A stretch of DNA of 64,000 nucleotides from Mytilus galloprovincialis (lineage: Eukaryota > Mollusca > Bivalvia > Mytilida > Mytilidae). The position numbers were made by a program, and so were the translations under genes. The DNA lies in NCBI RefSeq assembly GCF_965363235.1, contig NC_134845.1:67175261-67239260 (forward strand), read 5' to 3'. Position 1 is the stretch's first letter. Each line of letters opens with the position of its first letter. Positions 1 to 64,000 of the stretch are shown piece after piece. Under the pieces are notes generated by a model. That model saw only the letters and a program-made list of their open reading frames with translations. It was not told the DNA's origin and ran no database searches.

Positions 1-262
1 GTTGCCTTTATTTGCCCTGGAGATACCGCGATATGATTTATGTATTTATGTTGTCTTTGTCTATTAAATATGAAACTGTTTTATGGATTTTTGTCATTTG
101 TTCTATGAGCAAATACATTGCTTGGCAAATCGTCATCACTGGTCATTTTTAGGTTTCTTATACCTGTCATTTATTGAATTTACTGTTTCGTTGTATTGTC
201 AGTATGCTGTCAGAAGTCCTGGAGCGAAAGCACAGGCCGAACCCTCTCTACCAGTAACGTAA

Positions 263-430
263 ATGGCTGAGCTAGCAGGGTTTAACGTCATGAGACAGAT
301 TATGAATGAGAACACGTTTACACACGAAAACCCATTTACGTTGCAGTATTATATTGACAGGAACTCCAACGAAAAATTAGCACATTCGCACCCCACTGAT
401 TTCTTTAAGAAAATAAAAGGTTCCGACTCA
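263..430 (+). CDS. Possible first coding exon, unrecognised protein
   Basis: An ATG at 263 opens 56 codons (MAELAGFNVM... to ...KIKGSDS) that end exactly at a plausible splice donor, GTATGT at 431. Without splicing the frame stays open to a stop at 538, giving 91 residues. The peptide is mixed in composition with several Asn, His and Phe residues and has no signal peptide, membrane segment or motif I recognise. The ATG has an A at -3. It could be the start of a host gene, or a chance frame. No partner exon was found in the next 1.3 kb. No function is proposed. Confidence 0.3.
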
Positions 431-539
431 GTATGTCAAGTATGTGATAACTCCTTTGTGGGGTATCTGCGATGCCGCCCTCGCGTGTGTAGTTTACAGA
501 AACTGATCTTATCACGTGATCTGTTATCGAGGGTCTAAT

Positions 540-1837
540 CTACCTGCCAATGTAAATATACACGGAAACTCCCGTGGCTAATTGCGAATCGCTACATGAA
601 TAACGACACCTGTTTCTATTCAATAATTAAAGACTACAGCTGAAACAATCTTAAAAATCGGTCCATATTTAACAGAATGACAAAAGAAAAATAACTGTAT
701 TTGGAAAGAAGGTAAGATTATTTTTAGTTTTGTCTAATATGTTTTTATCACTAGAACTAGGAAATCGGGAAATATCGGATTATGCAGTTTACATGACTCT
801 GAAGTAGAGTGTTTGCAGAAAATAATTTGATGTCCGTGTAGTGTGCCTGATAACTCAAATTTTAAGTTAAAAATTGTAAATTTTAATCGAGTGTAACACA
901 AATATTAATAGTTTTCTCGATCGTAAAATGTAACTTAACATATTTATAGAAATTGTTTTAAGCACTAAGAGGTGGATAATTATACGCCCGTGATTGTCTC
1001 TCCATATAGTATGTATCAAGTTAAAACACAGATTACATGTACACCTTCTTTTTTTTTTAAATTCAACCTGGTCCGAGATTGCTCTGGCGTCTGACGGATT
1101 TGTTTTGGGAAATTTATAAAATTTCTTTTTGTTGAAATGAATGAAACATTTGACACCGGACTTTCAGTAAACAATTCAACAAGTGATTTCTATACATTGC
1201 AAACAAGTGTGAAAAATATTACCACTCTGGATTATAAACGTGGCATATATGGCTGATGGATTTTTTTTCACATGGAGAAAAAATTGTTGGATATAGATAT
1301 TTCTTGCAATTTTAATATCAATGATGTGGTTTTTACCAAATATACATTCAAATTCTAATGTTCTATTTATAGCGTACCATACTAACAGGTGATTGTTTGA
1401 AACATAAACATTTTTTATGATCAACATATATTTGACATTCAAATAGTCATTATCTTTTGAAAGTATGCAATCTTGCATTGCATCACAATCATTTTTTTTT
1501 TTTTTTTTTGTTTTAATTATTAAAATAAAAATAATAAATTCTATGTACATATATTTATATTTGAACATTGTACTGTTTTAATTATTAAACAATTGCATTG
1601 TAATGGATTTATATATTGTACTGGCCCTACGATTTAAATGTCTTTTGTGCAGGACCTGTACGTTCTTAATACTCTTCTGTAGGGGTGGTTGCATTTCTCT
1701 TATCAGTTTTATTTCTTGGAGTTTGGTTCGAACCTTGGAAATATTGGCTTATATCTCCTTGTGTTTTCTTTTGATTATTAGTCAGTTTTTTTTTTCTTCT
1801 TTTTTTTCTGCAAACCATCTATTGGAGTGTTGGTGGT
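540..1837. other. AT-rich stretch, no supported gene
   Basis: About 1.3 kb with no coding signal I trust. It holds poly-T runs near 1050, 1490-1510 and 1790-1810. Short open frames here consist of homopolymer-driven residues and lack splice sites or motifs. Confidence 0.5.
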
Positions 1838-2869
1838 TTAAGCTTCCGATCCTGAGTCATGATTGTACATGTACGTATTGTCGTTGTCTGCACTTTTGTT
1901 GGTAGAAGTGTCAGTTTGATCATTACTGAGTGGAGCTATATGTGATTCTGTTTGACTGTCAATGGGAATTGGTTGCAGTATTGATTGTGATATCTGCACA
2001 GAGTCTTCTGTTTCCGATTTATCCTCATCTGAATTGTCGTCTTCTGTGTCGTCACTTTCAATTAGGTGCGAATTACACTCTGCTTGTCTGTGTCCTTGTT
2101 TGTTACAGTGAAGACAAACCCAGTCATTTGGACAATGCGAAAATTTGTGACCTTTCTGTAGGCATTTATTGCATGAGATTTCAGCTTGATTGTGATTTTC
2201 TTGTCCTTGGTAAATAACTGTTGCTCTGTATTTACCAATAAGAACAGATCTCGGTAAAGCTTTACTCATAGAAGCTTCCATTGCGATTCTATCGCCAGTT
2301 TGGCAGTTTGATAACAGGCCATCTACCCACAATCGTTCTCTGTACATTTTAATAACCTCGCATCCGTGATATTCTAAGCTTCACTCAATCTGTCCGTCCC
2401 TGGCGGAACAAGGCACATTTTTTACACGTATTTTCAGGTAGGTTGGTCTTTCATTAACAATTATCCTTGGGTTTCTACTGTAAACCTGGATATATTTATT
2501 CCGAATTGTTATGCCAGATGTAAGGAGGGATTCTCTATCGATCTCAGAATCAAAATAGATTCTCCATAAACCTCGAACACGCTGCAATCCTTTAAGATGA
2601 CTGGCTGGGCATATTGTAGCGTCGATGGTTTTGTACAGTTCTATGTGTGTTAGAAACTGGTCTCTGCTTGGTTTAGTGTTGCCAAACAAGTCAGTTTCTA
2701 ATATGAAAACTGGCTTTACATCTTCAACATCATAATTGTTTTTGGTGTTTTGTTTTTGCAATATAGAAGAGTAAGTCTCGATGGTGTCCGCCATATTGTT
2801 TTTGTCATTGGTTTGGTTTACCTCTAAATTTTCATTTGTATTATTTGTATTATTTGCTGAATTTGACAT
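1838..2869 (-). pseudogene. Relic ORF1/Gag-like zinc-knuckle protein of a retroelement, probably non-LTR
   Basis: The minus strand encodes an Asn/Thr-rich N terminus, then a globular part (FILETDLFGNTKP...; YLKIRVKNVPC...), then two consecutive CX2CX4HX4C zinc knuckles (CNKCLQKGHKFSHC and CLHCNKQGHRQAEC), and an acidic Ser/Asp/Glu-rich tail. That order (possible RNA-binding fold, paired CCHC knuckles, acidic tail) is usual for ORF1 of molluscan LINE-type elements and for the ZCCHC3-like proteins derived from them. It would bind element RNA. The copy looks broken. No reverse transcriptase follows it on this strand. A Gag of an LTR element is the alternative and cannot be excluded from this piece. 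Confidence 0.6.
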
Positions 2870-3109
2870 CTTACGACTGTAAAAGTTTTCAACTTCTATA
2901 ACAAATTCGTCTGATCAAAAATCAATTATCAAATCACATCACATACACATGAAATCATACTTTTTGTGGGAGCCGTGACATAAAACCGCCTTAGCAATCA
3001 AGCCCCGGATGTCCTTTTTCTTGTTGAGCAAACATAACAACAGTAGTCCTATAACATATGACCTCAGGGGCATTATTTACTTTTTCTATTTACTGTTCTG
3101 ATATTGTAC

Positions 3110-3525
3110 AACTGTACATAAACCAGCACCATTTATGAATAAACATCTAAAAAATGCAATCTACAAGAAACAAATACTACACAAATTTACAAATAAGATC
3201 TAAGAAAAACTGGGAGACATATCGCCAACTAAGAAACAGTGTAACAAAACTAAGACGACAGTTTTTAAGAACGTATTTATAGAGCATTGCGCTGGTGGCC
3301 CAAAACAAAACGATACCTGGCCAACAATTAAACCCTTTTTATAAACGAACAAAGGTCTAGAAGTCATTTTGACAACAACATTGTATTGTGTAATGATCAA
3401 AACATCATAAATGATCAAGCTACTGTGGCAGAAATTTTTAATGATTATTTTGTAAATTTAGCCAAAGACATTGGCAATGAAAGTTGTGAGGTAGATGAAA
3501 ACCATCCAAGTATCAAACTATAGTT
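3110..3525 (+). mobile_element. LINE fragment, linker between endonuclease and reverse transcriptase
   Basis: Plus-strand frames read MNKHLKNAIYKKQILH, then NWETYRQLRNSVTKLRRQ, then EHCAGGPKQ...WPTIKPFL, then NDYFVNLAKDIG. This is the Lys/Arg-rich linker just before the RT domain in Jockey/CR1-like LINEs, familiar from bivalve genomes. The frame is shifted several times, so it is a relic. It lies opposite in orientation to the zinc-knuckle ORF to its left, so the two are probably not one insertion. Followed at once by a family A repeat. Confidence 0.6.
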
Positions 3526-3560
3526 AGTTTTCTCGTTTGAATTGTTTAAAATATCTTATC

Positions 3561-3700
3561 GGGACCTTCTATTGCTGACTGCGGGATGGGCTTTGCTCAT
3601 TGTTGAAGGCCATACGGTGACCTATAGTTGTACATGTCGGTGTCATTTTGGTCTTTTGTGGATATTTGTCTCATTGGCAATCATACCACATCTTTTTTAT
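3561..3700 (+). repeat. Family A mussel interspersed repeat
   Basis: Begins GGGACCTTCTATTGCTGAC and ends CATTGGCAATCATACCACAT. The same 3' end occurs at least twelve times in this window on both strands. It has no coding capacity and no clear tRNA head. It is probably a non-autonomous mobile element; its class is not decided by the sequence. Confidence 0.7.
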
Positions 3701-4122
3701 ATAGAAGAAAACTGTTATATAGAAGGTAGTGTGGCGAAAAAGAGAGGATGGTCGGGTAACTTGGGGAACTAGAAATGCCTGAACCTGACGACGACGAATG
3801 AAAGTGATGGCAATTTCCTAATACTCCTGTGGTATCATCTCATCTATAGGAATATACTCCTGTGGTACTCCGCTTTCTCTCAGGCTGATTCTTTAAGTAT
3901 TGTTAAGTTTTATGAATCAGGTAGTGTTGTACTGAGAATGTTCCTGGTCACATAAATTATAAGTGGATCCTTGAGTAGTGTATAACTAAAAGATACTCGA
4001 AGTCAATAAGTTCAACTTGTATTAAAAAGACATGTAGAATATACGCAATTTACTAATGCATGGTAAACGGAGGGTATTACAATAAATTCACCCTAGAGAC
4101 TACAAAACTCTTGACTTCTTAC

Positions 4123-4510
4123 CCCATTGGTGACTGGGGAATAGAAATATGGTCACCTGGTCTTCTCCCGACCGGCGGTAAAACGCTTGCCAAAGTTGGG
4201 CGTCCGTTTGGCCGTGCGGGATGTATCAAGTTCGCAGTCACGTCCGGTCTGAATGGGGACGTTAAATCCGATGCCTCTTGTAGAGGGAGTGCCACGCTCT
4301 TTGCACGTTAAGAACCCTTACAACAACTTATTGAGGGGTCCGTAGGTGGCCTGTTGCAAGGCAAAATTTCTGTCACTATCCAAAATACCCTCATTTTCCA
4401 GTGGCAGTCCAAATTTCCCCGACCATCAACCAAGATAGCCTCTGTTATGACAAGACCTACCTATTGTATTTATTGTCAACTTGTTCTATTCCTGAATATG
4501 CATGAAATAT
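4123..4510 (+). mobile_element. S1 SINE copy, 3' truncated
   Basis: Matches the S1 copies at 7724, 28314 and 50289 from GGTGACTGGGGAATAGAAA through the conserved GACGTTAAATCC and CACGCTCTTTGCACGTTAAG core, but stops at TGCATGAAATATTT without the (ATCA)n tail. No target duplication can be defined because the 3' end is lost. Confidence 0.8.
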
Positions 4511-4689
4511 TTTGGTCATTTTATAAAACTAAAATGCTAGACTTGGACAACTACGTAAACATCTAGTTGTTCGAGGATAAAATAACAATATCATTAATAC
4601 AGCTTTCGAAAGAGCACACAGAACTAGTCGTCAAGGATAAGAATAAAAAAATAATCAGCAGAACACCTCTTGTGCTCACTTATCATCCT

Positions 4690-5240
4690 GCTTTAAACAT
4701 GTGTCATTCACTGTTCAGAAGCATTGAAAAATTATAGAAAATGACTCAATTCTATAGAACGTACTCTCCTTACCACCAGTCATTGCCTTCAGAAGACCTT
4801 AAAATATGCGTGAAAAATTAGTGACATCTGTATTAGCAAAACAGCCTACACCATATCCAAAGCTGCCAATAAAAGCAGTTCTTTCATCAGCTCTGTTTCC
4901 GTAAGTTAAAAAAATTATACCATCTACTCAAATTCAATTGTAAAACGGAGAACTCAATTTATATATTAACATGTAACACTTGTGGCATTCACTATGTGGG
5001 AGAAACAATGGTATTATTCCATATTCGCCCCAATAACCATCGTTCATGGTACAAAACCAACAAAAACTACTCTCACAAGTCATCTTCGCTCAAAGAAGCA
5101 TCCCTTTGATAATGTTTCTTTCCAAGTCATAGAAGTCAACACCGAGCTGTGGGAATTCACGGCGAGAAGATAGAGAAAATGTTGGATCCACGAGCTCCAC
5201 ACGTTACGAAAAGGATACAGGAAAGATAAAGAATAATTTA
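4690..5240 (+). mobile_element. Penelope-like element relic with GIY-YIG endonuclease part
   Basis: The plus strand encodes a piece reading IYILTCNTCGIHYVGET followed by a His/Arg-rich stretch and TSHLRSKKHPFDNVSFQVIE. The IY...YVGET arrangement is the GIY-YIG nuclease signature found at the C terminus of Penelope-like elements, where it nicks target DNA; the CXXC inside the motif is also typical. The copy is broken and only the 3' part of an element is present. It is named as a fossil only. Confidence 0.6.
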
Positions 5241-6613
5241 ATACACCACATCGTCCTTTTTATTTTGTAATATTGGCCAATGGACGTTGCAAACTCTAAC
5301 CACTAATTTTGTAAATAATCTTGAAAACCATTCAAAGTATGAATTATTTACGGGGTAGCAACATGTACATTGAGCTGCAAAATTTTCTTATAATCTACAC
5401 CCGATATCACCTGGTCATGTGCACGTTAGTTAAACTAATTTATCTCACCGAAATGTTGTTAGTTTTATCGTTTTGAAAATATAAAATAGTGTTAAAATTA
5501 CATTGTTAGACACTCTTTATTTGTATTTATGAATCATTTAAAATAATCTTTGCACTGATAAATCCACGCGCTCTCAGTTATGTATGTCATGTGTTGCTAG
5601 TTATAGGCACGTATATACCAAATGATGTATGTAAATTATAAAGTGACGAATCAAAAATACAAATTACAACAGATTAATATATCGCAGAACCTTTAGCCAT
5701 CGGTAAACGACAAAAAAACTGAGCATGTTCATGAGGGGGATGCATTATGCATGTAATAGCAACGTCAAAATAACTTACGTTGGCAGAAATATTTTTGTTG
5801 GTATTTGAACACGAACAGGCAAGGAGGATGTGGCGTAAATCCGACTCCGTACATAAAAGTAAATCAGCGAACCTTGATACAACCCTAGGTAAAGTCGGGT
5901 ACTTTCAGGTGACAATAGACTTGCCTCAAATAGATCGTTACTGTCGTTTTTCTGTGGTCTTTTTTGTTATTTTGTAAGACTGTAAATCTCACTTTTTAAA
6001 GCCATTCTTTCGTCAGTTAAGTGTGGATTTCCTTGTACTGCGAATTAATTCAAGAAAATTGATCTCCGTTCGAAATTCAATGTTGAATGTCTAACGGGCC
6101 TAACTAACCATGGTAATCGTTGTATGGCTGCTAAGAAGCAGTATGCTAGCGCCTTAAATTTGTCATTTTCTCAACGAATGCTGAAATATATGCCATTGAA
6201 GGTCATGGTTATTAAGATCTTCCTGGACACTTTTGCATACTTTTTAAAACTGGAATTCAACAAATATGACCAAACAATACCCTATTTGATCGTCGAACAA
6301 CGGAAAAATAATTAACGTTGTATATAGGAAATAGTGGTCTATAGAAATTCGTACATTGTTTATTGTCCCTTGTGCCTATGGTTAAGCATTTCAATTTTTG
6401 TAACGTATTGAACTCACGCAGGTTACTTCCTTCCTGAATCTTAGCATATTAAACTGATGCATTTCCATCTTGTATTAATTGCATGTATCTCAAACCCTGA
6501 ATTTTCTGCCTGCTTGAACCCTTCAACTATAATATCGCTTTTCAAAGTCTGGCTAAAGAATGACAAATGTTTAAGACATATGACGTATAAATTAGCAGTT
6601 ACATAAACAGTAA
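5240..6613. other. No supported gene
   Basis: About 1.4 kb. Short open frames at 5780-5977 and 6124-6315 have no recognisable motif, no convincing splice sites and no neighbour that supports them. No repeat I recognise. Confidence 0.45.
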
Positions 6614-6895
6614 GGCAGCAACCATTTGATTTTCTGGGGGGGGCTATGGTTTTTTTTTCTGGACAAATTATTTTTTTCGCCTGCGGCGAAAAACAATCTA
6701 TTTTTTTCGCGACAAGTCGAAAACAATTTTTTTCTTTCAATTTTAGCATTACATATAGTAGCAGCTGAGGGTGAAACAAACATTTTTTTTTTCTCAGAAT
6801 CAAAAACAAATTATTTTTTTCTCCAAAAACTGGAAACAAACTTTTTTTTCCAAAAAAAACCATAGCCCCCCCCAGAAAATCAAATGGTTGCTGCC
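6614..6895. mobile_element. MITE with GGCAGCAACC termini (copy 1)
   Basis: A 282 bp element with ~40 bp terminal inverted repeats starting GGCAGCAACCATTTGATTTT, each running into a G (or C) tract. It is flanked by TAA on both sides (6611-6613 and 6896-6898), which fits the 3 bp TWA target duplication of PIF/Harbinger elements. The interior is poly-T rich with short inverted words such as TTTCGCCTGCGGCGAAAA. No transposase. A second full copy is at 49970-50246. Confidence 0.8.
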
Positions 6896-7019
6896 TAAGG
6901 AAACTGTTCCAACTGTTAACTATTATTAACACTTAACAAAAAATAATATTCAAAGTAAATCCACTATGTTGTAATATTACCAGTACGAAAAACATGACCC
7001 GTACTCCAACCGGACATGA

Positions 7020-7380
7020 ACAGTACTTTTAAAAACCGTACTTTTTTATACGATTGGACTTCTCTATGAATTGATTATTGAAATTTGCCGTAAACCGGCT
7101 CGAAATATTTAAATGAGCAGGAGTCCAGTTCATAAAGTCCAACTGGACTTTTGAAAAGGCCGGCTGGCATTTCGAAACGTCCAGCTGGCCTTTTAAAAAA
7201 GTAAGGCTCAATATTATCCAGCTGGCATTATCCAGTTGGCATTTCTGGCCAAAACTTTTCTCAACAAAGTCCAGCTGAACTTTTAAAAAAGTCCAACTGA
7301 ACTCTATAAAGTCCGGCTGGTCTTACAAAAGTCTATATATAGACATGCTAAAGGTCAGCTGGACTTTTAAAAGATGATTA
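7020..7380. repeat. Cluster of GTCCAGCTGGAC-type palindromic words
   Basis: Around ten copies of variants of the palindrome AAGTCCAGCTGGACTTTT, whole or as half-words (AAGTCCAACTGGAC, GGCCGGCTGGC, CCAGCTGGC), occur at irregular spacing of 15-45 bp. Open frames through it are a by-product of the repeat. No clear boundaries were found. Confidence 0.6.
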
Positions 7381-7710
7381 TGATTCATATTATTTAGCAG
7401 TATGACTTATTGGACCTACAAAAATAAATACTCAGAAATGCAACCAAGGCATGAAAATTAAACAACACGCGACAAATATCAATATTATAATTCTCGCTTC
7501 CAACAAATGCTGACATACAGGATTTACAACAATTTTACTGCCAAGAATTTCAGACATCATATGATTGAGAGGCTGTTACATTAACACTTATATTTCTCAA
7601 AATTTCTCAAATCACATTTTAATAATGTCAACTATTCAGTTCAATTATTTTGCTATTTCAAAGCTGTTCTAGCATAGCCAACTGCCTCTGTGACTTCTTT
7701 ATTGAGTTCC

Positions 7711-7723
7711 TCCTCAGAAGGTT
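7711..7723. repeat. 5' target-site duplication of S1 SINE
   Basis: TCCTCAGAAGGTT, repeated exactly at 8150-8162 after the SINE tail. Confidence 0.85.
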
Positions 7724-8149
7724 CCCCAAGGGTGACTGGGGTATAGAAATAGGGTCACTTGGTCTTCTCCCGACCGGCAGTAAAACGCTTGCTGAAGTGG
7801 GGCGTCCGTTTGGCTGTGCGGGATGTATCAAGTTCGCAGTTACGTCCGGTCAGAAGGGGGACGTTAAATCCGACGCCTCGTGTAAGGAGAGTGCCACGCT
7901 CTTTGCACGTTAAGAACCCTTGCAACAACTCTTTGGGGGTCCGTAGGTGGCCTGTTGCAAGGCAAAATTTCTGTCCCTATCCAATATACCCTCCTTTTCC
8001 GGTGGCAGTCCAAATTTCTCCGACCATCATCCCAGATGGCCTCTATTGTATCAACCTACCTATTGTATTTATTGTGAACTTGTTCTCGTCCTGAATATGC
8101 ATGAAATATTTGCCACTGGACGTTAAGCAACCAACAATCAATCAATCAA
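7724..8149 (+). mobile_element. Full-length S1 SINE
   Basis: A 426 bp element flanked by a perfect 13 bp duplication. It begins CCCCAAGGGTGACTGGGG, contains the conserved core near GACGTTAAATCC, and ends GCAACCAACA then (ATCA)n. The target duplication and tail show LINE-assisted retroposition. There is no clear tRNA head; the core is shared with the tRNA-headed S2 SINE at 21441. Superfamily might be the MetaSINE/V-SINE group known from bivalves, which is inference. Confidence 0.85.
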
Positions 8150-8383
8150 TCCTCAGAAGGTTGGGTTTTCTGGTTTATTTTTCACCATCCCCTAACATAA
8201 TCCGAAAATACAAAAATAGATTGCATTATGCATCTGTGCTGGTTATTTCTTTTTTTGTACGGACTCAAAAGCAAGAAGAGTTAGGTACATGAAAATATAC
8301 AAAATTAAATTCTTATTCTTAAAAATTGTGGTTTGTCTAAATAATTTGATGGTTGGCAAAACATTAACTAGATGCTAAAAATC

Positions 8384-8562
8384 TGAAGGTTTAGCCTCTT
8401 GTATACCCAAACTTTTGATAAATATGTCAAAAGTATTTGCATAAGGGAAAATACTGCCAAACAGATTTGGAAACTGCTTTCCTGACTGTTAAAAACGATA
8501 ACTTTCAAGGGCAGTATCATATATTTCGTAATAAAATTAAAATAAGGAAGTTACTGTTGAGA
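8384..8562. repeat. 179 bp direct repeat, copy 1
   Basis: Nearly identical to 13334-13512 (only a handful of differences). The pair brackets the C1q-like exons and the Helentron relic. No open frame or splice structure explains it. Confidence 0.8.
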
Positions 8563-8963
8563 CACACAAGATAATCCAGTTTACCTGGTATATAAAGAAC
8601 AGTTAATATGAAATTAAGGAAAACATCTACATGTCACCATAACTTGCCAGGAGTAAAACAACGGTGGGTGCCCAACCATTTCTCTGACCAGGGATAGTGA
8701 TGTTTCAGCACTAAAATATGATTCTGAAAAAGTTATATTTCCATTGCAACGATCAATTATGTGTAGAACCTTTTAACATGTCTTATTATTTCTATTTTGA
8801 CAAAAAGTATAAAATAAAAGCTACCTTTGGCTTTTTCACTCTGGTTTTATCTAGAGTAGGTCTGAAGTCTCCATCTTTTGAGGTTGTTAGTCCCTGTCCT
8901 CGTGAATTTGCTAGGTCAGCACCGGAAAACAACAAAGGCTTCAACTTTCTGATTACGAAATAT

Positions 8964-9056
8964 CTAGGGCTGCTTTCTGTTTGGGTCTTGCATGATTTTC
9001 CTTCCTGTTTCTCCATCAACTGTAACATCTGCACTCTCAATTAACTTCACATTCGT
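8964..9056 (-). CDS. Possible terminal exon on minus strand, unrecognised
   Basis: A good acceptor (TTGCATTTCAG) at 9057 opens 30 codons, TNVKLIESADVTVDGETG then RKIMQDPNRKQP, ended by a stop at 8964-8966. Composition is coding-like. It lies downstream of the C1q-like exons on the same strand and could be the 3' end of that gene, but the expected phase cannot be proved. Confidence 0.3.
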   Translation of the reverse strand, partial: TNVKLIESADVTVDGETGRKIMQDPNRKQP

Positions 9057-9635
9057 CTGAAATGCAATAGTTCCATATTTGATATATATTACAAAGTGAA
9101 TATGTGATGATAATGATGTCATTTCGAGACAACACGCTTATCTTCAAATGATATTATACCTTCAAGTAAAATATACATATATATACCAATAAACCTTAAA
9201 TGTATGAGGCGTTAGTAATTCTGCGTTAATACTAATATAGAGTGAAAACATTAAACATGTAGAAGTTAATTTTAATAACTAAACAAAAAATTAAAAATAG
9301 AAGTATTTCCTTAAAAAAATATGTGTGTCCTCAACAGGTACTTATTACTTCTTTTAAAAGTTCTAAATGCATATATTTATGAAATGATATGAGAAAAAAA
9401 CCCTAATACGGATAAATCAGCATGTGCAATACTGAAAACGTTAATTTAATATTGCTCTTCGAACAGGGCCAATGCAGAAATAGGCGGAAAAAACTGTATT
9501 GGCCCTTGGGCTAATACTGGATGTTCACTTCCGGTTTTCAATTTTTTATGCCATTACTTAACTATAGAACTATCGTTATGCATAAACATGTTTGTATTCT
9601 ATTTTTTAAATTAAAAAAATTATCTTTTTTCAATC

Positions 9636-9823
9636 TTATGTTTTTCTAGTCTCATCAGAAGGAGCAATATCTGTCATCGATATCACATTACCATTCAAGT
9701 ATTGTAGAAATGGTGCTATCCTGAAAATTTCCTCCTTCTCAACCACAAACTTTCCAGTACTTTTATACGCTGATAGATTATTGATGCCAACACTGAACTT
9801 GACGTCGTCAAACTTTATTATGC
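9636..9823 (-). CDS. C1q-like exon (second copy)
   Basis: After an acceptor at 9824 the frame, entered with two bases, reads GIIKFDDVKFSVGINNLSAY then KSTGKFVVEKEE. The first half is closely similar to the exon at 11012-11182 (IMKFDEVKYSVGINSLSAYKTTGKF). The motif 'KFD.V..S.G.......TG.F' matches the first strands of C1q domains, which are greatly expanded in mussels as secreted lectin-like immune proteins. Past the shared half the sequence diverges and runs to a stop at 9636; a donor (GTAATG) at 9691 would end the exon earlier. Either an alternative C terminus or a decaying copy. Confidence 0.45.
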
Positions 9824-10082
9824 CTCTCTTTGTCTCGATTTAAGAAAGTTGAGGTGTCATGGTTTAAAAAAAATATATTTGAGTTGTATATAAAATTTTA
9901 TATCATCTTGTACAACAAATGATTAAAAACATATAAAGAAATTATAAAATCTAATCCGGTAGATGGCTCAGAAGTGAGACGTGATCTTTTAACATTCCCT
10001 AAAATATGTCACCAGTCACATTAAATATCAAGTATTATGATCGATTTATCAGAAAGAATTCTGGAACATATACGTAACTAAC

Positions 10083-10121
10083 CTTTTGGTTGATACTTGT
10101 TACTGTTTTCTGCTGCATCAT
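10083..10121 (-). CDS. Small exon of C1q-like gene
   Basis: A 39 bp segment between an acceptor (CTTCCAGATTTCAG) and donor GTTAGT. Entered with two bases and left with one, it reads DAAENSNKYQPK, so its phases fit exactly between the exon ending at 10535 and the C1q-like exon beginning at 9823. The joined product would be a linker between a helical N-terminal part and the C1q domain. Confidence 0.4.
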
Positions 10122-10534
10122 CTGAAATCTGGAAGAGAAAATGAAACTTTGGTGCCACCTGACAGGTTCTCAATTTTATGAAGATTAATGTTATGATGTT
10201 TGTAGTAATATTTTGAACCTCGTTGTATCCACTGAAGATTTACCTCGTTCATCATTGCTTGGCTTTTCTTTGACGAATATCTTTGAAAGACCTGGTCACA
10301 ATGAAAGCATGGGAACTGCATCTTCGTGTGCTTGCTGAAATGGTAAAACCTTCGAACTTGTCGGCATTTGAACTCCTTTTCACAGTCTGTCCCAAGAATT
10401 TTTTTACTACAACTATATAGATTTGGTAGTTTACGAACGTACATTTCATAACATGTATTTATATAGTCATTATTAACAACTGTCCCGAAGCTGTCTGTAT
10501 TAACAGGCTCGGGTAAAAAGTACAAACTATATAC

Positions 10535-10689
10535 CTTGCTCACAATCATACTCTCTTTGCTTCCACACCTGCAGACGAAGCTGATTCCACTCCAATGCAA
10601 TATTGTTGAGCCCTTTTGTTAACAAATTATTGTTCACAAAAAACTTCACATTTTGAATTGTCAAATACCTTACACTTTTAAACCAGAAC
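10535..10689 (-). CDS. Exon with helical segment, upstream part of C1q-like gene
   Basis: The frame reads VKFFVNNNLLTKGLNNIALE then WNQLRLQVWKQREYDCEQ and ends at a donor (GTATAT) in phase 1. The heptad-like spacing of Leu, Ile, Trp and Val suggests a short coiled coil, which commonly precedes the C1q domain in mussel proteins. The 5' limit is uncertain: the frame is open to about 10689, and acceptors near 10613, 10661 and 10690 are possible. Gene assignment is inferred from strand, phase and neighbours. Confidence 0.4.
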
Positions 10690-11011
10690 CTTTAAAATAT
10701 AAAAAAACAAAATATGGATTTATATTAAAGTTATGTACTTAATATTATTGAGCTGTTTAATGACTTTTTCTAGAGTCCCAAACTTGGTTAATTGTAAGTT
10801 AAATTTGCAGACTACCAATTTGTTTGTGTATGTACGTATTGTGTGCACTTCCTATTCTAAAGTTTGTGATACACATATTTTCTCCCTTACATGTTTTAAT
10901 TTCCAGTGGGCTGAATACTTGGCATGTGTTTTGATGATAGGACTTGTGCAGCTCATTACCTCACACGACATGCCTTCTGTCGGCAAAATTATTAAATTAT
11001 AAAACAGGTAC

Positions 11012-11182
11012 CTTTGATCACTAATTTACAATTAAAACCTCTGATGTTCGAAATCACAGAAGCATATATCAGGTACAATCTGTCCTGTTCACATGTAAAC
11101 TTTCCCGTAGTCTTGTATGCCGACAGGCTGTTGATACCTACACTGTACTTTACTTCATCGAATTTCATTATGAGTTTTTCCT
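11012..11182 (-). CDS. C1q-like domain exon (first copy)
   Basis: A 171 bp exon, entered with two bases and leaving one, between an acceptor (CGCAAAG) and donor GTACCT. It reads KLIMKFDEVKYSVGINSLSA, YKTTGKFTCEQDRLYLIYAS, VISNIRGFNCKLVIKG. The pattern KFDEV...TGKF.C...LYLI.AS matches the first half of a C1q jelly-roll domain, ligand-binding and usually secreted. The second half of the domain was not found in the window, so the gene is partial, shuffled or broken. Its first half is duplicated at 9636-9823. Confidence 0.5.
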
Positions 11183-11530
11183 CTTTGCGACGGATGGAAA
11201 TTTTCATAAAAAATTAGGTTATGCTTTAAATCAAATTTAAAACTGACATCTGTTAAATACTGTTCATATTTATGGCTCTGTTGGTTCTTCATATTTTTTT
11301 CTCTTGCCCATTTCAGTCATATGGAATTAATACTTTCAGTGCCTCATGATAGCTGTAACATGTTGGAATAACAGCAATCTGTGTATTTCACATACACATG
11401 ATCAATAAGAGTCCCACCTTCTGTTGTTGGACTTTAAACAAGCTGTATGAAGCCTTTTGATGACACGAAATTAAATACTGTACAACCACCTTTCAAACTA
11501 TCTTGATTAAAATCACAGATTACAACATTC

Positions 11531-11945
11531 TTACTTACATATTAATATCTGCAAAAATTTTCCTAGATTATACTTCTGAGTTCTGTATACAGTAGCAACT
11601 AAAATACGTTTACTTGATTTCTTGAAAACAATACATTCTAAGTTTGAGGCTAAGTTGCATATTTCAGTTTCTAAAGAAAGCTGGTAAAACACACATACAC
11701 CACCATGCTGAATTCCCTTTAAAGATGGATAATAAGAATTATCATCATCGAAAGCTAGAGATCTGGGCAAATGAAAACCATCATATCCCATTATTTCAAA
11801 GCAAATGAGTTCTTGAATAGCCTAGGTTTCAGTTAGACAAATATAATCAGCTTTTCTAAAGTCTGGATTATGTTTCACATCGTCTGCATGAGTCTGTAAA
11901 CCTTGAATGTTGTGATACATTATTTGAAAAGATTGTGTAGGTTCC
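11531..11945 (-). pseudogene. Endonuclease domain of a Helentron relic
   Basis: The minus strand reads MYHNIQGLQTHADDVKHNPD then FRKADYICLTET, and after an interruption MGYDGFHLPRSLAFDDDNSY, IQHGGVCVFYQL, LVATVYR. This is the AP-endonuclease-like fold (Asn of motif 'HNIQGL', catalytic Glu of 'LTET') used by Helentrons and LINEs. It sits directly 3' of a Pif1-type helicase on the same strand, the order Hel-EN that marks Helentrons (Helitron2). The C-terminal part of the fold is missing. Confidence 0.65.
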
Positions 11946-11997
11946 CCTGCTACATCATCGATTTCAAGCAAAAATCTGGTCCTTTCTGAAAACCCCT

Positions 11998-12940
11998 TTA
12001 CAATATCAGGATCACAGAATATTTTCTTGTAATTTTTTCAGTGTCTATGCATTTAATATGTAGACCAGATTTTGAGGTAAATCTGCTAGGAGCAACATAT
12101 GCTTGACCATGTGTTAAACATTTATTCAGACCATCAACGCATTCTTCAACTGTTAATCCTTTAACTTTGTGCAAGCCCAGGCTAAATTTGAGGGAAACTG
12201 TTTTCGTACACAATTGTTAAAAGGAATGCCTTCACTTGAAGGTCTAAATTCAACACAGCGTTTTCCACTTGTGATTTTTGGTACCTTTGCATTTCTTCCT
12301 ACTCTTTCATTGTCTTAAAGTGAATGTATATGGTACTTGGGAGGGAGTTAGACGAGAATTCTTTGATAAATATAACTGTTCCCATTACACCATTCACTAA
12401 ACCATCTGCGGTGTCCTCTTTCTTGATAAGTATTACTCTTGCTCCCTCGGCTAAAAGAATAGATATTGGAAGACGTACATCTGACTTTGTACAATGGACT
12501 TTTTGCAGAGTAAATTTTCCGTACGTTTTGTCTTTTTTGAAGTCTTGTGCTTCAATTAGTTTTGATTCTGTACATAGCTTCATTATCATCTCCTTGTTAA
12601 AGTTATCAACCTCTACATTTGGGGAATATATGAGCAAGGCTTCATCGCGGCCATCCATCCTCAAAGCAGTGTTTTAGCGTTACTTTATGCAAACAAACCA
12701 TCCTCTCGTTGACGCATTATTTCATCCAATTCAGCAATTTCAAACAAACCATTCTATAGCTCATTTGAGGGATTATCTACATACAATTTGTCTAGTCTTT
12801 TTGTTCTGACAGGTGGTAACTGATAAAAATCGCCAACAGTAATTCCTATGGGTTTCTGTTATGGAAATTTGTGACTGATTCACAAATGTTGAATCAGGTG
12901 CTGCTATTACATTTATCTTTCTGTTGACCAGACCTGTTCA
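11998..12940 (-). pseudogene. Pif1-type helicase domain of a Helentron relic
   Basis: In order on the minus strand: GITVGDFYQLPPVRTKRLDK (helicase motifs II/III region, near 12785-12850), a middle block with RDEALLIYSPNVEVDNFN and LLAEGARVILIKKEDTADGL then VNGVMGTV (12299-12664), and the C-terminal LHKVKGLTVEE...QAYVAPSRFTS block (11998-12213), equivalent to 'HKxQGLT...YVALSR' of Pif1/Helitron helicases. The helicase would unwind donor DNA in rolling-circle transposition. Frame changes and stops separate the blocks, so it is not functional. Confidence 0.7.
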
Positions 12941-13204
12941 TTCCATGCAGATACTTCTTTTAGCAGATATGATGTGAAAACACGCTCTAGTCGACGGACA
13001 GACACATTTTTCTTTTAGAAACAAGGACACGGCATACTTGTCCCCTCTACTACTTTCAACAGCGGATGCTTTTAGGGTAGGTACATGGAATACTTTTCCG
13101 TTACGGACAGCTTCTATAGCGATTTGATCTCGGCTGCAATATTGTTCAATGACAGTTGCATCAGCTCTATCAATACCAGCTCCCCTAAACTGGTCGTAGA
13201 ACAT
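12938..13204 (-). pseudogene. Helitron-associated ORF fragment upstream of helicase
   Basis: An 88-residue frame, FRGAGIDRADATVIEQYCSR ... VPTLKASAVESSRG then DKYAVSLFLKEK and CVCPSTRACFHII, lies immediately 5' of the helicase blocks on the same strand. I do not recognise a catalytic motif (the HUH pair of the Rep domain is not visible here). Position suggests it belongs to the same element. A zinc site using the two Cys of CVCP is possible but unproved. Confidence 0.45.
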
Positions 13205-13333
13205 AGTTTTTTAAATCACACTTATCTCTCACAATTTCTGTTACAGAAAAGGCTGCGGCATCAATTTGAACAAGCGTTTTAGGATTGTATTAATAACTTC
13301 AGAAGATAATTATTTGTTACACCTGAATACGGG

Positions 13334-13512
13334 TGAAGGTTTAGCCTCTTGTATACCCAAACTTTTGATAAATATGTCAAAAGTATTTGCATAAGGGAAA
13401 ATACTGCCAAACAGATTTGGAAACTGCTTTCCTGACTATTAAAAACGATAACTTTCAAGGGCAGTATCATATATTTCATAATAAACTTACAATAAGGAAG
13501 TTACTGTTGAGA
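13334..13512. repeat. 179 bp direct repeat, copy 2
   Basis: Near-identical partner of 8384-8562, same orientation, 4.95 kb away. Ends at the word TTACTGTTGAGA. Confidence 0.8.
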
Positions 13513-13568
13513 AACATGTTTTAAACCACGAATCAAGAATTCAGTAGATTTTAAATCAGGGTGTTAGA

Positions 13569-13970
13569 TCAATTCATATTGTAATCTGTGAACATTGATA
13601 GGTGTGTATAATGATAAATCATAATTTTGTGTCCTATTTTCCCCTTCCTGAACAGTTGCGCCCCACTTTTTTTGGGCTCTTCATCGTTTGTTGACCTAAG
13701 GCATTCATTATGTGAGTGGTCCTTCTTAAATAATAGACATATGTGGAGATTGTTACACTTTACATATTTGTAACCTCTTTCCCCATTATAATTGTTGCAT
13801 ACTTCTCTACCGTTATGATATACTCTTGATCTACTATATGTGCAAGACTTATTACCCTTTGTGCTTGGATAGTTGAGCCTACCAATAGTACCTTCCTGAT
13901 GAACTAATGAGGGCCAAAATCCTGATAGATGAAGTGTGCTATGACAATGTTCAAAAGTGTCAGGAGCCAT
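13569..13970 (-). pseudogene. Cys/His-rich ORF, probably from a mobile element
   Basis: A 133-residue frame containing CNNYNGERGYKYVKCNNLHI then CLLFKKDHSHNEC, a Cys/His cluster with the spacing C-X(n)-C-X5-C-X(n)-H-C, like the zinc motif seen beside tyrosine recombinases and other transposon proteins of molluscs. Starts at an ATG (13968-13970) and ends at a stop at 13569. It might be a remnant of the same transposon region as the Helentron to its left or an unrelated insert. No enzyme domain is visible. Confidence 0.35.
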
Positions 13971-14084
13971 GGAAGTTGTTGGTTTACTTATGTTATATAT
14001 TTGATTTTCGCTACTTGTTTCATTATAATTTAAATAAATTAGGCCGTTAATTTTCTCAAATGAATTTGTTCATATTTGTTATAA

Positions 14085-14225
14085 TCGGGACCTTTTATAG
14101 CGGACTTCCAGTACGGGTTTTTATCATTCTAGAAGGGTGTACAGTTACCTATAACTGCTTATATACACTTTATTAAACTTTGGTGGATAGTTGTCTCATT
14201 GGCAATCATCATTATTTTTATATAA
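14085..14225 (+). repeat. Family A repeat, diverged
   Basis: Starts CGGGACCTTTTATAGCGGAC and ends GTTGTCTCATTGGCAATCAT; the middle is diverged from the 3561 copy. Confidence 0.65.
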
Positions 14226-14757
14226 ATAAACATGATATAGGTCAAAACTGCATCTATGCTGATTAATTGCGTTTCATCTGTAATAAACAGGTAAAAATTC
14301 TTGAAACAGTATGTTTTATCTACATGATCATCATGGATTATTTATTCCTTTCAAAATTCTGTGAATAAATAAATGGTGAATAGGTGCATGGGACACAGAT
14401 TATGCCCCCACTTGCATATAACATTTTAAAAGGGTCATCAATCAAGAATGGTAAAAGTGACTCACAGTACCCAAATGAGTACTTGATCTGAGTTTTGTGG
14501 TAATAAGCGGTGTGTATAAGTTATAATACATTTGGTTAGGCCAACGTAAGTTTATAGTGAACTACAACAAATAAACAGATGAACCATGAGCACATGATAC
14601 CTCCGTCGCTTTTTCAAAGAATAAAGTTCAATAACTTCTTAATAAAATTGAGAATGGAAAAGGGGGGAATATGTCAACAACCCGACCAAAGTGCAGACAA
14701 CAACCGAAGTCCACCAATGGATCTTCAACAGAGTGAGAAAATCATGAACTCCTTTTT
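14226..14757. other. No supported gene or repeat
   Basis: About 530 bp of AT-rich sequence. The 67-residue frame at 14579 has no motif or splice support. Confidence 0.4.
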
Positions 14758-14968
14758 ATATAGATTTGACCGTTGGTTTTAATCTTTGACAGCTGATTTA
14801 ACACTAGTCATGTTTGGGTCCTTAAATTGATATTTTAGCTTAAAGTTTGGTGTGATCCAAGGCTATTTGTTGAAGACTGTACTTTGAACTATAATGTTTT
14901 TTCTTTTACAAATTGTGACTTGGATGGAAAGTTGTCTCATTGGAAGTCATACCACATCTTATATCTAA
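14758..14968 (+). repeat. Family A repeat, long-headed subtype
   Basis: Begins TATAGATTTGACCGTTGGTT and ends GAAGTCATACCACATCTTAT. This subtype has the same head as the copies at 58060 and 59401 (TTAGACCGTTGGTTTTCCC). Confidence 0.65.
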
Positions 14969-15660
14969 TATTATGTACAAACATACAATTTGAAGAATAA
15001 ATACCCCCTCCGCTACGACGGGACATAACAAATGCATATATAGAGAGAGCTGCAGGACTCTTATTAAGACTGAATATGACAGTACATTGTACCTTATTCT
15101 GCATTCTTTCATCTTATCCCCTGATTGCTGACCTGAATATTGGTTCTTTATTTCTTTTACTTCCAGGCAATTTTGGTATGAAAGCACCATATTTCAAGCT
15201 TAGTGTACCCATGGTTTGTTCTGGGCGTATTTTGATAAAAATGATAAATGTTGACTGCATCTTTTGGTGTCTCTCTTGTAAAACATTAATGCAAAGCCTC
15301 TGTGTGTTGTTTAAAATTACAAATCATAGGAAATATGTAACATACATTGTATTATAATTTCACTTCTGAAATAATCCTGACCGGTGACTGTACAGTTTCA
15401 ACTTAGTATCATTTATTTATCAATTAAATAGATACAGCTTTGCTAGAATTTTGAAAGGTGGAAGCAGTATACTTACTTTAATACACTAAAATATGTATTA
15501 AATAAAACAAGAATGTGTCCATGGAACACAGATGTCCCTGCTTTTAAATATATCTCTAATTTGTTCTTTTTCCTATAAATAAAGTAACATAATTATTTTT
15601 TTTTTATAATATGAGAATGACGAAAGTGACTTGATCAGTGTTTGGTGTTGACAAGCATTG
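14969..15660. other. No supported gene
   Basis: About 690 bp. Two overlapping open frames on opposite strands (14906-15190 minus, 15076-15357 plus) lack domains. Nothing else is seen. Confidence 0.4.
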
Positions 15661-15666
15661 TGTACT

Positions 15667-16085
15667 GGGGTGACTGGGGAATAGAAATATGGTCACTTGG
15701 TCTTCTCCCGACCGGCAGTAAAACGATTCCCGAAGTGGGGCGTCCTTTTGGCTGTGCGGAATGTATCAAGTTCGCAGTCACCCGGTCAGATTTGGGACGT
15801 TAAATCCGATGCCTCGTGTAAAGAGAGTGTCACGCTCTTTGCACGTTAAGAACCCTTGCAACTACTCTTTTAGGGGTCCGTAGTTGGCCTGTTGCAAGGC
15901 AAAATTTCTGTCCCTATCCAATATAACCTCATTTTCCCGTGGCAGTCAAAATTTCCCTGACCATCATCCCAAATGGCCTCAATTATGACAAAACCTACCT
16001 ATTGTTTTTATTGTGAACTTGTTCTCGTCCTGAATATGCATGAAATATTTCCCACTGGACGTTACGCAACCAACAATCAATCAAT
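15667..16085 (+). mobile_element. S1 SINE copy
   Basis: Near full length from GGGGTGACTGGGGAATAGAA to GCAACCAACAATCAATCAAT. More diverged than the other copies. A target duplication is not clear. Confidence 0.8.
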
Positions 16086-16164
16086 CACTCACCTGGTATT
16101 CTCATTTACAATTGATGCATGAAATAATGCAACTGTTATACAATTGCTTTAGTTTCAGAGATAT

Positions 16165-16500
16165 AACTAAACACTGCATTGTCCCCCTATGTTCTATTTT
16201 TAGCCACGTCTGCCATGTAGGTTGGCATTGTATTTATTGTTAACTTGTTCTCGTCCTGAATATGCATGAAATATTTGCCACTGGACGTTAAGCAACCAAC
16301 AATCAATCAATCAATCAATGTAGGTTGGCATGGTCATCAAACATTTTAAACTACATACCCTAATGATGAGCGTGCCCAAATTTGGGTAGATTTATCCCAG
16401 TTGTTACAGGAGAAGACTTCTCTAAAAGATTAAAACAATTATGAAAATTGATTAAATTTGACTTTAAAGGGTAATAATTCCTTATTTGTCTGTAAATTCA
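16165..16500 (+). repeat. Diverged copy of the ~500 bp Helitron-associated satellite unit, interrupted by a SINE
   Basis: The words GTTCTATTTTTAGCCA, AACATTTTAAACTA, CCCTAATGATGA and GGAGAAGACTTCTC match the tandem units at 25.6-27.7 kb. The unit is split at 16215-16331 by the truncated S1 SINE. Confidence 0.65.
16229..16317 (+). mobile_element. 5'-truncated S1 SINE with perfect target duplication
   Basis: Only the last 89 bp of S1 (from GTATTTATTG to the (ATCA)n tail) is present. It is flanked by an exact 14 bp duplication, ATGTAGGTTGGCAT, at 16215-16228 and 16318-16331. 5' truncation with intact target duplication is the hallmark of target-primed reverse transcription. Confidence 0.85.
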
Positions 16501-16726
16501 CTTAAACTAGAGATTAAAAGCGAAGTTACTTATTTACAAATAAAATATAACCAACATGATATCATAATACAAACTAAAAACCATTTTAATATGTTAAAAC
16601 TAAGACAACAAATTCATATTTTGGAATACATTGCAATTTCTGAAGCAGAAGTCTTTGAAATTTATTGCTTCTTAAGATTAATTCAAATTTATTATATGTT
16701 CTGATTCACTTTCATGCTTACACACT

Positions 16727-17094
16727 ATACAGAATACTAAAAATTTAAAACCCAACAATTCTCAACATTTTATATATATAATGAGGAATTTTACTTCAAA
16801 AATAATATTTCTATGGGTGCCGAGTCGTGTTGGTATCCACAGCTGTTGATCTTGAGTGCCCTGGGTGACGCTTTATCTAACTGTGATATACCATATACCG
16901 ATTTTATACCATACAGAATACTAAAAATTAAAAACCCAACAATTCTCAACATTTTATATATATAATGAGGAATTTTACTTCAAGAAATAATATTTCTATG
17001 GGTGCCGAGTCGTGTTGGGATCCACAGCTGTTGATCTTGAGTGCCCTGGGTGACGCTTTATCTAACTGTGATATACGACGCTAGGTATATACTA
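16727..17094. repeat. Two-copy tandem repeat, ~184 bp unit
   Basis: Copy 1 starts at 16727 and copy 2 at 16911, both with ATACAGAATACTAAAAAT and GGTGCCGAGTCGTGTTGG. They differ at few positions. No gene content. Confidence 0.8.
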
Positions 17095-17191
17095 TTGAAA
17101 CTATATCACTTGGCATCGTTATCGTTAAAATTTAGGGCAGGAATACTTTGATTATCTTTAGATGCACCTTGTGGAATGGTGTGTATACATA

Positions 17192-17247
17192 TGCTAGCAA
17201 CGACTATTTCTTTTACCTGTATGTTTCAAAAAGTTAGTCGTTGCTAG
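17192..17247. repeat. Short inverted repeat (stem-loop)
   Basis: GCTAGCAACGACTA is followed ~30 bp later by its reverse complement TAGTCGTTGCTAGT. Confidence 0.5.
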
Positions 17248-17410
17248 TAAGATAGCAATTTTATTGCCTTTCTTCTTCGATTTATCATTAGAACCTCGCA
17301 AGGCACAGAATCATGATATAGCCATTGAAGCTATACATATATATAACTTCCCTCTAAAATGGAAGATTTAAGAGTATATGTACATCAAAAGTTACTCTAG
17401 TCTCTTCCGT

Positions 17411-17580
17411 AATGTATGGATGGTGTTGAGTGGAGGTTCCCACTCATACCATTAAGTGTCTTGTATTATACAGAAGGAATGGTGTGGAGTGGAGATTCCC
17501 ACACATACCATTAAGTGTCTTGTATTATACACTAGGAATGGTGTAGAGTGGAGGTTCCCACTCATACCAATGTACAGTAA
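17411..17580. repeat. Three tandem ~66 bp units, each containing a palindrome
   Basis: Each unit carries GGAATGGTGTGGAGTGGA then TTCCCACACATACCATT, whose halves are complementary, followed by AAGTGTCTTGTATTATACA. Units begin near 17411, 17478 and 17537; the third is partial. Confidence 0.75.
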
Positions 17581-17598
17581 AATATAGTTGCTTGTTAT

Positions 17599-17943
17599 CT
17601 AAATTTCAGTCCAGCAGTCGTTACATATTTGAATTTTTAAGTTTTTAAGCCAAACTTTTGATAATAGCCTATCAGGATGAATTCCGTCTCTGTAAAGATC
17701 TAAATTATAATGAAATCTTGGAATTGAGCCTGAATTACGACAAGTTAGCCTGCTGGGGTTATGCAGAATAACTAAGTTGAAGTTTGGAGAGACAGAATTA
17801 AGTGATGTATTGAGATCCTTTATTTCGAAATTTAGTCCATCAATTTGATGGCGGAGATCAATGTCCTGATCGTTGAAGGTTGCAGGATCTTTGTGATTTT
17901 TAGGTTGGTTCCAGAGCGAACTGCTATATATAGGAATGCTCAA
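17599..17943 (-). pseudogene. ORF fragment with SGNH-hydrolase-like end, probably repeat-derived
   Basis: A 114-residue frame ending DLYRDGIHPDRLLSKVWLKN. The 'DGIHPD' word resembles the Asp-x-x-His catalytic block (DGVHPN) of SGNH/GDSL hydrolases, a domain often attached to molluscan retroelement proteins. The Ser and Gly/Asn blocks expected upstream are absent, so the gene is at best partial. The call rests on one motif. Confidence 0.3.
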
Positions 17944-18149
17944 GAAGGTGACTCTAGATGGTAGATATTTCTCATTTTTATGTTGACAATACGTTGGTCC
18001 ATTGTATCAACCAAATCACAATGGATGCTGCATGAGGAGCTGGACATGATAAATACTCCGGAGCACATGATCCTTGTTTGTTTCATGAATTTTGTCTCTT
18101 TAATTTCATTTATTGTGTGACACTAAGATATTTCTTTGGCAATGTTTAA

Positions 18150-18235
18150 TGGATCGAGCAGATAAACTCTGTGTCATTTGGTCTCTTGTAAAGAGTTGTC
18201 TCATTAGCAATCATACCACATCTTCTTTTTTTATA
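18150..18235 (+). repeat. Family A repeat, 3' part
   Basis: Contains CTCTGTGTCATTTGGTCTCT and AGCAATCATACCACATCTTC. Confidence 0.65.
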
Positions 18236-18400
18236 TTAATTTTATTTATTTCTTTAACAGAACAATTGACGTATGGCTTATGGTAAGTCGCTCATACAAA
18301 TAATTTTTTATGAGATGTAATTTTAGTTGTATTGGTTCCAGATCCAGATTAAAAATTAAATAATTCAGAAGATGAAACTTTATTTATTTTAAATTTGATA

Positions 18401-18662
18401 TCATTGGTCGTGACCACGAGTATTGTCCTCCTCAATTTGAATTTCAACAGTGTCATTATTATTTATGTTATTCTTTTTTTCCCTTCTCTGTTTCCTGTCA
18501 CCTTCTCTGTCAAGGCTAAAGCGCAGCCAATCTTTAGCTGCATCATTTATCTCCTTATCTGAAGACTCTTTACAGCTACGGGTTTTTTCTAACCGACTCT
18601 GTAATAAAGTTATAAGTAAACTTGAATTGTGTATTTGCCTAATGAATGCGTGCGTAATCTCC
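18401..18662 (-). CDS. Terminal exon, DUF4806 C-terminal part
   Basis: Reads KEITHAFIRQIHNSSLLITL, LQSRLEKTRS, then SSDKEINDAAKDWLRFSLDR and a Lys/Arg-rich, then Asn/Asp/Glu-rich tail to a TGA at 18401-18403. The acceptor is TCTAGTAG at 18663; using TCTAG three bases upstream would change only one residue. The basic tail may serve as a nuclear localisation signal, which is inference. Confidence 0.6.
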
Positions 18663-21600
18663 CTACTAGATATGTAATATAAATTAACGTTTATTCTAAA
18701 TATTTTAAACACTATTTAATACAAAATAAAATCTTAAATAACCAATCTTTTTTTTTCTTTTTTTAATATTGGTAATTTGTCTAATGGTCAGAAATTCATT
18801 AGTATTAGAAGGATTTGTGGGTATAATTTGCCATAAAGAACCCATAAAGTGTAATACTTGCTTATTAAAACATCTTTAAGGATCATACGGGAAAAAACAG
18901 TCTTGTCCCCTCTCCCTAGCCAATTCAATTTCATGGCAATACAGTTTTCCAGGATTGTGCCCATAATCCTTCTTACACTCTGCTTTACCGTATCTCCTCC
19001 AGAACAACTCAGGTGTTTGATCTGCAACATAATTATATGATGCCAGATTAAAATAAAATAAAAACAATTGCAAACAACGAGTAAGAGATAAACGTACCTA
19101 CAGTTAATAATATGACATTTTTACATTGTTCTTGGTATCTTTCAAGCACAACCATCAAAAAATATATGAGTAGAGGGAAAATACTGATGCCGATATAGGG
19201 CCTTGTAAAGCTTGCTATATGCAATGTGGTTTTTTCATTCTTGAAGGCCATACGGTTATCGATAGTTGCTAGTGTCATTCGGTCCCTTTTAGGTAGTACT
19301 CTCATTGTCAATCAAACTAAAAAAAAATATTTTCAGTTTTTTAGTTTCATGCTCAGGACGATAAGTGGTTTGGAATACAGAAAATAGTCATTCATTGTTG
19401 GTGGATAGTTGGTCTCATTGACAATCATTATACCACATCTCCTTGTTTTTACGTTTCTAGCATTTGATTAAAAAAAGATTTAAATTGGTTATTTTTTTTT
19501 ATTTACATGATCATAAAACAAACCCTTATTATTATTATTTCAGAATATTTCTATAATAATATAGTAATAATCATGCAAACATTAGTACATATAAATTTGT
19601 ATAGTGAAAATTAAATTAAAAAAAATCTTGAGTTGACAGATGTGGAAAAAATAAAATCCTACTATGTAATTCAAAAGGATCATTGATATTTGATGCACAT
19701 ACTAACAGCAAGACAAGAATTATTGTCATTACAATATTTTTCATTGACAAATTTTAGTTAAAAAAAAAAGACATTTAATCTGCTTAAGGTGGCTCGTGGG
19801 TACAAAAATTTCAGCAAAAAATTAAACCTTTATTTTTTCATTACAAATTTAATTTATTACACTATACGTTATTACGTTATTATATGGTACAAAAATCAAC
19901 CCAAAAAAAAAACGATTCGGTTTGGCCCCAGATGACTTTTAAAATGTTTATATCATTGAAAAAGCTCCAAATTATCTCCCTTTGGTGCAAAAATGCCATT
20001 TTTGGCATTAAATTTGAAATATCTTTTTTAACTCATCGGTGACCTATATTTTTTATTATTGTTTTCAAATAATTGTAAAATTTAAGCAATTTCTGTAATT
20101 AGGTTATTTTTTTTATTTTGATATTTCTCCTATTAGCTCAACAGAAAAAAAGGAAATTAACAAAAATGTATGCTTCTTGTAAAGGCAGATTGTGAGTTAA
20201 ATGGACGGTGACCCCATGTTTTTATTTCATTTTTCTTTTAAGTATATGATAAATTTCATTTATAAAAAAATATAGCGAAATCCTATATTAGAAAAAAAAT
20301 TTGATTTATACCCAGGAGCCCCCTTAAAACTTACATTTTCATTTTCTTCAAATCTCTCCAATGTATCACTAGTATTCATATCTAAATCTGTTAGTTTACT
20401 GCTACCGCTGTTACCATGGTTATTAATGGTCAAATCTTCATTTTTGTTGATGTCAGATGGCGCTTTTAACTCATGGTAGGTTAATGGTACAAAAATTAAA
20501 TAAAAGTTAAATGTATGTATATTATTACTTATTACCATGAAGATATGTTTTGGTGTGTTACAATTTTTGTGTATTTTGAATTGCAATTAAATAAGTGTGT
20601 TCCTTAACTTTCTTATTTCATGTTGTTTTTTTTTCCCCAAAATATACATTATTCGCATGTATTTATTTTTCACCTCCTGTGAAACTTTGAAAAAAAGTAC
20701 CGATTTGTTAATTACATATTATTCCAATTGAAAAAATTACAGTACATTCTATAAGACGGTTAAACTTCCTTTTCTTTCAAGATAGATCAGACATCAAAAC
20801 ATGATTTAACAAATTAGGCTCAAATTAATTATGCCAAAAATGAAAGTTTTTCAATAGGATCTTTTTCCCTGTTGTAGTGGTACACTGAATAAAAATTAGA
20901 AGTCAGAAAAATCAATATCTCACAGTGAGACTCAACTAAAAGACCAAACATTTAGACCATTTTATTATATGGTCATTTAAAAGTGTGTGTTGACCATTTC
21001 TGCATCATACACCTTTAAAAAAATATGTCAGCTACAAAAAGCTGAAATATATTCAAGACTGTGACATCTCAGTGTCCACTATATGCTGACACTAACAATT
21101 TCATAATGAATAAGAGATAAAAAAAAAATAATTGTTACCTCATAACACTGATGACGTTGATGAACTTCTGAGTCAGTAGTACCTTCAAAATGATTGCACA
21201 AGCGAGTTATAAACCTTTTAACATCTGGTTTATTCAATGCCATAAAAAAATCCAACACTTCCTTTGGCGGTACTGAAAAAAAAATCTTATAATTTAGTTC
21301 TGAGTTGACATGTTAATAAACTTATAAATATTTTCTAGTTGGTTTCCTAATTCATGTCAACAACACCTTTAAATGTCTTTTGATTGTTAATCCTTTCATT
21401 TCATATTCAGTGGCGGATCTAGGGGGCAACTCCCCCACAGAGAGCCGTGGTGTAGTGGTTAGTGTATCGGACTACTAACACAAAGGTTCCTGGTTCAATT
21501 CCCGTTCGGGATGAAAATTTCAGGAACTCAATTTTCGGCTCTCCCTTGGCACCATTTGCGAGTATGGTCTTGAGGAAACGATGATAGTCCGTCGGAAGGG

Positions 21601-22259
21601 GACGATAAATGGCTGACTCGTGTTAAGAGAGAGCCATATCTCTTGCACGTTAAAGACACTCTTGTAGATTTCGAAAAAGAGCAGGCTAAAGTGGAAAGGG
21701 ATTAATATAAGTTGCAATATATTATTATATTTATATCTTGTTTCCCAATCCACTATGAATGAATTTGTTTAAACTATGTATGTTGCATTGTAAGTCATAC
21801 ACTATCTTGTTTCCCAATCCACTATAAATAAATATGTTTAAACTAAAACTTTCCCTTTTTTAGACGATCAATGCAGTTGTATCTAAACGTGTGCTTGAAA
21901 CCCCCATATATCCTGGGTTTGGACCCCCCCTTTATGAAAATGGTTGGATCCACCCCTGATATTTTCTTAATTATTGTAGTATTAGTTTATGAAAAGATGT
22001 AAAAAGTTGAAAAAAAAACAAAAAAAACACTTAACCTGACAACTGTTTAAAATGCCCTTTAAGAATTAATTTATAATGCTACCAAAAATAATATAACTTG
22101 TCAAGTCATATAAAGACCTTAGGGGTATAATAGTAAATATGTTATGTAGGCACAACACAATAACTACCACAATAATTTTACCTGGAATTCTATTTGGTCT
22201 TGACATAGTGAAGTCCATTTCTACATCTTTGTTTTCAATAATGTTAGAAGCTTCCAGAA
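18401..22259 (-). CDS. Host gene with DUF4806-like C-terminal domain (five exons)
   Basis: Five minus-strand exons with sound splice sites and matching phases: 22182-22259, 21139-21272, 20335-20469, 18858-19021 and 18401-18662. Phases run 1/2, 0/0, 0/0, 2/1, which all join in frame. The N-terminal part includes PPKEVLDFFMALNKPDVKRF; a low-complexity linker (exon three) follows; the last two exons carry SGGDTVKQSVRRIMGTILEN and DAAKDWLRF, matching the layout of DUF4806 (basic RRI motif, NW.G..G, then a terminal WLR motif). DUF4806 proteins are common in cnidarians, insects and molluscs; function is unknown, some are linked to transposons. The 5' end is not found; it may lie right of 22259. Introns contain a hAT-like MITE with an S2 SINE. 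Confidence 0.6.
18858..19021 (-). CDS. Exon encoding DUF4806 core
   Basis: 164 bp between acceptor TATGTTGCAG and donor GTATTA. Reads IKHLSCSGGDTVKQSVRRIM, GTILENCIAMKLNWLGRGDK, TVFSRMILKDVLIS. Compare the family pattern 'GG....D..RRIL...L...LA...NW.G..GK..F..L.L..VI'. The competing frame on the same strand gives no family match. Confidence 0.65.
19235..19320 (+). repeat. Family A repeat, diverged
   Basis: Contains TTGAAGGCCATACGGTTATC and TGTCATTCGGTCCC. Confidence 0.6.
19395..19450 (+). repeat. Family A repeat, 3' end only
   Basis: Contains GGATAGTTGGTCTCATTGAC and ATTATACCACATCT. Confidence 0.6.
20335..20469 (-). CDS. Internal exon, polar linker
   Basis: 135 bp, 45 codons, phase 0 at both ends, with a perfect donor (GTAAGT). 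Reads LKAPSDINKNEDLTINNHGN, SGSSKLTDLDMNTSDTLERF, EENEN. Rich in Asn, Asp, Ser and Glu, so likely disordered. Confidence 0.6.
21139..21272 (-). CDS. Internal exon, helical region
   Basis: 134 bp between a strong acceptor (TTTTTTTTCAG) and donor GTAACA. Reads PPKEVLDFFMALNKPDVKRF, ITRLCNHFEGTTDSEVHQRH, QCYE. Only this frame is open. Entered with two bases, it joins the 22182 exon in frame. Confidence 0.65.
21408..21958. mobile_element. hAT-like MITE (CAGTGGCGGATC ends) carrying an inserted SINE
   Basis: Left end CAGTGGCGGATCTAGGGGG; right end, reverse-complemented, CAGGGGTGGATCCAACC. Imperfect inverted termini of this kind are widespread non-autonomous elements of probable hAT type. An 8 bp target duplication is not clear. 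Lies in an intron of the DUF4806-like gene. Confidence 0.5.
21441..21845 (+). mobile_element. S2 tRNA-derived SINE
   Basis: Begins AGAGCCGTGGTGTAGTGGTT; an RNA polymerase III A box (TGGTGTAGTGGTT) at 21448-21460 and B box (GGTTCAATTCC) at 21492-21502 are correctly spaced. The body has the GGGGACGATAAAT and CTCTTGCACGTTAAAGACAC core that parallels the core of S1. The 3' segment containing CTTGTTTCCCAATCCACTAT is present twice (near 21735 and 21803). Confidence 0.75.
22182..22259 (-). CDS. Upstream exon
   Basis: 78 bp ending at donor GTAAAA, phase 1. Reads LEASNIIENKDVEMDFTMSR then PNRIP. The acceptor (CCAAAAAG) is modest, and a foldback repeat starts 53 bp farther upstream, so the true 5' edge is uncertain. 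Confidence 0.5.
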
Positions 22260-22312
22260 CTTTTTGGATCAAAAGAAGGAACATAAGTTCAGCAATTACA
22301 GCCAATTTCAAT

Positions 22313-22524
22313 AAGTATGTAGCTAAAGGTATCATCTTTGGTTAGCTTGCTTGCTAGCTGAACTTTGAAGTCCTTGTAAGGTAAGGTATACCACCCTCCT
22401 GCCGATCTGACTGTCTGTAGGACAAGTTACTTCGAAAGGAGGATGGTATACCTTACCTTACAATGAATTCACAGTTCAGCTAGCAAGCAAGCTAACCAAA
22501 GATATTACCTTTAGCTATATACTT
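22313..22524. repeat. Foldback element, ~90 bp arms
   Basis: AAGTATGTAGCTAAAGGTA at the left end and its near-complement at the right; arms include TTAGCTTGCTTGCTAGCTGA and GTAAGGTAAGGTATACCA. Loop of about 30 bp. Likely a MITE or solo foldback. Confidence 0.75.
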
Positions 22525-22644
22525 ATTAATATCAGCTGTAAAACCAACAGAAAATTTGAAATCTTTGGGGGAGGGGGGATACTAATTGAATGCACAATAA
22601 GTTATACATGTTCAAACATTTTATTTAATGTTCTGATTATATTT

Positions 22645-23020
22645 TCTGAACAGTACAACCAGAAGAAATGTTTGGATTATGTTTTAAAATTATTTTTTTT
22701 AATGTGATCAAACATTCAATGATATTCTATAAACATACACACAAAACATTGATACAAAACATTGATACAAATTCTGAAACATTTTAATGATGTTTTAAAG
22801 ATATTGACATGTTTTGAAAAATGTTTTGAAAATATTTCAAAGATGTTTTTAGAATATAACATTTATTAAACATTTATACAATGTTATATAAAATGTTGTT
22901 TTTTTTTAACATTTTCTGAACATTTAGACCAGAAAAATGTTTGAATTATGTTCTAAAAATGTTTTTTTTTTTAATTTTATTAAATATTTTAATGATATTC
23001 CTTAAACATACCTCATAATA
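22645..23020. repeat. Diverged two-copy repeat, ~270 bp spacing
   Basis: ACCAGAAGAAATGTTTGGAT ... AATGATATTCTATAAACATA is repeated as ACCAGAAAAATGTTTGAATT ... AATGATATTCCTTAAACATA. The AT-rich spacer also repeats AAAATGTTTTGAAAAT-like words. Confidence 0.5.
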
Positions 23021-24252
23021 CAAGAATTAAAAACATTTCAAAAACATACTACCATACATTCAAGCTTGATATGATGCCAGTATTTCCTGAATACTTTTTG
23101 AAGTTCTTCTGCTTGAGGATGATAATATGTAATGAATGATACATAACATCTATTTTAAACTTTTTCCTTTTTCTTAATCATGTTTATCTTTTCTGTCATT
23201 GAATTTGATAAAACTTGTTTTACCAATTTCAGTTAATAAAATAGTCTTTCAATAAAAAGTTTTCTTTCTGGTTTGTGTTTCTTCTATGTAAATGAATACC
23301 TTTGCCTTTAATATAGGATTTAAAGTTCCAAATGGGTTGGTTTGGGTTTTTAAGAAGATGTTGGAATTTTTCTGTATTTTTTTTATAGCATTTCATATCT
23401 TCGTCTTTGAGGATTTCAAGGTCTAGAAATTTTATGGAATGATTATTGCATTCCTGAGTAAACTTTAGCAGGTAGTGTTGTTGAATAAATTGAGTTGTAG
23501 GGATGAGCTGGTCACCATGGTCACTATTTCAAGCTCTATAATAATTACATATTTCATGATAAAATCTTGAAATTTAGATGGAGGTGAAGTTTTCAACTTG
23601 CCTGTTTATATCACAAGTGTCTGAAACTAACTAGATGTCAGAATCTTTTGATGTTTGTTAATGTTTTCAATAGTGTGGTCATATCAATTATCTCTAAATC
23701 AATTTTCCCATGCAATCTTACCAGCTATTTATTTGCTGTTTGTGAGATTCAGATAGTAGTCAATTACTTCCATGATGAATTTAAATTGTCTGATGTATTT
23801 ACCTCTTTATAAATGACAAGAACAAAAAATGTTTAGCATGATCAAAAACACATTTCAAGATTTAGAGGAGAATACAAAGGTTATTTTCTTTTCATGATTA
23901 TAACAGAGGTCTTTTAAATGTTCATGTCAATATAAAACCAAATTGGTTGTAAGTGCTTCATAAAAACAAACGTTTCAAGAAAAATAATTCACAATGTGCT
24001 CATCATGCATGATTTTAATTAGAACAAAGAACATATTAATATGTTTTGGTTATATTACTTATTCAGTTTAGAAATCTCAATTAAAAACTGCCATAAAAAT
24101 GAAAAATAATTATTTATCAACAACTGTGATTGGCTTTTTTTTTTGTTATCATAGTATAATGAACTAGTGAACATATTGCCCTTTTTATTCCATACTTTTA
24201 TATGATACTAACCCTTGACACCTTATCTCTTTTTATGGTTTAAATGAACAAG
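23021..24252. other. No supported gene
   Basis: AT-rich, 1.2 kb, no exon with convincing splice sites or domain, no recognised repeat. Confidence 0.4.
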
Positions 24253-24299
24253 TTGTTATATTGAATAAACGTATTATCCATTTGGAAGAAGAGAAAAAG
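24253..24299 (+). CDS. Candidate coiled-coil exon
   Basis: 47 bp: two bases then VILNKRIIHLEEEKK, ending at donor GTAGGA in phase 0. The acceptor (GAACAAG) is weak. Its sequence continues naturally into the next exon as a coiled coil. Confidence 0.35.
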
Positions 24300-27200
24300 G
24301 TAGGAATAAAAGAGCTGTCAACATATAATTGAATTCTTTCTTTGTTATTTAATTTTGATTTTGTTGGATTTCTTCCCTAGAACATATATGCTGTTAAAGA
24401 TACTCAATTATAACTTAAATCTTCACAAGCCAGATACAAGTGTTGGTCGTTTTTTGCAATTACATTTAATTTCAACTTGAAAGTTTGAATGTCCCTTTGG
24501 TAACTTTACCATCTCTTTTGACTTAATACCCAAAATCATTGAAACAAATTACGTTTTTCAAGCAAACATTCTTTTAATCTTGAGAAGAACAAATATTGTT
24601 TTTTTTATATAAAATAAAGCATTGTATGTAGATGTAAAAAAAAAATCAAAAAAAAATCCATCTACATATAGCTTCATTTTATATAAAAAAAACTAGTTCC
24701 ACTGAAGCAAACTATGCTAGAATAGTTTTCAATTGCATTTTATAGAATTTGACAGCAGACATAGAAAAAAATAAGAGTTGATTTCACCAGGATTAAAGAA
24801 CAGAATGAGGTATTTTATATTATAACTATTAGAACTTTATTTACAAATGAGGTTTAAGTGTTAAGTGCTAAAATTCTAAACTACATAAAACAATATATAT
24901 ACTAAATTTTCAGAAAGACGAGTTTGCTAACATATTATATTAACATATAAATTCGAATAAAAAGTTGCGTATTTTGCAAAAATAGAATTGTTTAATGATT
25001 TTTAATAAAAGACATATTTTTTTTTTCAGAAATTATTAGAGGAAAAGGGATATTTGAAAGCTGAAAAAGCAGCACTTGAAAAACACTGCTCAATGTTGAA
25101 GAAACAAGAAGAGGTAACTAGATTACTATATCTTATTGTAAAAATCTAAAACATTGTGAGGAATAATAATAATAATGCAACATTCAAATATCTTAATCTA
25201 TAAGATAATAAATTTTAAGCTAGTAGGTCATATTTTACATCCATTGCGTTCTCAAATACCGATGTTAAGGGTTGAAACTTGATACAGGCATTTTTTATGT
25301 TTGATTAAACCTGGTTTTTACTTAGCTAGCTAAACCTCACACTTTTATGACGGTCGCATAAAATACCATAATATAGTCAGCGATGTTTATGTGGAACATA
25401 ATAGTGTAATATTTTTGGCGGACTTAGTAATCAGAAAGAAGTTTAACCCATAAAACCTTATTACACCCCCGCTTTGAAAAACTAGAGGCTCTAAAGAGCC
25501 TGTGTCGCTCACCTTGGTCTATGTGAATATTAAACAAAGGACGCAGATGGATTCATGACAAAATTTTCTTTTGGTGATGGTATTGTGTTTGTACATCTTA
25601 CTTTACTGAACATTCTTGCTGCTTACAATTATCTCTATCTATAATGAACTTGGCCCAGTAGTTTCAGAGGAGAAGATTATTGTAAAAGATTACTAAGATT
25701 TACGAAAAATGGTTAAAAATTGACTATAAAGGGCAATAACTCCTAAAGGGGTCAACTGACCATTTCGGTCATGTTGACTTATTTGTAGATCTTACTTTGC
25801 TGACATTTATTGCTTTTTACAGTTTATCTCTATCTATAATGATATTCAAGATAATAACCAAAAACAGCAAAATTTCCTTAAAATTACCAATTCAGGGGCA
25901 GCAACCCAACAACGGGTTGTCGGATTCATCTGAAAATTTCAGGGCAGATAGATCTTGACCTGATAAACAATTTTACTACTTGTCAGATTTACTTTAAATG
26001 CTTTGGTTTTTGAGTTATAAGCCAAAAACTGAATTTTACCCCTATGTTCTATTTTTAGCCATGGCGCCCATCTTGGTTGGTTGGCCGGGTCACGCCACAC
26101 ATTTTTTAAACTAGATACCCCAATGATGATTGTGGCCAAGTTTGGTTTCATTTGGCCCAGTAGTTACAGAGGAGAAGATTTTTGTAAAAGATTACTAAGA
26201 TTTACGAAAAATGGTTAAAAATTGACTATAAAGGGCAATAACTCCTAAAGGGGTCAACTGACCATTTTGGTCATGTTGACTTACTTGTAAATCTTACTTT
26301 GCTGAACATTATTGCTGTTTACAGTTTATCTCTATCTATAATAATATTCAAGATAATAAACCAAAACAGTAAAATTTCCTTAAAATTACCAATTCAGGGG
26401 CAGCAACCCAATAACGGGTTGTCCGATTCATCTGAAAATTTCAGGGCAGATAGATCTTGACCTGATAAACAATTTTACCCGATGTCAGATTTGCTCTAAA
26501 TGCTTTGGTTTTTGAGTTATAAGCCAAAAACCGCATTTTACCCTTATGTTCTATTTTTAGCCATGGCGGCCATCTTGGTTGGTTGACCGGGTCACCGGTC
26601 AAATTTTTAAACTAGATACCCCAATGATGATTGTGGCCAAGTTTGGTAAAATTTAGCCTGGTAGTTTCAGAGTAGAAGATTTTTGTAAAAGATTACTAAG
26701 ATTTACGAAAAATGGTTAAAAATTGACTATAATGGGCAATAACTCCTAAAGGGGTCAGTCAACTGATCATTTCAGTCATGCTGACTTATTTGTAAATCTT
26801 ACTTTGCTGAACATTATTGCTGTTTACAGTTTATCTCTATCTATAATAATATTCAAGATAATAACCCGAAACAGTAAAATTTCCTTAAAATTACCAATTC
26901 AGGGGCAGCAACCCAACAACGGGTTGTCCGATATATCTGAAAATTTAAGGACAAATAGATCTTGACTTGATAAACAATTTACCCCATGTCAGATTTGTTC
27001 TAAATGCTTTGGTTTTTTAGTTATAAGCCAAATACTGCATTTTACCCCTCTGTTCTATTTTTGGCCATGGCGGCCATCTTGGTTGGTTGACCGGGTCACC
27101 GGACACATTTTTTAAACTAGATACCCCAATGATGATTGTGGCCAAGTTTGGATTAATTTGGCACAGTAGTTTCAGAGGAGAAGATTTTTCTAAAAGATTA

Positions 27201-30200
27201 CTAAGATTTACGAAAAATGGTTAAAAATTGACTATAAAGGGCAATAACTCCTAAAGGGGTCAACTGACCATTTTGGTCATGTTGACTTATTTGTAAATCT
27301 TACTTTGCTGAACATTATTGCTGTTTACAGTTTATCTCTATCTATAATAATATTCAAGATAATAACCAAAAACAGCAAAAATTCACGAAAATTACCAATT
27401 CAGGGGCAGCAACCCAACAACGGGTTGTCGGATTCATCTGAAAATTTCAGGGCAGATAGATCTTGACCTGATAAACAATTTTACCCCATGTCAGATTTGC
27501 TCTAAATGCTTTGGTTTTTGAGTTATAAGCTGAAAACTGCGTTTTACCCCTATGTTCTATTTTTAGCCATGGCGGCCATCTTGGTTGATTGGCCGGGTCA
27601 CGCCACACATTTTTTAAACTAGATACCCCAATGATGATTGTGGCCAAGTTTGGTTTAATTCGGCCCAGTAGTTTCAGAGGAGAAGATTTTTGTAAAAGTT
27701 AACGACGACGGACGACGACGGACGACGGACGCCAAGTGATGAGAAAAGCTCACTTGGCCCTTCGGGCCAGGTGAGCTAAAAAGGGGGTATACTGTTTTAC
27801 CTATGTCTGTCCTTCCATCCATCCATTCTTCCGTCAGTCCGTCTGTCCCATGAATATTTTTCCTCACATTTTTCTCAGGAACTACACTACAAGGATTTCT
27901 GAAATTTGGTAAGTCAGCTATACCGTGTGATGCGTTTTCAGATTCATCACTCGCCAAATTCATGTTTACCGAACACTTGTATGATTTTACACATGATAGT
28001 CAAATTGAATATAGTTATCAAAGGTACCAGGATTATAATTTAGTACGCCAGACGCGCGTTTCGTCTACATAAGACTTATCAAAACATTTATAAAGCCAAA
28101 CAATTACAAAGTTGAAGAGCATTTCATTGTGAAAATTTTCGTCACATTTTTCTCTTGAACTATAATACAAGGATTTCTGAATTTGGTTTCAGGGTTTATA
28201 TAAGTAAGCTTTACTGTGTGATGCTTTTTCAGATTCATCACTTGACAACTTCTTGTTTACCGAACACTTCCATATTTTTACACTATTAGTAGTGAGCAGT
28301 TTCACTTGTTATACACCCCAAGGGTGACTGGGGTATAGAAATATGGTCACTTGGTCTTCTCCCGACCGGCAGTAAAACGCTTGCTGAAGTGGGGCGTCCG
28401 TTTGGCTGTGCGGGATGTATCAAGTTCGCAGTCACGTCCGGTCAGAAGGGGGACGTTAAATCCGATGCCTCGTGTAAAGAGAGTGCCACGCTCTTTGCAC
28501 GTTAAGAACCCTTGCAACAACTCTTTGAGGGGTCCGTAGGTGGCCTGTTGCAAGGCAAAATTTCTGTCCCTATCCAATATACCCTCATTTTCCAGTGGCA
28601 GTCCAAATTTCCCCGACTATCATCCTTGATGGCCTCTATTACAACAACCTACCTATTGTATTTATTGTGAACTTGTTCTCGTCCTGAATATGCATGAAAT
28701 ATTTGCCACTGGACGGTAAGCAACCAACAATCAATCAATCACTTGTTATAATCGCATTAAATGAAAGTTTTATTTGTTTAAATGTGTTTTAAGATAAAAA
28801 AAAAATTAAATATGTATTTTAGGAATACAAAAACCAGCATACGAATGAAAATCTAAATTTGAATGGAAAAGAAAGAGAGATATATTAACAAGTACATTTT
28901 ATTGCAATTTTATTGGAACAACATCTTTTCTGGATTAAGGTAGATGGGGTGTCTAAATTATAATCTATAGAATTTTTTAATAATTTGCCAAAATGTAGTT
29001 TATATTATGCTTTTTAAAAAAAAGTAATAAAAAGAATGGGTCACCGGGTTTATTTTCATGCTACACGGTGTTCAAAATTGACAAATTTTGTATAGATTAT
29101 GCATGGAAAACCCAATTTTCTGCAATAAAGCATAAACTACACCATAGAATTTTGAGATAACATATGAGAAGATAGCTTTAATAATATGCTTTCAGTTAAG
29201 AAAAAGAAAAAATGGGGTCACCGGACCCGTTTTCTTGCTACATAATAAAATAGAGAAATTCCTAACACATTCTATTGTAAAAGTACCTTAATCTGAATTA
29301 TCTGCCCTTGCATTTGAGTTGCCTCCCCTTATGTGGCAAAGTTGGAAAAATTTTGATCAAACAAAATTTTTCTGTTTTTTGTAAAATACAACCATGAATA
29401 TGATAAAACATGTAATTTTCTATACAGAAGTGGAAGTTCTTACACATGAATTACCTACTACTCGTAAAATTTGCACATTCTATTAAAGATCTAGGCCTTG
29501 TTTTCTGGTATTTCCAAATCCAAGATGGAGGAAGACACCCTATCTACCTTAAGTACATTTTATTGCCCTTTTATTGGAACAATATCTTTTCTGGATTGTT
29601 TTCAAAAGATGATTTATTTGTTTTCATTAAGATATTAAAAGATGCAAATGATATTAAGAATTCCTACTGAATGTTTTTATTTTAATGGTAATATATAGAG
29701 AATATCCCCAACGTTTTACAAACCAGATGAGCATTATTTAGTATAGAACATGTTATTATTAATTTATCATTTAAAAAAGGTTAGTTGTTTAGTTTCCTAG
29801 ATAAAGGCATTTATTTTGTATACCCTTATTGTGATTATAAAACCTTTGAGAAAATAGATTATACAATGCTTTAGTATGAGTAATTATAGAGGTGCTAGTT
29901 ATTGTGGTTGTATTTGTCTAAACTTGTAAGAATTTTTGGTCATCAATGCTTTTAACTTCATACTTTATTTGACATTTTAACAGTTTTTTATTCGAGCGTC
30001 ACTGATGAGTCTTTTGTAGACGAAACGCACATCTGGCGTAAATATAAAATTTTAATCCTGGTATCTATGATGAGTTTATTTTATTAGGAAAGCATGTATA
30101 TTGAAGTTGTAAGGTTTTTATATTGGTTGTAGCAATTCCATTTTTATTCAAAATAAAATATTTGATTTAAATAAATTAAAATTCCACTTTTATAAACATG

Positions 30201-31671
30201 GAGCACTTATACATTACAGACCAGGAAAACGTGCATAAAAAAGCAACCAATGGTTGATTTTATGTGAAAGCCAGCAAAGAAAAAGGCATGTTCTTCAATA
30301 AAACATTCTCAGGTAAATTGAACACACCATATACTTCTATTGAGATCTTTTCTAATATATTAATATATATAATATATCTAAATAAAAGACGACCTTTGCA
30401 GAACAATGTTTTAATGCAGATTCCTTTATTAAAGATTTATTTGTCATAAATGTTAGCTGAAAAACTTGCCACTATTACTAAAACCAGCATTGGTTTCCAA
30501 TGCTTAATCTAATTTACAATACAACTAAAGTATTTAAAAAGCATGTAAAGTGAAAGGCTACAACAGTGGCAATAATAATACTTTTGATAAATATTTCAAC
30601 CTTTATATCGTTGATACACATGTGTAAATTGAATGAATGTATCTATTTCAGAGAATGCGTTTTACCATTCCCTTTACCTACCACTAGTGTTGAAACTCCT
30701 CCTCCAGTAGAGAATACTGTAAGTGTTTTCAAAATTATACAAATAGTTGCAATCAAATTGATATTAATTTTTCAATGATAAAGTGGTCAGATCAAGAAAC
30801 TCAATTTATTTTTGATGAATCACAGGGTGATCGTCTCTTATTTTCTAGACAGACCCTGTTTTAAAAAGAGGTATGAGTGCCAATCAGACAAATACCCACT
30901 GTATACGAAAGATGATGTAAGCAGTTATATATCACTGTATATTGTATAACAATGAGTGCAACCAATCCAATAGGGTAATCTATAATGGAACCTGATATGG
31001 CAAAATGTAAAACAATTTAAGAAAGAAAACAAACAACCTGTGTCAATTATGTCTGATAAGCCCTGCCCCAGTTGACATACTGCTGATGTATGAAATGCTC
31101 TTGTATATCTACAAATTAAACCCATGGCTGTAATATAAGATCCAGGAGATGTGGAATGGTTGCAAATGATCAACTATCAGACTTAAACCAAATTTTAGGA
31201 ATGTTTTTAAAAAATGTAGTTAATCTAATTTCATTTCATAATATATAATATATACATTCTTTTTTTTAGATTGAGGGCAAAAGCAATGACTGCCATATAG
31301 TAGACTGGAATGGTAAAGTGTTTTTGTCCCTTAAGACGTATGAAAAGTCTTATATTTTTTGTAAGAGACAAATTGGACACATGACAGGAGACCAATTTAT
31401 TTTCAACGAAAATAAATACTCTTACGTTTTGAACAGAAAAGACATTCAAGGAGATCAAGAAGGTTTTATAATATGCTGTGTTAAATGCAACGTGGATGAC
31501 AATAAGATTTGTTTGTTAAAACCAGCATCAACACTAAAGGATAGAATACTAAATTATATGAAGGATGAAGAACCGAAAGATGGAGGATCAAAGGATGAAG
31601 GACCGAAGGACGAAGGATCTACTGAAAACAATAAACATGACAAGGCTGATGATACATCCAAAATGAAATAA
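24253..31671 (+). CDS. Host gene (partial): coiled coil, Pro/Thr linker, Cys-containing C-terminal domain
   Basis: Plus-strand exons with splice support at 24253-24299, 25030-25113, 30652-30718 and 31270-31671. The first two give a coiled coil (NKRIIHLEEEKK joined to KLLEEKGYLKAEKAALEKHC), the third a Pro-rich linker, the last an unrecognised domain plus acidic tail and stop. Exon two ends in phase 0 whereas exon three needs a donor in phase 2, so at least one exon between them is missing from this list; the last two join in frame. Introns hold the 2.3 kb Helitron-like array, an S1 SINE and a TIR element. The 5' end is not found. Grouping into one gene is inference from strand and order. Confidence 0.5.
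25030..25113 (+). CDS. Coiled-coil exon
   Basis: 84 bp between TTTTTTTTCAG and GTAACT. 28 codons, KLLEEKGYLKAEKAALEKHC then SMLKKQEE; the other two frames have stops. Heptad Leu pattern with alternating charges is clear. Confidence 0.65.
25475..27778. mobile_element. Helitron-like non-autonomous element with ~500 bp tandem units
   Basis: Left edge AGAGGCTCTAAAGAGCCTGT (hairpin) followed by GTCGCTCACCTTGG; right edge a (GGACGAC)n-like run, GCCAAGTGATGAGAAAAGCT and the hairpin CTCACTTGGCCCTTCGGGCC ending AGGTGAGCTAA. A terminal hairpin followed by CTAA fits Helitron 3' ends; T/A flanks cannot be proved. Inside are about four tandem units of ~500 bp (junction word CAGTAGTTTCAGAGGAGAAG near 25655, 26158, 26660, 27167, 27665), 85-95% alike by eye. 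Bivalve Helitron-like elements with internal satellites are known. Related pieces: 16165-16500, 51350-51720, 52385-52490, 62875-62960. Confidence 0.65.
27785..28010 (+). repeat. Interspersed repeat, copy 1
   Basis: Contains TCCGTCAGTCCGTCTGTCCC, ACTACAAGGATTTCTGAAAT, and ATGTTTACCGAACACTTG. A partial copy follows at 28125-28313. Confidence 0.6.
28005..28124 (-). mobile_element. Insert with decayed hammerhead-like fold
   Basis: The reverse complement contains AGTCTTATGTAGACGAAACG then CGCGTCTGGCGTACTAAATT, the same architecture as 29996-30075 (stem II GTC/GAC, GAAA, stem III ACGC/GCGT), but the CTGATGA core is altered. It separates two partial copies of another repeat. Confidence 0.6.
28125..28313 (+). 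repeat. Interspersed repeat, copy 2
   Basis: Shares TACAAGGATTTCTGAATTTG, TGTGTGATGCTTTTTCAGAT and TTACCGAACACTT with 27785-28010. Confidence 0.6.
28314..28738 (+). mobile_element. Full-length S1 SINE with target duplication
   Basis: 425 bp, flanked by TCACTTGTTATA at 28302-28313 and 28739-28750. Closely similar to the copies at 7724 and 50289, so relatively young. Confidence 0.85.
28823..28888 (+). CDS. Possible alternative terminal exon
   Basis: After acceptor TATGTATTTTAG the frame reads EYKNQHTNENLNLNGKEREI then Y and stop at 28886-28888. Phase 0 would fit exon 25030-25113. There is no donor before the stop. Polar composition fits a coiled-coil tail, but an AT-rich chance frame is also possible. 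Confidence 0.3.
   Translation, partial: EYKNQHTNENLNLNGKEREIY
28937..29550. mobile_element. 614 bp TIR element with AAGGTAGATGGG termini
   Basis: Left end AAGGTAGATGGGGTGTC, right end GACACCCTATCTACCTT. The interior contains GGGTCACCGGGTTT- and GGGGTCACCGGACCC-type words twice. It is bracketed by a 47 bp direct repeat (28890-28936 and 29551-29597) with about three mismatches. No coding capacity. Confidence 0.65.
29996..30075 (+). ncRNA. Hammerhead-ribozyme-like motif in an interspersed repeat
   Basis: CTGATGA (30002-30008) is followed by a 3 bp stem II (GTC 30009-30011 with GAC 30019-30021, loop TTTTGTA), then GAAA (30022-30025), then stem III (ACGC 30025-30028 with GCGT 30036-30039, loop ACATCTG), with A at 30040 in the cleavage-site position. 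All invariant core bases (CUGANGA, GAA, A15.1-U16.1) are present. Stem I is not evident from the immediate flanks, so activity is doubtful. Type I hammerheads are known in Penelope-like elements and in retrozymes of bivalves. It lies within the 24-31 kb gene's introns. Confidence 0.55.
30652..30718 (+). CDS. Pro/Thr-rich linker exon
   Basis: 67 bp between CTATTTCAG and GTAAGTG, a strong donor. One base then ECVLPFPLPTTSVETPPPVE NT; other frames contain stops. Leaves in phase 0, as the next exon requires. Confidence 0.55.
31270..31671 (+). CDS. Terminal exon: unrecognised domain with acidic repeat tail
   Basis: Follows a strong acceptor (CTTTTTTTTAG). 133 codons: IEGKSNDCHIVDWNGKVFLS, LKTYEKSYIFCKRQIGHMTG, DQFIFNENKYSYVLNRKDIQ, then GFIICCVKCNVDDNKICLLK, a short Lys/Asp/Glu/Gly repeat (EEPKDGGSKDEGPKDEGS) and stop. 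About 95 residues look globular, with six Cys, alternating hydrophobics and likely beta strands; no transmembrane segment. An AATAAA overlaps the stop region at 31667-31672. I do not recognise the domain. The DEGPKDEGS tail arose from a ~15 bp tandem repeat. Confidence 0.65.
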   Translation: MEGKSNDCHIVDWNGKVFLSLKTYEKSYIFCKRQIGHMTGDQFIFNENKYSYVLNRKDIQGDQEGFIICCVKCNVDDNKICLLKPASTLKDRILNYMKDEEPKDGGSKDEGPKDEGSTENNKHDKADDTSKMK

Positions 31672-31794
31672 ACTTGTTTTATTATATAACTAAATTTTCT
31701 GTTTTCTAATTTGCTAAAAATATTAGCTTAACATTTGCTTGAATATAAATTTTCAAAGGTGTAAGTTAATGACGTCATCTACGGCCCATTATTC

Positions 31795-32045
31795 TTTTAT
31801 GCCCCATTTATGGCATTTTGTTTTTCTGGTTTGTGCCGTCTGTTTGTTTGTCCGTCCGTCTGTCCTGCTTCAGGTCAAAGTTTTTGGTCCAACAAACTTG
31901 AAACTTAGTACACATGTTCCTTTCATTATGATCTTTTTAATTTTAATGTCAAATAACAGTTTTTAATCCATTTTCATGGTCCACTGAATTTAGAAAATGA
32001 TAGTGCGGATGGGGCATCCATGTACTATGGACTCATTCTTGTTCT
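31795..32045 (+). repeat. Bivalve interspersed repeat (ATGCCCCATTTATGG family)
   Basis: Contains ATGCCCCATTTATGGCATTT, TCCGTCCGTCTGTCCTGCTT, AACTTGAAACTTAGTACACA and GGGGCATCCATGTACTATGG, a family I recognise as frequent in mussels. No complete boundaries found. Confidence 0.55.
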
Positions 32046-33044
32046 CCTTGTTTTTCTGTTCATTTTTTTGTTTTTTTTTTTTTTTTTTGCTGTAGGTGTA
32101 TTTCTCTATCAACTTTACTAAATTCTTTTACTGACAAAATGTGTAAAAAAATTGACAATCAGGAGATAGGTAATTTGATTTTATAACATGTATCCATCAG
32201 CGTTTTTGTGATAACATCATTATTAACTGCGTACATGTAATTCTGATAAGCGCAATGCACCAAAAAAAAGTAACAAATGTAAAAACAAAAAACTCTTTAA
32301 ATTTATTTTGGGATTGAGATAATGTCATACACTGTTAACTTATATAGATGCTGTTACGTGTAATGTATCAAATCTATTACTTATTGTATAAGTATGCAGA
32401 ATGACTATGGCTTTAAAGAACCACTTATACATTTTTATCTCATATTTGTTGTGTTAGCCAAATAACAGTCAGCATACACATGCAAAGACATAAGTTGTTG
32501 TAAAGCTTTGGTCTCAACATTTCTATATTGTTTAAAAAATTTGTCTTTAGTCTATCATACAATGTGTTATGAATATGAATAACAACGTTCTATAATATAC
32601 ATTGTTTTTAACACATATGGAGGAATATTTTACTCAAAAGTGAACACATTTTCAATGTCTTTTCTATATGTGTTTTAATTTAATGGTCATAATTAACTTC
32701 TGACAAATAAACGAGTTGTCTCATTGGCAATCATACCACATCTTCCTATGTCTACGAAATGCAATCTTTAAGTGTGTGTTTGTTGTGTAATGTTAATAAA
32801 TTTCAGGTTGTAATTTGGATAAACATATATATTATGATTTGTAACAGAAATCAGATGACCTATTTCCAAAATGTATAAGATATCATACCAAATGAAAACC
32901 CATCGACATTCATTTTCGAAACTTCTTAACAAAATACATATCTCCCAAAATACGTCTAGTTAGTAGTTGTCTCAAATAGTTAAAAAATCATTAACTGACA
33001 TATGTATATTCTAAATTAAACTCTAATATTGAGAAATTTTAGCT
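32046..33044. other. No supported gene; poly-T and one family A tail
   Basis: AT-rich. Poly-T at 32068-32088. Family A 3' end (GTTGTCTCATTGGCAATCAT) at 32714-32746. Nothing else recognised. Confidence 0.45.
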
Positions 33045-34195
33045 GGAATTCTGATAAGAAAATCGTTTCCTCAGTCAGATAGTATCCCTCAACCATGTTA
33101 ACAAATATTCTTTAACAAAATTCTGTTAAAAGAAGATGTTTCCGCAGATTTATAGTATATTCTTAACAGAATTCTGATAAGAAGATTCTTTCCTCAGGTA
33201 GATAGTATGCTTAACAGAATTCTGATAAGAAAATCGTTTCCGCAGATATATAGTATATTCTTAACAGAATTCTGATAAGAAAAATATTTTCCTCAGTTAG
33301 ATATAATTCCTTAACAGAATTCTGATAAGAAAATCGTTTCGTTAGATAGATATAATTCCTTAACAGAATTCTGATAAGAAAATTGTTTCCTCAGGTCGAC
33401 AGATAGCTTAACAGAATTCTGATAAGAAAATTGTTTCCTCAGATAGATAGTTTGCTTAACAGAATTCTGATAAGAAACTTGTTTTCCCAAATAGATAGTA
33501 TCCCTTAACAGAATTCTGATAAGAATCTTGTTTCCCCAAATATAGAGTCTATTCTAAACAGAATTCTGATACGAATTCTGATAAGAAAATAGTTTTCTCA
33601 GATAGATAGTATCCCTTAACAGAATTCTGATAAGAAACTTGTTTTCCCAAATAGATAGTATCCCTTAACAGAATTCTGATAAGAAACTTGTTTCCCTAAA
33701 TATAGAGTCTATTCTAAACAGAATTCTGATAAGAAAATCGTTTCCCTAGATAGATAGTATATTCTAAACAGAATTTTCTGATAAGAAATTTGTTTCTTCC
33801 GATAGATAGTATCACTTAACAGAATTCTGATAAGATTTTTTCCCCAGATATACAGTATATTCTTAACAGAATTTTGATAAGAAAATGTTTTCCTCAAACA
33901 GATAGTACTATTAACAGAATGCTATTAAGAAAATAATTTCATTTGATAGATAGTTTTCTTAACAGAATTATGATAAGAAAAACGTTTTCTCGGATATATA
34001 ATATATTCTTATCAGAATTCTAACAGGAAAAAAGTTTCCTCAGATAGATTGAATTGTTATAGAATTCTGATAAGAAAATCATTTCCTCAGATATATCTAT
34101 ATCATTCTTAACAGAATTCTGATAAGAAATAGTTTACCTTAGATAGATAATATTCTTTATAGAGTTATGATAAACAGTTTTCTCAGTTTCATATA
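33045..34195. repeat. Minisatellite, ~50 bp unit, about 22 copies
   Basis: The core AACAGAATTCTGATAAGAAA recurs about every 45-60 bp with spacers of the type TCGTTTCCTCAGATAGATAG and TATTCTT/TATCCCTT. AGAATTCT inside each unit is an 8 bp palindrome. Copies decay toward both ends, as in arrays that turn over centrally. Not CRISPR-like: spacers are themselves repeated. Confidence 0.85.
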
Positions 34196-35598
34196 GATAA
34201 TTATTTTTAAAAAATGCTGCTTAGTCTTTAAAGTCTCAAAAAGACTACAATCCGAAAATCATTCAAATAAATCGTCATAAATTAAGTCATAGTTAGAATA
34301 TGTCTCATTCTTATCGTATCAAATCTGGAATTTGATCATATGGAAATAATCAGCTGCAAATGGAAGCTGTTCTATGTCAAAGGGAGGTAATCCATTTTTT
34401 TCATATGATTTATACATTATGAGGAGAAATATGTGCAAAATATGATGTAAATGGGGAGAATATTTATGCCTTTCATTGATATCATAACTCTCATGTGTAA
34501 TTTCTATTGTTTCTTTCAATCTGGACACAAACACTGATTTTTACCATATACTCCATGCTTCTCTCACAGTACACTGAGTGCATCCTGGATAGCCGCAGTT
34601 AAAGATAGAAATTTGTGTAAAAAGCAACTTCAAAAGGTTCCAAAATTCTTCCATTAGGCCAGACTTTTTTTATTATCTGTTTAACGAGATCCGCCGACTC
34701 CACCTTTCCCGATTTTAGAATAAAAATAAAAGTAGTGCTTCTTACTTTCATTATTATTTTTCCCGCCGACTGTTACGAAATCCTCAGAAAAAAATAAAAT
34801 GTGTTGTTCACGATACTCGCTTTCAGTCAATTTCGTTATCGGTAATATTTAATATTTACCAAGTCAATGAAACAGCAATTTTCATTTAAAAGTAAAGAAA
34901 TTCAAGGCATAAACGATATATTTTCTTCTAAAAGATTTTTAAGCTGGTGGCATGCTTTTCATACTTGTTACACGAGAGCGTACATCAAATCATTCTAACT
35001 TTCGGCAAAATCAGTTATTACTTCATCAGAACTTGATGAAATTAGCCTAAAGTAAACTTGTCATCCATGTATTGCATTAGAAACGTCATATTCCTTTCCA
35101 AATAGCGTATCAAACATCGTTTATTTTTGTAAATTTTTCTTCGTCCGACATTTAAATTTGTAGAACTACGGATCGGAATCGGGATTTCATCGGAAACGGA
35201 CCCGCTTTGACCGAAATCCGGATTCTTGCGATAATGACTACAGACGCATGAATGGCACTGCTGACAGACAAAAATTGATCCCAAAAGGGAAAATTACGCA
35301 TTCCACACGCATTAACATACTTTTGGTTAGATCTTCTTGATTAATGTATATATTTCCATGTATAAGCATTGTTTCAATTTATAGGTTAAAGTTGCTTAAC
35401 TCTGGGACTATTACACCAGAGACATATATACACATGTGTATATATATATGTCTCTGCATACACTAAGAGGTTCCTGACTGGGTGACTGGTATATACATAT
35501 ATAGTGTATATGCAGCGAGGTTGATATATTTGAGTGGTGCCATGGATCTATATTAGTGGAAATACAGAATCAAAACATAGTTTTTATGTTTATATTAA

Positions 35599-37530
35599 GG
35601 GACCGTTCAATATTTATCAGATGGATGGGCCGGTGCAAAATGGGGCGGGGCAAGCACTTTTTTTGTGGAAATATTTGGATGGGCCAGAACTTTTTTTAAA
35701 ATATTAAGTGGATGGGCCAGAACATATTTTATAGGAAATTTTTTTATCCATTTTATCGGTGTGTAAGAAATTTCTTTTACAGGCACTCAAAAACTGGTAG
35801 CTTGGTTCATTTCTGTCAACTTTAAGGATTTAATTAAGGATTAAAAAAGCTAAAAGTTTCTGTTCGGTCTATCTTATAAATTATTTTGACCTTATGGAAT
35901 ACCAAGTTGTTTAATAGTTTGGTGTATTGCTGTTAAATTTATGGATTTAATTAATAGGTAAGAAAAAAAGCTCAAATTTTTAGTTAGGGATACATTCAGA
36001 TAGTCAACTTTAATTTTTTTGTAAATTTTTCAAATCAACTTGGATTTTCAAAAACCTATACAGCTTATTCATTAATATATTGATCTTATAGGAAACCAGT
36101 TTGTTTGGTAGTTAGGTGTATTGCTGTTAAATTTATTGCTTTTATTAATAGGTAAGAAAAAAAGCTCAAATTTTCATTTTAGGCTAAAATTCAGATAGTC
36201 AACTTTAATTTTTTTTATAACTTTTTCAAACCAATCTGGATTTTCATAAAACTCAAGAGCTATCTCAATTATATATTGATCTTACAGAAAGCCAGTTTGT
36301 TTGGTACTTTGGTGTATTGCTGTCATTTTTATGGATTTTATAAATAGGTTGAAAAATCTAGAATTTTAAGTTTAGGCTGAATCTAGATAGTCATCTTTAA
36401 TGTTTTTTATAACTTTTTTAAATCAACCTGGATTTTCATAAAACTATACAGCCTTTTCATTTATATATCGAACTTACAGAACGCCACGTTGATTGGTAGT
36501 TTGGTGTATGTCTGTCATTCTTACGGATTAAATAACAAGGTTTAAGAAAAAGCTCAAATTTTCAGTTTATGCTAAATCCAGATAGTCATCTTTAATTTTT
36601 TTTTATAACTTTTTCAAATCAACATGGATTTCCATAAAACTTTACAGCTATAACATTTATATATTGATCTAAAAGAATGCCAAGTTGTTTTGTAGTTTGG
36701 TGTGCTGCTGTCATTCTTATGGATTTAATAAAAAGGTTTAAGAAAAAGCTAAATTTTCTGTTTTAGGTTATTTCAAGATAGTCATCTTTAAATTTGTTCA
36801 TAACTTTTTCAAATCAACTTGCATTTTCATAAAACTCTACTGCTAAATAATTTTTATATTGATCTTACTGAATGCCAGGCTGTTTAGTACTTTGTTTTTT
36901 TGCTGTCATTTTTATGGATTTAGTTAATAGCTTAAAAAAAAGCTGCAATTTTAAGTTTGGACCAAATTTGGATGGTGACTGGTCACCTTTACATTTTTTT
37001 TTAACTTTTTCAAATCAACTTAGATTTTCATATAACTGTACAGCTTTCTCATTTATATATCAATCTTACAGAATGCTAGTTTTTTGATAGTTTGGTGTTT
37101 AGTTGTCAAATTTAGGAAATTAATTAATAGGCGAAAAAGGCTGCATCATATTTAAAAACATGCCTGCCTATATTTGCTTAAAAGGACCATAATTTCTTTT
37201 TCCAAAAGTAGAACAGATAAAGGAATATTCATATTTGAACTAAATGTATACATATATATGGATTTAACTAGCACATTTTAAATTTTGTATTAACACCAAA
37301 GTTTATTCTTTGATTTCAAGACATAAAATTTTAAAAACTTTAAAATAGAAAAAGAACCTAAATCATTTTTGATTGTCTTATAGTTTTAGAGGGGCAAGGA
37401 CTTTTTTATAGATTTTTTTAGATGGGCAAGGACTTTTTTTCAGAATTTAAAAGTATGAGCGTTAGCTTTTTTAATGAAACAATATTAAGAATGCACCGGC
37501 CCATCCATCTGGTAAATATTGAACGGTCCC
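35599..37530. mobile_element. Inner TIR element (GGGACCGTTCAA ends) filled with tandem repeats, TAA target duplication
   Basis: Left end GGGACCGTTCAATATTTATC then AGATGGATGGGCCGG; right end the near-exact complement. TAA at 35596-35598 and 37531-37533. 1932 bp, no open frame for a transposase. Next to the left end GATGGGCCAGAAC-type words repeat; the same kind (GATGGGCAAGGAC) is found near the right end. The centre is a ~197 bp tandem array. Confidence 0.8.
35830..37095. repeat. ~197 bp tandem array inside the inner TIR element
   Basis: The word TTGGATTTTCATAAAACT (or close variants) recurs near 36040, 36236, 36428, 36623, 36819 and 37019, with ATTGATCTTACAGAATGCCA and TTTGGTGTATTGCTGTCATT in between. 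About six units, moderately diverged. Confidence 0.8.
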
Positions 37531-37882
37531 TAATAGAAGGGCTAACCAGAGACGTCACATATATAAACTATATCTATTTATATTTCTCTGGGTTAATATA
37601 CTGGTCTGTTATTTCATTGTTCTTGTATTTTGATAAATTATTAAAAAAAAAAAAAAAAAAGTCACTTATAATGGTTTTATTTTTATTTTTAGTGTCGACT
37701 GGACCAATTTTGCACTTTTATTTTTTTTTTATTTCGCCCCCTCGACCCTAATTTTTTACAAATTTTCTCGTTAAACAGATGAAATAAAAAGTCTGGCCTT
37801 ACATTAACATTTACAGGAAATGAGTTTTGTGATTATTGTGTGGCCTTGGACAAGTACAGTGAAAAAGTGCATATTTTCCTAT

Positions 37883-38333
37883 AGGGGTAAATTCAGTAAA
37901 AAATCTCCCATTGACTTTAATGCTAATCTATGTGTGGAAATAAATTTATACCTGATTTACCTTTAGAAATTAAAAACTTTCATATATCATTGATGAAAGT
38001 ACAAATGTAGCCCTATCTTTTGCAACAATACAAACATAGGGTCATGCGGCATTTTTGGGCATTCACATGGCCTTGTTTACAAACAATGTAGATTCGCACT
38101 GAATTCCTATACTGACCCCCATTACTTTTCAACCCTGTAGGGAAAAAAAATAGTACATTAAGCATTTATTTTTTATTTTTTTTCATCTCTGGTTTTGATC
38201 CATCTGCCATAAAATATTTATTACAAACATTATCTACCAATCAGAAGAGCACATGACTTCACTTTTAGACAGAAAGCTCTCCCCCAAATGGGCGGTCCCT
38301 GATGACGTATATTTATTTACTGAATTTACCCCT
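37883..38333. mobile_element. Putative 451 bp TIR element
   Basis: AGGGGTAAATTCAGTAAA at 37883-37900 and its exact reverse complement at 38316-38333. No target duplication is evident and there is no open frame. Confidence 0.55.
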
Positions 38334-38949
38334 CTAAGATACAAGAAACAAAATGTCTCTAACTGTCTTATTTCGTTTATGGAATGATTGTATGGTGAAC
38401 ACGTCTGTCAGGCTTGGTTTATCTGTCAGACCTTGACCTCATTGTTATAAATCATTAATATCTTTAAACTTGTAGTAAACTTTTGTCTGTTAGACTAATA
38501 ATATAAATCATTTAAGCAGGAAACACATTTTAGCTTGTTTTAGACATCAATCTCTTGGTGAAATTTCTTATTTTAAAAATCTTAATAAAAATAATTTATG
38601 ATCAAAAGAACATATTCAGTGTAGCATATTTTATTTCATGTTGCTATATTATACTGATAGGGTCCGAGGCTTTTGCAATTTTTATATAAACATGACGATT
38701 GCATTTTTGGGTTCATGCATAATTTTTTTTAGGTCAAACAGTCAAAGAATGTAGGTGGCAGATTTGCTTAAACTTGGTGTAAGGAAGATATTATTTGAAG
38801 CAAACTTTACAAATATATCTTTAAATTATTCAGTCTTTTAAGTATTTGCAGTGAACATTTACATACTACGAGTTGATTTTCCTGAGTTTAGTATTTTGTG
38901 ATTTTACTTTTTACATATAATTGTCAATACATTTTGTATACTTAGTTAA
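38334..38949. other. No supported gene
   Basis: AT-rich, ~600 bp, nothing recognised. Confidence 0.4.
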
Positions 38950-39420
38950 GAAGATGAGGTTATAATTGCCAATGAGACGACTTTCCACTAGAGAGCAAAT
39001 GACATAATAACAACTAAATGTAACAATATTGCTTTCAACAATGAGAAAAACCAACATTGCATAGTGAGCTATAAAAGGCCACAACATAGAAATGTAAAAC
39101 AATTCCTGAGAGAAAACTAACAGTCTGATTTATGTTTAAAATGAATTAAATACAAATATGATATACAGCCACTGAAGTACAGGTTCTCGACTTGGAACAG
39201 GCACATTCAGAATTCAAATAGTGGTGGGCTTAAACATGTTGGAAAGCGCCAAACCCCCTTCTAACCTGGGACAACGATTTAACAATACCATATATAAAGC
39301 TAGTTCAAAGTCAATAACAACTTGTAAACAAATCTGTTTCTAAGACTAAATATCAATCAGCACACATCAAATCGATTTAAGTGTAAAGATGCTATTAACA
39401 GTCTAATTTATGACTGTGCA
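38950..39420 (-). repeat. Long member of family A, minus strand
   Basis: Starts (plus strand) GATGAGGTTATAATTGCCAA then ATGAGACGACTTTCCAC and continues with GTAAAACAATTCCTGAGAGA and ACAGGCACATTCAGAATTCA, CTAACCTGGGACAAC. This extended form with the GGGACA end is common in mussels. Confidence 0.6.
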
Positions 39421-40768
39421 ACAAGAAATATTCCAGAAATCTACCTATAGGATAAAAACAACTTCATGCCAAATGAATTAAAGCACTGCTCTGTTTTTAT
39501 AGATGCACATTAGAGGGGCGGATGTCAGATGTCCCGATTCAAATGCATCGTTTTACAAAACAGAGGTCTGGATTTGCTACTGCATTTACAATGTCTCATA
39601 CTAATTCACATTCTGAGCAGTCCTCCAAATTCCATGCCCCATACTTCCATGCATTGATCTTCATCTATCAAAATGGCTGATAAATGACAATGGTGTGGTT
39701 TTCTTATTTGTTACAGTAACAATTTTCACTAATTTAATCTTTGAACTTATCAATGATTATATGACTTGCAGAATGTTTATGCTCCAAAGTAAGAGAGGTC
39801 CAGACTCCTGCTCTTATGTGTGCAAAATGTAATATACTACAGCACGATTGTGTATGCCATTTACTAATTTCAGCTGCATGCCTTTTTCGCGTTAATTATT
39901 TTGTCATTCAGTCTTTCGTTGGTCTTTCCTTTTTTTAATTTTTAATCATTTGGTTGTCAGTCCTGGTTTAGACTATACGTTAATAATTTTGCTCATTGTT
40001 GTCGTATGGTGGACCACAATACTTAAACCAAGTTCATTTCGTAGATATTTGTGGACCGAGCAATAGTTAAGCCCTTTTTCCAATATCCGTAAAATTTTCA
40101 CCTAAAAATTTCTAAATTTTCCCGTTTTTCTATGTCATATGAATTAAAATATACTACAAATAACTTGCATTTGCTATTTTCTATCAATATCAAGTTTAGT
40201 TTCCACAGTGGTCATAGTAATTTATTTGACCTTGTTGATGAATTCCTTACTCTGCCTTCGTGGTCATTATGTCATATTTTACCTTTTCTCTATTTTTGGA
40301 GGTTAATCACTACACGCATATACAAACAAATGGACAGCGCTGTTTTCTTCTCAAAACCAGTGAGGCCGTCAACAAGGAGCAACAATTGCATCTTTTTTGT
40401 GCGATGATAAATCCCCCCTCTTTCTTCCAAAATATATAGAGAGGGGCCTTTACTATCGCATGAAACTACTAGCGGTGTAAAACAGCGAGACAATGTTGTC
40501 ATTTAGAAAACAAAATCCGTATAAAATGAAAGATTTACAATATTGAATTCGAAGTGTTTTATTAAATATTAATATATGTAAATGTGAAAAATATTCATTT
40601 ATTAATTTCAAATGCAACCCACCTCCCCAGTCGAATTATTTTTACGTAATTATATACCCAAAAAAGCACCATGATGTTTAATTTGAGGTATAGCAGTTAT
40701 GTCCAATTTCTACCGTGTAAGGATAATAGCAAAACTGAAAACAATATGATTAAATCTATGAGGTTTAA
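39421..40768. other. No supported gene
   Basis: 1.35 kb, AT-rich. Frames at 40132-40407 (+) and 40290-40502 (-) overlap each other and have no motif or splice support. Confidence 0.4.
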
Positions 40769-41152
40769 CTATTTACTAAGGCCCTTTCCATTTTGGAGAG
40801 ATGATTGATTTGTTGTTCGGAAAATAGTGCATATAAAAAAGAAGATGTGGTATGATTGCCAATGAGACAACTATCCACAAAAGACCAAAAAATGCAGTTT
40901 CCAGAAGGATAGTATATATACATCTCCTTTGTTTAACGTCACAGTCATAGTATACATAGTATACATATCTTGAAATTTGAAAGAAAGAAAATAAATAAAT
41001 CAAAGGTAAAACATTATTTTTGATACCAATAATATAAACATATAGCTGCTTGGCATATACAGCTTGCATCCTGTGGAAAATGCATGCATGAACTATTTTC
41101 CGAACAACAAATCAATCATCTTTCCGAAGTGGAAGGGGGAGTAAAAGCACTA
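40769..41152. mobile_element. Long inverted-repeat element carrying a family A insert
   Basis: Left arm TGATTGATTTGTTGTTCGGA then AAATAGTGCAT (to 40833); right arm ATGCATGAACTATTTTCCGA then ACAACAAATCAATCATC (41081-41148). Between the arms is a minus-strand family A copy (GAAGATGTGGTATGATTGCC, 40843 onward). Confidence 0.7.
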
Positions 41153-41472
41153 TCAGTTGTTGTCAAGATAAAGGTAGTATTCGCTATTGTATTGATACTG
41201 ACAACTCATTGATTTGTGTACCACCTAATAAGCCAAAAAAACTCACAGGTTGCACCTAAAAATCTTCTTTTTATCAAATTTAATTACACTCTGAAGCGGC
41301 ACAGAAGCCAAAAAACGCCCGGTGTTTATGTTTGACACCGGAAGCATACCTATTACGTCACCTGGTGTAGGGACCAAAGAAGATAACATCTTTTCGCCGA
41401 CTTTTCTTCAATGAAGATTTACACTGAAATAATGATTGAAATATAATTATGAATTTGTTTTGCATTAGAATA

Positions 41473-41639
41473 GAGATAACTATATTGTATTTGAAGCTTT
41501 GCGGACGTCCATCGGTAGTTTTACTGTCGCAAATACCCGTTTATCTGTCTCCGCTACGCGTCGCCAGGTTAACTTAATTTGCGACAGTAAAACTACCGAT
41601 GAACGTCCTTAAAGCTTCAAATACACTACAGTTATCTCT
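41473..41639. repeat. Foldback element, ~60 bp arms
   Basis: GAGATAACTATATTGTATTT and GAAGCTTTGCGGACGTCCAT are mirrored by their complements ending AGTTATCTCT. Loop contains CTCCGCTACGCGTCGCC. Confidence 0.75.
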
Positions 41640-41994
41640 TAATTGTCAAATCAGTAGAAAAATGATGTAAAATCATGCATTCTGTGCGTTTCCCAGATTC
41701 TCTCTTAATCTGAAACGCAAGTTTTGTTAAAAAAAAAATTCGGCAGTATATAGATTCAGTGTAAGACCTTTAGTGAGGTAAATGTTCGTGAGATAAAATA
41801 CTTCAATAAATCCATTTTCAGACATGAATTTGGAGTCATTTCATACTTTAGAAGAGCATTTATAAAATGGCTAATAGGACCTACCGAGTTATTTATCTTC
41901 AATACATTGTAGGTCATGTTATTTATTTTAAAACTACAACAGAACAAACCATTTATTTTTGTTATTATCAAGGCTGAGTACTTTTTGTTTTTAC

Positions 41995-42060
41995 AATCCC
42001 CCTGCCCCCTCCCCCTTTTCCCTTTTCCAACTCCCAGAAAATCAAATGGTCGTCCCCTTA
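41995..42060. repeat. Decayed end of the GGCAGCAACC MITE family
   Basis: A C-rich run then CCCAGAAAATCAAATGGTCG, matching the right terminus of the MITEs at 6614 and 49970. Confidence 0.5.
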
Positions 42061-42239
42061 TTTAACAGTCAGAAAGCGAATTGTTAAAAAAGGCAAAACT
42101 AAATGAAGTAATAATTAAAATGTCAATTGTTCTTGAACATTGTAAAGTACATGTTCCAATAGGCGTAGAATGCATTGAAAAGCTCTCAAACACACACAAA
42201 ACCGTTAAAAAAATGACAAAAGCAACAAATTCGATAATT

Positions 42240-43385
42240 TGGACATGACCTTGGCTTTTGACCTTGTAACCTTTGTGAAGGTCATTGGTCAACAATGTCA
42301 TTGTAAAAGACCCCATGGGTCTAGGACTTTTCGTTCAAGGGTTAAAGCTAATTTTACCTTTTCAGAAACCGTTAACGAGGGTTATGCCCCTTAAGAATAT
42401 GTCAAATCCTTTTGGTCAAAATGTAAAAAAGTTGTGCCTCAGTCACCTTAACATTTTTTACTGTTTACTATTTCTGTAAGATTAACCGTTTTTGAGATAT
42501 CGACTAACAAGTTGAAAGGTCAAAGGTCAAGGTCAACCTTAAAAACATTTAAAACACACTAAAAATCATCAAAATAAGGTCAAAAACACATAATTCGTTA
42601 TCTGGGATATGACCTTTGACCTTGTGACCTCTGTCAAGGTCATTAGTCCCCAATGTCATTGCTGAAGACCCCATGGGTCTAGGACCTTTGGTTATGTAGT
42701 AAAAGCTGATTTTGTCTTTTCAGAAACCTAAATCAGGGGTTATGCCCCTTACAGAAAGGTCAAATCTCATTGGTCAAAATGTAACAAAGTTGCGCATTAA
42801 TGACCCAAACATTTTCCACTATTCAAAACTTCTGTAAGTATAATTGTTTCTGAGATTATCCCATAACAAGGTGTTAGGTCAAAGGTCAAGGTCAACATAC
42901 AAATTTGACCTTGAGGTATTTTTCATTATACATTAATTGATGATGATTGGTGAAGATCCTAGGTGTCTACGACTTACGGTTTCTGAGTTTTGGTGGCCAA
43001 CCGACACCGGTTAATTTTCATAGGGGCATAACCCTACCAATGAGTCGTTGAATCTTTTCGATCCAAATGTAACGAAGAACCGGGGTCTGGTCCTGAACAA
43101 ATTTCACTCTTCGCTTTTTTTCTACCTATTACGGTTACGGTGTTGAACGATAACAAGGTTTTTGGGTTTCGGAGGGATTACTCTGAACCGACAAAATATT
43201 TCGACTCACAGGGTGAGTTCCTGATAGGTATTCATGACACCGATACAAAGTGTGAACATGAAAGCGACATGGTTTACTGTTACGGAGGTTTATTTTGTCA
43301 AAGTTTGGCGGAACAAAAAGAATAATAATAGTCAGAAGAAATACAGTAAGGTCTTTCCTTATAGAAACAGGAAAGACCTTAAATA
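42240..43385. mobile_element. Non-autonomous element with two diverged ~365 bp units, DR1 motifs and terminal hairpin
   Basis: Units share GACCCCATGGGTCTAGGAC, GGGTTATGCCCCTTA and AGGTCAAAGGTCAAGGTCA. The right edge is a perfect 12 bp hairpin, AAGGTCTTTCCT with AGGAAAGACCTT (43350-43382), preceded by an AATAATAATAG run. Tandem body plus terminal hairpin resembles bivalve Helitron-like elements, but a canonical CTRR end is lacking. Confidence 0.55.
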
Positions 43386-44456
43386 TAATAAATATAATTA
43401 TCTACAATTGTGTTATAAGTAAATTTTGGGGGATTAATATTATTACAATAACACATATAACACATTTACAATATATGCGAAATTCTTTTATCAATAATTT
43501 AACATGGTGCAAAAAGAGGGAACTATAAATTTATTTCTGATTATTTTGGATAAAGAAAAACTATTACATTAATGAAATTTGCAATAAAACATCAGATTGC
43601 TGACCGGAAAACTTTGATAAAAAATAATTTCATGGATTACGTGACAACAACTCAGAGGACAATTTCTCTGATTTGTTTATATTACGTCAATATAGCTTAT
43701 GACATGGACTCATGCTTATTGGTACTATTTTTAGATTATGGAAATTCACAGTCGATAAAAGTAAATGGAACTTTTGATTTAAACTTAGAAATGAATAATT
43801 TGCCCTAGAAAGGATGTTATATTGCTCTGTAGACCGTCTGATAATAGTTAAGTATGTCTCACCGTATTACTTTCAACCATTTAAAACATGAATAAACTAT
43901 GTGTTAGAAATTATACAACTTTGGATTTTATTCAGTCTGATAAATAGTGTCATCTGTACATGCATATCGCTTCTCTAAAAAGAAAGGGTATATTGCTGTT
44001 TAACAGCACTACTTTTGCACAACAACAATAACACAAGTTCAAATTCATTTGATGTCAACATGGATGTGTAATCTTCGAACAAAGTCTTCTAGTTAAAATG
44101 TAGTAAAGTATTACAATAAAGATTACAAGATTTAAGGCCTCTGATTAATGTGACTTTGCGTTGTAGTTATTTCAATGCCATGTAGAAAAGCGTAACAGTG
44201 GCATGTCATTTGCAAACATTAAAAATCTAGCATCGTAATCTAAAATCGAAAAACAATTTAAAAATATAAATGAACGAATACTGCTGTAATTGGAAAACTT
44301 AGAACGAAACACTCAAGTATAATTATTTTAGTGCTAGCGCTTTCATTTTTGTTCCTTCTATTTAATAGCAAAATATACATGGATGTGTTATGAATTGAAC
44401 AGTGCTCTTCTAACTGTTTGAACATTTCGTGCATAGTTCTTATTTTGTATTTATTG
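43386..44456. other. No supported gene
   Basis: About 1.1 kb. The 78-residue frame at 43572-43808 has no motif. AT-rich. Confidence 0.4.
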
Positions 44457-45503
44457 TAGTGTTGTCAAATCGTACACTTTTGCCTAACCGGTTACTCGGA
44501 TAATCGTTCGACCGATTAACCGGTTAACCGGTAATTTAAGTTGGTGTTTGAAAGCCTTATCAATAGAACCCTACACATAGATATAAGATGTGGTATAAGT
44601 GTCAAATTGACAACCTTTCATCAAAGTCATAACTACGCTTTTAGATTTGAAGTTTTTCCTTTAGCATTATACATGTTATAAGGCTTGTCTGTGAGGATTC
44701 CTGGCGAAGTTTGACTTTTAATAATCAAATACACCGTATCAAATTTAGCGTTTGTACCAACTTCAGATTAAAAAATCCCCAAAAAAATCTTAATCTCGTA
44801 GAATTGAATATGTCAAATGTCTGAAACATACTATTCTTTCCTTTTCTCTTGTCTCCGAAAATAATGGGGTGTGTTTTGAATTTGAAATGATTAATTATAA
44901 AAAAAAAAAGATGTGGTATGATTGCCAATGAGACAATTCTTCACAAGAGACCAAAATGACACAGAAATTAACAACTATAAGTCATTGTACATGCTGTACG
45001 ACCTGTTTCTTCACTGTGTTTGCTTTTTTCTTTAAGAATGTTACTCGTACTTTCACGTATACATTGAGTACATTCACAATTTTTGAATTGAAAGTTAGAC
45101 TTACTACGGAGGTTGCACATTTAAATGTAGGTTTACACAATATTAGATCGAAAACGAAATAATAAAGTAATTAGTAAAATTAAATCTCATTACTGATTTA
45201 AAGTTACTGTTAAAAAAAAATGTTTACTAATTATGTTTCTTAAAGATCTTGCCCCGAACTCTAATTAATTTTATGTTTTTAGGATTAACAATAGCAATCA
45301 ATATACTGGACAATTGATCTGTCAAACTAATTACCACGACGACAATTTTTAAATAAAACATAACTATTTAATGATTTGATTTTCAACACAAATTTATATC
45401 AAATCTATCGAAATTGAAAAAAAGTCCGGTTAACCGGTTAACGTTTTTGGTATTCGGTATTCGGTCGTTCGACCGATTAACCGGTTAACCGTTGACAACA
45501 CTA
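44457..45503. mobile_element. hAT-like non-autonomous element with 8 bp target duplication
   Basis: Termini TAGTGTTGTCAA (left) and TTGACAACACTA (right), with subterminal clusters of AACCGGTTAACCGG at both ends. ATTTATTG is duplicated exactly at 44449-44456 and 45504-45511. 1047 bp, no transposase. It contains two minus-strand family A pieces (44578-44660 and 44900-45000). Confidence 0.8.
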
Positions 45504-45511
45504 ATTTATTG

Positions 45512-46092
45512 ATTATACAATATGTTTTATCATAAATGTTTCCTAAATCATTACCGATCGCTTACCGATATACGGAGACTAGACGTGTTTGATGAAAAAC
45601 AATTATTGAATCCGTATAGCGTTATTTAATCACCGTAGGCTTCACTAGCATCGGAATTTGTATCATAATTTATTGATTGATCTATTTATATCGGAAACCC
45701 ATTTTGTTTATATTCCAAAGTAACAAGGAATCAAAATAAAAATCTTCGAATGTGAAATGTCTTATATAATAATAGTCCCTTGGTAAGAAACTCCCTAAAA
45801 AAACTTAGATTTCAAAGGTGTTCACGAACTCAATTACTACTGTACTCTGTTGCATGTTAATATCAGTCAGACTTCAGTAAGAGGAATGTGGTTCAAAAGT
45901 AATTATTCAACAATGCTACGAGGAATATAAGTTTAATTCGTGTACAAAAGTTTTACAAATATTTTATATCTACCTAGTACTGTTTCATTTGGAGTTCATG
46001 CGATTCCCTTAATCAAATGAATCTATGTAAAAAAAAGTTTAACATTGGTTTACTAATAATTCCGAAAGACATGACTAGTTTAACAAATTCAA
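45512..46092. other. No supported gene
   Basis: AT-rich, ~580 bp, nothing recognised. Confidence 0.4.
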
Positions 46093-46960
46093 TGAATGTA
46101 TCATAGAAAACATTCGTTTTTAAGTACACTAATAATAAAAACGGTACCATTTTTTCTGCACCAGATGTGCATTTCGACATCTATGTCTCCTTGGTGATGC
46201 TCCAGGCCGAACAATTTGAAAATCCAAAGCTTATTCATTATATAAAGAGCTATATAAGCAAAAAGGGACCCAAAAGGAAAGCCAAACCTTGGCAAGGAAT
46301 AAACTTTCTAGTAAACAGAAGGTAATATTGTTTGAAATATGATATCAATTGGGGGATATATCGTCTATATATAGGTTTGCTATCATTTCCTTCATAGACA
46401 TGGGAAATTAACAACGAGATTTCCTAAACTATCCTGAATTTCCATGTGTACACCGATTTTTATTTTAGAATCAACGACATAAAATTATTCAACAAATTCA
46501 TCGTTAACATGGCTTAGTTATAAACAATTATCCCTTTGTTCGATCAGGAAGTCCAAGGCCAATGCATTTTTCAGAAGCTATCGTATTTATTATTATCAAT
46601 ACTGTTGTGTATTTTTAAAAATGGATTTTTTAAGTTTCTTTTTTTAGCTGGAAAACTGAACTTTCGAAATATCTATTTTCAGGATATTCGTTTTGACCCA
46701 GTATGTTTCCAAAGAGTTATTAATTAAGAAGCACAAATGATTAAAAAAAATGCAATAGTCTATAATCCTATTTTATACACACTTTGGTCACTGTCACATT
46801 GATATTAATTAAAATTAGTATTATTTTAGTGAATTGTGAATGATACATATTCATAAGAGATCGCGTGAATTTCTGATATAAAAGCTGAAAACGACATTCA
46901 GTAGCAATTTATAAACAACATAATGATGTATGATGTTTTGAATGTTTTGTAACATTAAAG
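46093..46960. repeat. Segmental-duplication block A, copy 1
   Basis: Paralogous to 51712-52163 and 52496-53060. Begins GAATGTATCATAGAAAACAT, includes a minus-strand hammerhead-like repeat (46157-46200) and ends near AACAACATAATGATGTATGA. No gene. Confidence 0.75.
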
Positions 46961-46985
46961 TATGAGGCTTTACCTTATTAAATTG

Positions 46986-47240
46986 TATATATATATACAA
47001 CTCGTCTAAACATCAACCCAACAATGTTAGAGCTGTAAATTTGCTTTCGCAAATTTTTTGTTCTTCCCTCGCTGGGATTCGAACCCATGCTACTGAGATA
47101 TCGTGACACCAAATCGCCTGCACCTTAGCCGTCCCGCTAGACCACACGACCACTTGGGCTTCATTAATTTCGGTGGCCGGGTGTTACCTTTCCACGTCGT
47201 ACTACAGTTCATGATATATAAGGCATGAAGATGTTATTTT
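46986..47240 (-). mobile_element. S3 tRNA-derived SINE, copy 1
   Basis: On the minus strand an A box TGGTCTAGCGGG (47133-47144) and B box GGTTCGAATCC (47075-47085) with tRNA-like spacing, followed by AAATTTGCGAAAGCAAATTT and TTGATGTTTAGACGAGTTGT. The head is leucine/serine-tRNA-like but does not fold as a full tRNA by eye. Confidence 0.7.
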
Positions 47241-47573
47241 TACAGATCAGCTAAATTATCTATAGTAAAGGATTCTACATACAGCCATGTATCACCATCA
47301 TTTCTGGTGATCCGATGGATAAATCTGTTGTAGAGTTGTCACTGACTCAGACGTACTTATATATATATATATGTGTGGTACTTTTTATGAGGGTACTTTT
47401 TATATGGCCTTCCAAATACCGTTTCGATCCCTAACATCACTGGAGAGACATTTGTTGTCGAAATCCGGATCTGGTGTACTAAAAACATATTGACACCATA
47501 TGTTTGTGGCATAAAATCGTGGCCACAAGTTAATTTTTATCTGTTTAGTATTTAATTTATATTAAGATCCATT

Positions 47574-48056
47574 TTGGTACATCTTGTGATCAATTTTATT
47601 TGGCAATCGCCAATGGCAGTCAGCAGGGTTAAAGAACATCAGTTGTTCGACCTGTTAGTCAAATGCGTTTTGTTTAAATATACTTTTTCACTTTTTGGTC
47701 TTTTGGGAAATGTTGTTTGTGCTGTTTTTAGACCCTTCTACAACGAAATTTGTTTTACATGCACACGTATAAAAATTGCGGTTTTTATCCAACGCAATCA
47801 TAGGTTTGAACGTAGTTTTCAATTTAGACTCGTATATATACACAATCTTTCAGACTCATATATATATAAACGCCTAAAAAGTGTACATAACAACACCAAT
47901 AACATAAAAAGGAACCATAAAAGGTTTGAACGTAGTTTTCAATTTAGACTCGTATATATACACAATCTTTCAGACTCATATATATATAAACGCCTAAAAA
48001 GTGTACATAACAACACCAATAACATAAAAAGGAACTATAAATGTAATTATTTATAA
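47574..48056 (+). other. 160-residue open frame within a repeat, with in-frame 120 bp tandem duplication
   Basis: The frame contains FERSFQFRLVYIHNLSDSYI then YKRLKSVHNNTNNIKRN twice, because a 120 bp segment (47802-47921 and 47922-48041) is duplicated almost perfectly. The DNA word GGTTTGAACGTAGTTTTCAA is also in the foldback at 48491-48626. The peptide has no family match and the sequence is a common mussel repeat, so protein coding is unlikely. Confidence 0.55.
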
Positions 48057-48490
48057 ATATTTCGGATAACAAATATCCTTCGTCAGTCAGATTCTGATGT
48101 TAAATGAATCATCTTTAAGTCTTCTTAGATTAAACTTTTACTAAATCTTGAAATTTATACTATAAAAAAGGCAAACCGAACATCAGTTAAGACGCTTGCA
48201 CCATTCTAAAAATTTGTTGAACATGACATAGGTTATATGACTAATTACATCAGAGAGTTCAAATATATGCTTTAAATAAAAATAATAATGTGCGATATGA
48301 ACTAGCACAATTCTAAAGCTTTAACGGTGTCGATAATTATGATGTTACAAGAAAGATTGCGTCAATAAGAATTCCAAATAAACAGCATTGAACGGTCTAA
48401 GTTTCTAAATATTTCAGATTTGACAACGGTAGTGTAGTTACATTAGAGTCTGCGATGTTTAAAACAAACGGCCGTAAAATATAATAATAA
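48057..48490. other. No supported gene
   Basis: About 430 bp. Right after the duplication it holds TTCGGATAACAAATATCCTT then CGTCAGTCAG, a hairpin word; see rejected items. Confidence 0.4.
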
Positions 48491-48626
48491 ATTTTGACTA
48501 AAGTAAACTAGTTGAACGTGGCTTGGTACTTATACATGCCTCAATTTGAAAACTACGTTCAAACCTTTTTTGAGGGATGTATAAGTACCAAGCCACGTTC
48601 AACTAGTTTACTTTAGTCAAAATTTA
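48491..48626. repeat. Foldback element, ~45 bp arms
   Basis: AAATTTTGACTAAAGTAAAC then TAGTTGAACGTGGCTTGGTA is mirrored by its exact complement (48578-48626). The loop carries the reverse complement of the 47802 repeat start. Confidence 0.8.
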
Positions 48627-48627
48627 T

Positions 48628-49069
48628 GTACATACAACTCGTCTAAACATCAATCCAACAATGTTAGATCTGTAAATTTGCTATCGCAAATTTTTGGTTC
48701 TTCCCTCGCCGGGATTCGAACCCATGCTACTTTGATATCGTGACACCAAATTGCCTGCACTGCAGCCGTCCCGCTAGACCACACGACCACCTGGGCTCTC
48801 AAAAAAACAGCTTTCGCTGGCCGTGTGTTACCTTTCCTCGTCAGTTTTAATCTAGCGGCGTACTACAGTACATGATATATAAGGCATGAAGATGTTATTG
48901 TAACAGATCAGCTAAATTATCTATAGTAAAGGATCCTACAAATTAATGTAATATACAGTCACAGAAAATAATTATATTTATAAGTTCGTCTGAGTCAGTG
49001 TCAACTCTACAAGAGATGTATCCATCGGATCGCCATCAATGATGGTGATAAATGGCTGTGTACATAATG
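48628..49069 (-). mobile_element. S3 SINE plus flank, tandem unit 1
   Basis: S3 head with B box at 48712-48722 and A box at 48770-48781 (minus strand), then a flank including AATCTAGCGGCGTACTACAG and GATCAGCTAAATTATCTATA. The whole ~442 bp unit is repeated from 49070. Confidence 0.7.
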
Positions 49070-49440
49070 TATATACAACTCGTCTAAACATCAACCCAAC
49101 AATGTTAGATCTGTAAATTTGCTTTCGCAAATTTTTGGTTCTTCCCTCACCAGGATTCAAACCCATGCTACTTTGATATCGTGACACCAAATCGCCTGCA
49201 CTACAGCCGTCCCGCTAGACCACACGACAACCTTGGCTCTCAAAAAAAAGAGCTTTCGCTGGCCGTGTGTTACCTTTCCTCGTCAGTTTTAATCTAGCGG
49301 CGTACTACAGTACATGATATATAAGGCATGAAGATGTTATTGTAACAGATCAGCTAAATTATCTATAGTAAAGGATCCTACAAATTAATGTAATATACAG
49401 TCACAGAAAATAATTATATTTATAAGTACGTCTGAGTCAT
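49070..49440 (-). mobile_element. S3 SINE plus flank, tandem unit 2
   Basis: As unit 1, with a slightly diverged B box (GGTTTGAATCC). The flank 49283-49438 is nearly identical to 48841-48996, so the tandem copy is recent. Confidence 0.7.
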
Positions 49441-49969
49441 ATATATATACACAACTCGTCTAAACATCGATCAACTCAACAATGTTCGATATTATATAAA
49501 TACAGATTCGTACATTGATACCAGTGGATAATAGGATTTGTACAATCGAGAATTATCAATTTTGAAAGTCCGAGCTTCGATGAGTGAGGACTTTAGAATT
49601 TAGAATTTAATTATTGAGATTGGATAAATCCGATAATTCACGAGTAACTATGTACGAATCTGTTTTCTCTAATTTTTACGACAGATAATTTTGTATGATT
49701 ATGTTTATATACTGCAATTTTCAATAAGTATTAGTTTTATAAATGTCTAACTATAAACACACAGGTTTAACTAACTATATATTTAGATAAAAGAAAGCTA
49801 TTGAGATTATAAGCTTTTGCATATCGTTATAATGTTTGTGTATGCACTGCTAACATGTCAATTGACGTATATGTCATACACAAGTCATTCCCATATACAT
49901 GTAACTAGCGTACTATTTTCATTCATTGTCCTCGTGGTATGAAGTGAAAATAACGGTTGACTGTACTAA

Positions 49970-50246
49970 GGCGGCAACCATTTGATTTTCGGGGGGGGGG
50001 GGGGGGGGGGGGCTATGGATTTTTGGAAAACAAAGTTGGTTTCCAGTTTTTGGAGAAAAAAATAATTTGTTTTTCACCCCGAGAAAAAAAAATTGTTTGT
50101 TTCACCCCCAGCTGCCACCATATGTAATGCAAAAATTGAAAGAAAAAATTGTTTTCGACTTGTCGCCAAAGAAAATAGATTTGTCCGGGGAAAAAATCCA
50201 TAGCCCCCCCCCCCCCCCCCCCCAAGAAAATCAAATGGTTGTTGCC
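49970..50246. mobile_element. MITE with GGCAGCAACC termini (copy 2)
   Basis: 277 bp, TAA at 49967-49969 and 50247-50249. Termini run into a ~24 bp G tract and an equally long C tract. Same family as 6614-6895. The related block B copy at ~53.65 kb lacks it. Confidence 0.8.
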
Positions 50247-50288
50247 TAACTGTGTAATGACAAATCCCTATTTCTTTAACCGAGAGTC

Positions 50289-50716
50289 ATACCCCAAGGG
50301 TGACTGGGGTATAGAAATATGGTCACTTGGTCTTCTCCCGACCGGCAGTAAAACGCTTGCTGAAGTGGGGCGTCCGTTTGGCTGTGCGGGATGTATCAAG
50401 TTCGCAGTCACGTCCGTCAGAAGGGGACGTTAAATTCGATGCCTCGTGTAAAGAGAGTGCCACGCTCTTTACACGTTAAGAACCCTTGCAACAACTCTTT
50501 GAGGGGTCCGTAGGTGGCCTGTTGCAAGGCAAAATTTCTGTCCCTATACAATATACCCTCATTTTCCAGTGGCAGTCCAAATTTCCCCGACCATCATCCT
50601 TGATGGCCTCTATTACAACAACCTACCTATTGTATTTCTTGTGAACTTGTTCTCGTCCTGAATATGCATGAAATATTTGCCACTGGACGTTAAGCAACCA
50701 ACAATCAATCAATCAA
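50289..50716 (+). mobile_element. Full-length S1 SINE with target duplication
   Basis: 428 bp, flanked by TTAACCGAGAGTC at 50276-50288 and 50717-50729. The block B copy at ~53.69 kb lacks it, so it inserted after the duplication. Confidence 0.9.
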
Positions 50717-51349
50717 TTAACCGAGAGTCTATAACGCTAGTCAGATGTCGTCTAATTTAAATTGCTAAATAATATATGTATCATATTAAATGGACTTATA
50801 AATGCATAAGTAACATTTTGAAGAAATGACCTGTAACCACACTGTTGCCAGGATAAATCAATGAAACCTATCGGATTGAGCTACACGCTTTTCCATTGGT
50901 ATGAGTGACTTTTGTTGGGGGAGCGAAATATTTGAATGCTGCTACTTGCGGATCCGACGTCTTAAATATATACTTGAATAGACAAGTTAAATATTCACAT
51001 GTTTAATGAATATATCATCAACAAAATAATGATAGCAGAAGATGTCGCTTAAAGAACAATAATAAGATTTTCTAATAAGTAAGGCGTCAGATATAAAATG
51101 GACGTTAAAACTCATAGTTAAAAACAAACTGACCAGATCTTTGGAAACAACGGCAAACAACTATAAGACAAGAACAGTCCACACAACTACAACATTAAAA
51201 ACTGGAGACTGAGCAACACGATTGCCACCAAAAATGGTTGTCAATCTCACATGCATGAACGGCTAAGGAGGTCCGGTTCCACACTTGACACTTACGTGTT
51301 GCTCATGTACATTCATTCTGTGACGTCACAATATAGAAAAAGAGAAAAG

Positions 51350-51720
51350 GGCCAAGTGAGCTTTTCTTATCACTTGGCGTCCGTCGACCGTCGTCTATTA
51401 ACTTTTACAAAAAATCTTCTCTTAAACTGCTGGGACAAATATAACCAAACTTGGTCACAATCATCTCTAGGGTATTTAGTTGGATTATTGTGTGTGATGA
51501 CCCCGCCCGCCAATCAAGATGGTCGACATGGCTAAAAATAGAACAAAGGGATAACATGCAGTTTTTGGCTTATATCTCTGAAATCAAAGCATTTAGAGCA
51601 AATTAAATCTGACAAGGGGTCAACATGTTCATCAGTTCAAGATTTATCTGCCCTGAAATTGTTGTTTGGGTTGCTGCCCCTGAATTGATAATTTTACGGA
51701 AATTTGGAAGAATGTATCAT
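51350..51720 (-). mobile_element. Fragment of the Helitron-like ~500 bp family, minus strand
   Basis: Begins GGGCCAAGTGAGCTTTTCTT then ATCACTTGGCGTCCGTCG, the complement of the right end at 27.75 kb, and runs through TTTTTGGCTTATATCTCTGA to GGGTTGCTGCCCCTGAATTG. Confidence 0.7.
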
Positions 51721-53090
51721 AGAAAACATTCGTTTTTAAGTACACTACTATTATAAATGATATCATTTTTTCTGCACCAGATGTGCATTTCGACAATCAA
51801 TGTCTCCTCAGTGATGCTTCAGGCCAAATTATTTGAAATCCAAAGCTTATTCAAAATATGAAGAGCTATAGGCAAAAGGGACCAAAAATTGAAGCCAAAG
51901 CTGGGCAAGGAATAAGCTTTCTAGTAAGCAGTAGGTAATAGTGTTTGCAATATCGTATGAATTGGGAGATATATCGTCTATATATAGGTGTTGGTAGCAT
52001 TTCCTTTATAGACATGGAAAATAAACAACGATATTTCATAAACTATACTGAATTTCCATGTGTACATCGATATATAACTTTTATTTTATAATCAATGAGA
52101 TAGAATTATTCAACAAATTCATCGTTTACATGTTTTAGTTTTAATAAATCATCCCTTTGCTAACCAGATCTTTGGAAACTATGGCAAACAACTATAAGAC
52201 GCGAATCAGTCCAAAAACTACAACATTAAAAACTGGAGACTGAACTGGACACGATTGCCACCAACAACCGTTGTTGATCTCACATGCATGGACGGCTAAG
52301 CAAGTCCGGTTCCACACTTGACACTTGCGTGTTGCTAATATACATGTACATTTATTCGGTGATGTCACAATATGAAGAAAAAAAGAAAAGGGTCAAGTAA
52401 GCTATTCTCATCACTTGTCGTCCGTCGTCTATTAACTTTTACAAAAATCTTTTCTGAAACTACGGGGCTGAATTTAACCAAACTTGTTATCAACTAGCAT
52501 TTCCTTCAGACATGGAAAATTAACAACGAGGTTTCAAAAACTATCCTGAATTTCCATGTGTACATCGATATATATAACTTTTATTTTAGAATCAATGAGA
52601 TACAATTATTCAAGTTCATCGTTTACATGTTTTAGTTGTAATAAATTATCTCTTTACTCGATCGGGAAGTCCAAGGCCAATGCATTTTTCAGAAGCTATC
52701 GGATTTATTATAATTATCAATACTGTTGTGTATTTTTAGAAATGGGAATTTAAAGTTTCTTTTTTTAACTGGAAAAACTAAACTTTCGAAATATCTATTT
52801 TCAGGATATTCGTTTTGACCCAGTATGTTTCCAAAGAGTTATTAATTAAGAAGCACAAATCGATTGAAAAAAATAAAATAATCTATAATCACATTTTATA
52901 CAAACTTTGGTCACTGTCACATTGATATTAATTAAAATTAGTATTATTTTATAGTGAATTTTGAATGATGACGTATTTGTAAGAGATCACGTGAATTTCT
53001 GATATAAAAGCCGAAGACGACATTCAATGCAATTTTTTTAACAACATAATGATGTATGATGTTTGGAATGTACATCTGATATATGTATGA
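51712..53090. repeat. Segmental-duplication block A, copy 2, with internal duplication
   Basis: 51712-52163 and 52496-53060 together cover block A (46093-46960). The segment TTAACAACGAG...TGTTTTAGTT occurs twice inside (51997-52163, 52496-52660), separated by a copy of the 51130-51450 sequence (52163-52495). A hammerhead-like repeat lies at 51773-51812 (minus). Confidence 0.7.
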
Positions 53091-53149
53091 GGTAAGTTAA
53101 CTTTCAAGTATGAGTCTTAACCTTATTATTGTATATAGTACCTATATAT

Positions 53150-54260
53150 ATAAATACAGATTCTTACATTGATACCAGTGGATTATCGGAATTATACAAT
53201 CTTGATGGATAAATTTTCAATTTTAAAGTCCGAGCCTCGATCGGTGAGGATAATTCAATTATTGAGATTGGATAAATCCGATAATTCACGAGTAACTATA
53301 TGTCTGTTTCTCTATTTTTTACGACAATTATATTTTGTATGATTATGTTGATATACTTCAATTTTCAATAAGTTTTTGTTTTATAAATGTCTAACTATAA
53401 ACAAACAGTTGTACTTAACCTGTGTGTTTAAAGTAAGACATTTATAAAACAAAAATTTATTGAAAATGTACATTCAGATAAAAGAAAACTATTGAGATAT
53501 GTCAAAATTATAAACTTTGGCATATCGTTATAATGTTTGTGTATGCACTACTAACATATAAAACCAATATCAATTGACGAATATGTCATACAAAATTCAC
53601 CTTTTTTTTCATCCATTGTCCTCATGGTCTTATTAAGTAAAAAGAACGGTTGACTGTACTCATAAAAATGTATGTGTAATGACAAATCCTTATTTATAAA
53701 ACGTCTCGCAAATAGATTTCATGTAATTTTATTTCCTAAATAATTAAAGGGGTTTCTAAATGCACAAATAACATTTTGAAGAAAATATCTGTTTCAACAC
53801 TGTTGCATAAATCATTGAAACTTAGCGGTTTGAGCTACAGTCTTTTGCATTTGAGAGCGAACTATTTTTTTAAATGCTGCTACTTGGAGATCCGACGTCT
53901 TAAATCTTTGCAAGTAAATAATTGAATAGACAAGTTAAATCATTAAATATCAGCATGTTTAACATGTTTAATGAATATATACCATAAACAAAAGAAATTA
54001 AATGGTAAATGGAGATTTAACTAAAAAGACAATTATAAGATTTTTTAATTTAAAAAGTAAGGCTTGAGATACTAAATGGACGTTAAAACACAAAGTTAAA
54101 AACAAAATGACCAGATCATTGGAAACTATGACAAACAACAATAAATACTGGAGACGGAGCAACACGATTGCCACCAAAAACCGATGTTAATCTCGCATGC
54201 ATTAACGGTGTTGCTCCTGTACATTCATTAGGTGATGTAACAATATAGAAAAAGAGAACT
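53150..54260. repeat. Segmental-duplication block B, copy 2
   Basis: Lacks the MITE and SINE of copy 1 and so preserves their empty sites. A short inverted repeat (TTTTTGTTTTATAAATGTCT and its complement) is at 53370-53470. Confidence 0.7.
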
Positions 54261-54685
54261 AAGCTGTTCATGGTATCGGAAGCTTAGATAACTTCCGTTG
54301 TTTTAAAATTCCGATCATTGTAAATATCGTTATGCAAGTCTTAGGGCCGACTTCACTATATCTACGTTTCCTAATTAAATTACGGTCACCAAATTATTTA
54401 GTGGGAAGACACTATCTAAATACAGAAGAGAAAGGTGAATGATAATGATAGATTATAAAAAAATGGAAGAGGAAATCAAGTTAATTGTTCAAAGTAAAAT
54501 CTCGAATTCGTGTAGACAAACACAACCTTCAAGCGTTCAATATATGTTGTCCAGCAAGTTCTTTTCTTTCAGATGATATACATGATATATGTTCACTTTT
54601 ATAAAGTAACTTAGTTAGTTAGTTTGGTAAAATAAACACTTAATGATTGTGTTGTTCAGTATAATAAAAACACCAAAAATGACTG

Positions 54686-54803
54686 GTTGTCCGGGTAATA
54701 GCAAGTTTGTTGTCCCTGAGATACCAACTATTGCTCGAGGCTAAGCCGAGGGCACTAGTTGGTATGCGAAGGGATAAAAAAAACTTGCTATTACCCGCAC
54801 AAC
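54686..54803. repeat. Foldback element
   Basis: GTTGTCCGGGTAATAGCAAG at the left and its complement at the right. The inner part holds ATACCAACTATTGCTCGAGG and a matching ACTAGTTGGTAT. Confidence 0.7.
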
Positions 54804-55084
54804 AATTCAATAGATTTATATACTAGTTTGTATTAACTACCGCCTCAAAAGTTTCGTGATATTTACTTTATTTTAACGCAATGGTTTTTGTACCTACGTA
54901 ATTTCTAAAATAGAACACATAGTACAACACGTCACTTTATCGAAAATTTCCATTTTACAGGTATGATCTACTATATTTACGATTTGATGACTACGGTTGC
55001 TCCCTTTTTTTAGCTTTAAAATTTCCGAGATCTATTTTAAGCTTAGCGCTTAATTATCGAAAAATCCATTTACTTGTCGTTAAT

Positions 55085-55290
55085 ATCCAGACAAGTTTTC
55101 AGGAAGAGTTATTATTACTAAATAAATGTTACTAAATAAAGTCATTGATAAAAATAAAATGAACGTACATTTTCGTCGTTTAATTGTATAATCTTTAAAT
55201 GTTAAATTAATCTGTATTCGACATCATTCAAGCATTGTCACGGGAGTAAATTTATTTCCATCGGTTCAACATTAAGGCGAAGTGTGTACA
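55085..55290. repeat. Paralogue of the 61.3 kb region, empty site of the 61468 element
   Basis: Shares GTTTTCAGGAAGAGTT, GTCATTGATAAAA, CATTTTCGTCGTTT and TCACGGG.GTAA..T...CATCG with 61335-61467 plus 62582-62600, without the 1.1 kb element. Confidence 0.65.
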
Positions 55291-55884
55291 TGTGATGAAT
55301 ATTAACTACTTCATAGAATTTTTTTTTAATTTTACATGTGGATTTTGCTTGTGAATATACATCAGAGTGTAGAATAGAAAAAAATGGGGATGACCGTTTT
55401 CGTTTTTCGGATACAAGCTGTTGAATCTAACAGCATGACACGCCAAAAATACAAGGGATATATTTGGAATATCATCAAAATCGACAGATATTTTTACTTT
55501 TATCAGGATTTTTTACTTCGTTTGTCCACAGAATTTTAAAAAAAAGATCGAAAGTGTGATTAAAAAATAGACGACGCATCCATTGTTGAAAAGACAGCCC
55601 TAAGCAACCATGCTACTTTTCAAGCTATATCGTCTGAGTGTTTCATTTTTACAGGGAACTTAAAAAATATTCGGCGACTTTATCGATGTCTTCTGTAACG
55701 TCACCACTCTTACAACTACGCTATTATACTATACAGTGTCGTAACAAAGAATATGAGTGTGTGTAACCAATTTTCCTAATTATGTAAAATTTTAAAATGC
55801 GTAAGCGTAATCGATTAATTATAGGATTAAACGCCGTTTTAAAGTAATTTATTGGTGTATAAACTCAACCAATTCACTCACAGG
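55291..55884. other. No supported gene
   Basis: About 600 bp, AT-rich, nothing recognised. Confidence 0.4.
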
Positions 55885-56300
55885 CGAAGGACTTTCATTT
55901 AACGCGTTAATTCTTCATTATAAGTAATTAATGACGATGATATCAAAAATGTGCTGAAAATTAATAAACTTTATTGCGTTAATTGACAAAATTATGACAC
56001 ATGTGGCCATTTCATTAAGTAAGTTTCGAGTAAAATCTTACGCCTTAAATCGTAGTTATGTCGAAAGAAGAAAGTATAATCGGTAATTTTTTGCAGTTTT
56101 GTGCTTAACGCGTTAAATAATAAAATAACACGTTAAAAAGTATTTAAACGCGTTAAAACTGTATTTATCATACTATGAACGGCCGATCATGTCAAAAACC
56201 CGATAAAGTAACGCGTTAACATGTATCGCGATAAAATCCCATTTAACGCGATAAATACAGTTTTAACGCGTAAAGAAATCAATATATTTAACGCGTTGTT
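55885..56300. repeat. Cluster of TTAACGCGTTAA-type words
   Basis: About nine exact or one-off copies of AACGCGTT / AACGCGAT in 415 bp (near 55898, 56106, 56150, 56209, 56244, 56262, 56285). A larger inverted repeat, CGCGTTAAAACTGTATTTAT, pairs with GATAAATACAGTTTTAACGCG minus its last base (56151-56275). Confidence 0.65.
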
Positions 56301-56850
56301 CCATATAACAAAAGGGGGCTGGGATTAAGTTTTGGGTTAATTGCCCAAAATATGTAGGAATTAAGGGCAAAAAAAGGGCCAAAAAGAAGCATGTTTCTAG
56401 TTTCCAAACAATCATGACAATAACTTGTGTTTAAGTGTATGGATCTCTCTGAAATTGTACTACAAGGTTCAATACTGCAATGGAAAGCATGGGATTGAGT
56501 TTAAGGGTTATTGCTTCTAGGGGGTTTCAAAAAGTTGGGGGGGGGGATTTTTTTGTTTACCATTTTTTGAATGGCTTCCTTTTTTTCAAAAATTTTTAAA
56601 TTTCGAATTTTGAAAAGTTTCAAGAAGAAATCTTCAATTGCACAGTATTGTGCAATAGATTTGTTAAATCTTTGACCACATTAATTTTGTGACAAAAACC
56701 TTTATTATGTCAAAAATTTGATCACAATCCAAATTCAGACAGAATCAATATATTGTGACCAAATTTGCCCCAACTGTTCAGGGTTCAACCACTGGGGTCG
56801 TATAAAACTGCGCCCTGCGGAGCACCTGGTTTTAAATGTGTGTATTGTTC
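56301..56850. repeat. Member of the 'GGTCGTATAAA' bivalve repeat family
   Basis: Contains GGGCTGGGATTAAGTTTTGG, AGGGCCAAAAAGAAGCATGT and ends CTGGGGTCGTATAAAACTGC then GCCCTGCGGAGCACCTGG. Related to the tandem repeat at 63088-64000, which begins ATACGACCGCA. Confidence 0.6.
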
Positions 56851-57943
56851 TAATAATTATAAACCAAATATCGAGCTTGAAATTGTCTTAGCTGGTTTAT
56901 ATTGAAAATTCGGTTATAAAATTGGGATCGCTTATACAAGTCTTTTTTTTTTAAATCTTATTTCTGCGTGATTGTATTTGAAAGTAAAACTCTATAATTT
57001 TATTTTAAAAGTTCCTGTCTCGATCGTTTTCCCTTTTCTATGAATATAAATCATCCTAAAATTTGCAATTGCATACAAAACGGGACATGCCAACGTCTTT
57101 CTAGTTCAACACACAAATTTACATGCAGTTCAAATATTCGTTACCTTCAAATTTAAGCTTCACTGTGCATTTCATTAAATACTACGGTTTTTCAAAAAAA
57201 TATTGTCGGGTCTAGTATACTGGTTTAATTTCAACGAGTTTGACACAACTAGAAGCAGCATTGTCACTGGTTAAAAATTTGTTGATTATGCGTTTTTACT
57301 TTCTGTTGAAATAAACACTAGTCGTATTGTATAGTTGTTCCTGTGTGACGTGTCAAGGTTAATCTTAAAACAAACAAAAAAGTGGTAATAGATTCAGACT
57401 TACTCACAATCACCGTGTATCATCCGTACAGCGGATATAGGTACTACATTGTAATCAACATCTGAAATTCCTGCTCCTAAATAATTTTCGAATCGATTTT
57501 TTCCTATTTATAAGACAACTTTTATATTCTAATAAGAATAATATACCTTTACATTCGCGAAAAGTTGTGTATGTTAACACCAACTTTCAATTTCGATACT
57601 GTTGTCGAGCCATTTACATCTGTTATCTGTATGAAAGCTAATACAGGGCAAAAGTAATAGTTACCAATCATAAATCTACCTGTGATAACTCATTCTATGA
57701 ATCATTTTGGGTAATAAACACTTTTGGAAAAGCTATATACAAATGTACATTGTACGTATATTCACTTAAATATGCACTGTACAGAAGGATTCACGTGCTC
57801 AGCTATACACCGTACACAACGATTCTGTTCGGAATAAAATATAAAAAAATAACATAAAACATAGAAAAATAACATAATATGTAGGAAAGATTTCAATGCC
57901 AATTATTGAAACAGCTATGTTCGTATTACACACACACAGTGGC
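56851..57943. other. No supported gene
   Basis: About 1.1 kb of AT-rich sequence without open frames of note or recognised repeats. Confidence 0.4.
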
Positions 57944-59284
57944 CTTCTACCAGAAAAAGAGTTGCAAGGAATATAGAATCATATCGGATGAGACGAGCGC
58001 CAACTTCTTTGACAAGTATTTGCACATTGTTTTAGTAAGCGTTCTTCGTTTCTCGTTTTTTTTATATAAATTAGACCGTTGGTTTTCCCGTTTGGATGGT
58101 TTTACACTAGTAATTTTGGGGCCCTTTAAAGCTTTTTGTTCGGTGTGAGCAAATGCTCCGTGTTGAAGGCCGTACATTGACCTATAATGGTTTACTTTTT
58201 TAAATTGTTATTTGGATGGAGAGTTGTCTCATTGGCACTCACACCACATCTTCCTATATCTATTGTTTTGGGAAAATAGTGAGACTTCTCTAATCATTAA
58301 CCTACAACCAAATTATTTTTTGAAACAACAATTATGCTTAGTCTTTAGATTGAAGTACATATTGATATTATGCAAACAAAGCAAAGATTTTCTAACTGTG
58401 TCAGGTCAAAATCGATCACGCCCGTTTGGTTAGTACCTATATATCCGCTTTACCGATTACAATAGGATACTCAGATTTCTGATTGGAGTCATTCTGATTC
58501 TTTGAAGTTTGAGATAGCACAGGAATACTTGTTTTGATTTATGAAAGACCACACGAAGTTATTTGTATTTCATATGCCTAATGGCTATTTTCCCTCTCTT
58601 TGAGTAGTGGAGATGCATGTAACTCGTGTAACTGACGTACGTTGTTTATCCCACATTCCGGTAGAAGCGTGTAATTATGTATACTTCGTCTTAAATTCGT
58701 ATCGAATTAGAAAAATAAGAAAGAATGGTAATATTCTAAAAAAAAAAAAATGGTGTAATCTATCAGATATACATGTAGTGCACCCTACCATGTATACATT
58801 GCTGTCTTTTAAATGAGTTCCACAATCATGACACTAGCCATATACATGTGTTTAATATCTTAGCAACATACCACGCGATTTACATTAACTGTAAGCAACA
58901 CAAAGCTATTCATTTGACGCAAATTAAAGAGAAAACTGCAGTTAAATAATGCAACAGCTAACGATAACCAGTATAACATCATTTACTATTAAAAATTTAA
59001 TTTTGAAATGGAGGCTCGATTTCGATTTAATAACATGGTATGACAAGACTGCATATATGTTCTTGTATGTAAATGGTTAAGTTCCATTTGTAGTAAATTA
59101 ATGTGAAAAAGTTTAACTAGTACCCAACAGCTAAATGTACTGAATATAACAATATTCCAGCTAAAATTGAACGCTAAAATGCATTTGGTCTATCTTTACT
59201 TGTTTTGCATTGCTCTCTTTCTAATGTTTACGTATACTGTTTTTTCTTTTATTGTTTAATAAATAAATTTGGTGTATTTACTGA
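57944..59284. repeat. 1.34 kb tandem duplication, copy 1
   Basis: Starts CTTCTACCAGAAAAAGAGTT. Differs from copy 2 by a handful of substitutions and a poly-A length change near 58740. Contains a long-headed family A element at 58060-58262 (TTAGACCGTTGGTTTTCCC ... CACTCACACCACATCTTCC). No supported gene. Confidence 0.9.
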
Positions 59285-60626
59285 CTTCTACCAGAAAAAG
59301 AGTTGCAAGGAATATAGAATCATATCGGATGAGACGAGCGCCAACTTCTTTGACAAGTATTTGCACATTGTTTTAGTAAGCGTTCTTCGTTTCTCGTTTT
59401 TTTTATATAAATTAGACCGTTGGTTTTCCCGTTTGGATGGTTTTACACTAGTAATTTTGGGGCCCTTTAAAGCTTTTTGTTCGGTGTGAGCCAATGCTCC
59501 GTGTTGAAGGCCGTACATTGACCTATAATGGTTTACTTTTTTAAATTGTTATTTGGATGGAGAGTTGTCTCATTGGCACTCACACCACATCTTCCTATAT
59601 CTATTGTTTTGGGAAAATAGTGAGACTTCTCTAATCATTAACCTACAACCAAATTATTTTTTGAAACAACAATTATGCTTAGTCTTTAGATTGAAGTACA
59701 TATTGATATTATGCAAACAAAGCAAAGATTTTCTAACTGTGTCAGGTCAAAATCGATCACGCCCGTTTGGTTAGTACCTATATATCCGCTTTACCGATTA
59801 CAATAGGATACTCAGATTTCTGATTGGAGTCATTCTGATTCTTTGAAGTTTGAGATAGCACAGGAATACTTGTTTTGATTTATGAAAGACCACACGAAGT
59901 TATTTGTATTTCATATGCCTAATGGCTATTTTCCCTCTCTTTGAGTAGTGGAGATGCATGTAACTCGTGTAACTGACGTACGTTGTTTATCCCACATTCC
60001 GGTAGAAGCGTGTAATTATGTATACTTCGTCTTAAATTCGTATCGAATTAGAAAAATAAGAAAGAATGGTAATATTCTAAAAAAAAAAAAAAATGGTGTA
60101 ATCTATCAGATATACATGTAGTGCACCCTACCATGTATACATTGCTGTCTTTTAAATGAGTTCCACAATCATGACACTAGCCATATACATGTGTTTAATA
60201 TCTTAGCAACATACCACGCGATTTACATTAACTGTAAGCAACACAAAGCTATTCATTTGACACAAATTAAAGAGAAAACTGCAGTTAAATAATGCAACAG
60301 CTAACGATAACCAGTATAACATCATTTACTATTAAAAATTTAATTTTGAAATGGAGGCTCGATTTCGATTTAATAACATGGTATGACAAGACTGCATATA
60401 TGTTCTTGTATGTAAATGGTTAAGTTCCATTTGTAGTAAATTAATGTGAAAAAGTTTAACTAGTACCCAACAGCTAAATGTACTGAATATAACAATATTC
60501 CAGCTAAAATTGAACGCTAAAATGCATTTGGTCTATCTTTACTTGTTTTGCATTGCTCTCTTTCTAATGTTTACGTATACTGTTTTTTCTTTTATTGTTT
60601 AATAAATAAATTTGGTGTATTTACTG
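59285..60626. repeat. 1.34 kb tandem duplication, copy 2
   Basis: Directly abuts copy 1. The family A element recurs at 59401-59603. The outer right junction is CTGTCTTCTGATTGG and the inner one CTGACTTCTACCAG, sharing CTTCT. Confidence 0.9.
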
Positions 60627-60788
60627 TCTTCTGATTGGTTAAAAGAATTAGCTTTATTTTCAATGTTATCAATTTTTATGGCGACACGCCCACTCTAACG
60701 TTGTGTATTCATACGCAAACATCTGTGTACGTTGTTATTCGTATTAATATACATCTTTGAGCCTTATTATTGATAGAAATTTATTTAT

Positions 60789-60946
60789 AATGAATGGCAA
60801 TAATTTATTTTGAATTTATTGAACCATAAAATTAATTTTTGACTCTTCACATTTAACATAATCCGCGAAGCGGATTATTCAATGTGAAGAGTCAAAAATT
60901 AATTTTATGGTTCAATAAATTCAAAATAAATAACAGCCATTCATTA
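60789..60946. repeat. Foldback element, ~70 bp arms
   Basis: TTATTTTGAATTTATTGAAC then CATAAAATTAATTTTTGACT is mirrored by its complement, with the centre ATCCGCGAAGCGGAT itself palindromic. Confidence 0.8.
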
Positions 60947-61000
60947 ATTCATTTATTTATTTTTTTTAAAATCTGTTTTTTTTTTTTTTTTTGTTTACAG

Positions 61001-61089
61001 AAAAAAGCGCAAATAGCTGACATGTTGAATTGAATCTTTTATAACACACCAAATAAGCAGTATGGCTTCATCTGCAGATGAGCATTATG
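61001..61089 (+). CDS. Exon with 5' UTR and start codon of a gene continuing rightward
   Basis: A strong acceptor (poly-T then GTTTACAG) at 60991-61000 is followed by 61 bp of apparent 5' UTR, then ATG at 61062 in good context (CAGTATGG), reading MASSADEHY plus one base, and a strong donor GTATGT at 61090. So the gene has an upstream non-coding exon and further exons downstream. None was found before 64000. The protein cannot be identified from nine residues. Confidence 0.5.
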
Positions 61090-61467
61090 GTATGTTAACA
61101 CTATTATTATGCACACAAGGAACGGCATTCATGTCCTATTCAATACCATTTTTGTGAGTAAAATAATTCTGGTCCAAATCCTTTCTTATTCATGTATATA
61201 TTCTGCATAATTTGGTTATAATTCTATTTTGAGGCTAGTCACAATATTGCTGTATATTTTTAGATATACAATGTCCATGATTCATGTTAAGCTGATTGCT
61301 CGAAAAAATAATTAAAAAAAAATCCTATTGAAGTTTTCAGGAAGAGTTGTTATTACGAATGTCATTGATAAAACTATTTAAAAGAACGGACAGGTTTGCA
61401 TTTTCGTCGTTTGTAGAAAATGTACGGTCTTTAAATATTTTACATACAGCATCATCACGGGTGTAAT

Positions 61468-62581
61468 TACGGGGCGCCGAATGGGACTCTTGTGGTTTTG
61501 TACTCGAAATTCAATTTTGTACTGACAAAAGTGACTTTTGTTCAACAAATGAGTTCAGTTTAACAAAATTTGTAGCATACTACAAATTTAAAATTTTGTC
61601 ATACAAAATTATCTTTCAGTGGACAAAAGTCACTTTCGTCATGACAAAATTCATTTTTGTTACACACTCAGACTTGACTTTTGTTACCTTATTTGAAAAT
61701 TAGGCGACAACAGTCAATTTTGTATGCAAATAAGTTAAGTTTGGATTCTGTGAACTAATTTGCATACACAATTGACTTTTCTGAGACAAAATTGACTTTT
61801 GTGAGACAAAATTGACTTTTGTGAGACAAAATTGACAAAATTGAATTTTGTGAGACAAAATTGATAAAATTGAATTTTGTCTCACAAAATTGAGACAAAA
61901 TTGAATTTTGTCACACAAAATTGAGACAAAATTCAATTTTGTCAATTTTCTCTCACAAAAATGAATTTTGTCGTCACAAAATTGACTTTTGTCGTTACAA
62001 AATTGAATTTTGTCGTTACAAAATTATATTTTGTCGTCACAAAATTGACTTTTGTGAGACAAAATTGACAAAATTGAATTTTGTCTCACAAAAGTCGATT
62101 TTATTATCACAAAATTGACAAAATTGAATTTTGTCTCACAATTGTCATTTTTGTCTCACAAAAGTCAATTTTGTCTCACAAAAGTCAATTTTGTCTCACA
62201 AATGTCTATTTTGTCACACAAAATTGAATCTTGTCTCACACAATTGACTTTTGTGTTTTTAATTTCCATATCAGGTAACAAAAGTCAATTTTGTATGCAA
62301 ATAGGTTTATATTTGCATACCTTTTTGACAAAATTGACTTTTGTCAAAATTGACTTTCGTCAAAATTGACTTTTGTCATGACAAAAATGAATTTTGTCTA
62401 CAAAAATGAATTTTGTCATGACAAAAACGAATTTTGTCTATAAAAATGAATTTTGTCATCACAAAATTGAAGTTCTCATAAAACAAGTCTGTATCACATA
62501 GTTTTGTAAGACAAAAATGATTTTGTTATGACAGAATTGAATTTTGTACAAAACCACAAGAGTCCCATTCGGCGCCCCGTA
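61468..62581. mobile_element. 1.1 kb TIR element composed of TTTTGTC/GACAAAA palindromic words, 5 bp target duplication
   Basis: Inverted ends TACGGGGCGCCGAATGGGAC then TCTTGTGGTTTTGTAC match exactly for ~36 bp. GTAAT is duplicated at 61463-61467 and 62582-62586. The interior is dozens of TTTTGT and ACAAAA words, many as TTTTGTC/GACAAAA, arranged as nested hairpins. A pair of inverted ATGCAAAT words lies ~255 bp from each end (61722-61767; 62293-62324). No coding capacity. Open frames through it are low-complexity artefacts. Confidence 0.8.
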
Positions 62582-62874
62582 GTAATTGCCATCGTTTCAA
62601 TATTAAGATCATACTGTATTAGGAAAACAGGTATTGATAGTAATTTTGTAAAAAAGGTGTAATATATATGTATTGACCCTACCATGAATACAAACATGTG
62701 TTTCTCAAAATTGGCAAGTGGCACATGTAGAGTAGGATCTGCTTAATCTTCCGGAGCACATGATATCACCCCAAGTGTTTTGTAGAGCTCGTGTTGCTTA
62801 GTCTTTATTTTTCATATTTTGTGTTTTGTGTACTTTTAATTTGTTATTTTGTATCTGTATCTTTTTAGCTCAAC

Positions 62875-62960
62875 TGGCACAAAAAGGCCAAGTCAGTCTT
62901 TTTCATCTCTTGGCGTCCGTTAACTTTTACAAAAATTTCTCCTCTAAAAGTACTGGCTAT
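62875..62960 (-). repeat. Terminal piece of the Helitron-like ~500 bp family
   Basis: AAAAGGCCAAGTCAGTCTTT then TCATCTCTTGGCGTCCGTTA and ACTTTTACAAAAATTTCTCC, matching the complement of the 27.7 kb right end. Cut off by a family A element. Confidence 0.6.
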
Positions 62961-62969
62961 AAGGTGTGG

Positions 62970-63085
62970 GATTTGCTGATTGTTGAAGGCTGTATGGTGA
63001 CCTATAGTTGTTAATTTCTGTGTCATTTGATCTCTTGTGGAGAGTTGTCTCATTGGCAATCATACCACATCTTCTTTTTTATACG
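62970..63085 (+). repeat. Family A repeat
   Basis: GATTGTTGAAGGCTGTATGG to TTGGCAATCATACCACATCT. Confidence 0.75.
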
Positions 63086-63087
63086 AC

Positions 63088-64000
63088 CGCAAAAATGGAA
63101 AATTTTTTGGTCGTATATTGGTATCACGTTGGCGTCGTCGTCTGCGTCGTCGTCGTCGTCGTCGTCGGCGTCGGCCGAATACTTTTAGTTTTCGCACTCT
63201 AACTTTAGTAAAAGTGAATAGAAATCTATGAAATTTTAACACAAGGTTTATGACTACAAAAGGAAGGTTGAATTGATTTTGGGAGTTTTGGTTCCAACAT
63301 TTTAGGAATTAGGGGCCAAAAAGGGCCCAAATAAGCATTTTCTTGGTTTTCGCACAATAACTTTAGTATAATTGAATAGAAATCAATGAAATTTAAACAC
63401 ACAAGGTTTATGACCACAAAAGGAAGGTTGGGATTGATTTTGGGAGTTAAGGTCCCAACAGTTTAGGAATTAGGGGCCAAAAAGGAGCCCAAATAAGCAT
63501 TTTTCTTGGTTTTCGCACCATAACTTTAGTACAAGTAAATAGAAATCTATGAAATTTAAACACAAGGTTTATGACCATAAAAGGAAGGTTGGGATTGATT
63601 TTGGGAATTTAGGTCCCAACAGTTTAGGAATTAGGGGCCAAAAAGGAGCCCAAATAAGCATTTTTCTTGGTTTTCGCACCATAACTTTAGTATAAGTAAA
63701 TAGAAATCTATCAAATTAAACACAAGGTTTATGACCATAAAAGGAAGGTTGAGATTGATTTTGGGAGTTTTGATCCCAACAGTTTAGGAATAAGGGGCCC
63801 AAAGGGTCCAAAATTAAACTTTGTTTGATTTCATCAAAAATTGAATAATTGGGGTTCTTTGATATGCCGAATCTAACTGTGTATGTAGATTCTTAATTTC
63901 AAATTGGTCTACATTTTTTTGATTTTAACAAAAATTGAATCCTTGTGGTTCTTTGATATGCTGAATCTAAAAATGTACTTAGATTTTTGATTATTGGCCC
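63088..64000. repeat. GGTCGTAT family element with (GTC)n run and ~160 bp tandem units, open at window end
   Basis: Opens ATACGACCGCAAAAATGG, then a GTCGTC tract (63133-63172), then units containing TTTTCGCAC.ATAACTTTAG, CACAAGGTTTATGACCA and GGAATTAGGGGCCAAAAAGG at about 63190, 63345, 63510 and 63675. Arg-rich frames across the GTC tract are artefacts. Confidence 0.75.

Follow-up and report, generated by a model that had tools for sequence, protein, structure and literature searches.

IS3EU/GingerRoot transposons offer the closest described comparison for the locus treated here. Complete IS3EU families all end in TA..TA and usually generate 6-bp target-site duplications, and the fungal ones have TAYGG..CCRTA termini and terminal inverted repeats (TIRs) longer than 30 bp, according to the passages of PMC12730594 and PMC10045372 that deal with element ends. 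In oyster, the satellite-DNA table of PMC8268682 gives CgiSat35 and CgiSat47 as resembling IS3EU, and has the figure 21 in the size column for CgiSat43, a satellite left unassigned there. Tetris, from Drosophila virilis, is a foldback element, apparently non-autonomous, with TIRs and internal tandem repeats (PMC4079207). Ginger1 and Ginger2 are credited with TGTNR termini and a duplication of mostly 4 bp. Transib elements have CAC.. termini, and the terminal bases of hAT elements are Y-A-R-N-G. A bivalve MITE with internal tandem repeats reportedly occurs in Donax, to go by the title of a 2013 work by Satovic and Plohl.

Here we describe a non-autonomous DNA transposon, 'the unit', at positions 61468-62581 of a 64,000-nucleotide stretch of Mytilus galloprovincialis DNA—the whole stretch analysed, referred to below as 'the window'. 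The unit's termini fit IS3EU but its duplication does not, and the genome was therefore searched for integrase-type transposases. Because the 6-bp feature is absent, we call the family 'IS3EU-like' rather than a confirmed member. We think it probable that the unit is moved by an IS3EU/GingerRoot-like DDE transposase, and that its interior is an enlarged array of transposase-recognition sites.

Structure of the unit

The unit has a G+C content of 29%. From left to right, it and its flanks comprise the following:

61463-61467, no strand: left 5-bp target-site duplication, GTAAT; the 5-bp flanks are identical in 51 of 59 family records
61468-61503, + strand: left TIR of 36 bp, TACGGGGCGCC.., the 'B end', then TCGA/TCAA; 100% complementary to the right arm
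61504-61765, + strand: B-end subterminal region of palindromic words, closed by the octamer pair ATGCAAAT / ATTTGCAT; words diverge less than linkers family-wide
61766-62255, no strand: central array, its words quasi-palindromes of ~17 bp (ACAAAATTGAATTTTGT with variants of it), most of them 20, 21 or 29-31 bp apart
62256-62545, + strand: A-end subterminal region of palindromic words, with the octamer pair ATGCAAAT / ATTTGCAT
62546-62581, - strand: right TIR of 36 bp, the 'A end', then AAAA; 100% complementary to the left arm
62582-62586, no strand: right 5-bp target-site duplication, GTAAT, the same letters as the left flank

A preliminary description, made from the letters alone, had recorded an exact inverted repeat of ~36 bp at the ends, a 5-bp target duplication and no gene inside. 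All of this stands: the arms are complementary at every one of their 36 nt, GTAAT is found at both flanks, and no ORF in the unit reaches 150 aa, the longest stop-to-stop frame being 107 aa. TIRs, a duplication of constant length, the lack of a gene and many copies make it a MITE, or non-autonomous DNA transposon. Its long inverted repeats, built of short repeats, also make it a Foldback element, which is a structural label and not a lineage.

The 'dozens' of TTTTGT and ACAAAA words noticed at the outset number 33 and 34 in the 1042-bp interior. Dinucleotide shuffles (500) of the interior gave means of 5.1 and 4.9, and maxima of 12 and 11. The composite word ACAAAA-N5-TTTTGT occurs 21 times against 0.03 expected, and at most once in any of 500 such shuffles. 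The palindromy of the unit's word is strong, being reached by 4 shuffles in 1000. In spectral analysis the 36 words of the unit peak at 10.05 bp, where the power is 19.4 (the maximum among 500 random placements is 11.8). The symmetry claimed for the unit at a larger scale was borne out, too: the 73 nt at 61766-61838 are 93% complementary to 62142-62214. Inverted octamers, said to lie ~255 bp from each end, are present at both, where they form one inverted pair per end (ATGCAAAT at 61724-61731 and ATTTGCAT at 61758-61765 on the left; ATGCAAAT at 62295-62302 and ATTTGCAT at 62311-62318 on the right). The left ATGCAAAT is not fixed in the family, however, and lies 227-256 bases from its end in only 14 of 54 oriented elements. 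As expected of an inverted array, single strands are predicted to fold very strongly: the first 990 bases, as DNA, reach -276 kcal/mol, versus -122 +/- 6.5 for 20 shuffles (z -23.7).

The window holds other features as well. Two adjacent ORFs at 1838-2869 (- strand), one with CCHC zinc-knuckle motifs, look like ORF1 of a non-LTR retrotransposon. Tandem arrays lie at 33105-34173 (48-50 bp, 21.5 copies), at 35882-37131 (~196 bp, 6.4 copies) and, just to the right of the unit, at about 63188-63803 (161 bp, 3.8 copies).

A mobile family

The preliminary description allowed that the termini might occur only here, in which case there would be no mobile family. The reverse is true. The first 22 bases of the unit have 362 + 373 matches with at most one mismatch in the 1.385-Gb genome—735 family ends, both strands together—and the reversed control has 0 + 0. 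A DNA search of the genome gave at least 40 matching places, the window included (the best 40 of 614 candidates scored). We read 60 loci for the family (L001 and L009-L067); three (L032, L046 and L047) had no end pair and two gave two records each, making 59 element records. Identical 5-bp flanks in 51 of these extend to the family what had been said of the unit, that it moved as a piece. In a single record of the 59, L024, the identical flanks are of 6 bp instead. The seven records without identical flanks are composite or nested (L040 and L066), differ at one base in five (L041, L045, L051 and L062) or at more than one (L039). At target sites, G and C are weakly and symmetrically favored at positions 7-8 to the left and to the right. 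Ends, duplications and copy number together establish that this is a mobile family.

Family ends are of two types: TIR followed by AAAA (A), and TIR followed by TCAA or TCGA (B). Because the ends can be told apart, the elements have an orientation. Oriented records number 54; left out were the composites L040_1, L066_1 and L066_2, the duplicate L057_2 (of L057_1), and L035_1, whose end type is unclear. The oriented elements span 644-1616 bp, and the number of words varies with length. At L057, two 744-bp copies lie 6.7 kb apart with identical 15-bp flanks, and are probably a tandem segmental duplication that carried the element along. A 50-bp satellite of ~96% identity lies near a family copy at L069:6101-7000.

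Spacing and divergence of the words

Counting words with at most two substitutions in their arms, the 54 oriented elements hold 2028 words, separated by 1974 spacings that, the copies being related, are not independent. The commonest spacings are 20 bp (35%), 21 bp (19%) and 30 bp (16%), and the remainder fall mostly near 19, 29, 39-40, 50, 59, 71 and 80 bp. An array of 20 bp yields a 10-bp harmonic by itself, and so it is the odd multiples (30, 50 and 71) that give real support to a half-unit of ~10 bp. Periodicity exceeded the null maximum in all six elements tested, in one of them barely (11.6 versus 11.2).

The number of words varies, from 17 to 53 in six copies counted. Two copies with 99.1% identity, L014 and L050, are nonetheless set apart by gaps of 9, 19, 20, 31 and 51 bases. 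In 27 close pairs there are 135 gaps of 8 bases or more, including 28 of 19-22 bases and 46 of 8-12 bases, the latter perhaps in part alignment artefacts. Between copies that are 99% identical, array length changes by unit steps; how units come and go is an inference.

Over 300 bases inward from each end, with CpG columns omitted for words and linkers, words diverge by 1.4% (B) and 1.9% (A), linkers by 5.2% and 4.4%, and TIRs by 1.5% and 1.1%. The gap between words and linkers persists in A/T columns alone (P = 0.003 and 0.008), P values that are indicative only, since the copies are related and the A-end alignment is poor in places (two blocks have mean column identities of 0.80-0.82). The lower divergence of words could partly reflect composition, alignment or homogenisation.

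Hairpin-based copying, one of two readings proposed earlier, would be expected to alter the two arms of a word in step, or to invert the word. In 810 aligned words from the 27 close pairs, 378 arm changes are single and 43 double, with 7 of the 43 compensatory, and 6 of 194 core changes are inversions. Stems at the well-aligned B end do show a small excess of covariation (5 of 9 double changes complementary, versus a mean of 0.27 and a maximum of 2 in 200 shuffles), for which common descent could suffice. At the A end, the first 125 bases have one double change, which is not complementary. Arms and cores thus mostly change singly and without inversion, and hairpin-driven copying, judged by arm concert, core inversion and stem covariation, is weakly supported at best.

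Relatives that carry a transposase gene

A search of the genome with PF24764, a candidate profile that we take to be a marker of IS3EU, found at least 154 matches (the best 150 of 394 candidates scored). Transposases of this kind are found here in elements with TA..TA ends and 6-bp duplications. We read 33 transposase loci, in stretches of 1.2-5.0 kb; they are not a random sample, 26 coming from the PF24764 list and 7 by similarity to the protein of the L098 family, described below. At 12 of the 33 an array of at least seven copies, with a period of 19-24 bp, stands beside the transposase gene. The period is 21 bp in 11 of these and 23 bp in one. The other 21 loci have no such array within the stretch read, and the same test on the 62.9 kb of the window outside the unit detected none.

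The 12 loci include repeats of the same families, and their arrays are of about five word types: CTATATATGCACATAG (L077, L085 and L089), CTATTATAAGATGGTGG (L083, L084 and L088), ACATCATGTAATAAA (L082), TTGTGCGCACAA and related words (L098, L122 and L124), and AGATGTAAAGTCTAGCGCTGG (L121 and L123). What these loci have in common is an array of ~21 bp; palindromy is clear in some families only. Per 1000 shuffles, the palindromy of the word is reached by 18 for L124 and 30 for L098, is borderline for L122 (60) and L082 (77), and is at the level of chance for L121 (173), L077 (341) and L084 (444). Shuffles for these last three rule out that all of the relatives' arrays are palindromic. The word pattern of the window unit has one occurrence in the 33 loci, in L078.

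One of the array-bearing elements, L077, is complete. Its ends are TATGGAACGCCGTAG... (TATGG..CCATA), its 6-bp duplication is CATATA, and its inverted arms, 310 nt and 100% complementary, hold 21-bp units. It has a 450-aa ORF that matches PF24764 at 2.2e-72, with sub-threshold matches to helix-turn-helix domains. Five other PF24764 loci (L074, L075, L076, L078 and L079) have no convincing TA..TA terminal pair in the stretches read. Near a further PF24764 match, at L093:990-1341, is a compact unit with TATGGTGGCCGGATGCGGCC inverted ends that is full of CGAAA/TTTCG words; possibly this is another all-word non-autonomous element. In one PF24764 lineage, mostly of 436-aa frames, two convergent copies lie ~13 kb apart (G000:C1:105984422-105997982; L095 and L128), an arrangement found at 11 places (e.g. 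C3:9676726/9689983, C7:51844552/51857973 and C11:27453706/27466834). The 2 kb outside each gene of the C1 pair are inverted copies with 99.75% identity, which suggests that giant inverted repeats enclose the gene, in an element of more than 17 kb. The ends of this C1 element were not found.

The closest relative of the unit is the L098 family. Its ends, TACGGAGCCCCGCTAGGGAC, are identical to those of the unit at 15 of 20 terminal bases, the best of the four families compared (13 for L124, 12 for L077 and 11 for L084). Beyond the TA, the agreement is 13 of 18, for which P is 3.4e-5 if p = 0.25 and 2.7e-4 if p = 0.3. At two mismatches or fewer there are 99 + 112 L098-family ends genome-wide, and none for the control. 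Eleven of 12 elements whose ends were read have a 6-bp duplication. Three copies with the same 370-aa frame have ends 14.4, 14.2 and 16.7 kb apart, and each has a 6-bp duplication (C3:62987754-63002116, C2:111294580-111308764 and C6:56899771-56916468; the transposase is near one end). The C3 copy has arrays of TTGTGCGCACAA, with a period of 21-22 bp, at both of its ends; in the other two copies such an array occurs at the far end. L106-L108, which are 2.4-3.3 kb long and were read whole, have shorter arrays at both ends, a non-array core and no frame above 102 aa.

A gene-carrying partner with the unit's own TIR was looked for by six end-pattern searches, for ends that share the terminal bases and depart later. 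These listed 8, 15, 13, 5, 3 and 10 matches—54 in all, two of them common to two patterns—and 100 of the 735 family ends were listed by place. No autonomous element with this TIR emerged among the 54: 13 departing ends lie in read loci (L022, L024, L035, L040, L043, L047, L066 and L068-L073) and are copies or fragments of the gene-less family, and the other 41 are matches of letters only. The viral contigs searched gave 0 matches. A rare autonomous partner could have been missed, or may be extinct.

How the unit might move, and what else it might be

Since some gene-carrying transposons of this genome have similar arrays beside the enzyme gene, the enzyme probably lands on the palindromes, and we treat the words as putative transposase-binding sites. 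An IS3EU-like enzyme would then have moved this family. We picture a DDE transposase of the IS3EU/GingerRoot kind that would cut and paste the unit in trans. The interior would not be a worn-out gene, but a subterminal recognition array expanded to fill the whole element: ~36 quasi-palindromic words, with half-sites of ~10 bp, held in helical register. The transposase, probably as dimers by way of its N-terminal helix-turn-helix, would load many times on one face of the DNA, and the multiply loaded enzyme would bring the two ends of the unit together. Where gene-carrying relatives have an array beside the transposase gene, only the array would remain in the unit, lengthening or shortening by unit steps. 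The observations behind this picture are the design and spacing of the words, their lower divergence, the arrays beside PF24764 genes, and the similarity of the ends to those of one such family.

Might the unit be a non-autonomous element of some other superfamily with 5-bp duplications, most plausibly hAT5, with words that are hAT-type subterminal repeats and a likeness to IS3EU that is convergent? Duplications of 5 bp, which the family has in 51 of 59 records, are characteristic of hAT5 as that group is summarized in PMC12730594. Subterminal repeats are reported, moreover, to matter for one domesticated hAT transposase, Kat1. We nevertheless consider such an origin unlikely. TACGG misfits the hAT consensus, in which the third base is A or G; this base is C in nearly all ends of the family records, which therefore lack hAT-type terminal bases. 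The unit's ends match TAYGG..CCRTA, and 15 of their 20 terminal bases are those of a PF24764 family with a similar array design.

The words might, alternatively, have no function, the unit being a Foldback element or MITE of unspecified superfamily filled by a neutral satellite that arose through replication slippage or hairpin-mediated copying. Much about the arrays would suit this: element lengths of 644-1616 bp with matching word number, indels between close copies that are often near 10, 20, 30 or 40 bp, the very strong predicted folding (z -23.7, 20 shuffles), and the five complementary double changes at the B end where shuffling gives a mean of 0.27. A neutral satellite does not account as well for words whose divergence is almost as low as that of the TIR, and 2-4 times lower than that of linkers, nor for their register at ~10-bp steps. 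Several families, moreover, keep ~21-bp arrays of different sequence beside the transposase gene, and word arms seldom change in concert (7/43). On balance we find this explanation improbable. Much more improbable still is that the element is kept for a structured RNA product, such as a small-RNA precursor. The strongly folded RNA proposed earlier has the strong predicted fold and the inverted parts of the array in its favor, and nothing beyond foldability supports a functional RNA: no Rfam match in the window attains its family's gathering score, the lower divergence follows the words, and covariation is weak.

If the unit is, as we prefer, a recognition array moved by an IS3EU-like transposase, a wider proposal suggests itself, possible though somewhat doubtful. 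The integrase-type superfamily may mark its ends not by TIRs alone, but by TIRs together with a family-specific 'address' of ~21 bp, or two helical turns, and the unit may be an all-address parasite, shifted to a 5-bp duplication, that out-captures (and perhaps titrates) the transposase. Each family would then have a private word, palindromic in some families, that is read by its own transposase, and the unit would have traded its gene for some 36 putative binding sites. This bears on two open questions: how a transposase distinguishes its own ends from those of other elements, and what lets some gene-less elements outcompete those they feed on. Because several families in one genome have one ~21-bp geometry and different words, the specificity of word for transposase is directly testable. 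The unit also exemplifies an element stripped down to putative recognition sites, which vary in number.

Comparison with known systems

The preliminary description knew of no named family with this design. None of the literature matches listed contradicts this, but the design does not stand alone: 12 of the 33 loci have similar arrays of 21-23 bp. Nothing on this family, or on 21-bp IS3EU arrays, was among those matches, which do not include the GingerRoot paper and so do not establish absence from print. The terms 'subterminal' and '21 bp' are absent from the main texts of PMC12730594 and PMC10045372; 'tandem' and 'palindrom' appear once each in that of PMC12730594, in other contexts.

The family ends do not match the termini and duplication length of Ginger1 and Ginger2, nor the CAC.. 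termini of Transib. Tetris is like the unit in being apparently non-autonomous and in having terminal inverted repeats with tandem repeats inside. Its units, however, are ~220 bp (PMC4079207), whereas those of the window unit are ~20 bp, palindromic and evenly phased. The Donax element, by its title only, is reportedly similar in being a bivalve MITE with tandem repeats inside.

The likeness to IS3EU/GingerRoot goes further. TACGG..CCGTA fits TAYGG..CCRTA, the 36-bp TIR exceeds 30 bp, and array-bearing relatives in this genome encode an integrase-type DDE transposase. The unit differs in having no gene and an interior that is wholly array, and the family differs in its duplication: 51 of 59 records have 5 bp, and one has the 6 bp usual for IS3EU. 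The L098 family is similar in 15 of 20 terminal bases and in the 21-22-bp palindrome array inside its ends. It is distinct in its 6-bp duplication, its word TTGTGCGCACAA, the transposase of its 14-17 kb copies and the non-array core of its short ones. Set beside L106-L108, the window unit reads as a further step, one at which the array is everything.
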